Assembly: GCA_030611265.1 (NCBI GenBank)
Contig: JAUWQD010000027.1
Coordinates: 1 to 34,785, forward strand
DNA from: Methanosarcinaceae archaeon
GTDB taxonomy: Archaea > Halobacteriota > Methanosarcinia > Methanosarcinales > Methanosarcinaceae
Length of the DNA: 34,785 nt
Direction: 5' to 3'
Below are positions 1 to 34,785 of the stretch, in pieces. The notes beneath the pieces are model-generated. The model worked only from the letters and a program-made list of their open reading frames with translations. It searched no databases and was not told where the DNA came from. The first letter of the stretch is position 1; every line of letters starts with the position of its first letter. Made by a program: the position numbers and the translations under genes.

Positions 1-2
1 AC

Positions 3-1559
3 GAATCCAGAGAGATCGAGATAAAACGGGAAGAACTCAATGATCTCAAAACAAGCCTCGAAGTACAAAAGCAAGAGATTGAAAATCAGATGCTTGAGAT
101 CGAGGAGAGAAAGAAAACGGTCACAATAGAACTCGAACAAAAGCAGGATGAACTTGAGGGAGTGAAGAGCGAACTACAGGATGAGGAACTGAAGGTCAAA
201 GAGAAACAAGTCGAAATCGATGATTTGAAAATTGGAATCGAAAATGAGCTTGATGAACTAATATCTAAGAGCGATGAACTGGATGAGAAAAAGAACAACT
301 ATGATATTGAGTTGAAAGTGCAAGAGGAAAAGGAAAAACGGCTTAACGAGATCAGGTCAGTTTTCGATGACGAATCCAGGGAATTAGGAATTCGACAGGA
401 AGAATTCAATCAACTAAAAAGCAACCTCGAAGTACAAGAGCAAGAGATTGAAAATCAAATACTTGGGATCAATGAGAAGGAAAAAACAGTTGCAACCAAG
501 TTTGAAGAGATCGGGACTAAAAATAACGAAGTTGAGGATTTGAAGAGCAAACTGCAAGATGAAGAACGGATGCTCACAGAGAAACAGACCGAGATCGAGG
601 AATTGAACAGATATAAACAAGCGCAGATCGAAGATTTGAAAATTGAACTTGAAAATAATCTTAAAGAACTGAAGCCAAAGATCGATGAACTGGATGAAAG
701 AAAGAACAATTATGAAACTGAGTTGAAAATACAAGAAGAAAAGGAAAGACAATTCAATGAACTCAAGGAAAAACAGGGAGCGATCGCAACAGAGTTTGAA
801 GAATTTAAAGCGAAAAAAGATGAACTGGACGAACTAAAGAGCAAACTGCAAGATGAAGAACTGGTGCTCAAAGATCGACAAACACAGTTAGACGATTTGA
901 AAAATATAATAGATGGGGAACTTGATGAACTGATACCAAATGTCGAGCAACTGGATGAAATAAAACGAAATTATGAAAATGAGTTTAAGTTGCAGAAAGA
1001 AAAAGAAAAGCAGTTCAATGAACACAAGGAAAAATATGATGATGAAATCAGTGAATTCGAGATCAAGCGTGATGAACTTGACACGGTGAAAAATACCATA
1101 CAATCAAGAGCACAAGAGATAGAGCAAGAGCAACTTGAAATTGAGGAAATAAGAAAATCACTTGAAACCGAATTTGAAGAAGTTGTCGAGAAAAACAATC
1201 AAATTGAAACTCTTAAGTCTGAAATTGATACCGAGATCGAGCAAGTCAGCCGGAAACAGAACCATCTTGAAAATTTAAAAGAAGATCTTGATATACAGAT
1301 CGCAGAAGTCGAACAAAAGCGTAATGAAGTAGATGATCTCAGTAAGAGAACTAAGGAACAGATGGGTAAACTTACTAACATCCACACGCAACAGATTGCC
1401 ATCGATAAACTTGAAAACATGCTTGAGCAGAAGGAATATTACATCAAATCATTGAAGGAAGAAAAAGAAGCACTTGAGCAATCACTCGATGAGGCAAATA
1501 TCAAGATAAAGAAGGGCGGAATGTATGCCAATATTTTACGCGATAATATAAGATTGTGA
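3..1559 (+). CDS. Long coiled-coil protein, 5' end outside window
   Basis: The frame is open from base 3, so the N-terminus lies outside the window; the first internal ATG is at 90. The visible ~518 residues are almost entirely charged heptad-type sequence (Glu, Lys, Leu, Asp, Gln), predicting a continuous coiled coil without membrane segments. Repeats of about 123 residues are clear: the segment beginning ESRE near the left edge recurs 369 bases later, and the DNA itself is still similar. A partial third copy carries the recurring KLQDEE and ELDE..NNYE blocks. The C-terminus (ending RDNIRL) is less repetitive. It could be an SMC-like, cytoskeletal or surface-associated coiled coil. No domain allows a functional call, and similarity to myosin-like proteins would be compositional. 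Confidence 0.8.
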   Translation, partial: ESREIEIKREELNDLKTSLEVQKQEIENQMLEIEERKKTVTIELEQKQDELEGVKSELQDEELKVKEKQVEIDDLKIGIENELDELISKSDELDEKKNNYDIELKVQEEKEKRLNEIRSVFDDESRELGIRQEEFNQLKSNLEVQEQEIENQILGINEKEKTVATKFEEIGTKNNEVEDLKSKLQDEERMLTEKQTEIEELNRYKQAQIEDLKIELENNLKELKPKIDELDERKNNYETELKIQEEKERQFNELKEKQGAIATEFEEFKAKKDELDELKSKLQDEELVLKDRQTQLDDLKNIIDGELDELIPNVEQLDEIKRNYENEFKLQKEKEKQFNEHKEKYDDEISEFEIKRDELDTVKNTIQSRAQEIEQEQLEIEEIRKSLETEFEEVVEKNNQIETLKSEIDTEIEQVSRKQNHLENLKEDLDIQIAEVEQKRNEVDDLSKRTKEQMGKLTNIHTQQIAIDKLENMLEQKEYYIKSLKEEKEALEQSLDEANIKIKKGGMYANILRDNIRL

Positions 1560-1750
1560 AGACATGAAATTGGTCGTTAAAGCTCCCTGAATTAAACATT
1601 TAGAACTGAACTAAACTTTACGTTTTTTACGTCCACTGTTGCCATAAGATATCAATGGAAGCAGGATTTATTAGTGCCTCAGAACTCATAGGGCTCATCA
1701 TGGATCAGAACCGCTTCTCATCACAGGCACATCTATCCTATAATCTTTAA

Positions 1751-1803
1751 CCTGAACCTTGATATCCAAACCTAAACCTAATACTAATTCTTGATCCTAA
1801 TCC
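1751..1803. repeat. Degenerate TTAGG/GGATTA-like simple repeat after pyrF
   Basis: The bases just downstream of the pyrF stop are a degenerate run of short units. On the minus strand they read as variants of GGATTA, GGTTTA and GAATTA. The rest of the 1560-1803 gap, between the convergent coiled-coil gene and pyrF, shows no ORF or RNA that I recognise. Similar low-complexity runs occur at 15563-15650 and 16861-16906. Confidence 0.5.
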
Positions 1804-2451
1804 TTAATCCCGCATCTGTGCCACAATTTCGGCAGCCGCATCTTTAGGTGAATCCGCCTGGTAGATACTGCGTCCCACGATAACCCAATCCGCGCCCGCA
1901 TTTATTACATCAGCAGCACTCCCACCCTGTGCACCAACACCTGGCGAGATGATTGACAGTTCACTGCCGATTATGCCCCGAATCTCACTTACACGTTCCG
2001 GGCGCGTTGCAGGAGCCACTACACCGGACGCACCGCTGTCCAGTGCCATTTTTGCGATGCTTTCGGCGACCGGACGGAAGAACTCAACACCGCCCGGGTG
2101 GCTCATCTCTGTGACCACGTAGATGTCCTTTCCACTCGCCTGCGCAGCATCCACGCACGCATCAAGGCTGTCCTGCCCTGTGAAACCATGCACGATGACG
2201 GCATCCGCGCCGGCTTTGAATACCTGTTCACATATCAGGCGGTCGGTGTTCGGGATATCAGCGACTTTGAAATCTGCGATTATCGGCGCGTATTTCGCGA
2301 GATCTTTGACAATGCCAAGTCCTGTCGCAAGGACAAGCGGGTAGCCAACTTTTATTGCATCCACGTATTCGTGGACGTCCTGTGCGATCCTGAGTGCGCT
2401 TTCTTTGTCTGTAACATCAAGTGCGAGTATGAGTTTGGTGTTATTTTTCAT
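1804..2451 (-). CDS. pyrF: Orotidine 5'-phosphate decarboxylase
   Basis: This enzyme decarboxylates OMP to UMP, the last step of de novo pyrimidine synthesis. The 215-residue length is typical of archaeal OMPDC. The catalytic set is visible: D12 in LALDVT, K34 in IKVGYP, and the D60-x-K62-x-x-D65 tetrad in [10 protein letters not shown]. The phosphate-gripping end is seen as SPGVGAQGG and the VGRSIY segment near the C-terminus. The ATG at 2451 is preceded by a GGAG ribosome binding site. The gene stands alone between the coiled-coil gene (convergent) and the end of the restriction cassette (same strand, about 100 bases upstream). Confidence 0.96.
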
Positions 2452-2549
2452 TTGATTCTCCTGTTATGAGTAAGATGTTTTTATCCATAAATTCTTATCC
2501 CATCTTTTTCTACAAGGTCATTGAACAATGACTTAATCTAATCTTAGTA

Positions 2550-3266
2550 TTAGTAACTCCAATTTTCATGACTCAACATTGAACGATTCAGCTCTTCTTT
2601 ATAAGAATGCCATTGGGGAATGAATTTATCCATGCAGGCTACGAAACGGTCGTTGTGTTTGCGCTCTATTAGGTGTATCATTTCATGTACGATAATGTAT
2701 TCAAGACAATGTTCCGACTTTTTTACTAATTCAAGATTTAACCAAATACGACGTTTTTCGATAGTGCAGGTGCCCCATTTTGTTTTCATTTTCCTGATAC
2801 CCCAATCATTTACTTCTACCCCGATTTTATTTTGCCATTTGTTGATCAATGCCGGCACTTGATCTTTAAGTTGCTTACGATACCACTCTGTAAGCACTTT
2901 TTCTCGCTGCTTGCCAGTACTGCCAACTCTTACGTAAAGATCAATATAGGTCTTATTACGGATTTCCACTTTAGGAGCAGCGTTGTGATAAATGACATTC
3001 AATAGATAACGATTACCATTGTAATAATGGCTTTCACCTGATACAAATCTGCGTTGTGATTGACGCTCTTGAGCTTCAAATTTTAATTTCTGTTTTTTAA
3101 TCCATGCCATTTTTGAGATGGCAAAAAGACGAACTGCCTCATCATCTATTTTCAGAGGTGATGCAATTCGAACCCTACCTTTAGGAGGGTATACTCCGAG
3201 ATGAAGATTCTTAATATCCTTTCTTACTACATCTATTGAGATGTTGCCTACGGTAATTTTCTGCAT
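2550..3266 (-). CDS. YgjP-like zinc metallopeptidase of the type I R-M cassette
   Basis: The protein has the HExxH zinc motif (HEMIH near residue 195) followed by ERKHNDRF, whose His is the expected third ligand. An upstream WGTC segment is also characteristic of the YgjP/DUF45 (WLM/SprT-like) family. It is about 238 residues long, full length for the family. The ATG at 3266 begins one base after the hsdR stop. An in-frame GTG at 3278 would overlap hsdR by 11 bases. I prefer the ATG because family members usually begin shortly before the conserved VRKDIKNLHLGV-type segment. Genes of this family are often last in type I restriction operons. The substrate is not known. Confidence 0.88.
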   Translation of the reverse strand: MQKITVGNISIDVVRKDIKNLHLGVYPPKGRVRIASPLKIDDEAVRLFAISKMAWIKKQKLKFEAQERQSQRRFVSGESHYYNGNRYLLNVIYHNAAPKVEIRNKTYIDLYVRVGSTGKQREKVLTEWYRKQLKDQVPALINKWQNKIGVEVNDWGIRKMKTKWGTCTIEKRRIWLNLELVKKSEHCLEYIIVHEMIHLIERKHNDRFVACMDKFIPQWHSYKEELNRSMLSHENWSY

Positions 3267-3267
3267 A

Positions 3268-6200
3268 CTAATATTCACTCTGATTTTTCACTAATTCAAA
3301 AATGCGATCTACTTCTTCATCATCTTGAATGTGATTTCTTATCGCATACTTCACTTCACGTTCTTTTATTTTATTGCCTCGCCATCCATCTTTTTTAGTG
3401 TGACAAATTTCATAATCTAAATCTATCGTAAGTTTTTCATCATGGCTTAAATTGTCAAATAAGGCTCTTTTGGCATTTGAATTTAGGCTTTTTGGATAGG
3501 AAGAAGATATAGCTGGGTTTTTCAATTTTTTGCATAACTCCACAATTTTAGCTAAATATTCTTCATAACCTTTGGCTTCTGCTTTTCGTTCTTTAATTAA
3601 TTCATCCAGAAGAGTGGACATATTCTCGTAATATTTCGGATTAGTAGGGGTTTCATCGATTATCAACCTACGCATATTGTTTTCAATCGTTTCTGCTACA
3701 GCTTCTTTGTTTCGGGCTATGCCTTCCGGCAATGCATTTACAACATCTTCCCCTCGTTCTACAATCAACTCGATCAATGTCATGTCATCAAAAGCGGAAA
3801 TCTTTTCGCTTTCTTCGGCACTGATATAGGTGTCTATCAAATGACGCATTGCAGGCTCGTATGCTTTTAGGTCAATATAATCACCGCTTGCCAGTTTTAC
3901 CTCAGCCCGAACATTTTCATAATGCTTTACATCTTTTATTATCTGTTCAATTTCTTCTGGCGTATAACCTGCACCCCTCATTTCATTTGCGATGTCGGCA
4001 TAAGCCCTTATCAGTGCTACTGTATGCTTATATAATGCAATACGCTTTTGTTCAGTTTCTTTTAAATCATCCTTGTTTTCAGGATTGCCACAAAAATAGC
4101 GTGTATAAGCCAACGTATCTTTTGGTGGTGCTACCGGCTCGCACAGTGCTTTGATCTTTTCCAGTGCATTGTCTAATCGTTCTTTGCCTTTTGCCAATCT
4201 GTCACTTAACAAGCCTTCTACATCTTCTTTTTCATATGCATCGAATGCTTCAGAAGTATAATCATCAATTGATTTTTCAAGGCTTTTGAAAAGGTCTTTG
4301 TAATCGATGACATAGCCATATTCCTTATCATCGCCATCTAAACGGTTTATCCGACAAATTGCCTGAAACAGTCCGTGATCTTGCATACTTTTGTCGATAT
4401 AGAGGTAGGTAGCAGAAGGAGCGTCAAAACCAGTAAGAAGTTTATCCACTACAATAAGCAATTTCATCTGGGCAGGTTCTTCAACGAATTTCTTTTTTAC
4501 TTCATCTTCAAATGTTTCCGGATCTTTATCATCCAGCATTTTGATGTAAACTTCGTATTTTTTCAATTTATCGGTAGGTGAGTCTTCACCTGTGCTTTCG
4601 CCTTTTATATCGTATACTGTGGGTGTGTATGAGGTGACGATTGCACATTTTTTTAAGCCGGAATTTAGAAACAGTTCATAATATTTACATGCCTCATAGA
4701 TACTGCCTGACACCAACATTGCATTGCCCTCTCCGCTTTGCAATCGGTCTTTTGTTGCCATATCCAGTTGAATATCGGCTACTATTTTTTCCAATCTGGA
4801 TTGTGAACTGAGGACACGCTTCATTGTCCCCCATTTCTTTTTTAGTCCGATTATGGCATAATCAGTCAATCCCCGTGTTTTTGCATCAAACCACTGGTCG
4901 ATCTTTGTCTGGGAAGTGATATTCTGGTCAATATTTCGTGCTTCGTATCGCAAGTCAAGTATAACTTTGTCCTTTACCGCTTCATCGAACTTGTAGGTGT
5001 GGATGTATTTGCCAAATATTTCAATGCTTTTCTTTTTATCTTTTTTGAGCAGGGGCGTGCCTGTGAAACCTACAAATATGGCATTAGGCAAAATAAGGTT
5101 CATGGCTTCGTGGAGCTTTCCCGACTGGGTACGGTGGCACTCATCCACGAATACGTATATGTCGCCTTTTGCTTTGAATCTTTTTGGCAGGCTTCTTTTT
5201 ATGTCTTCAATATATCCATCGTAATCGCTTTCTTCTTTATTGCCAAACTTGTGGATTAACGAGCATAGCAACCAAGGTGTTGTTGAATTTACTTTTTCGA
5301 TAAGATCTTTCCCGCTTCTGGTGCGGATGATCTCTTCTGTGACACCTGAAAAGGTTTTTTCTATTTGCTTATCCAGCTCATCACGATCAGTTATGATGAG
5401 CACTCGGGAATCGTTGATATTCTCGCGTATCCATTTGGCAAGCCAGACCATGATCAGACTTTTACCACTACCCTGAGCATGCCAGATAATGCCGCCTTCG
5501 CGCTTTTGCAGGCTTTTCTGTGATGCTTTCACTGCACAATACTGATTGTGCCGGCAAATCTTTTTGGTGCCCCGGTCGTACACGATAAAATCATGCAGCA
5601 GTTCCAAAAACCGCTCCTTTTGACATAGCTGGATAATATGCCTATCAAGCAGGTTTTCGATATCGCTGTCTTCTTTCCACTTGAGGTAGTATTTTTCCTT
5701 TGTATCGATAACGCCATAACGGACACCTTCGGTATCGTTACCTGCCATTACCAGTTGAATGGTGGCAAAAAAGGAACGTATGAACGTTTGTTTTTGGTTG
5801 TCGAGGTTCTGGCGGATCCCTTCGGAAACTGATACAGTGCTGCGTTTAAGTTCCAATACACCAAGAGCGATGCCGTTGACATATAGCACCACATCAGGAC
5901 GTTTGTTATTTTCACCTTCTACTGTGACCTCTTCGGCTATGGCGAAATCATTTTCAAGAGGATTTTCCCAGTCTATCAACCATATCGTCTGGGTATTTTC
6001 CCCCACATATTCCTTTATGTGTACGCCATAACGCAACAGGGAATACACTTCTTTGTTGATGTGGTACAGGTCTTTACTCTGATTGGTAGCTGCCTTGGTA
6101 AGCTCGTAAATGGCTTTGCCAATAAGAGTTTGGCTATAACCTTTTTTACTCAGGTATTTGCGCAAAATAGCCTCTTCTATATTGCTATTGTTCTCACGCT

Positions 6201-6297
6201 CTTCCCAGTTACCGAGATAATCATAATCCAGTTGTTTTTGGAATAGTTCTACCACACGGTTCTGTGTACGGCGTTCTCTTTGTCCTACTGTTGTCAT
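3268..6297 (-). CDS. hsdR: Type I restriction endonuclease subunit R
   Basis: This is the motor and nuclease subunit that translocates and cuts unmethylated DNA. The 1009 residues are full length. The N-terminal PD-(D/E)xK nuclease shows D135 in RPDVVLY and E149-L-K151 in VLELKRS. The superfamily 2 helicase follows, with Walker A AQGSGKS (274-280), DECH (385-388), FTGTP (411-415), and a motif VI region LFQAICRINR. The C-terminus is the expected helical region for contact with the methylase. The ATG at 6297 is preceded by GAGGGA and lies 3 bases after the stop of the winged-helix gene, so it is probably co-transcribed. No frameshift or missing motif is seen, so it is probably active. Confidence 0.97.
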   Translation of the reverse strand: MTTVGQRERRTQNRVVELFQKQLDYDYLGNWEERENNSNIEEAILRKYLSKKGYSQTLIGKAIYELTKAATNQSKDLYHINKEVYSLLRYGVHIKEYVGENTQTIWLIDWENPLENDFAIAEEVTVEGENNKRPDVVLYVNGIALGVLELKRSTVSVSEGIRQNLDNQKQTFIRSFFATIQLVMAGNDTEGVRYGVIDTKEKYYLKWKEDSDIENLLDRHIIQLCQKERFLELLHDFIVYDRGTKKICRHNQYCAVKASQKSLQKREGGIIWHAQGSGKSLIMVWLAKWIRENINDSRVLIITDRDELDKQIEKTFSGVTEEIIRTRSGKDLIEKVNSTTPWLLCSLIHKFGNKEESDYDGYIEDIKRSLPKRFKAKGDIYVFVDECHRTQSGKLHEAMNLILPNAIFVGFTGTPLLKKDKKKSIEIFGKYIHTYKFDEAVKDKVILDLRYEARNIDQNITSQTKIDQWFDAKTRGLTDYAIIGLKKKWGTMKRVLSSQSRLEKIVADIQLDMATKDRLQSGEGNAMLVSGSIYEACKYYELFLNSGLKKCAIVTSYTPTVYDIKGESTGEDSPTDKLKKYEVYIKMLDDKDPETFEDEVKKKFVEEPAQMKLLIVVDKLLTGFDAPSATYLYIDKSMQDHGLFQAICRINRLDGDDKEYGYVIDYKDLFKSLEKSIDDYTSEAFDAYEKEDVEGLLSDRLAKGKERLDNALEKIKALCEPVAPPKDTLAYTRYFCGNPENKDDLKETEQKRIALYKHTVALIRAYADIANEMRGAGYTPEEIEQIIKDVKHYENVRAEVKLASGDYIDLKAYEPAMRHLIDTYISAEESEKISAFDDMTLIELIVERGEDVVNALPEGIARNKEAVAETIENNMRRLIIDETPTNPKYYENMSTLLDELIKERKAEAKGYEEYLAKIVELCKKLKNPAISSSYPKSLNSNAKRALFDNLSHDEKLTIDLDYEICHTKKDGWRGNKIKEREVKYAIRNHIQDDEEVDRIFELVKNQSEY

Positions 6298-6300
6298 AAA

Positions 6301-6624
6301 TTATCCCTCTATAATTTTCCAGTGCCCACCCTTAGTCGAACCAATCCTTTCAAGTTTACCTTCGTCTTGTAACTTTTTGATGTTTCGTTCGATTGTACGT
6401 GTAGTTACGCCAATTATTTCTGCAAGTTCTGGAATAGTAATATTGCTATTTGCTTTAATTATCGTTAACAGTTTCACCGACATTTCTACCGACATTTCTA
6501 CCGACATTTCATCTGGAACATCATAGATATTTAAGTTAAACTTAAGGATAAAATCAAAAAAATCATACATATATTTAGGCATTGCCAAACCAGTAATTCC
6601 AGTGGTGTCCATAAGTACACTCAT
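6301..6624 (-). CDS. Small winged-helix protein between hsdS and hsdR
   Basis: The product has 107 residues. The C-terminal ~60 form a helix-turn-helix/winged-helix domain (ITIPELAEIIGVTTRTIERN, then KKLQDEGKLERIGS). This resembles the HTH that ends AlbA/RecG-like (Schlafen-type) ATPase proteins. The N-terminal ~35 residues are unrecognised. The ATG at 6624 is chosen because a strong GGAGG lies 7 bases upstream; an in-frame GTG at 6648 would place that site inside the gene. The start overlaps the stop of the preceding 31-codon ORF as ATGA. Three in-frame copies of a 12-base repeat (EMSV) lie in the linker. It could regulate the cassette, or be a relic of a larger regulatory protein. Confidence 0.7.
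   Translation of the reverse strand: MSVLMDTTGITGLAMPKYMYDFFDFILKFNLNIYDVPDEMSVEMSVEMSVKLLTIIKANSNITIPELAEIIGVTTRTIERNIKKLQDEGKLERIGSTKGGHWKIIEG
6476..6511 (-). repeat. Three tandem 12-bp repeats inside the winged-helix gene
   Basis: Plus-strand unit ACCGACATTTCT is present three times, the last with one base changed. It encodes EMSV-EMSV-EMSV in the linker before the HTH domain. The unit is a multiple of three, so copy-number change would keep the frame. Confidence 0.9.
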
Positions 6625-6716
6625 GTTTTGTCCTCCTCTACCAACCACGTATTTCCAGTGAGGAGTTCTTGCATCATTCCCTGCTTTATCATGTAACCTT
6701 TTGCCAATTTGTTCAT
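6621..6716 (-). pseudogene. Relic of an hsdS C-terminal tail (31 codons)
   Basis: The 31-codon ORF starts MNKLAKGYMIKQGMMQELL. Its core IKQGMMQELLTGNTWLV matches the C-terminal tail of the intact HsdS next door (IKQGMMQELLTGKTRLL). The codons differ at many silent positions, so it is not a fresh duplication. Its ATG overlaps the DUF1016 stop (ATGA) and its TGA overlaps the next gene's ATG (ATGA), so ribosomes could pass through by coupling. It most likely marks the 3' end of an older hsdS gene into or beside which the DUF1016 gene was placed. It could also be a retained coupling peptide. Confidence 0.75.
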
Positions 6717-7738
6717 TGAATTAATTTTTGTTGAGCGATTTCAACTGCTTTGTGCAATTTTTCTTGCAATAGTATTTTCGGTGGTAGTACAGTAAGGTAT
6801 TCTGCCACTCGTATGTTGCTTTTGTGTAATTGCATAAGTTCAATATGTTCTTCATTTTTGCCCGCACACAGGATTAAGCCAATGGGTGTATTTTCACCTT
6901 CTACTTGCTCATATTTTTCTAAATAATGCAAATACAACTCCATTTGCCCTTTAAAGCCTGCTTCAAAATCGCCAATTTTTAAATCGATCGCTACCAAACA
7001 CTTTAATCGGCGGTGATAAAATAGCAGGTCAATGTAATAATCCAGGTTATCTATCGTAATGCGTTTTTGACGAGCTAAAAAGGCAAAGTCGCTGCCCAAT
7101 TCCGTGATAAAGCGCTGTAACTCTACAATAATGGAAGTTTCCAAATCTTTTTCAGAGTAACTATCTTTTAAGCCCAAAAAATCAAGAAAATAGGGATCTC
7201 TGAATACCAGGTCAGGATTGAGTTTTTGCTCATTTTTCAACAATTCCAAATCATTTTGGATGGTTTTTTCAGGATTTTTACTGAGGGCAGTTCGCTCGTA
7301 AAGCATGGATTGGATGCGTTCCCTGAATGCACGAAAACTCCATTTTTCCAATTTACACATTTCAATGTAAAATTCACGTTTCAATGAGTCGTCCATAAAC
7401 ATAACCAGACGCAAATGTGACCAGCTCAATTCTCTACACAGTGTGTATACAATTTGCTCATCTGGAAATGCTTGCGCAAATTGCATGCACTGCCTGAGAT
7501 GTTTTTCACCCCAGCCATTGCCATACTCTTGTGTTAAATGTCGTGACAGTGTAGGGATAATCTGTTTTCCGTATTCTGCCCTTTGATTTTGCAGTACATC
7601 ATCATTAATCCTTTTGCCAATTTGCCAATAAAGCACACTCATTGTTGTATTTACAGATACAGCAATTTGTTGTTTACCCTGCTCAATAAGTTGCTTTACT
7701 GCTAAAAGCAACTGGGTATCTTCTGTTACTTTATTCAT
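6713..7738 (-). CDS. DUF1016 (YhcG-like) PD-(D/E)xK nuclease
   Basis: The 341 residues show the full DUF1016 layout. An N-terminal helical DNA-binding half (YWQIGKRI, GWGEKHLRQCMQFAQAFP, LSWSHLR) leads to a C-terminal nuclease domain. There, D237 in YIDLLFYHRRLKC and D252-L-K254 form a PD-(D/E)xK-type active site, followed by QMELYLHYLEKYE. The ATG overlaps the hsdS stop by four bases (ATGA), showing coupled translation. Genes of this family are common extras in type I restriction loci. Proposed roles include recombination or accessory restriction; the role here is inferred from position only. Confidence 0.93.
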   Translation of the reverse strand: MNKVTEDTQLLLAVKQLIEQGKQQIAVSVNTTMSVLYWQIGKRINDDVLQNQRAEYGKQIIPTLSRHLTQEYGNGWGEKHLRQCMQFAQAFPDEQIVYTLCRELSWSHLRLVMFMDDSLKREFYIEMCKLEKWSFRAFRERIQSMLYERTALSKNPEKTIQNDLELLKNEQKLNPDLVFRDPYFLDFLGLKDSYSEKDLETSIIVELQRFITELGSDFAFLARQKRITIDNLDYYIDLLFYHRRLKCLVAIDLKIGDFEAGFKGQMELYLHYLEKYEQVEGENTPIGLILCAGKNEEHIELMQLHKSNIRVAEYLTVLPPKILLQEKLHKAVEIAQQKLIQ

Positions 7739-8943
7739 AACAACCTCGTCTTGCCTGTAAGTAATTCCTGCATCATGCCCTGCTTGATGGTTTTATATTT
7801 AGCTTGTTTTTGCTCCAATGCTTCTATCTCGGTGTCCATGTCGCTGAGTATTTTGGCGATGGCTTGTTGTTCTTTTTTCTTTGAAGGAATGGATATTTCA
7901 AAAGAATGAACATCATTTCTATTTAGTGTCGGCACACCTGAACCAGTGCCAAATCTTTCAAGTTTTGTTTTGAGGTATAGATAAAAAATAAACTTTGGGT
8001 CATTGCCTTTAAAATCAGTCACCCATAATGAAGTATTATGTGGCCAATAATCCTCCTCAACAAATGTAACTTTTCCAATCGTTCCAGACCTACCTGTCAC
8101 TACACCGGGTGCTTTTAGCTTATATGCACAATGATAATTAACGATTCCATTTGAATAAACAACAGGATATTCACCTTTTTTAAGTTCATTATTTGGTAAA
8201 TCAAAACCTCTTTGAAGTGGAGCAATATTTTCAATTTTCTTCATAATCCACTCCCCACCAAACCCCGGCAGGCGTTTCTCACCTGTAAGTAGTTGCTGCA
8301 TGGCACCTTGCTTTATATTGCGCTTTTTGGTGATGAGTTGCCCCAATGCGGTGATGAGTGCATCCACATCGGTTAGGGCGGAGGCGATGGCTTGTTGTTC
8401 AGGGAGGGGAGGAATCGGAAGCTGGAGCTTACCAATATTTGTTTTACTAATGCCACTTACTTTGGTTCCCACCGAATAGAAATAGAATTGGCTTTTGATA
8501 TCTCGGCTTTGAAAACAATATCTTTTATACCCATTGTCCAAAACCCCCTCTTTGCTTTTCGCAACGATTGTGTGTAATCCTGAAATGTAAGTAATATCTT
8601 CATTATTGACTACTACAATGTGCTTACTTGTTCCCTCATCATCTTCGGATGCATCAACAAAGACAACATCACCATTATGCAATCGTGATTTTGGTGAAAT
8701 GCGCTTCAATGGAATATTGAGCTTAGGAATATCGGGATACTCCGCTCGAACATCAATAAACGATTTGGTTGATTTATGGATGTCACCGTAGTGCAAATAG
8801 CAATGGCCATCGGAGGACAACTGATCTCTTGAGGCAGAATAACCACCACCAAACGTGAAGATGTCTCCAAGAGTCTCAACCGCCCAATCCTCTGGAATTA
8901 CCCCCACCTCCGTTTGCTTATATCCTGCCTTCACTTCACTCAT
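7735..8943 (-). CDS. hsdS: Type I restriction-modification specificity subunit S
   Basis: HsdS reads the bipartite target for both methylation and restriction. The 402 residues contain two target recognition domains. Each is followed by a conserved coiled-coil spacer: PLPEQQAIASALTDVDALI ... KQGAMQQLLTGEKRL in the middle, and KEQQAIAKILSDMDTEIEAL ... KQGMMQELLTGKTRL at the end. The opening VGVIPEDWAVETLGDI is typical of TRD1. The ATG at 8943 has a GGGAGG site 6 bases upstream, and the gene lies 16 bases after the Bro-N gene. Both halves are intact, so a functional enzyme is expected. The recognition sequence cannot be read from the protein. Confidence 0.96.
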   Translation of the reverse strand: MSEVKAGYKQTEVGVIPEDWAVETLGDIFTFGGGYSASRDQLSSDGHCYLHYGDIHKSTKSFIDVRAEYPDIPKLNIPLKRISPKSRLHNGDVVFVDASEDDEGTSKHIVVVNNEDITYISGLHTIVAKSKEGVLDNGYKRYCFQSRDIKSQFYFYSVGTKVSGISKTNIGKLQLPIPPLPEQQAIASALTDVDALITALGQLITKKRNIKQGAMQQLLTGEKRLPGFGGEWIMKKIENIAPLQRGFDLPNNELKKGEYPVVYSNGIVNYHCAYKLKAPGVVTGRSGTIGKVTFVEEDYWPHNTSLWVTDFKGNDPKFIFYLYLKTKLERFGTGSGVPTLNRNDVHSFEISIPSKKKEQQAIAKILSDMDTEIEALEQKQAKYKTIKQGMMQELLTGKTRLL

Positions 8944-8959
8944 TACAACCTCCCATCAT

Positions 8960-9877
8960 TCATCCAACATTAATTTTTTTGGAGATTTTTTTAAGCTTTT
9001 TTAACTGGTCTCGTTCAACATCGTTGATGTTTTCGCCTAGCGTGCGTAAATCTTTACGCAATGTCTTTGCATTATCACTGGTTATCACTTTTTTGCCGGT
9101 TTTAGCTTCAATATCATTGCGCGCATTACCAGCCACGCTTCCGCCTTCACGGGCCACGATTTTGTTCTCCTCCAAATTATGTGGCTCTCGTTTTTCAGAA
9201 ATTTCCGTTGTCGCGGTTTCTGCCAGCATGTTCAAAACCAATTCCAAGTTGGTCATATTATCACGCAAATTTTCTTTCTTAAGATTTTTATGAGTCTTGT
9301 ATTCTTTGGTCGCCATCCCAGTCCACGCCTTGGTAATCTCATCCGTCAAAATGGCAAACTCCAATCCTTCTTTAACTCCTCGCTTTTCCCATTCATCAGT
9401 CAAAGCTTTGCGAATTTCAATACTTTTGAGGCGCTGATTGATCCATTCCGAGCTATAACCTTTTTGCAGATAAGTTTTAAGTGCACGATCAATCGCCAAT
9501 TCCGGGTCGGCAGTTTCTTCCAGTCTTTCATACCCGACACGAGCAAGCCACAGTTTGAACGGCTCAGCGTTTGGGGAGGGAATTGACTGGATAAGACGGA
9601 GCATGGTTTCAGTATCTGCAACATCAGTGAGACGCATTTTACCGTCTTTAGCAATCATTTTCAAACCGTTACATTTTGTAACGCTTTCATTTGCCCCCTC
9701 ATCAATCAAACGTTTTTTGAGTCCCCGCCAATAAACTTGAGGATTATTGCTATTCGTTAGAACCGCTACTACATCAACAACAGCAAAATACCAAAGTTCC
9801 TTTTCCTCATCCCAATGGCGACGTATCTGCGTGCCTTCAAAAATTGCGATGGCTTCATTTTTTGCTTGTTTTTTCAT
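8960..9877 (-). CDS. Bro-N domain protein, DinD/antirepressor-like
   Basis: The 305-residue protein begins with a Bro-N domain (IFEGTQIRRHWDEEKELWYF, VVDVVAVLTNS, then LIQSIPSPNAEPFKLWLARVGYER). Its C-terminal half resembles DinD-like proteins (NLELVLNMLAETATTEI, GGSVAGNARNDIE). Bro-N proteins bind DNA in phages and large viruses, and DinD inhibits RecA filaments in Escherichia coli. Within restriction operons the function is unproven. The gene sits between hsdM (46 bases upstream) and hsdS (16 bases downstream), so it is part of the operon. A role controlling the cassette or sensing DNA damage is inference. Length and motifs look complete. Confidence 0.88.
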   Translation of the reverse strand: MKKQAKNEAIAIFEGTQIRRHWDEEKELWYFAVVDVVAVLTNSNNPQVYWRGLKKRLIDEGANESVTKCNGLKMIAKDGKMRLTDVADTETMLRLIQSIPSPNAEPFKLWLARVGYERLEETADPELAIDRALKTYLQKGYSSEWINQRLKSIEIRKALTDEWEKRGVKEGLEFAILTDEITKAWTGMATKEYKTHKNLKKENLRDNMTNLELVLNMLAETATTEISEKREPHNLEENKIVAREGGSVAGNARNDIEAKTGKKVITSDNAKTLRKDLRTLGENINDVERDQLKKLKKISKKINVG

Positions 9878-9923
9878 AATTGCCCCTTGTTAATTGAATG
9901 AAAATCCCCATTATCAATAGCAT

Positions 9924-12320
9924 TCAAGTCCATTCAAACCCCATTTTATCCAGATGCCCGTTCACCTTCATCTCCAGTTCATCCACTTGTGCATTCAAGT
10001 CAGGCATTGGCAAAGCATAGCGTTCCGCCAGTTCCTTAATGCGCCTCGTAAGACGCTGGGAAATACGCTCCAACTCAGACGTAACATCCTGACTAATGGC
10101 AGCCATCCATTTATCGTCCACAACAAGTATTTTTATCTCGTCCTCATTAAGCGTTTTGTACTTTCCAATTACCAGTTTATCCAGTGATTTTTGGGCATCT
10201 TTGATCTTCTTCCTGGCACTTGCTTCCTCTTTGATCAATTTCAAATATGCCTCTAACACTTCCCTCTCCTCAACAGAATCGGCATCGTTCTTGATCACCT
10301 TGATACACTTTTGCACATTGCTTTTACTGATCTTGCCCTTGTCCGTTTTCACTTCCTCAAGCAAACCATCTTCACCGCTATGCTCCTCGCCCATCTCTTC
10401 AATCCGGCGGCTAACATCATCACGTTCAACCTCCAATTGCTCTATCTCTTTTTTCTCGGCTGTAAAATAACGATCAATAACATATTGCTTGGGCAACAGT
10501 TCGCTATCCCATTCATCCTTCTTTCCATTGACCTGGGATAATTCAGCCTTCCAGCCATCAGCAGATATCAGGTAAACATCATCCTGCATAGTATCCATCC
10601 AGTAGGTCATAAGATGCTGATAAATATCATACTGGTCAATCAGGTCTTTATCTGCAAATGATGTGAGTATATCCTCAGACAACTTGAAAATCACATCTTT
10701 TGGCTTAGCATCCTTATCCAGACTTTTCAGCACAGGTATCCACTTAGCTTTCCACAAATCAAAAGCCGAATCAATACTTTCAGTATATCCCGTAAATTCA
10801 GGATGTGAAAAGATCGTATGTTTGATCTCATCCTGTGCAATTTTCAACTCAACATACCCTTCCCGTGAATCTGTGCTAAACAATGCATCCTTAAGCGTTG
10901 GATACACATCCCAGTAATTCCCCAAATCCTCAATATCCTGCTTTGGAATACCACCCCTCAAATGAGCCTCAATATCCTGAATATCCTCAGCTTCCTGACT
11001 ATCGATATAACGGGGAATGTTCAGGTTATACTCGTTCCTCTCAATCTCCTCCACAGCCACCATACGGGAATACTTGGGAACTTCAGTTTGCTTATTAAAT
11101 ACATCCACAATACTATGAATATCCTGCTCCCTCAAGCGGTTTTTATTGCCATCCTTCACAAAACCCTTGCTGGCATCCACCATAAAGATACCTTTTCGAC
11201 CATCAGCATACTCTTTATCGATAACAATGATACAAGCAGGAATGCCAGTACCATAAAAAAGATTTGCAGGCAACCCGATAATACCCTTTATAACACCTCT
11301 TCGGATCAGGTTCGTGCGTATATCCGCCTCGGCATTTCCACGAAACAGCACGCCATGAGGCAAAATAATCGCACCCTTGCCTTTGTTTTTAAGTGAACGG
11401 ATAAGATGCAACATAAAAGCATAATCGCCATTCTTGGCTGGCGGTATGCCAGCTTTGAAACGTTCATATAAATCGTTTTTAGGGTCAAAACCACTGCCCC
11501 AAGCCTTTGTAGAAAAGGGAGGATTGGCAACTGCAAAATCAAAGGTCTTTAGAGTTCCGTCCGGATTCTTGAAATGAGGTGTTGAAAGAGTATTATCATT
11601 CCATATATCAGCCGTCGGATTATTATGCAAGATCATATTCATTTTAGCCAAAGCAGTCGTGGCATTATCCATCTCCTGTCCATAAATGGTAACACCTTGA
11701 TGCGTTTCATCAGCAGCTTTTAGCAATAATGACCCACTACCACAGGTAGGATCATAAATAGTCTGAGTCTGGCTTTTGGCTTGATCAATGCCAATTACCC
11801 TTGCCATTATTCGCGACACCTCAGCCGGCGTATAAAATTGTCCTTTGCTCTTACCTGATTCAGTCGCAAAATGACGCATAAGATATTCATAGGCATCGCC
11901 TAAAATATCGTCACCTTCGGCTTTGTTCTTACTAAAATCAAGGCTTTCATTTTGAAATATGCCCACGAGATTGGAAAGTCGATCAACCATCTCCTTTCCT
12001 TTGCCAAGCTTGTCTGAGTCATCGAAATCAGCTACATCGATTACACCCTTCAAGTCGTTAGCTTTTGCCAGTTCTGCTATGATTGTATTGATACCCTCGC
12101 CAATACCTTTTTTACCTTTCAGCGAAACCATATCCTGAAAACTTCCACCTTCAGGAACTTCAATTAAGGCATCCTTTTTGCCGGCATATTTATCCGATAC
12201 ATATTTTACAAACAATAATACTAATACATAATCTTTGTATTGGGAGGCATCCATTCCGCCCCTCAACTCGTCACAACTTTTCCAGAGAGAGCTGTATAAT
12301 TCACTTTTTTTAATTGCCAT
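9924..12320 (-). CDS. hsdM: Type I restriction-modification methylase subunit M
   Basis: This is an N6-adenine methyltransferase that modifies the HsdS-selected target. The N-terminal HsdM helical domain (1-140) is followed by GQFYTP (160-165), the SAM-binding motif DPTCGSGS (190-197), and the catalytic NPPF (266-269). At 798 residues it belongs to the long HsdM type. The last ~300 residues are charged and partly coiled coil (for example EKKEIEQLEVERDDVSRRIE) and contact the other subunits. The ATG at 12320 has an AAGGAA site overlapping the 4-base target duplication of the MITE-like element. This is the first gene of the operon, so cassette expression must start within or beyond that element. 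Confidence 0.96.
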   Translation of the reverse strand: MAIKKSELYSSLWKSCDELRGGMDASQYKDYVLVLLFVKYVSDKYAGKKDALIEVPEGGSFQDMVSLKGKKGIGEGINTIIAELAKANDLKGVIDVADFDDSDKLGKGKEMVDRLSNLVGIFQNESLDFSKNKAEGDDILGDAYEYLMRHFATESGKSKGQFYTPAEVSRIMARVIGIDQAKSQTQTIYDPTCGSGSLLLKAADETHQGVTIYGQEMDNATTALAKMNMILHNNPTADIWNDNTLSTPHFKNPDGTLKTFDFAVANPPFSTKAWGSGFDPKNDLYERFKAGIPPAKNGDYAFMLHLIRSLKNKGKGAIILPHGVLFRGNAEADIRTNLIRRGVIKGIIGLPANLFYGTGIPACIIVIDKEYADGRKGIFMVDASKGFVKDGNKNRLREQDIHSIVDVFNKQTEVPKYSRMVAVEEIERNEYNLNIPRYIDSQEAEDIQDIEAHLRGGIPKQDIEDLGNYWDVYPTLKDALFSTDSREGYVELKIAQDEIKHTIFSHPEFTGYTESIDSAFDLWKAKWIPVLKSLDKDAKPKDVIFKLSEDILTSFADKDLIDQYDIYQHLMTYWMDTMQDDVYLISADGWKAELSQVNGKKDEWDSELLPKQYVIDRYFTAEKKEIEQLEVERDDVSRRIEEMGEEHSGEDGLLEEVKTDKGKISKSNVQKCIKVIKNDADSVEEREVLEAYLKLIKEEASARKKIKDAQKSLDKLVIGKYKTLNEDEIKILVVDDKWMAAISQDVTSELERISQRLTRRIKELAERYALPMPDLNAQVDELEMKVNGHLDKMGFEWT

Positions 12321-12334
12321 TTTTAATTCCTTTA

Positions 12335-12441
12335 GAGGCTGTCTAACAATTGCTGTGGACGATAAAATAAAACCTTATTTATTGATTTAAAGCCATATTT
12401 GTCCTTCTTTCATCTGTGATTTTGGATTGTTGGACAGCCTC
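12335..12441. mobile_element. 107-bp MITE-like element with 16-bp inverted ends and TTTA duplication
   Basis: The left end reads GAGGCTGTCTAACAAT and the reverse complement of the right end reads GAGGCTGTCCAACAAT, a 15/16 match. The element is flanked on both sides by TTTA, the expected target site duplication. The 75-base interior has no ORF, so it is non-autonomous. Ends of the GAGGCTGT type occur in several transposase families; the parent is not in this window. It lies 14 bases upstream of the hsdM start codon. Confidence 0.8.
12375..12391 (-). promoter_or_regulatory. Possible TATA element inside the MITE, driving hsdM
   Basis: On the minus strand the MITE interior contains TTTAAATCAATAAATAAGG, which offers one or two archaeal TATA-like boxes. 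Transcription starting ~25 bases downstream would leave a 40-55 base leader before hsdM. This is pattern-based only. The native promoter could instead lie upstream at 12442-12648. Confidence 0.35.
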
Positions 12442-12648
12442 TTTACTATGTAAAATCATGAATCATATTTAAAAATTCGGTTTTGCTGAAGCGGTGAATC
12501 CTTTAGAGTTGATACCGTTTCAAGTTAAAAAGTCAACGTTTTCCACAAGGGCATTGTGACATGATGAGATATCACGATACCATGTGATTTGTGAAGCAAC
12601 TTGCTGCACAAATGCTTAATCAAGACATGCGAGAAAGAATAAATTACC
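12442..12648. other. Non-coding gap upstream of the MITE
   Basis: Together with the MITE this fills the 328-base gap between hsdM and the deoxyhypusine synthase remnant. I see no ORF, tRNA or strong hairpin in it. It may hold the original promoter of the restriction operon or decayed sequence from the lost gene. Confidence 0.4.
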
Positions 12649-13068
12649 TTACTCCCCCAACCGACTCCGCGCAGCCGCCACAATTATCGGAAGCGTAATA
12701 GTAGCATCAGCATACACCGTTACCGAGCGAGCCTCTTCCCCGACCTTGCCCCATGAACGTGCCTCATCAAGAGTCGCACCACTCAAACCGCCGGTCTCGG
12801 GAGTACCCATTGTCAACTGTATCGCATAATCGAAATCGTTCGGGGTAACAAGCATTGACTGGAAAATATAATTCTTGGGAACCTCGCCGCAGGCGGCGCA
12901 TTCCACTGCCACCAACCCCAAAATCCACAACCCAAACATGCAATTCTCATATCTGCAAATACGACAACGCTTGAAACCGTTTTGCATTTCAGATTCCGGA
13001 TGTAGGAACGTGCCGCACTGCGCGCGTGTAGTCGCGTCGTTTTTCGCATCTGTCTTGACTCTTTTCAT
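12649..13068 (-). pseudogene. Truncated deoxyhypusine synthase-like gene (C-terminus only)
   Basis: The last ~75 residues match the C-terminus of the deoxyhypusine synthase family. VPKNYIFQSML, FDYAIQLTMGTPETGGLSGA and the catalytic-lysine motif ARSWGKV are visible, then VYADATITLPIIVAA. They align with the intact copy at 30859-31923 (VPKNFIQQ, HDYAIQYT, GGLSG, VSWGKI, VDATIALP) but are divergent from it, so this was a distinct paralog. The remaining ~65 upstream codons, before about 12897, show no similarity. A full enzyme needs about 300-350 residues, so the NAD-binding N-terminal two thirds are missing. It lies at the edge of the restriction cassette and was probably truncated by rearrangement there. 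Confidence 0.8.
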
Positions 13069-13099
13069 CTAGCGACATTGTAGGTTGACTCGACACTAG

Positions 13100-13151
13100 T
13101 ATCGATGATTTCTATCGAAGTCATCTATCGATGATTTCTATCGAAGTCACC
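13100..13151. repeat. Two tandem copies of a 26-bp unit
   Basis: A 26-base unit beginning TATCGATGATTTC is repeated back to back with one difference, followed by the first bases of a third copy. It lies between the truncated deoxyhypusine synthase gene and idsA. TCGATGA/TCGAAGTC subrepeats give weak dyad symmetry. Confidence 0.85.
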
Positions 13152-13194
13152 TATCAAATATTAGAAGGTATTTTCGACTTTTCCGACAGTTTCT

Positions 13195-14160
13195 TCAATA
13201 CGATCGCTCGACCATATAGTCGGCGATTGCCAGAAGCACATCTTTTGCTTCGGAATCATCCAGAATATCCAATTTCGCCTTACCCTGCTGTATATATGAC
13301 ATTGCAAGATCACTTGCATAACCGATAGAACCTGAATCTTCCAGTATTTTGACAGCCTCATCGATCTGTGAAGTCGTAGCACTGCCGCTTCCGAATATGT
13401 CTAAATTTACACCATGATCCTGTGCATGAATGGCAATAACGGTCTTCTTGCCTTCCATAAGATCACTGCCACGCACTTTCCCGAGAACATCCTCCGGGGT
13501 TATCAGGTCAAGCACATCATCATAAATCTGGAAACCAATACCGATCAAACGTCCATACTCGTATAATGCCTCTGCAACCTCATCTGATGCACCGCCAAGC
13601 AATGCACCGATCTCTGCGGATGCTGCATAGAGGACAGATGTCTTCTTCCCGACCATCTCAAGGTATTCCTCTTCCTCAACATCATCCCGATTCTCAAAAT
13701 CAATATCCATCCATTGCCCTTCACATATTTCAGTACATGTTCTGGACAAAAGTTCAATGGACTTGACAATACGTACAGGATCAGCCTTCATGCGCGAAAG
13801 AATCTCAAAAGACTTTGAGTATAACGTATCACCTGCAAGAATGGCACCTGCCTTACTCCATTTTACATGAACTGCAGGCATGCCACGGCGAATCTCATCC
13901 CTATCCATAATGTCATCATGAATCAATGTGAAATTATGAACAAGTTCCACAGCAACGGCTGCCGGCAATACAGCATCGACATCTGAGCCTACAGCCTCAG
14001 CCGCAAGGATCACAGTAGCAGGACGCAGGCGTTTACCGCCGGCATCAGGCAAATACCGTGAAGCCTTGTAGAGTTCTTCAGGGTGAGTGATGGGGAGCAA
14101 CTCCCCTATAGCCTTATCAACATGCACACTTCGTTTTTTAATTTCATCAATTACATTCAT
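13195..14160 (-). CDS. idsA: Geranylgeranyl diphosphate synthase
   Basis: This prenyltransferase extends DMAPP/FPP with IPP to build the C20 precursor of archaeal lipids. The first Asp-rich motif is DDIMD (82-86) and the second is DDVLD (214-218). GGKRLRP (41-47) binds IPP. Phe77, five residues before the first Asp-rich motif, matches the position that sets C20 chain length in characterised archaeal GGPP synthases. The length of 321 residues is normal. GTGAT lies just upstream of the ATG. It is the last gene of the isoprenoid run, 46 bases after rnj. Confidence 0.95.
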   Translation of the reverse strand: MNVIDEIKKRSVHVDKAIGELLPITHPEELYKASRYLPDAGGKRLRPATVILAAEAVGSDVDAVLPAAVAVELVHNFTLIHDDIMDRDEIRRGMPAVHVKWSKAGAILAGDTLYSKSFEILSRMKADPVRIVKSIELLSRTCTEICEGQWMDIDFENRDDVEEEEYLEMVGKKTSVLYAASAEIGALLGGASDEVAEALYEYGRLIGIGFQIYDDVLDLITPEDVLGKVRGSDLMEGKKTVIAIHAQDHGVNLDIFGSGSATTSQIDEAVKILEDSGSIGYASDLAMSYIQQGKAKLDILDDSEAKDVLLAIADYMVERSY

Positions 14161-14206
14161 GTTAGATCACGATCGGATTGATATATATTTGAGATTATAT
14201 TCTATA

Positions 14207-15550
14207 TTATTCTTCTATATATAACTCTTCACCATTCCGTAGCAGATGTAAAGTGTCACCCAGCTCATATCCAGCATCTTCTGCCATCTCAATGTATGAA
14301 GCGTGCATCGCAATAAATCCATGGGCAGGAATTACATGCTCAGGATTGATCAACCGCAGGAGTTCCCAGTGGTCTTCACGATATGCATGACCGGATACAT
14401 GTACATTATCATAGATCCTTGCCCCGCGCATTCGAAGTTTTGTCTCCAGAGCATAGCGGTTTGCCTGTGTCATCGGAGTTGGGATTACATTTGCAGAGAA
14501 AATGATACGGTCACCTGACTCTATCTCATATGCAGTCTCACCTTTTGCGATCCTGCCAAGTATTGCACCGGGCTCACCCTGATGACCTGTAACAATGGGC
14601 AGGTATTTTTCCTTACCTTCATTCATGATCTTCTTGAATGCCCTATCGATCTCATTTCGTTTTCCGTAAATTTCGATGTTTTTGGGTAATTTAATATATC
14701 CAAGTTTACTGGCAGTCACCACATATTTGTCCATTGAACGTCCCATCAGAACAGGGATACGACCCATCTCTTCTGCTGCCTGAATGATCGAATTGATACG
14801 TGCGATGTGTGATGCAAAAGTGGTAATGATCATACCAACATCAGATTCTTCTGTGCCAAGTAATACATCACGAACCATATCGTGTGCAATTTTCTCTGAT
14901 GGTGTCTTGCCTGCACGACCTGCATTGGTACTTTCCGTGATCATAGCGATCACACCTTCCTGACCAAGTTCCCTCAGACGATCAAAGTCCGGTGCCTCAC
15001 CAATTGTGGGAGTCCGGTCAAGTTTGAAATCACATGCATACAAAATAGCACCTGCCGGTGTGTGTATCGCGGCAAAGACCGAATCAATTATACTGTGCTG
15101 TACCCTGATAAATTCGATCGATACATCTTCTGTGACCTGGTAGATCCCGCCTGCGTTCAGCGTGATGATCTTATTCTTGGCACTAAATTTGCGCTCAGAT
15201 GCGATCTGCTGTTTTACAAGAGCAGCGGTATAAGGAGTACCAAGGATCGGGGCATCATACCTGTGCGCCAACTTTGGTATTGCACCAATGTGATCAAGGT
15301 GTCCATGTGTACACACGATTGCACGCACAGTACCATCGATCTGTTTCATGATAGTATCGTCAGGGATCGCACCCATCTCGATCAATTCAAGAGAATGCAT
15401 CTTGTCAATCTCAACGTCTTCATGTATCTGTACACGGTCTAATCTGAGACCCATATCAAGGATAATAATATCCTCATCAACTCTTACAGCAGTCATGTTG
15501 CGGCCCATTTCATTATATCCGCCAACTGCAATTATTCCTATTTCTGTCAT
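14207..15550 (-). CDS. rnj: Archaeal RNase J (metallo-beta-lactamase/beta-CASP)
   Basis: The protein is a euryarchaeal RNase J-type 5'-3' exoribonuclease involved in RNA decay. The metallo-beta-lactamase core shows HGHLDH (82-87) and DFKLDRTP. The beta-CASP part has LMGRSMDKY, VVTGHQGEPGA and HVSGHA, and the C-terminal metal ligand is in VIPAHGF. At 447 residues it is the short archaeal form without the bacterial C-terminal extension. The ATG at 15550 follows GAGGT. Its place between fni and idsA recurs in euryarchaeal isoprenoid clusters, so co-transcription is likely. Confidence 0.93.
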   Translation of the reverse strand: MTEIGIIAVGGYNEMGRNMTAVRVDEDIIILDMGLRLDRVQIHEDVEIDKMHSLELIEMGAIPDDTIMKQIDGTVRAIVCTHGHLDHIGAIPKLAHRYDAPILGTPYTAALVKQQIASERKFSAKNKIITLNAGGIYQVTEDVSIEFIRVQHSIIDSVFAAIHTPAGAILYACDFKLDRTPTIGEAPDFDRLRELGQEGVIAMITESTNAGRAGKTPSEKIAHDMVRDVLLGTEESDVGMIITTFASHIARINSIIQAAEEMGRIPVLMGRSMDKYVVTASKLGYIKLPKNIEIYGKRNEIDRAFKKIMNEGKEKYLPIVTGHQGEPGAILGRIAKGETAYEIESGDRIIFSANVIPTPMTQANRYALETKLRMRGARIYDNVHVSGHAYREDHWELLRLINPEHVIPAHGFIAMHASYIEMAEDAGYELGDTLHLLRNGEELYIEE

Positions 15551-15562
15551 TAATTAACCTCT

Positions 15563-15650
15563 TAATAAATTTCTAATTCTAACTATGCTTCCAATTTAAA
15601 TTCCAATTCCAATTCAAAATCTAATCTAATCTAATTTTAGTTCTAATCCC
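15563..15650. repeat. Degenerate ATTAGA/AATTGG run upstream of rnj
   Basis: The spacer between fni and rnj is made of short AT-rich units. On the minus strand these read as ATTAGA and AATTGG variants ending just before the rnj ribosome binding site. No ORF is present. The same style of repeat appears before fni and after pyrF. Confidence 0.6.
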
Positions 15651-15735
15651 TTACTTTTTTCTTACTTGTTTTCTGTTCAATCCTTTGAACATATGACTGT
15701 GAATTTTGTGATTTTCTCTGTGATGAATGTTGAAC

Positions 15736-16824
15736 TCATACAACGCTTGAACGTACAGCAAGATCCTTTACATCAAACCCGCGTTGTGTCAGGTATTCAA
15801 GTGTCCAACCTGTTATTACAGCCGGAGTTGTTCGCAATTTGTCAATATTGCTACATCCACAAAGGAACATTGTTACTTTCAATTCATTCAACATACTCGT
15901 CAAGACGTTGACGACTTCATCTTTGCCTTTCATTGCAGGCCCTACAAATGGCAGTGCCGCACTTGCAACATCCGCCCCGACAGCAATTGATTTTGCTATG
16001 TCAAGACCTGTCCTGACACCACCGGTACCAATGACTGGAAGTGATCTACTGCATTCAACAATACTTGCTACGGTAGGAATTCCAAAGTCCCAGAACAACT
16101 CTCCGAGAAGTTCCGACAAAATATCATTTCGAGCACTTGCCCGGTAAACCTCAACACCTGACCAACTTGTACCACCTACACCGCCAACATCAATTGCTGA
16201 CACGCCAGCCTTTTTCAAAAGCAGGGCATCCTCATTTGATATTCCCCCACCTGTTTCTTTGACGATAACAGGTATTTTCATGGAACATATCTCTTTAATT
16301 GCATCAAGTGTGCCTGATGCATCCCGATCCCCTTCCGGCTGGACAGCCTCCTGAAGGAAATTCAGGTGCACTGCCATTGCATCGGCATCGATCATCTCTA
16401 CCATTTTCTCAATACCTTCAATGCCATATTCCTTGATCTGTGCGGCACCTACATTACCATAGATAAATGCATTTGGTGCCTCATCGCGAACCACCCTGAA
16501 TGAATCTTCCTGTTTCGGGTCCTCGATCGCCGCCCTCTGACTTCCTACACCCATTCCGATACCGACCTCTTCGGCTGCCTTTGCAAGCGATGCATTTATG
16601 CCCACAGTGTCAGGATGTCCTCCCGTAATGGATGCGATCATAAACGGTGCATTCAGACGTTTGCCCATAAAATCAACAGATATATCTATTGCATCCATAC
16701 TGACTTCAGGCATTGCACGGTGCACCAGAATTACATCATCAAACCCTGCACTGACATTCCGGGACTCTACCGGACTTGTTGCACATATATTCAGATGCTC
16801 TATCTTTCTTTGAGATGTGGTCAT
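15736..16824 (-). CDS. fni: Type 2 isopentenyl-diphosphate delta-isomerase
   Basis: This FMN- and NAD(P)H-dependent enzyme interconverts IPP and DMAPP. The 362 residues contain RKIEHL (6-11), MIASITGGH (62-70), MGVGSQRAAI (91-100), HLNFLQEAVQPEGDR (153-167) and GGVGGTSW. These are the substrate- and flavin-binding motifs of IDI-2. The start at 16824 has a strong GGGAGG. It follows ipk across a repeat-rich 90-base spacer and completes the route from mevalonate phosphate to DMAPP. Confidence 0.96.
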   Translation of the reverse strand: MTTSQRKIEHLNICATSPVESRNVSAGFDDVILVHRAMPEVSMDAIDISVDFMGKRLNAPFMIASITGGHPDTVGINASLAKAAEEVGIGMGVGSQRAAIEDPKQEDSFRVVRDEAPNAFIYGNVGAAQIKEYGIEGIEKMVEMIDADAMAVHLNFLQEAVQPEGDRDASGTLDAIKEICSMKIPVIVKETGGGISNEDALLLKKAGVSAIDVGGVGGTSWSGVEVYRASARNDILSELLGELFWDFGIPTVASIVECSRSLPVIGTGGVRTGLDIAKSIAVGADVASAALPFVGPAMKGKDEVVNVLTSMLNELKVTMFLCGCSNIDKLRTTPAVITGWTLEYLTQRGFDVKDLAVRSSVV

Positions 16825-16860
16825 TATCGATCCTCCCTGATGTAATTATTCATAATTCAA

Positions 16861-16906
16861 ATTCTAACTATAATTCAAACTATAATTCTAACTATAATTC
16901 TAATTA
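16861..16906. repeat. 12-bp tandem repeat between ipk and fni
   Basis: The plus-strand unit ATTCTAACTATA occurs in three and a half successive copies (second copy ATTCAAACTATA). The run fills the spacer between the ipk stop and the fni ribosome binding site. It is transcribed if the cluster is one operon, and it is AT-rich with little pairing potential. Confidence 0.85.
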
Positions 16907-16914
16907 CATACTTG

Positions 16915-17694
16915 TTATTTTGTTATCGCGGTTCCGATGTCATCACCGCCTAGAAACCTTGAGACGTTACCGGACTTTCCTGCGTTGAATATGTACGAAG
17001 TGATACTTGATGTTTCGCAAAGTTTTAACAGTTCACCAACCTTTCCGAGCATCCCGCCGGTAACATCAGTACTTTCCGACGCACCAATGTATTTTTTAAT
17101 ATCCTTGAAATTCGAGGATGTGATCGTTGGGATCGTGTCACCTTTGTCATCAAGAACACCGTCTTTAGCGCTTCCAATACCAATCCTTGCGCTACCGAGT
17201 TGCACTGCAAGATAAGGAACTATCTGGTCGCCCGATAGGACGGATGTCCCGAGTTTTGTATCCATCACTACATCACCGTGCAGCACAGGTACAAAACCAT
17301 TGTCAAGCATCAGATGAATATTGTCAAGAAACATCTGTGAGATCCTGCCATTTTCAGACACGGTGCTGCCCATCGGGTGCACTCCAACAGCATCTACTCC
17401 TGCATTTTTCAGGGATTCCACGACAATACGGTTGAGCGTTTTCACGGATTCATGTGTGATAAGCGCACCTTTGGCATCGAACTTCTCGGTAAGTGCGTAC
17501 TTCTTTGCTTGCGGATGTCCGAATGAACCCGCACCGTGAACAATAATCAACCTGTCCTTATGTTTTGATATCTCGCCTGCGATCCGCTCGATCTCATCAT
17601 AATTTGCAGCGCCATCATTTGCATCCTTATCTGTGATTATGCTGCCGCCGATCTTTAAAATTGTTACATTTGTGATATCATCTGATGCATTCAT
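16915..17694 (-). CDS. ipk: Isopentenyl phosphate kinase
   Basis: It phosphorylates isopentenyl phosphate to IPP in the archaeal version of the mevalonate pathway. It is an amino-acid-kinase-fold protein of 259 residues with the N-terminal lysine motif LKIGGSIIT (13-21) and HGAGSFGHP. His60 is the conserved active-site residue that separates this family from other amino acid kinases. GDVVMD and the nucleotide-binding GSAKDGV follow. The ATG overlaps the mvk stop by four bases (ATGA), so the two kinases are translated together. Confidence 0.95.
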   Translation of the reverse strand: MNASDDITNVTILKIGGSIITDKDANDGAANYDEIERIAGEISKHKDRLIIVHGAGSFGHPQAKKYALTEKFDAKGALITHESVKTLNRIVVESLKNAGVDAVGVHPMGSTVSENGRISQMFLDNIHLMLDNGFVPVLHGDVVMDTKLGTSVLSGDQIVPYLAVQLGSARIGIGSAKDGVLDDKGDTIPTITSSNFKDIKKYIGASESTDVTGGMLGKVGELLKLCETSSITSYIFNAGKSGNVSRFLGGDDIGTAITK

Positions 17695-18611
17695 GAATTT
17701 GACTCCATTATGATACCATGTTCTGTTGCTTTTGTGATGATCGAACTTCCGCCTGCTGCATCAATTGCACCGGCAACAGCCTCTGTTTTGGCTTTATCCA
17801 TCAGTGCTACCATGCAGCCACCGCCACCGGCACCTGTAATCTTCGCGCCAAATGCTCCACTGTTGCGTGCCGCATAGACGAGTGACGACAGTTCAATACT
17901 GCCAACACCAACCGAATCAAGCAGTCCATGGTTTATGTTCATCAAATTTCCTACTGATGCGTAATCACTGTTGTTCACAAGTTCTTCACCAATTTCTGAC
18001 ATACTGCCTATTGCTGATAGAACCGGACCTATGATCTGTGGATAACTTTCCCGTAGTTTTGCGACATTTGCAACAAGTTCTTTTGTGGAAGAGAACACGT
18101 TCGTGTTGCCGATCACGATCCCGCAATCGATGTTTTTCAGTTTCTTTCGCTGTGGAATCATAACCACACCGCCCATTGTGCTGACATAAGTATCAGTAGG
18201 ACTCGCAGCACCCTGAACTTGAATTTCTACCTCATGCCCGAGTTTTGCAATCTCTTCAAGGGTCAAATTGCAATCAAACATCTGGTTCAATGCCGCAATC
18301 GTTGCAACCGTTACAGCAGCCGAGGAGCCTACACCGGAACCAACAGGAATATCGGAATCGATCTTGATGCTGACACCTTCGATCAATGCAAACTCCCTCA
18401 TGCGCTCGATAACTGCTGAAACATAAGGATGGATCTCAAGATCAATGCCGGTCTTACCAAGAACCGACTCTATACTGATACTTGCAGATTCGTCAAGTTC
18501 AACCTGCACACGGGTCCGAAGGTCAACTGCACAGCATATGGCATTTTCACCATAGACCACCGCATGTTCACCAAATAGGTATATCTTCCCTGGTGCAGAA
18601 CAAGTTATCAT
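17691..18611 (-). CDS. mvk: Mevalonate kinase
   Basis: It phosphorylates mevalonate to 5-phosphomevalonate, the first kinase step of the pathway. GHMP-kinase signatures are clear: GKIYLFGEHAVVYGENAI at the N-terminus, the ATP-binding loop PVGSGVGSSAAVTVA, and the C-terminal KITGAGGGGCMVALM. The length of about 306 residues fits archaeal enzymes. I use the ATG at 18611, 9 bases after GGAG. An in-frame TTG two codons upstream is too close to that site. Confidence 0.95.
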   Translation of the reverse strand: MITCSAPGKIYLFGEHAVVYGENAICCAVDLRTRVQVELDESASISIESVLGKTGIDLEIHPYVSAVIERMREFALIEGVSIKIDSDIPVGSGVGSSAAVTVATIAALNQMFDCNLTLEEIAKLGHEVEIQVQGAASPTDTYVSTMGGVVMIPQRKKLKNIDCGIVIGNTNVFSSTKELVANVAKLRESYPQIIGPVLSAIGSMSEIGEELVNNSDYASVGNLMNINHGLLDSVGVGSIELSSLVYAARNSGAFGAKITGAGGGGCMVALMDKAKTEAVAGAIDAAGGSSIITKATEHGIIMESNS

Positions 18612-18670
18612 TAACAATTACTCCTTTGAATCACTTGTTACAAACAAACATTACCCACTATTGATCAATA

Positions 18671-19468
18671 TCACTCTACAATGATCGCAGCATACCCAAC
18701 AACAGCAGACATGTCTCCAGTTACATCACCACTTGTTGCATACTTCAGAAGAGATTGCTTTTTTGCACCAAGAGCACCTGCCGCAGTAAGCATTGCCGCG
18801 ATCGGACCATAACCACATGCCGAAATATTCTTCTCAGCACGTCGCCTGTAAAATTCAGGAACGTCCATATCCAGAATTGCTTCAATGAGATGCTGGTCTA
18901 CATCGCGGGCAATATCAGCAGGTTGATAGTGGGTAAAATCACTTGATGCGATTATCACTACTTTTTTACCGCTTTCCGATACTGCGCGGGCGATTTCATT
19001 GCCCACTTCTACTGCGGTCTCTTCATCCTGCAATCCCATACATATTGGCAATATCTTGAAATCGTTTCCGAACCGATGCTGCAAAAACGGCAACTGGACT
19101 TCAATGGAATGCTCATAGTTGTGAGCAAGTTCATCAAAATCCACAATACTGCCTGCAAGTGATCTTGCAAGTTCAATATCAGTCTCAACTTCTCCAAGCG
19201 GCGTTGACCACGTGTCTTGTGATACCGACACCAAAGATCCCAAACCTGTGTGGTTTGGTCCCAGTATTATGTAAGTGTCTGCCTTTGGAAGTACTGCGTA
19301 TGCTTGTGCTGCTACCGATCCCGAATAAATATATCCGGCATGCGGTACAACAGCACCGATCACATTATGCTGTGATGTATCAATACCACTAAAGCACCTG
19401 TTGACCTCTTTTTTAAGGGCCTTTTGGCTTAGCGGATAGAATTGTCCTGCAACTGTTGGTTGTCTCAT
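18671..19468 (-). CDS. MEMO1 family protein (AmmeMemoRadiSam system protein B)
   Basis: The sequence opens MRQPTVAGQFYP and contains VVPHAGYIYSG, LGPNHTG, EHSIEVQLPFLQH and SSDFTHY, the conserved His-rich signature of the MEMO family. The fold is related to extradiol dioxygenases. The cellular role in archaea is not established. Placement next to rps2 and the mevalonate genes is recurrent in euryarchaea. The ATG at 19468 is chosen over an upstream in-frame GTG because the GTG lies inside the GGAGTGAT ribosome binding site. Confidence 0.94.
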   Translation of the reverse strand: MRQPTVAGQFYPLSQKALKKEVNRCFSGIDTSQHNVIGAVVPHAGYIYSGSVAAQAYAVLPKADTYIILGPNHTGLGSLVSVSQDTWSTPLGEVETDIELARSLAGSIVDFDELAHNYEHSIEVQLPFLQHRFGNDFKILPICMGLQDEETAVEVGNEIARAVSESGKKVVIIASSDFTHYQPADIARDVDQHLIEAILDMDVPEFYRRRAEKNISACGYGPIAAMLTAAGALGAKKQSLLKYATSGDVTGDMSAVVGYAAIIVE

Positions 19469-19595
19469 ACTACTGATCACTCCATAATAGATATGGGAAT
19501 CTGTAATATATGTAGTATGCTACCTACAATCACTTGTAGATATTATCCTACAATTATAATTTTAATTACAATTTTGATTTAATTATAATATGACC

Positions 19596-20255
19596 TTACA
19601 ATCCAGGCTCGAAGTCTGTGACTTCATAGTTGAACGGAATGTCGTTCGCCTTTGCAACACCTCTTGCAAGTAACCAATATACAAGAGACAGTGCCTTCCT
19701 ACCTTTGTTGTTTGTAGGAATTACCATATCCACATTAGATGTCATGTTGTTGGTATCACAAAGTCCGACCACAGGAACACCTATGTTCACGGATTCCTTG
19801 ATGACCTGTGCATCACCTGTTGGATCAGTCACAACAATAACATCCGGCTCATAGAATCCTTCCAGAATCGGATTTGTAAGTTTACCCGGAATGAATCTTC
19901 CAACCATCGCTTTTGCACCGATCGTTTTTGCGAACATCTTTGCAGGATACTGGCCATATTGGCGTGCAGATACTACAAGGATCTTGGACGGGTCGTATTT
20001 GGAAAGGAAATCTGCAGCAAGCCTGATACGCTCATCTGTTGACTGGATGTCAAGAACATATAACCCATCAGTTCGAACACGATACACAAATCTCATCATG
20101 TTATGTGTTTTCTGCTGCGTACCGATATGGATTCCTGCTGCAAGGTATTCATCAATAGGAACAAGTGATGTTGATTCTTTTACTTCCGCATTAACATCTG
20201 AATTTTCCACGCTTTCTTCCACATTTTCTTCTACAACTTCATCTGTAATCTCCAT
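19596..20255 (-). CDS. rps2: Small ribosomal subunit protein S2
   Basis: The 219 residues match archaeal S2. A ~30-residue acidic N-terminal tail is followed by [15 protein letters not shown], the central [14 protein letters not shown]-like segment ([19 protein letters not shown]), and [30 protein letters not shown] and CDTNN follow, and WLLARGVAK lies near the end. GAGGTGAATTT precedes the ATG. It directly follows rpoK; enolase, which often lies between them in other euryarchaea, is absent here. Confidence 0.96.
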
Positions 20256-20268
20256 AAATTCACCTCAA

Positions 20269-20448
20269 TTATATGTTATCTCTTTTGACCGTAATCGGAA
20301 TTACATCCTGATCCAGTTCTTCCATTGCAAGGTGCAATGAATCGGTGGATTCATCATCTATCAAAACGGGTGCACCCATTGAGATCTGAAGTGATCTTGC
20401 ACCAACGATCCTCGCACGCTCATATCTGGTATAAACTTGTTTACTCAA
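20269..20448 (-). CDS. rpoK: DNA-directed RNA polymerase subunit K (Rpb6/omega)
   Basis: This small 59-residue gene encodes a protein beginning [20 protein letters not shown] and continuing [13 protein letters not shown]-like [14 protein letters not shown]. These are the hallmark of archaeal RpoK/Rpb6, which stabilises RNA polymerase assembly. The start is a TTG at 20448 preceded by GGTGA; no ATG exists at the conserved N-terminus. It lies 13 bases upstream of rps2 and 230 bases downstream of the tRNA gene. Confidence 0.93.
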
Positions 20449-20571
20449 TTAATCACCCTAAATTATAATTTCCGTTAAAACTGTATGTAAAAATGAATAA
20501 GGCTCAACGATATGACCCTAACGAATCAATCCGGCCCAGTTATACTATTATTGTAATTTTTGTTAATACAA

Positions 20572-20580
20572 TATTTAAAT
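20572..20580 (-). promoter_or_regulatory. TATA box candidate for rpoK-rps2
   Basis: On the minus strand ATTTAAATA is preceded by an A-rich BRE-like stretch (GAAATAAAAC). Initiation ~25 bases downstream would give a leader of about 100 bases to the rpoK TTG. It is the best TATA match in this spacer. Confidence 0.5.
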
Positions 20581-20660
20581 GTTTTATTTCGGAATCCCTC
20601 CGAAATGTGGTCGTCATTCTATTCAAATGTAAGTTATGTGAATTATCGGTAGGTACCAGC

Positions 20661-20681
20661 ATTCCTGCAAAAAGCAGGAAT
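20661..20681 (-). terminator. Perfect 8-bp hairpin at the tRNA-Pro 3' end
   Basis: ATTCCTGC and GCAGGAAT pair perfectly around a five-base loop (TTTTT on the minus strand). The first base of the stem is the tRNA discriminator position. It could act as a terminator or a 3' processing signal for the ribosomal operon-tRNA transcript. Confidence 0.5.
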
Positions 20682-20786
20682 GGGGCCGCTGAGATTTGAA
20701 CTCAGGTACCGGCGTTATTCGCATTGGATGATGTGTCGCCCAATGTCCCGAACGCCGAAGGATGGTCCAGGCTACCCTACGGTCCC
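20681..20786 (-). tRNA. tRNA-Pro (anticodon CGG) with a 31-nt intron
   Basis: The exons fold into a full cloverleaf of 75 nt. Acceptor GGGACCG pairs with CGGCCCC, and the D-loop carries GG. The anticodon stem CGGCG/CGCCG has loop TTCGGGA (anticodon CGG). The variable loop is four bases, the T-arm is CTGAG-TTCAAAT-CTCAG, and the discriminator is A. CCA is not encoded. The 31-base intron lies between positions 37 and 38. Acceptor pair 4-69 is an A·C mismatch. The 5' end lies one base after the rpoN stop, so the tRNA is probably excised from the ribosomal protein transcript. Confidence 0.93.
20716..20746 (-). other. tRNA-Pro intron with canonical bulge-helix-bulge
   Basis: The intron helix CATTGG/CCAATG closes a 12-base loop. 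A 4-bp central helix (TTCG of the anticodon loop with CGAA of the intron) is flanked by three-base bulges GGA and TAA. That is the exact hBHBh' motif cut by the archaeal splicing endonuclease, giving exon ends at positions 37 and 38. Confidence 0.92.
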
Positions 20787-20787
20787 T

Positions 20788-20976
20788 TTACTGGTATGGT
20801 GCTACTACATCAACCAATTCTACATGAGCCAGGAATATTCTCCTGCAACAATATCTTGAAAGACCTAAGTCATCCATTACTGTTGCGGAGTCCTCGCCCT
20901 CACTGGTGCGTTTCTTGAATTCTTCCCAATTACTGGAAATTACCTTGCCACAGGTGAAACATCGAACTGGAATCAT
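20788..20976 (-). CDS. rpoN: DNA-directed RNA polymerase subunit N (Rpb10)
   Basis: The protein is 62 residues with the zinc-binding pattern CFTCGK near the N-terminus and the paired cysteines of [15 protein letters not shown]. This is the universal RpoN/Rpb10 signature. The start MIPVRCF is canonical. It follows rps9 by about 11 bases in the standard archaeal order, and the tRNA-Pro gene begins one base after its TAA. Confidence 0.97.
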
Positions 20977-20987
20977 ATTTTAAGATC

Positions 20988-21395
20988 CTACCTGTAAGAT
21001 TTCTGGAATCTTGCACGTGCACCTGGTCCGCCGAATTTCTTTGTTTCCTTTTGTCTGGAATCATTGACAATTAAATTGCGGTCATATTCTGCAAAAGCAT
21101 CACGAATCTCGGTATCATTGGTCCAGTCAACAATTCCTCTTGCAATTGCAGTCCTTACTGCATTTGCCTGACCTATGATTCCGCCTCCGCTAACCTTTAC
21201 ATTAATATCTATACCGGATACAACTTTTTCTCCTGCCAGCATAAGCGGCTCAAGTATCTTGAGTTTCGCAAATTCCGGGTCGTATATCTCGATTGGTTTT
21301 TTGTTTATCCGTGTCCTGCCTGTGCCTTTTGTGATCGTTGCACGGGCAATTGCGGTTTTATTCTTACCTGATGAATTGATAATTTTGGTAGCCAT
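20988..21395 (-). CDS. rps9: Small ribosomal subunit protein S9
   Basis: The 135-residue S9 shows [18 protein letters not shown], the central [20 protein letters not shown], and the basic tail [11 protein letters not shown] that reaches the decoding centre. GGAGG precedes the ATG. It sits between rpl13 (12 bases) and rpoN. Confidence 0.97.
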
Positions 21396-21407
21396 GGATA
21401 ATCCTCC

Positions 21408-21827
21408 TTAGAATTTTGCACCTAAGTGTGTGCTTATATCCCCGAGTCTGACGTACTTGTTGGAACTTAATCGGTTCATGTTTGCATTTTCAACCGTGAT
21501 AAGTTCTGCATCCTTTAGATCTGATGGAATACCCACATGGATCTTTAGTCGTGCCATTGCTTCCTTGCCCCTTAATCGTTTGTATGGAAGCATACCCCGT
21601 ACAGTTCTCTTTAGGATCCTGTCAGGTCTTCTTGGGAAGTAAGGACCGAATTCACGTGTACCCATTTCCCTTATTTCTGTGTATTCTTCAAATGTAGAAA
21701 CCTTTGAACCGGAAATAACTGCTTTTTCTGCATTTACGATCCCGATCTCTTCTCCTGCCAACAAACGTTTTGCAACTGTACTTGCAAGCCGTCCCATAAT
21801 GAGTCCATTTGCATCAATAACCGTCAT
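21408..21827 (-). CDS. rpl13: Large ribosomal subunit protein L13
   Basis: The 139 residues contain [44 protein letters not shown] and the L13 C-terminal region. The ATG at 21827 follows AGGTG. An in-frame GTG three codons upstream lies within that ribosome binding site, so it is not used here. The gene begins 9 bases after the rpl18e stop. Confidence 0.97.
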
Positions 21828-21836
21828 TTTTAACAC

Positions 21837-22217
21837 CTATTGTAAAATCCTTATTCCAGACCCACTCGGAATTTCATCGAGTATCTGTTCGATGGTCAGG
21901 CATTTGCCTCCGACATCGGTTATCTTTTCTGCTGCCACACCACTAAATCCGAGTGCTACAACAGTTACTGCATGACCAAGTGCTCCTGCACCAAGAACCT
22001 TACCAGCCACAATGACCACTTCGTTCTCGGTTGAGTGCCTGTTGATGGTACTCATATTCACTGAATCATATTGCCTGCTTGGCTTTTCGAGCCTTGTCGC
22101 AATGTTTTTCCAAATCGGCGCGTCATTTGCACGCGATGCATCCTTTAACACCGAAATTAAAGCAGGGATTCTAGGATTAGTCTTCCTTGTTATCTTTTGT
22201 TGAGATTTTCTACTCAT
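21837..22217 (-). CDS. rpl18e: Large ribosomal subunit protein L18e
   Basis: The 126 residues begin MSRKSQQKITRKTNPRI and include KPSRQYDSVNMSTINRHS, VIVAGKVLGAGAL and the VVALGFSGVAAEKI segment typical of archaeal L18e. GGAGGA precedes the ATG. It is the first gene of the ribosomal run here. rpoD, which often lies upstream in archaea, is not adjacent. Confidence 0.97.
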   Translation of the reverse strand: MSRKSQQKITRKTNPRIPALISVLKDASRANDAPIWKNIATRLEKPSRQYDSVNMSTINRHSTENEVVIVAGKVLGAGALGHAVTVVALGFSGVAAEKITDVGGKCLTIEQILDEIPSGSGIRILQ

Positions 22218-22292
22218 TTATGCTCCTCCGCAAGATTGTATTATAATGTATCTTACTCACGCAATTTCTGCGTTCGAACATCCATTTAATAT

Positions 22293-22302
22293 GAATTATA
22301 AG
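22293..22302 (-). promoter_or_regulatory. TATA box candidate for the rpl18e operon
   Basis: The minus strand reads CTTATAATTC within an AT-rich block. Initiation about 25 bases downstream would give a leader near 50 bases ending in the GGAGGA site of rpl18e. A second AT-rich match at 22239-22250 is too close to the start codon for a gene with a leader. Confidence 0.45.
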
Positions 22303-22660
22303 AACATACAATTATACTAAACTTAAACTAACGTAAAGCGAATCTTTGAATAACATTACTAGTACATAAAGATTATGCGCATGTAGGTTTTGTGTTGAGA
22401 ATCGCTATGGTGTAAAATGTAATGATTGTGTTTGTAAAGTTGGGGGTATGAAGCGACTTATACACGAATCGGTCAAGTTTTGTAATTGCAATTCGTCATT
22501 TACCACCCTTTAGAAAAGCGTGGCATAAGAGAGACAGTCAACATTTGTATATTTATTCGATTATTCATACATTTATTTCTCTTTTCAAACGCAAAAGTGT
22601 CAATTAAAGAATCATTAATTGCATTCACAGCAAATAATTGCACCAATGGAAAGGTTTTGG
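22303..22660. other. Gap without a recognisable gene
   Basis: This stretch between the rpl18e promoter and the small membrane protein gene has no ORF with a plausible ribosome binding site or family likeness. I find no tRNA or long hairpin. A plus-strand ORF at 22486-22674 has atypical composition and runs into the neighbour's 3' end. Confidence 0.5.
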
Positions 22661-22933
22661 TCATTTGCTTTTAGAGAAATAATTTTTATAACTATCATAT
22701 CCAATGTAAATAAACGCTGCACCACTTAAAGCCATTATTTCCCTACTATTTATAAAAAAAGTAGTATTTGCAGTTATACCATATAAAATAAGATTTACCC
22801 CATATACAAAAAGTGGTCCAATAAGAAAAATCGGAATTCCAGTCAATATTGTAGGGGCTTGTTTATTTTTTAAACAATAAAATAAAATCAAAAATAACCC
22901 AGAAATGATATTTACTGCTGTTAAATCAAACAT
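22661..22933 (-). CDS. Small membrane protein, three hydrophobic segments
   Basis: The 90-residue protein has three hydrophobic stretches (about 5-20, 28-50 and 67-80) and a lysine-rich C-terminus (DSYKNYFSKSK), fitting an integral membrane protein with a cytoplasmic tail. I do not recognise the family. Its ATG shares a base with the stop of the upstream gene (TAATG), so the two small membrane proteins are translationally coupled and may act together. Confidence 0.65.
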   Translation of the reverse strand: MFDLTAVNIISGLFLILFYCLKNKQAPTILTGIPIFLIGPLFVYGVNLILYGITANTTFFINSREIMALSGAAFIYIGYDSYKNYFSKSK

Positions 22934-23103
22934 TATAAATCCCGAGGCCCTTTTTCTTCTTTATTTTTCTCTTCGGCCAATATTGCGCCAAGAATGCCCC
23001 CAATTATCGCTCCAGTCGGCCCCCCCAATGCAGCGCCTAATAATCCGCCACCAATAAGCCCGGCAGCAACTCTATCATCTTCCTCTGATTCTCTATTAGT
23101 CAT
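22933..23103 (-). CDS. Small glycine-zipper membrane protein
   Basis: The 56-residue product has a charged start (MTNRESEEDDRV), one Gly/Ala-rich hydrophobic segment with GxxxG-type spacing (GLIGGGLLGAALGG and AIIGGILGAI), and a charged tail (EEKNKEEKG). This is a glycine-zipper hairpin, as in small membrane-inserted or pore-like proteins. The ATG at 23103 is preferred; a longer in-frame version to 23154 would use a GTG and include a TATA-like sequence. No function is assigned. Confidence 0.6.
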   Translation of the reverse strand: MTNRESEEDDRVAAGLIGGGLLGAALGGPTGAIIGGILGAILAEEKNKEEKGPRDL

Positions 23104-23353
23104 ATATTTATTTCCACTTTTAGCCCTATATATTTTGTGTTGCAAACTTACCAAGCATGAACCCCATTTTGCCCGTCAACATGTAACAATACTCAATACT
23201 TGCACAAGTAAATATTATTATTTAACTCATAATATACATAGTTTCGGTATTCACGTTTTTATGTAAAAAATAACTAATGTGTAGAAAGTAAAAATCTCGA
23301 ACATAAAATCAGGGCACAACCCCACTTTTGACACAAAGCTGCACATGCACTCA

Positions 23354-23668
23354 TCAATCACTTTTATGCACACACCCATATATCCAGTCCAGATAATCCC
23401 CATCACCCTCGATCTCCCATGAGATCACACACGGCAGGTCGTAACTATGAATTGACCGCACCATGTCGCGAATCTCATCGAACTTATCCGATGTTGTCTT
23501 GACAAACATGGCGATCTCCGAATCATCTTCAACTTTTCCATCCCACACATACACTGAATTGATAGGATGCATATTTACACATGCTGCGAGATTATTCGAT
23601 ACAAGTGCATGTGCAATCTTTTTTGCTTCATCTACATCCCCTGCAGTTATATATACAACAATGAACAT
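23354..23668 (-). CDS. cutA: CutA divalent cation tolerance protein
   Basis: The ~104-residue protein begins MFIVVYITAGDVDEAKKIA. It contains LAACVNMHPINSVYVWDGKVE and ends with LPCVISWEIEGDGDYLDWI, the CutA1 signature of a trimeric ferredoxin-like protein linked to metal tolerance. The ATG at 23668 follows GGTG by six bases; the in-frame ATG at 23680 lies upstream of that site. It is divergent from the site-2 protease gene. Confidence 0.92.
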   Translation of the reverse strand: MFIVVYITAGDVDEAKKIAHALVSNNLAACVNMHPINSVYVWDGKVEDDSEIAMFVKTTSDKFDEIRDMVRSIHSYDLPCVISWEIEGDGDYLDWIYGCVHKSD

Positions 23669-23697
23669 TATAAACACCATATTCTTGATTGAAGTGA

Positions 23698-23707
23698 TTT
23701 TATATTA
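23698..23707 (+). promoter_or_regulatory. TATA box candidate for the site-2 protease gene
   Basis: TTTTATATTA lies 68-77 bases upstream of the TTG start. Initiation ~25 bases on would give a leader of about 45 bases that contains the GGAG ribosome binding site. Confidence 0.45.
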
Positions 23708-23774
23708 AACTTGTACTTAAATTGAATTTCATCAATGAGCCACTTGACTCATATTATCAACACGGAGAATTCAT

Positions 23775-25478
23775 TTGAACAGCACAACCATTGCATTGAC
23801 AGTATTTCTTTTGTACTGGGCAATAGTCTCAATACTTAGCAAACGCGGCATACTTGAAAAATATAACATAAGCACATACGGCCCCGTGCTTATGATACGA
23901 ACCCAACGTGGGCAAGATCTTCTAAACACACTGGCAAGACCAAAGAGATTTTGGAGATTATTCGCAACCATTGGCATCCCATTAATGTTTATAGGCATGG
24001 CTGCGATGTTCCTGATAATAATACTCTCCGATATAGCCCTTATTTCATCATTTCAAAATAATGCGATGCCGGAACCTGGTAAATTCAATGAACCACGAAA
24101 TCTATTGTTAATTCCAGGAGTCAATGAATTCATCCCATTCACATGGGGACTCATTGCACTTATCGTCACACTCGTTGTCCATGAATTTGCACATGCAATA
24201 CTATGTAGAGTTGAGGATATACGTGTAAAATCAATGGGATTGCTGGTTGCCATCGTACCGATCGGAGGATTCGCAGAACCCGATGAAGAAGAACTATTCG
24301 GAATCAGCAAAGAAGAAAATGAATATGGAGAAATAGTAACCACCATTAATCCAGATAAAGTAGCAACACGTCATCAGCGCACACGAATACTGACAGCAGG
24401 CGTAATGGCAAACTTTGTAGTTGCATTTGTAGCATTCCTATTATTCTTTGGTCCGGTTTTGGGAGCTATTGAACCACTTAGTGATACAATGATCGTTAAT
24501 GTCACATCAGGTTCACCTGCGTTTGAAGCAGGAATACGAGAAGGAATGGTGATCACCGGAATTGATGACATATCCGTTCAAAATGCTCATGACGTTATAT
24601 TATACACCAGCACACTCGAACCGGGTTCAATTGTAAAAGTACATGCTGCAAAAGACAGGGTTATTTCGACCTATGATATTAAAGTTGGTGATAAAGTAGA
24701 AGAAGACATTATCGGCGTATATGTAAGAGGCGTCGTTGAAGATTCACCTGCACAAGCGGCAGGTTTTGAAGAAGGTATGTATATGTTAAGTCTCGACAAT
24801 ACATCAATGCACTCTTCAGAAGAGTTTATCCTATTCATGAATTCCACACAGGCAGGCCAGACAATACATGTTGAGGTACTGCCGGCAAACCAGACGCTTG
24901 AACAAGATTCAACGATCGGGTTTGACGTAGAACTTGCCCAACATCCGGATGGAGTTGGCGAAAAAGGATTCCTTGGTGTATATTATGGTTCAGACGGCGT
25001 AAGAAGCACACCTCTTGGCATTTCAGTCGGAGAGTTTCCGGCAAATACATATCTTCAAATGCTCAAAGGTATCCCTTCAATGCTTGATGGCCCAACCGGA
25101 TGGATAATTATATTCGGATTGCCAATCATTGGATTTGCAGGAGAAGGATTCCCAGGCTTTAGTGGTACACTCGCACAATTTTACCATCCGGTCGGATGGG
25201 GTGAACCACTTGGAATAGGAGTATTCTGGATAGCAAATACACTCCTGTGGGTCGGATGGCTGAACTTCTATGTCGGACTTTTCAATTGCCTCCCAGCTGT
25301 GCCACTTGATGGTGGACATGTATTCAGGGATTATACTCACTCGTTTGTACTTCGCATAACAGGTGATGAAGCAAAAGCAGAACGATTCTCAGGTGCGCTC
25401 GCAGGAACTTTTTCACTTGTAGTGCTTGCATCATTCCTGCTCATGATATTTGGACCCTATATTGTACACGGATTTTGA
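23775..25478 (+). CDS. Site-2 protease family metallopeptidase (M50) with PDZ domains
   Basis: This membrane-embedded zinc protease has HEFAH (136-140) in a hydrophobic segment and the second active-site motif NCLPAVPLDGG (504-514), whose Asp completes the zinc site. Between them lie two PDZ-like repeats (for example SGSPAFEAGIREGMVITGID and VVEDSPAQAAGFEEGM). At least six hydrophobic segments are visible. Such proteases cut membrane-bound substrates, often regulators. The start is a TTG at 23775 with GGAG eight bases upstream. It is 567 residues and intact. The K+ channel gene follows 42 bases later. Confidence 0.93.
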   Translation: MNSTTIALTVFLLYWAIVSILSKRGILEKYNISTYGPVLMIRTQRGQDLLNTLARPKRFWRLFATIGIPLMFIGMAAMFLIIILSDIALISSFQNNAMPEPGKFNEPRNLLLIPGVNEFIPFTWGLIALIVTLVVHEFAHAILCRVEDIRVKSMGLLVAIVPIGGFAEPDEEELFGISKEENEYGEIVTTINPDKVATRHQRTRILTAGVMANFVVAFVAFLLFFGPVLGAIEPLSDTMIVNVTSGSPAFEAGIREGMVITGIDDISVQNAHDVILYTSTLEPGSIVKVHAAKDRVISTYDIKVGDKVEEDIIGVYVRGVVEDSPAQAAGFEEGMYMLSLDNTSMHSSEEFILFMNSTQAGQTIHVEVLPANQTLEQDSTIGFDVELAQHPDGVGEKGFLGVYYGSDGVRSTPLGISVGEFPANTYLQMLKGIPSMLDGPTGWIIIFGLPIIGFAGEGFPGFSGTLAQFYHPVGWGEPLGIGVFWIANTLLWVGWLNFYVGLFNCLPAVPLDGGHVFRDYTHSFVLRITGDEAKAERFSGALAGTFSLVVLASFLLMIFGPYIVHGF

Positions 25479-25520
25479 AAATCCGATACTTGATATTAAG
25501 ATGGACTGAGGGATGATGTT

Positions 25521-26528
25521 ATGAAATTCCCAAAACTTGGTAGCCGCAAGCCAATTTTAGTATATGTTGCAGCTGTTGTCAACTTAACGATCATTTACAG
25601 TCTGATCTTCATATATCTGGCCAAAATTGAACATCAACCTGAGCACGCCAACCTTATAACTGCTATTTATTGGGCCATATCCAGTATGACCACAGTAGGG
25701 TATGGAGACGTAGTCCTGCATTCAAATATTGGCAAAATATTTTCTGTACTTGTTCAACTATCAGGCGTAGTCATGATATTCGGTTTGATGTTCCCACTTG
25801 TAATTACACCCTGGCTTGAAAGGACGATCAAGGTAATGCTGCCCTTACAGGCTCCTGAGGACATGACCAAACACATTATAATATGCGGATACAATCGACT
25901 TGTAGAAACATTGATCGATGAACTGAAAGAGCATGGAATCTCTTTCATCATTGTTGAGAACGATGAGCATTTGATACATGAATTAATGGAAAAAGAGATA
26001 CCCTGTATATTTGGATCGGCAAGTGATGAAGAAGTACTTGAAAATGCGAATATCAAAACAGCCAGACTTGTGATTGCAAATGATACGGATGAGGAAAATG
26101 CAAATATCATTTTGACAGCACGCGAATTTACTGATTTAGAGATTATTGCAATAGTTGAAGATTCATCCAATGAAAAATACTTGAAATATGCAGGAGCAAG
26201 CAGGGTTGTTTCACCAAAAACACTGATTGGTCGATTTATTGGTAAAAAAGCGGTTGACCCATTTACAAGTAGACTTACAGGTGCAACCGAATTTTTCGAG
26301 GGGGTTAGTATTGTAGAATTCCCGATATATCCAAACAGCCAATTGATCGGGAATACTCTTGGAACTTCCGCAATCCGCGAACGAACCGGTGCAAACGTTG
26401 TGGGAATATGGAAAAGCGGCAGTTTATCCTTTAATCCACACGCAGGAGATATAATAAAAGACAATTCTGTGCTTCTTGCGATCGGTACTACTGACCAGCT
26501 ATCCGAATTAAAGAAATTGACACGATGA
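25521..26528 (+). CDS. Two-TM potassium channel with cytoplasmic RCK domain
   Basis: Two hydrophobic helices (about 12-34 and 71-92) flank a pore helix and the selectivity filter TTVGYGD (57-63). A TrkA-N Rossmann domain follows (HIIICGYNRLVETLIDELKE) and then a TrkA-C domain (from about 245). This is the MthK-type layout in which the ligand-binding RCK ring gates the pore. It has 335 residues. The downstream gene encodes a stand-alone RCK protein starting 46 bases after the stop, which could co-assemble. The ligand cannot be told from sequence. Confidence 0.93.
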   Translation: MKFPKLGSRKPILVYVAAVVNLTIIYSLIFIYLAKIEHQPEHANLITAIYWAISSMTTVGYGDVVLHSNIGKIFSVLVQLSGVVMIFGLMFPLVITPWLERTIKVMLPLQAPEDMTKHIIICGYNRLVETLIDELKEHGISFIIVENDEHLIHELMEKEIPCIFGSASDEEVLENANIKTARLVIANDTDEENANIILTAREFTDLEIIAIVEDSSNEKYLKYAGASRVVSPKTLIGRFIGKKAVDPFTSRLTGATEFFEGVSIVEFPIYPNSQLIGNTLGTSAIRERTGANVVGIWKSGSLSFNPHAGDIIKDNSVLLAIGTTDQLSELKKLTR

Positions 26529-26574
26529 TGATTACTGGCCAGATATCAACAACAATTACTAAATGGTGAATAAA

Positions 26575-27255
26575 ATGATAGAAAATGGACACCTGATCGT
26601 ACTCGGATATGGGGATGTCGGCAAGCAGATCGTGGAAGTGCTTCAGGATAATGATGTTCGTTTTGTAGTTGTCGATATGAATGAACATGTACTTGAGAGT
26701 GCAAACTTTGAGTATGTGATAGGCAATGGTGCCGATGAAGATGTCCTAAAGGAAGCAGGAGTGGAAAGTGCATCTACCGTGATCGTCACACTGAACAGTG
26801 ATACAGATGTGATATTTGCAACGCTCATCACACATGGATTGAACCCGGAATCCACCATACTCGCAAGGGCAAATTCGGTAAAGTCCATTGATAAAATATA
26901 CAAAGCCGGTGCAGATTATGTTGCCTCACTTTCAATCGTAGCAGGTCAGATGCTTGCAAAAATAACTGCAACATGTATGGATAGTGTTTGCGAGGATATT
27001 GATGAAGATATCATGCTCTACGAGGGTATTGAGATTGAAAAACACCATGTTCTAAAAGGGTCTGACCTTATCGGAAGAACGGTTGCAGATTTAGACATAA
27101 GACATACTGTGGGTTGCACTATTATCGGGATTGAACGCGATAACGAAGTTGTGACTGATATCACACCGTCAATGACGATCAGAGACGGAGATATTGTAGC
27201 TGTTGTAGGAAGTAAGGAACAGGTGTCTGCGTTTAAAGAACATTACGTTAAGTAG
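26575..27255 (+). CDS. Stand-alone TrkA-N/TrkA-C (RCK) protein
   Basis: The 226-residue protein has the nucleotide-binding GYGDVGKQIVE motif near the start, the acidic strand end VVVDMNE, VIGNGADEDVLKEAG, and a C-terminal TrkA-C domain (VLKGSDLIGRTVADLDI to VVGSKEQV). It has no membrane segment. It probably regulates the adjacent channel or a Trk-type transporter. The ATG at 26575 is chosen because GGTGA lies six bases upstream; the ATG at 26563 precedes that site. Confidence 0.9.
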   Translation: MIENGHLIVLGYGDVGKQIVEVLQDNDVRFVVVDMNEHVLESANFEYVIGNGADEDVLKEAGVESASTVIVTLNSDTDVIFATLITHGLNPESTILARANSVKSIDKIYKAGADYVASLSIVAGQMLAKITATCMDSVCEDIDEDIMLYEGIEIEKHHVLKGSDLIGRTVADLDIRHTVGCTIIGIERDNEVVTDITPSMTIRDGDIVAVVGSKEQVSAFKEHYVK

Positions 27256-27296
27256 CATCTCTGACTTTTGTATAGAGTGGTTTGGAAAATGTTATT

Positions 27297-28049
27297 ATGG
27301 AACTTATTACAATCGCGGTAATGGTATTCTTTGTTGCAGCGATCTTCTCAATGCTGGGACTTGGCGGCGGTATTGTATATGTGCCGATGTTCTATTGGCT
27401 TGGCATAGATATGCTGATCGCGATCCCAACAGCCCTTTTGCTAAATGCTGTGACCTCAAGTTCAGCAGCAATTACATATCTAAATAAAGGAATGGTTGAT
27501 CTGCACACTGCAGCGCCATTTATTATTGCATCCACAATTGGCGCGCCTGTTGGTGCGTATTTTACAAAATTTACTTCGGTGGAGACTCTCCTTTGGGCTT
27601 TTAGTGTTGTACTTGTGCTTGCAGGTGCACGAGTAATGCTTTCCAAAACTCACGAAAGTAACAATGGAATTTCAAAACTGAGTGCAAAAAAGCGCACTGT
27701 GATCGAAGTATGTCTTGGATTTGTAATCGGAATCGCAGTCGGACTGCTTGGCATCGGCGGAGGCACATTCATCGTACCTATGCTGATCGTACTTGGATTT
27801 GAGATTAAACGTGCATCAGCGACATCAGGATTCATTGTGATATTCTCATCAGTCTCCGGTTTTTTAGGACATTTGGGAACAGGACATCTGGATCTGGAAT
27901 TAATGATATATACCGCCATAGCAGCGTTTTTTGGAGCACAAGTTGGCTCGCATCTGATGTATAGCAAGATGAGATCAAAAACCATCAAACAGATGTTTGG
28001 TGTTGTATTGTGGATAATGGCGATCAAGATTGTAAACGGACTGCTGTGA
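27297..28049 (+). CDS. TauE/SafE family membrane transporter
   Basis: The 250-residue integral membrane protein has the two TauE/SafE repeats. Each is marked by a glycine-rich helix start: SMLGLGGGIVYVPMFYWLG near the N-terminus and VGLLGIGGGTFIVPMLIVLG in the middle. About eight hydrophobic segments are expected. Family members are proposed to export sulfite, sulfoacetate or other organosulfur anions; the substrate is unknown. An in-frame TTG at 27282 is the alternative start. It runs in line with the RCK gene, 41 bases downstream. Confidence 0.88.
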   Translation: MELITIAVMVFFVAAIFSMLGLGGGIVYVPMFYWLGIDMLIAIPTALLLNAVTSSSAAITYLNKGMVDLHTAAPFIIASTIGAPVGAYFTKFTSVETLLWAFSVVLVLAGARVMLSKTHESNNGISKLSAKKRTVIEVCLGFVIGIAVGLLGIGGGTFIVPMLIVLGFEIKRASATSGFIVIFSSVSGFLGHLGTGHLDLELMIYTAIAAFFGAQVGSHLMYSKMRSKTIKQMFGVVLWIMAIKIVNGLL

Positions 28050-28108
28050 TGTTAAGTTAAAGATTGGTGATTTTCTGGTTTATGCCGCACAATCACACAT
28101 GAAGAAAC

Positions 28109-29329
28109 TTACATAAGTTCAAATTCTGCTCGTTTAATTTTTTCTTTGAATATGTGTTCTATGCCACCACTTTTGCCATCTGTTTCGCCACCTATTTCAA
28201 AATTTTTGAATATTCTGGCAAACCACCTATCAATATCATCACCCGATATTCTTACAATAAGCTTATCGTCATTAGCAAGTAACCGTATCAATAATTTATC
28301 AGATTCCTTCCCAAAACCATTTGCAGAAATCATTATTCCTAATCGGATATTCCCCCGAAGTTTTCCAGAAAAATCACGAATTAGATCATTTCCTATAGCT
28401 TTTGCATAGTTTTTACATTCCACTTTGATATATTTTCCCCAACTACTAAGATCATGTGCGCTATTTATCAATGTTAAATCAATTTGTTCAAAACCTAACT
28501 TAATATCATATTCACCATTTTTATCTCTTAATATTTCAAAATCATCCATTAATTCAAACATCTTTTCAGTGAATTGCTCTAATAATTTACCTTTTTTATT
28601 TGGATCATTTTCATTTTTTGTGTTGTACCACATTTCCAGTAATTTCCCATATGCAGGAATATCTATATTTGTCAGTACCTTAATAGGTTTCGAATAGAGA
28701 GCGTAGAATTTACCACCACTCCAAAAATTGCTTTCGCTGATAAAAAGTGGACTGTTTCTATCTTTAAAATATTGTTTATAATTTTTCCCGATATAGCTTG
28801 ATGAAGCTCCTTTTATTTGTTTACTCATTTTGGATGCAGACATATCTAATGGGCAAATCGCGACCAATTCTACAGAATGGGACATGAAATTTATATATCT
28901 GATTTCGATTGGATAATCATGTTTTTCATTGTATGACTTTACAGCAGATTCTATTCCCTCTTTTAATATATCAATAACGAACTTGTTGCCAACTGATTTA
29001 TTCAAAATATCTTTACTGTATTTGATGTCTGTCCTCATGTAATAAGGAACATAATTCATAGCTGACTTATCATCCCAATTAACAAGTGTAAAAACATCAT
29101 CTAAGTAATCTATTCTATATTGTGGATATTTGTCTTTAATTACATTGTACAGATTTAATTTAACAGTATTCAAAACTTTAAGTGGTGATAATGTCGGCCC
29201 TGATTGTACGTTAAAATATATACCATCAAAACTTGCAGAAATATGATGCTCAACTAAAAAGATGCCATCCCCTTCAATAGCAGTGCAAATTGCATCTAAT
29301 TTATCACGAATATCTTCACCAAACTTCAT
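28109..29329 (-). CDS. Degenerate Y1 (IS200-type) transposase domain fused to a Mrr-like nuclease
   Basis: Counting from the ATG at 29329, residues 1-90 are unrecognised. Residues 94-214 follow the order of an IS200 TnpA/Y1 domain: IKYSKDIL (as TKYRRPVL), a long helix, IRYINFMSHSVELVAICP, SASKMSKQIKGASSS, then FWSGGKFY. The HUH site reads H151-S-V, so the second catalytic His is lost, and no clear Tyr-containing YxxxQ helix follows. Residues 240-370 form a Mrr-like PD-(D/E)xK domain with D284 (EQIDLTL) and E304-C-K306 (VECKNY). The frame extends without a stop to a TTG at 29512; the true start is uncertain. This looks like a domesticated transposase fold guiding a nuclease. The function is inferred. 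Confidence 0.75.
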   Translation of the reverse strand: MKFGEDIRDKLDAICTAIEGDGIFLVEHHISASFDGIYFNVQSGPTLSPLKVLNTVKLNLYNVIKDKYPQYRIDYLDDVFTLVNWDDKSAMNYVPYYMRTDIKYSKDILNKSVGNKFVIDILKEGIESAVKSYNEKHDYPIEIRYINFMSHSVELVAICPLDMSASKMSKQIKGASSSYIGKNYKQYFKDRNSPLFISESNFWSGGKFYALYSKPIKVLTNIDIPAYGKLLEMWYNTKNENDPNKKGKLLEQFTEKMFELMDDFEILRDKNGEYDIKLGFEQIDLTLINSAHDLSSWGKYIKVECKNYAKAIGNDLIRDFSGKLRGNIRLGIMISANGFGKESDKLLIRLLANDDKLIVRISGDDIDRWFARIFKNFEIGGETDGKSGGIEHIFKEKIKRAEFELM

Positions 29330-29472
29330 TTTGATATTTTGCCATTTCACAAGATATCTAAATGGATAATAGGCCGAAGTATTTCCTTTTTTAATTGTGT
29401 TCGTGAGTTTACCCCCCTTTATTTTTAAGCTATGTTTATGTGACTCTGACTCATAAATCGTTAACAATGAGA

Positions 29473-29500
29473 TTATGTGCCTCGTGTTCAGCACATAATG
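29473..29500 (-). repeat. 9-bp inverted repeat upstream of the fusion gene
   Basis: ATTATGTGC and GCACATAAT form a perfect 9-bp stem with a 10-base loop. It lies about 145-170 bases upstream of the preferred start codon of the Y1-nuclease fusion. It would fall inside the coding frame if the 29512 start were used. Confidence 0.7.
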
Positions 29501-29537
29501 CATTTGCAGCAAACCAAGACGTGCCTAATCTTTGACA

Positions 29538-30206
29538 TCAAATCGATAATTTCGTCTGCTTGGTCTTTGGAACCAAACCGCTGATGTCAACAACATCCTT
29601 AAGCATCTCAAGCAACATCTCGTTGGCCAATGTTACAACATGTTCATCATTACCGGTGGCCTCATACGCAATATCAGATAAGGGCACATCGATCTTTGAG
29701 ATGTCTGCACGAAATTCCTTGAGATTCTTATCCTTGGATTCACGCACAATACAATCAGGCATTTCCAGATACTTCGTGATATGCTTTTGGTTGAGTCCCA
29801 CACGATTCAACTCACAATTAAAAACAGGTCTCTTAAAAAGTGCAGACATTGTAAAAACCCCAACAGGCATACGAATATCAAGATCAAGATCCCTTAGGTG
29901 AATGGCAATCAGTGAATATATATCCTCGAATAACTCTTCATTGTCCATCTGTGAATAAACCTTTGACGGCGGTATCTCCACCTCATTGAGTCTATCAAGA
30001 TCACGAAGAGCGCGAAGATATCCGGTCAATACAAGCCGATGCTCATTGAATCCTTTACCCCTCAACTCGCGGGTAATACCACTAATTGACAGTTGCTTGT
30101 TATCCAATATTTCATGTATTTTTTCGTAGAGATTACCAGACATATTACCATTACCTGTATCATCATTGGTAACAAACTTGGATAAATCTATTGGTTGTAT
30201 TCGCAA
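29538..30206 (-). CDS. Winged-helix-like regulator, unrecognised family
   Basis: The 222-residue protein has an N-terminal segment that looks like a winged helix (YEKIHEILDNKQLSISGITR then HRLVLTGYLRALRDLDRLNE). Its mostly helical C-terminal part carries SALFKRPVFNCELNRVGLNQ. No membrane or catalytic motif is visible. The listed start is a TTG without a good ribosome binding site. The ATG at 30143, after a GGTAAT run, is a real alternative. It is divergent from the pdaD-dys operon and lies upstream of the nuclease fusion on the same strand. Confidence 0.65.
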   Translation of the reverse strand: MRIQPIDLSKFVTNDDTGNGNMSGNLYEKIHEILDNKQLSISGITRELRGKGFNEHRLVLTGYLRALRDLDRLNEVEIPPSKVYSQMDNEELFEDIYSLIAIHLRDLDLDIRMPVGVFTMSALFKRPVFNCELNRVGLNQKHITKYLEMPDCIVRESKDKNLKEFRADISKIDVPLSDIAYEATGNDEHVVTLANEMLLEMLKDVVDISGLVPKTKQTKLSI

Positions 30207-30234
30207 TGTTTGCTATTTGTTCTAGTGTCGAGTC

Positions 30235-30243
30235 AAATATATA
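30235..30243 (+). promoter_or_regulatory. TATA box candidate for pdaD-dys
   Basis: AAATATATA, preceded by GAGTC, sits about 100 bases upstream of the pdaD ATG. A 15-base sequence that ends at this box also occurs at 13085-13099, upstream of the truncated deoxyhypusine synthase gene. Confidence 0.5.
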
Positions 30244-30338
30244 CCAATTCATGATATCAAAGGGTTATTTTTAAGAACAATGATTGCTATAAATGACAAA
30301 TCTTTTATTGTAAATATAATAGGATGTGATAATTGCAA

Positions 30339-30836
30339 ATGAATATGAATTTAGTACCTAAAAAAGTCTTTTTCACAAGCGGTGTAGGAAGACATACAGA
30401 ATATCTCGAATCATTTGAAACTGCACTTCGGAGTGCAGGGATCGAGAAATATAATCTTGTTACTGTAAGTTCGATTTTGCCACCACATTGTATGATCGTG
30501 TCAAAAGAAGAAGGACTTGCCGAATTGAGTCCGGGACAGATCGTTTTTTGCGTAATGTCAAGAAACTCTGCGGATGAACCAAGCAGATTGATAACATCAT
30601 CCATTGGATGTGCAATTCCAAAAGATATCAACACGCATGGCTATATCTCAGAACATCACGCCTTTGGACAAACAAAAGCAGCAGCCGGTAAATATGCAGA
30701 ACAACTTGCAAGAAGCATGTACCACACTTGGACAAAGGAAGAACCAATAAAGACTGTACACATCGCAAGATCAGCCGATGTAGAAGATGAATTACGATGG
30801 ACCACTGTTTTATCTGCCGCAGTTTTTGTTATATAA
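30339..30836 (+). CDS. pdaD: Pyruvoyl-dependent arginine decarboxylase
   Basis: It converts arginine to agmatine, the first step of archaeal polyamine synthesis. The self-cleavage site that creates the pyruvoyl group is in LVTVSSILPPHC, at the paired serines. The N-terminal KVFFTSGVGRH and the C-terminal ELRWTTVLSAAVFVI are typical. The ATG at 30339 is eight bases after AGGATGTGAT; an ATG at 30345 is also possible. dys starts 22 bases after its stop, suggesting joint control of agmatine supply and hypusine formation. Confidence 0.95.
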   Translation: MNMNLVPKKVFFTSGVGRHTEYLESFETALRSAGIEKYNLVTVSSILPPHCMIVSKEEGLAELSPGQIVFCVMSRNSADEPSRLITSSIGCAIPKDINTHGYISEHHAFGQTKAAAGKYAEQLARSMYHTWTKEEPIKTVHIARSADVEDELRWTTVLSAAVFVI

Positions 30837-30858
30837 TTCACTGTTTTATGGAACCTAC

Positions 30859-31923
30859 ATGAACCACAATCCATTCACCAATAATCCAACCGATCCTGTT
30901 GATGTAAAGGATCGGTCCATAAGTGAACTTACAGATGCGATGCTTGCTACCGGATTTCAGGGCAGGAAACTGGCTGAATCGATACAGGCGTGGCACAATA
31001 TGCTGAAAGAAAATGACATCACCATCCTCATGGGACTGACCGGTGCAATGGTGCCGGCAGGTATGCGAAAGATCATTTCCCACATGATACAGAACAGGAT
31101 GATCGATTGTCTTGTGAGCACAGGTGCAAACATATTCCATGACTGCCACGAGGCACTTGGCATGAACCACTATGTAGGTTCACATTTGGCAAACGATGAA
31201 AAACTGTACGAACACGGTGTGGACAGGATATACGACGTGTTTGCTGTTGAGGAAGAATTCAGGAGTGTTGACCACCTTATCGCCGATTTTGCAAAAACGC
31301 TTGAAGACAGACCATATTCATCAAGGGAATTTATGTACATACTTGGTAAAGAGATCGCAAGGCTCAGCAAGGGAGTTGACTCTGGTTCTGGTTCTGATTC
31401 TGACTCTATAATTGTAAGTGCATACAAGCATGGCGTACCCATATTTACTCCTGCGCTGTGTGACAGTTCGATCGGGATAGGACTTGCAATCGCAAGAAGA
31501 AACGGTTGCACTGCAAATATCGACCAGATCAAGGATGTTGATGAAATAACACAGATCGTTGAGCGATCACAAAAAACCGGAGTTGTATATGTGGGCGGAG
31601 GAGTTCCCAAGAATTTTATACAACAGACCGAAATTGTTGCATCGATCATGGGAACAGATATTGGTGGACATGATTACGCGATACAGTATACAACCGATGT
31701 GCCTCACTGGGGCGGGCTTTCGGGTTGTACGTTCGATGAAGGAGTATCATGGGGTAAAATCGCACCGCAGGCGAAAAAAGTACAGGTCTTTGTTGATGCC
31801 ACAATAGCGTTGCCTATTGTTTCCCATGCTTTGTATGAAAAAACAAGAGGGTCTGATCGTTCGTATCCGGCTTTTGAGTGGAATGGAAATAATGGTCTTG
31901 AAATTATGCGATCTGACGCATAA
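30859..31923 (+). CDS. dys: Deoxyhypusine synthase
   Basis: It modifies a lysine of aIF5A to deoxyhypusine. The 354-residue enzyme has the NAD-binding segments LMGLTGAMVPAGMR and VSTGANIFHD, then PIFTPALCDSSIG and VGGGVPKNFIQQ. The catalytic lysine motif is VSWGKI, followed by VFVDATIALP. A low-complexity SGSGSDSDS insertion coded by a TCTGGT/TCTGAT run lies mid-protein and is probably a surface loop. The ATG at 30859 fits the family N-terminus; the frame extends upstream into pdaD, but that part is not DHS-like. It follows pdaD as a likely operon. Confidence 0.96.
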   Translation: MNHNPFTNNPTDPVDVKDRSISELTDAMLATGFQGRKLAESIQAWHNMLKENDITILMGLTGAMVPAGMRKIISHMIQNRMIDCLVSTGANIFHDCHEALGMNHYVGSHLANDEKLYEHGVDRIYDVFAVEEEFRSVDHLIADFAKTLEDRPYSSREFMYILGKEIARLSKGVDSGSGSDSDSIIVSAYKHGVPIFTPALCDSSIGIGLAIARRNGCTANIDQIKDVDEITQIVERSQKTGVVYVGGGVPKNFIQQTEIVASIMGTDIGGHDYAIQYTTDVPHWGGLSGCTFDEGVSWGKIAPQAKKVQVFVDATIALPIVSHALYEKTRGSDRSYPAFEWNGNNGLEIMRSDA

Positions 31924-31985
31924 TCCACATCATCTTTATTAACATTAAGCACCATATAAACAGGGTACAAGAACGAGGTCAGCAA

Positions 31986-32495
31986 ATGGGCAAACGCACA
32001 CGAATTATTAACGATCCTTCGGAACTGGTTCCTTTTCTCCGAATTTTTGGATCAAGGACACACAAAAATGTGTTTGATGCACTTTCAACAAAGTGGATGA
32101 CAGAGGAAGAACTGGAAGAGTTTATGGGCAGCGACGTTTCGAATAGTATTAATATTTTGAAGAAAGGCGGATTGATCGAAAGCCAATGGCGCATGCCTGA
32201 GCCCGGCAAGACCCCTGCAATGGAATATCATACTTCATATTCCAAAGTGCAAACCAATTTCCAATGTTCTTTTGAAGATATGAGCGATATCGTAATGCTG
32301 TCATTCAAGCCTTATGAAGACTTTAGGGAATCCATTGAACAACTTGAAACACTTGTTTCTGAAGGAAATCAATCAATGAGTAATCTGGTTCGTGCATTTA
32401 ATCAGTCACCATTGTACATACGTTCATTAGCGCGCCGTTCTGATAAATTGACAGTTATGGGGCAAAGGGTCAAAATGAACGAGGATGTAAAATGA
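31986..32495 (+). CDS. ArsR-like winged-helix regulator
   Basis: The 169-residue protein starts with IINDPSELVPFLRIFGSRTH and a winged-helix domain (VFDALSTKWMTEEELEEFMG ... ISILKKGG-like NILKKGGLIES), then a C-terminal helical part. It resembles ArsR-type regulators of methanogens. GAGGT precedes the ATG. Its stop overlaps the next start as ATGA, the first of two such overlaps in this three-gene set. Confidence 0.8.
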   Translation: MGKRTRIINDPSELVPFLRIFGSRTHKNVFDALSTKWMTEEELEEFMGSDVSNSINILKKGGLIESQWRMPEPGKTPAMEYHTSYSKVQTNFQCSFEDMSDIVMLSFKPYEDFRESIEQLETLVSEGNQSMSNLVRAFNQSPLYIRSLARRSDKLTVMGQRVKMNEDVK

Positions 32496-33310
32496 TCGAA
32501 ATCCTGCACAGCAAGAGCGGGATCACTAAATTTCAGATTTTGACAGAAGTTGCTGCACACCAACCAATCGTTCGGCAAAAAGAAATTGCCGATAAGATCG
32601 GGGTCACGCCGCAAGCTGTGTCCGAGTACATCAAAGAGCTTGCAGCCGAAGGGTTCATCAATTCAGAAGGACGAGCACGGTACCGAATCACAAAGAAAGG
32701 TGTAGAGTGGGTACTGGAAAACGCGAGTGAAATGAAACGATATGCGCGTTTTGTTATGGAAGACATAATCAGTCATGTGTCAACCTGGACTGCAATTGCA
32801 GAAGAAGATCTGCAAAAAGGCGATTCAGTATATCTCAAGATGCATGAAGGACTTTTGTACGTAAGTAACAATGATGTAAAAAATGCAACCGGGATTACGA
32901 TATCCGATGCAAAATGCGGAGATGATGTCGGTGTTACTAACCTGCATGGCATGATAGACCTTGAGAATGCAAATATAACAGTATGTAAGATTCCAAGGAT
33001 CGGACGTGGTGGATCCAGGAATGTTGACCTTGAGCGATTGAGAACACTTGCAGCATCAAAACCATATATTGCCGTAATAGGAGCTGAATCTGTTGTCGCA
33101 TTGAAACGAATCGGCGTATCACCAAATGTTATGTTCGGTGCAAAGGAATCTGTCATAGAGGCTGCATTCCATGGCCTGTCTTCGCTTGTTGTGTCAATTG
33201 ATGAAGAAGTACCTTCACTTCTGAGCCGATTGGAAAAGGATAATCTGGAATATGAACTGGTTGATCTCACTATTCACCCGGAGTTTTTACAGACTAGTGA
33301 TAAGTCATGA
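32492..33310 (+). CDS. MarR-like winged-helix protein with a C-terminal DUF7839-type domain
   Basis: The first ~75 residues form a winged helix (IVRQKEIADKIGVTPQAVSE, then RARYRITKKGVEWVLEN). The remaining ~190 form a conserved archaeal domain with DAKCGDDVGVTNLHGMIDL and KIPRIGRGGSRNVDLERLR, ending near LVDLTIHPEFL. I believe this is the euryarchaeal DUF7839 family; its ligand is unknown. It overlaps both neighbours by four bases. Confidence 0.82.
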   Translation: MIEILHSKSGITKFQILTEVAAHQPIVRQKEIADKIGVTPQAVSEYIKELAAEGFINSEGRARYRITKKGVEWVLENASEMKRYARFVMEDIISHVSTWTAIAEEDLQKGDSVYLKMHEGLLYVSNNDVKNATGITISDAKCGDDVGVTNLHGMIDLENANITVCKIPRIGRGGSRNVDLERLRTLAASKPYIAVIGAESVVALKRIGVSPNVMFGAKESVIEAAFHGLSSLVVSIDEEVPSLLSRLEKDNLEYELVDLTIHPEFLQTSDKS

Positions 33311-33849
33311 AAATAATCGCAATTGCTGATACACACTTACATGGTGCATCAATTCCCCAAAATATCCTCGGTATTATTGAAAACTGCGACATCATTGTTC
33401 ATGCAGGTGATTTTACATCTCTGGAGTGTTATAAGGTTTTTGCATCCACAGGAAAACTAAAGGCAGTCTGTGGAAATTCAGATGATGCAAAATTGAAGAA
33501 CCTGTTGCCAGAGCGGATCAAGTTTGAAGTGGATGGCATCAAGATCGGTGTTGTGCATGAAGGTGGATTGTCTATTACAAACACTACTGCAATGCGCTAC
33601 CTTGCTCTTGAGATGGGAGTGGATGTCCTGATTTTCGGACACATACACAGACCGCTGATTGAGAAAAGTGATGTTATGCTCGTGTGTCCGGGTTCTCCAA
33701 CATCACCCAGAATGGCAGACCCTACTGTAGTTGAATTGATAATAGAGAATGGCTCAGTTTCTGGAAATATAATTGAAATTGAGGGAAAATGCTGCGATTA
33801 TGTCGCATTCTCACGCAATCTCGAAAACTCTCAAAAAAATAATCGATGA
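33307..33849 (+). CDS. MJ0936/YfcE-type metallophosphodiesterase
   Basis: The 180-residue protein contains the calcineurin-like metal motifs in order: DTHLH (8-12), GDFTS, GNSDD, VHEGG, and GHIHRP, with the SPTSPR loop after. This matches the MJ0936/YfcE group of phosphodiesterases active on small phosphodiester substrates in vitro. The ATG overlaps the previous stop by four bases. Coupling to two regulators suggests a shared signalling or nucleotide role, but this is inference. Confidence 0.92.
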   Translation: MKIIAIADTHLHGASIPQNILGIIENCDIIVHAGDFTSLECYKVFASTGKLKAVCGNSDDAKLKNLLPERIKFEVDGIKIGVVHEGGLSITNTTAMRYLALEMGVDVLIFGHIHRPLIEKSDVMLVCPGSPTSPRMADPTVVELIIENGSVSGNIIEIEGKCCDYVAFSRNLENSQKNNR

Positions 33850-33858
33850 ACTTATTGT

Positions 33859-34080
33859 TCACGTAGTCTCAATCTTGAATAAGACTCCAAAATCCTGAAG
33901 GCTTAGGTGCACTTTGTCTCCAAATCGAAGAATCTCATCTACGTCCACATTGTCACCCCAATCGTAGACATAGTCATAAGGACCCTGCACTGGCTGAAAT
34001 CCCAGAGACATAAGCCTGCGATTAACATCTGACGGACTGGCACCATTGCTGTTAAACCACATTAAAAGATACGTCTTCAT
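33859..34080 (-). CDS. Small conserved-looking archaeal protein (73 aa)
   Basis: The product begins MKTYLLMWFNSNGASPSDVN and continues with SLGFQPVQGPYDYVYDWGDN and a short strand-rich end. It looks like a compact alpha/beta fold and resembles small hypothetical proteins of methanogens. GAGGTGG lies five bases before the ATG at 34080; the in-frame GTG at 34089 is part of that site. It converges with the phosphodiesterase gene, leaving 9 bases between the stops. Confidence 0.75.
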   Translation of the reverse strand: MKTYLLMWFNSNGASPSDVNRRLMSLGFQPVQGPYDYVYDWGDNVDVDEILRFGDKVHLSLQDFGVLFKIETT

Positions 34081-34166
34081 ATTAACCACCTCTAAATAAT
34101 AAAATGCGGCTTTTGTTTATCATGCTTTTGGTCGAAAAAATTCTCCCCGGTCGAATTTACTCGCAC

Positions 34167-34187
34167 TATATGTTTATAAAACATATA
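34167..34187. repeat. Perfect 9-bp palindrome, three-base spacer
   Basis: TATATGTTT and AAACATATA are perfect inverted arms around ATA. This AT-rich dyad could be an operator or a double TATA element for the divergent 73-aa gene. It lies 87 bases upstream of that gene's ATG. Confidence 0.7.
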
Positions 34188-34197
34188 CTACGAGAAA

Positions 34198-34221
34198 TAC
34201 TGCGCCGACTGTGGCGCAGTA
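34198..34221. repeat. GC-rich 9-bp hairpin near the composition switch
   Basis: TACTGCGCC and GGCGCAGTA pair perfectly around the six-base loop GACTGT. The hairpin lies 15 bases beyond the stop codon of the ORF at the right end. It could be a terminator-like structure for that ORF or a junction feature. Confidence 0.7.
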
Positions 34222-34235
34222 ATACTGTTCAAAAT

Positions 34236-34785
34236 TCAAGTCTTTTTCCATTTGAATTCGTCGCCGTATGTGCCCGCTTGCAAGGCGGCGAGGGCCTTCT
34301 GTCGTATGGCTTTGAAGGAGTTTGCATGGTTTAGTGAATTTGTCTGTGCGACGCTGCGGTGAGAGGGGGGAATGTACGCTTTGCCCAGCATACTCTTTGC
34401 ATGTGCTGCCGCCTCGGAATAATTCACGAGCGAACCCAACGCACCGTTGGTGATGATGGGCACCATTTGGGACGTTGTTTTTGCGAGTTCAAGCTTTAGC
34501 GCTTCTTGAATGTTCTGGCGCGCAAACGCTTGCAGTTGGCGATTCTGCAGCTCCTCCAACACAAGATCGTCTGGATACACAACGGTGTTGAAAGTCTCGC
34601 CCCGACTCATGCGGTTGCGCATGTACGCGTGGGCGGCGGCGGACTCCACCGAGGGAATGTAGTTCTGTATTTTGAAGGTGTCGTGGCTCAAGCGGCAGTT
34701 CATCCAGTGCATGCAGGCGAAGAAGGAGTCGGGATCCTGGCCGTCGTCGTTGTGGCGGGAGAAGACCTCCCCGGGGTCCATCGAC
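34236..34785 (-). CDS. Unrecognised ORF of foreign composition, cut by the window edge
   Basis: The frame is open to the right edge; the first ATG is at 34781, but upstream sequence may be coding. The visible 181 residues begin MDPGEVFSRHNDDGQDPDSF and end YGDEFKWKKT. I recognise no domain. The DNA is clearly richer in G+C than the rest of the window, with third positions favouring G and C, and the switch occurs near 34240. This suggests a recently acquired (viral or plasmid) gene or a chimeric assembly end. The conserved-sounding YIPPSH and NTVVYPDDLVLEEL segments imply a real protein. Confidence 0.6.
   Translation of the reverse strand, partial: SMDPGEVFSRHNDDGQDPDSFFACMHWMNCRLSHDTFKIQNYIPSVESAAAHAYMRNRMSRGETFNTVVYPDDLVLEELQNRQLQAFARQNIQEALKLELAKTTSQMVPIITNGALGSLVNYSEAAAHAKSMLGKAYIPPSHRSVAQTNSLNHANSFKAIRQKALAALQAGTYGDEFKWKKT

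Follow-up and report, generated by a model that had tools for sequence, protein, structure and literature searches.

A possible domesticated transposase fold fused to an Mrr-like nuclease in a Methanosarcinaceae archaeon

Introduction

Many defence nucleases pair a common effector with different triggers. A gene from a Methanosarcinaceae archaeon raises the question of whether a transposase fold that has lost its catalytic residues could serve as one such trigger. The gene lies on a contig of 34,785 nucleotides (JAUWQD010000027.1 of assembly GCA_030611265.1), which, over its full length, is referred to below as the window. An earlier note, made from the DNA letters alone, had described the product as an inactivated IS200 TnpA-type (Y1) fold joined to an Mrr-like nuclease, and had raised the idea of a nuclease directed to hairpins. 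Here we ask where the coding region begins, what each part of the protein is likely to be, whether the fusion occurs elsewhere and what it might do.

Results

An intact reading frame that probably begins further upstream

The open reading frame originally described was recovered with its translation, and all four peptide stretches quoted from it, including IKYSKDIL and FWSGGKFY, were found. The gene occurs once in the genome. Its coding region is as follows:

28109 to 29329, minus strand: gene as first read; 406 amino acids (P0001), intact, 0 internal stops
29330 to 29503, minus strand: stretch by which the coding region probably extends at its 5' end, encoding YYPFRYLVKW (profile match, alignment A5, codon use)

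The extent first given to the gene holds in that the frame is intact, but its 5' end is probably set too far downstream. The frame stays open up to 29512, which gives a form of 467 amino acids (P0002, numbered as P0001 + 61), and in-frame start codons are present upstream of the ATG first chosen, at 29350 (GTG), 29467 (TTG) and 29503 (ATG). The stretch YYPFRYLVKW, encoded upstream of 29329, lines up with TnpA strand beta1 and was predicted to form a strand (model residues 16-23). Because the frame is open to 29512 and this stretch matches beta1, the protein probably starts upstream of 29329; with the ATG first chosen, strand beta1 of the first Y1-like copy described below would be lost. Codon use in 29330-29503 was best in the gene's own frame (-0.085, the remaining five frames reaching -0.57 at most), a preference that is weak over the last 66 bases.

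A Y1-like domain lacking its catalytic residues

The middle of the protein had been likened to IS200 TnpA, and several lines of evidence support that assignment:

28688 to 29056, minus strand: Y1-like copy 2 (Pfam, local profile, hhalign, alignment A7, Foldseek)

Pfam Y1_Tnp matched P0001 residues 123-190 (E 1.2e-5 to 1.3e-5; 25.8 bits against a cut-off of 23), the match spanning profile positions 25-90 of 121 only. An NCBIfam IS200 model matched at 9.6e-7, under that model's own cut-off, and PHROGs were concordant with the Y1 assignment. A local profile built from 31 TnpAs of the host's own family and order scored 26.7 bits on this region, a value reached by none of 5000 shuffles, and hhalign against TnpA gave a probability of 90% (E 1.4e-6). 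When the structural model was compared with solved structures by Foldseek, the matches took in nearly all solved IS200-type TnpAs at probability 1.00 (among them 2ec2, 2xm3, 2f4f, 2a6m); TnpA rows stood in the alignment behind that model and favoured such matches, which are therefore support, not independent proof. The domain is deeply diverged, sharing about 12-23% identity with the family's own TnpAs in alignment A7; the closest TnpA, a family copy (L130), is 39% identical over 85 amino acids.

Both catalytic histidines of the HUH motif have been replaced. In alignment A7, where both columns are nearly invariant among the 24 TnpAs, the HUH position is occupied by S152-V153-E154 (28868-28876); the motif had previously been read as H-S-V, and on either reading both catalytic histidines are lost. 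Other landmarks are retained, namely the K of KYR, the K of KG and the W of FWS, together with KGASS and FWSGGKFY. The absence of a catalytic tyrosine helix, also proposed from the letters, was confirmed: where the alphaD/Tyr segment would be, the nuclease's lead-in helix is found, with a Trp in the Tyr column. Indeed, what follows FWSGGKFY aligns with this helix in the nuclease relatives (in L003, KRYHLQRLWGNVKNE). Tyr227 was considered as a displaced catalytic tyrosine and rejected, since it sits in this lead-in helix common to the nuclease relatives.

A probable second copy in the first third

The first third of the protein, which had been left unassigned, resembles a second and weaker Y1 copy:

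29063 to 29374, minus strand: Y1-like copy 1, degenerate (TnpA profile, controls, hhalign, alignment A5, model)

The TnpA profile gave a weak match to P0002 residues 70-139. With the upstream codons included, copy 1 scored 8.3 bits, a score reached by 3 of 5000 shuffles (a chance of about 5e-4); in a control with natural proteins, 6 of 8108 windows scored as high, three of the six coming from one real Y1 (RAYT-like) protein. By hhalign, copy 1 matched TnpA with an E-value of 0.0027 and a probability of just 11%. In alignment A5, which copy 1 entered as one sequence, the TnpAs aligned over its whole length with their elements in register. Here FDGIYFNV falls under the HUH strand, so that HUH has become G-I-Y (29216-29224), and TLSPLKVLNTVKLNLYNVIKDKYPQ falls under the helix that follows it. 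The Tyr helix is absent from copy 1 ahead of the start of copy 2.

Structure prediction gave a similar picture. When AlphaFold was supplied with TnpA rows for copy 2 only, so that copy 1 had no alignment to guide it, copy 1 was modelled as beta-alpha-beta-beta-alpha-beta with its elements where expected, an order repeated in copy 2, with pLDDT of 63-80 over most of copy 1. Without any TnpA rows, the N-terminal half was mostly below pLDDT 50. An alignment that mixed TnpA and nuclease rows (A4) misaligned both and was left out of the structure predictions. The statistics for copy 1 are modest, and we infer its Y1 fold from these results combined; that it is a second Y1 copy seems to us probable. 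TnpA functions as a dimer (IS608, ISDra2). Because the model shows beta-alpha-beta-beta-alpha twice, the tandem copies may form a dead TnpA 'dimer' within a single chain.

The main alternative for this half of the protein is that copy 2 is the sole Y1 relic, that the first 90-110 or so residues form a ferredoxin-like (ACT-like) domain of other descent and that the N-terminal half responds to a small molecule or a protein rather than to DNA. By E-value, the top Foldseek match was 1u8s (3.2e-4), a protein with tandem ACT domains, and not TnpA, and the low hhalign probability for copy 1 points the same way, as does the fact that beta-alpha-beta-beta-alpha-beta is a very common fold. However, TnpA was better in Foldseek probability (1.00 versus 0.98) and in target-normalised TM-score (up to 0.65 versus 0.28), and the end-to-end alignment of copy 1 with TnpA, elements in register, also argues against an unrelated domain. 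We therefore regard the ACT-like alternative as rather unlikely.

An intact nuclease module shared with many relatives

The C-terminal third carries a nuclease domain whose active site appears complete:

28112 to 28654, minus strand: PD-(D/E)xK nuclease, Mrr_cat-like, C-terminal (conservation, pLDDT, Mrr_cat match)
28577 to 28579, minus strand: nuclease residue E251
28478 to 28480, minus strand: nuclease residue D284
28418 to 28420, minus strand: nuclease residue E304
28412 to 28414, minus strand: nuclease residue K306

The site D284/E304/K306 had been called intact beforehand, with the correct numbering; these three residues, and E251 as well, are invariant in a curated set of 35 aligned sequences. 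Across a larger set, D284, E304, C305, K306 and N307 are invariant in 51 of 51 sequences. Pfam Mrr_cat matched this protein under the cut-off (E 0.0022), and 45 of the 51 relatives match it. AlphaFold modelled the domain with pLDDT of 92-96 over most of its length, and Foldseek matches to this model included RPB5, whose N-terminal domain shares the PD-(D/E)xK nuclease fold, and the restriction enzyme PspGI. Solved structures searched with a profile from the nuclease alignment yielded nothing relevant, and a viral fold library gave no meaningful match.

Among the relatives, the module is C-terminal in 48 of 49, behind 8-669 amino acids of other sequence, and a Response_reg (receiver) domain is present in 20 of the 51 scanned sequences. 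This constant position, together with the varied front parts and the recurrent receivers, suggests that the nuclease is a widespread effector module with exchangeable triggers or sensors. The receiver fusions (L028-L037, L039, L052-L055, L059, L061-L063, L069 and others) have the layout of a response regulator with a nuclease output. A clostridial group of about 540 amino acids (L031, L038, L040-L042, L056, L060), with the nuclease again C-terminal, shares a conserved N-terminal region without an assigned family. The nearest nuclease relatives, L003 (in G070) and L004 (in G185), come from another class of the same phylum and have N-terminal regions of 600 and 455 amino acids, likewise without an assigned family.

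A single known instance of the fusion

The Y1-like fold and the nuclease do lie in one reading frame, as first proposed. Among the 51 scanned sequences, however, a Y1 domain is found in this protein only, the partner being something else in the other 50. Homologs sharing the fusion were sought, as the earlier note had advised, and none turned up as far as we searched, an outcome which that note had named as refuting its proposal: not in the protein's own genome, its class (238 genomes) or the class to which the nearest nuclease relatives belong; not among some 500 genomes from the phylum, sampled as sets of 295 and 393; not in plasmids or phages (tblastn) or viral contigs; and not in the genome contigs of 84,980 species, a scan by two exact peptide patterns which, for that reason, diverged fusions could escape. 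These searches returned the nuclease part alone or ordinary TnpA (L014, L130), never both. In the open-licence literature searched, no report of the fusion was found. A survey that covered the Y1 proteins of 2355 genomes assigns to Archaea only the core type (subclass 1.1), without additional domains, and in the passages considered mentions no nuclease fusion (PMC6006769). The parts, and the plan of sensor plus nuclease, are known; the sensor is new, and the architecture is an orphan.

Such a solitary case could also be an accident, in which a decaying IS200 tnpA ran into a nuclease gene and the Y1 part has no selected function. Both this genome and its family are rich in IS200-type genes and fragments, and motif loss is frequent in decaying Y1 domains. 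Against this, no stop interrupts the frame of 406-467 amino acids, its codon use is coding-like, and the divergence of the Y1 part from TnpA is so deep that the frame must have far outlived its origin. Moreover, two Y1-like copies are less easily explained by one accident. We consider a chance fusion improbable.

An accessory gene in a variable slot

The gene is carried by a segment that a sister genome lacks:

28056 to 29521, no strand assigned: insert that sister genome G437 lacks, having about 40 bp of other sequence instead
29472 to 29499, no strand assigned: 9-bp inverted repeat, ATTATGTGC-N10-GCACATAAT, within the insert, 27 bp from its edge and upstream of the gene

In G437, position 28055 is joined to 29522 across those 40 bp, and the flanks match (L109/L117) at 87-91%. 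The slot (28050-29537 in the window; L108-L111) has a TauE/SafE-type transporter gene (27282-28049) on one side and a conserved gene (29538-30206) on the other. In other genomes it is occupied by the C-terminal part of a type I HsdR (G433), a DUF4277 transposase (G435) or short HTH-type ORFs (G438). The insert is lower in G+C, and its codon use is less host-like (0.02-0.05 versus 0.11-0.19). It is an accessory gene whose acquisition is recent at the genus scale, and the slot it occupies accepts defence and mobile genes. The conserved gene on the far side, on the minus strand, encodes a protein of 222 amino acids found in 57 of the 61 Methanosarcinaceae genomes searched; it has no significant Pfam or NCBIfam family.

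It is tempting to regard the repeat at 29472-29499 as a target or an operator of the protein. Allowing 2 mismatches, it is single in the genome; at 3, one further, weak site appears. For this flanking repeat, then, the recurrent genomic hairpins raised previously were not found. Terminator-like sites numbered 2 against 0.6 expected by chance, that is, near chance. Of the insert's two ends, the upstream one has the inverted repeat and the downstream one has none, and they fold no better than shuffles.

Discussion

The results above are consistent with a single-gene nuclease, probably of defence, in which a dead, paired Y1 half binds nucleic acid and an Mrr/PD-(D/E)xK half cuts; we put the probability of this reading at about one half. 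The N-terminal half would be a catalytically dead pair of IS200 TnpA-type Y1 domains in one chain, retained to recognise nucleic acid, and the loss of HUH in both copies with the fold markers kept fits retention for binding. By analogy with TnpA, the target would most likely be single-stranded or hairpin DNA, and the intact nuclease half would cut at or near the recognised structure. The known fusion is a single instance, which limits this reading.

Hairpin targeting is plausible on the same analogy. In its most specific form, a Y1-type pseudo-dimer would recognise DNA hairpins and direct the fused nuclease to cut them, as a structure-directed immune nuclease; the hairpins might come, for example, from replicating or recombining mobile DNA or from the folded ends of IS200-type elements. 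We hold this specific form to be doubtful. Also improbable is a modification-dependent type IV restriction enzyme whose Y1-derived part would recognise modified bases in duplex DNA rather than a hairpin: the nuclease is of the Mrr_cat type and Mrr-like enzymes are commonly methyl-directed, but no SRA, PUA or EVE domain was matched in Pfam or NCBIfam and no Y1 protein is known to read base modifications.

How does the binding-and-cutting reading compare with known systems? Copy 2 shares its fold, its element order and the KG-SS and FW-S motifs with IS200/IS605 TnpA (PF01797, Y1_Tnp; 2ec2, 2xm3, 2a6m). Unlike those transposases, the fusion protein lacks HUH and the Tyr helix, has two copies per chain and an attached nuclease, and has no evident flanking IS ends. 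TnpA-REP (RAYT) proteins, which bind REP hairpins, are Y1 proteins that have been domesticated (PMC8266576, PMC6006769). Like them, this is a Y1 protein that is not its own transposon and to which a C-terminal part has been added; in contrast, TnpA-REP proteins have retained both HUH and Tyr and lie next to recurrent REP hairpins, whereas the fusion protein has neither motif.

The C-terminal half has its own parallels. Mrr_cat (PF04471) modules with receiver or other N-terminal domains have the same nuclease, with E251, D284, E304 and K306, in the same position; the difference lies in the Y1-like partner, seen in 0 of the 50 others scanned. In Shedu (SduA), a single-gene anti-phage system, an N-terminal clamp binds DNA ends and varies among systems (PMC12904381). 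The fusion protein would resemble it in coupling a variable N-terminal sensor of a DNA feature to a C-terminal PD-(D/E)XK nuclease (PMC12904381), but its nuclease matches Mrr_cat, and P0002 had no SduA match in PADLOC, where 10 of the 51 nuclease relatives match SduA weakly.

A domesticated transposase fold may thus steer a nuclease. If so, a TnpA fold stripped of HUH and Tyr would be a new kind of trigger, in which DNA shape is read by a former transposase, and an abundant selfish protein would have been captured into the host's nuclease repertoire, perhaps for use against its own relatives. Since there is one instance only, the wider biological importance of such a capture is unproven.

A role in defence, suggested at the outset, is supported only indirectly, by the variable slot and by the nuclease relatives. 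Seven of those scanned match the PADLOC defence candidate PDC-M36A, and a relative on a Kozakia plasmid lies between toxin-antitoxin genes and SIR2/ATPase genes. On the other side, PADLOC gave no match for this protein or its neighbour, and its immediate neighbours include no defence gene; the closest such genes are those of a type I restriction-modification operon whose end is about 16 kb off. That operon (2550-12320, minus strand) encodes HsdR (3268-6297), an HTH protein (6301-6648), HsdS (7735-8943) and HsdM (9924-12320), as well as a YhcG/DUF1016 PD-(D/E)xK nuclease (6713-7738) and a Bro-N protein (8960-9877).
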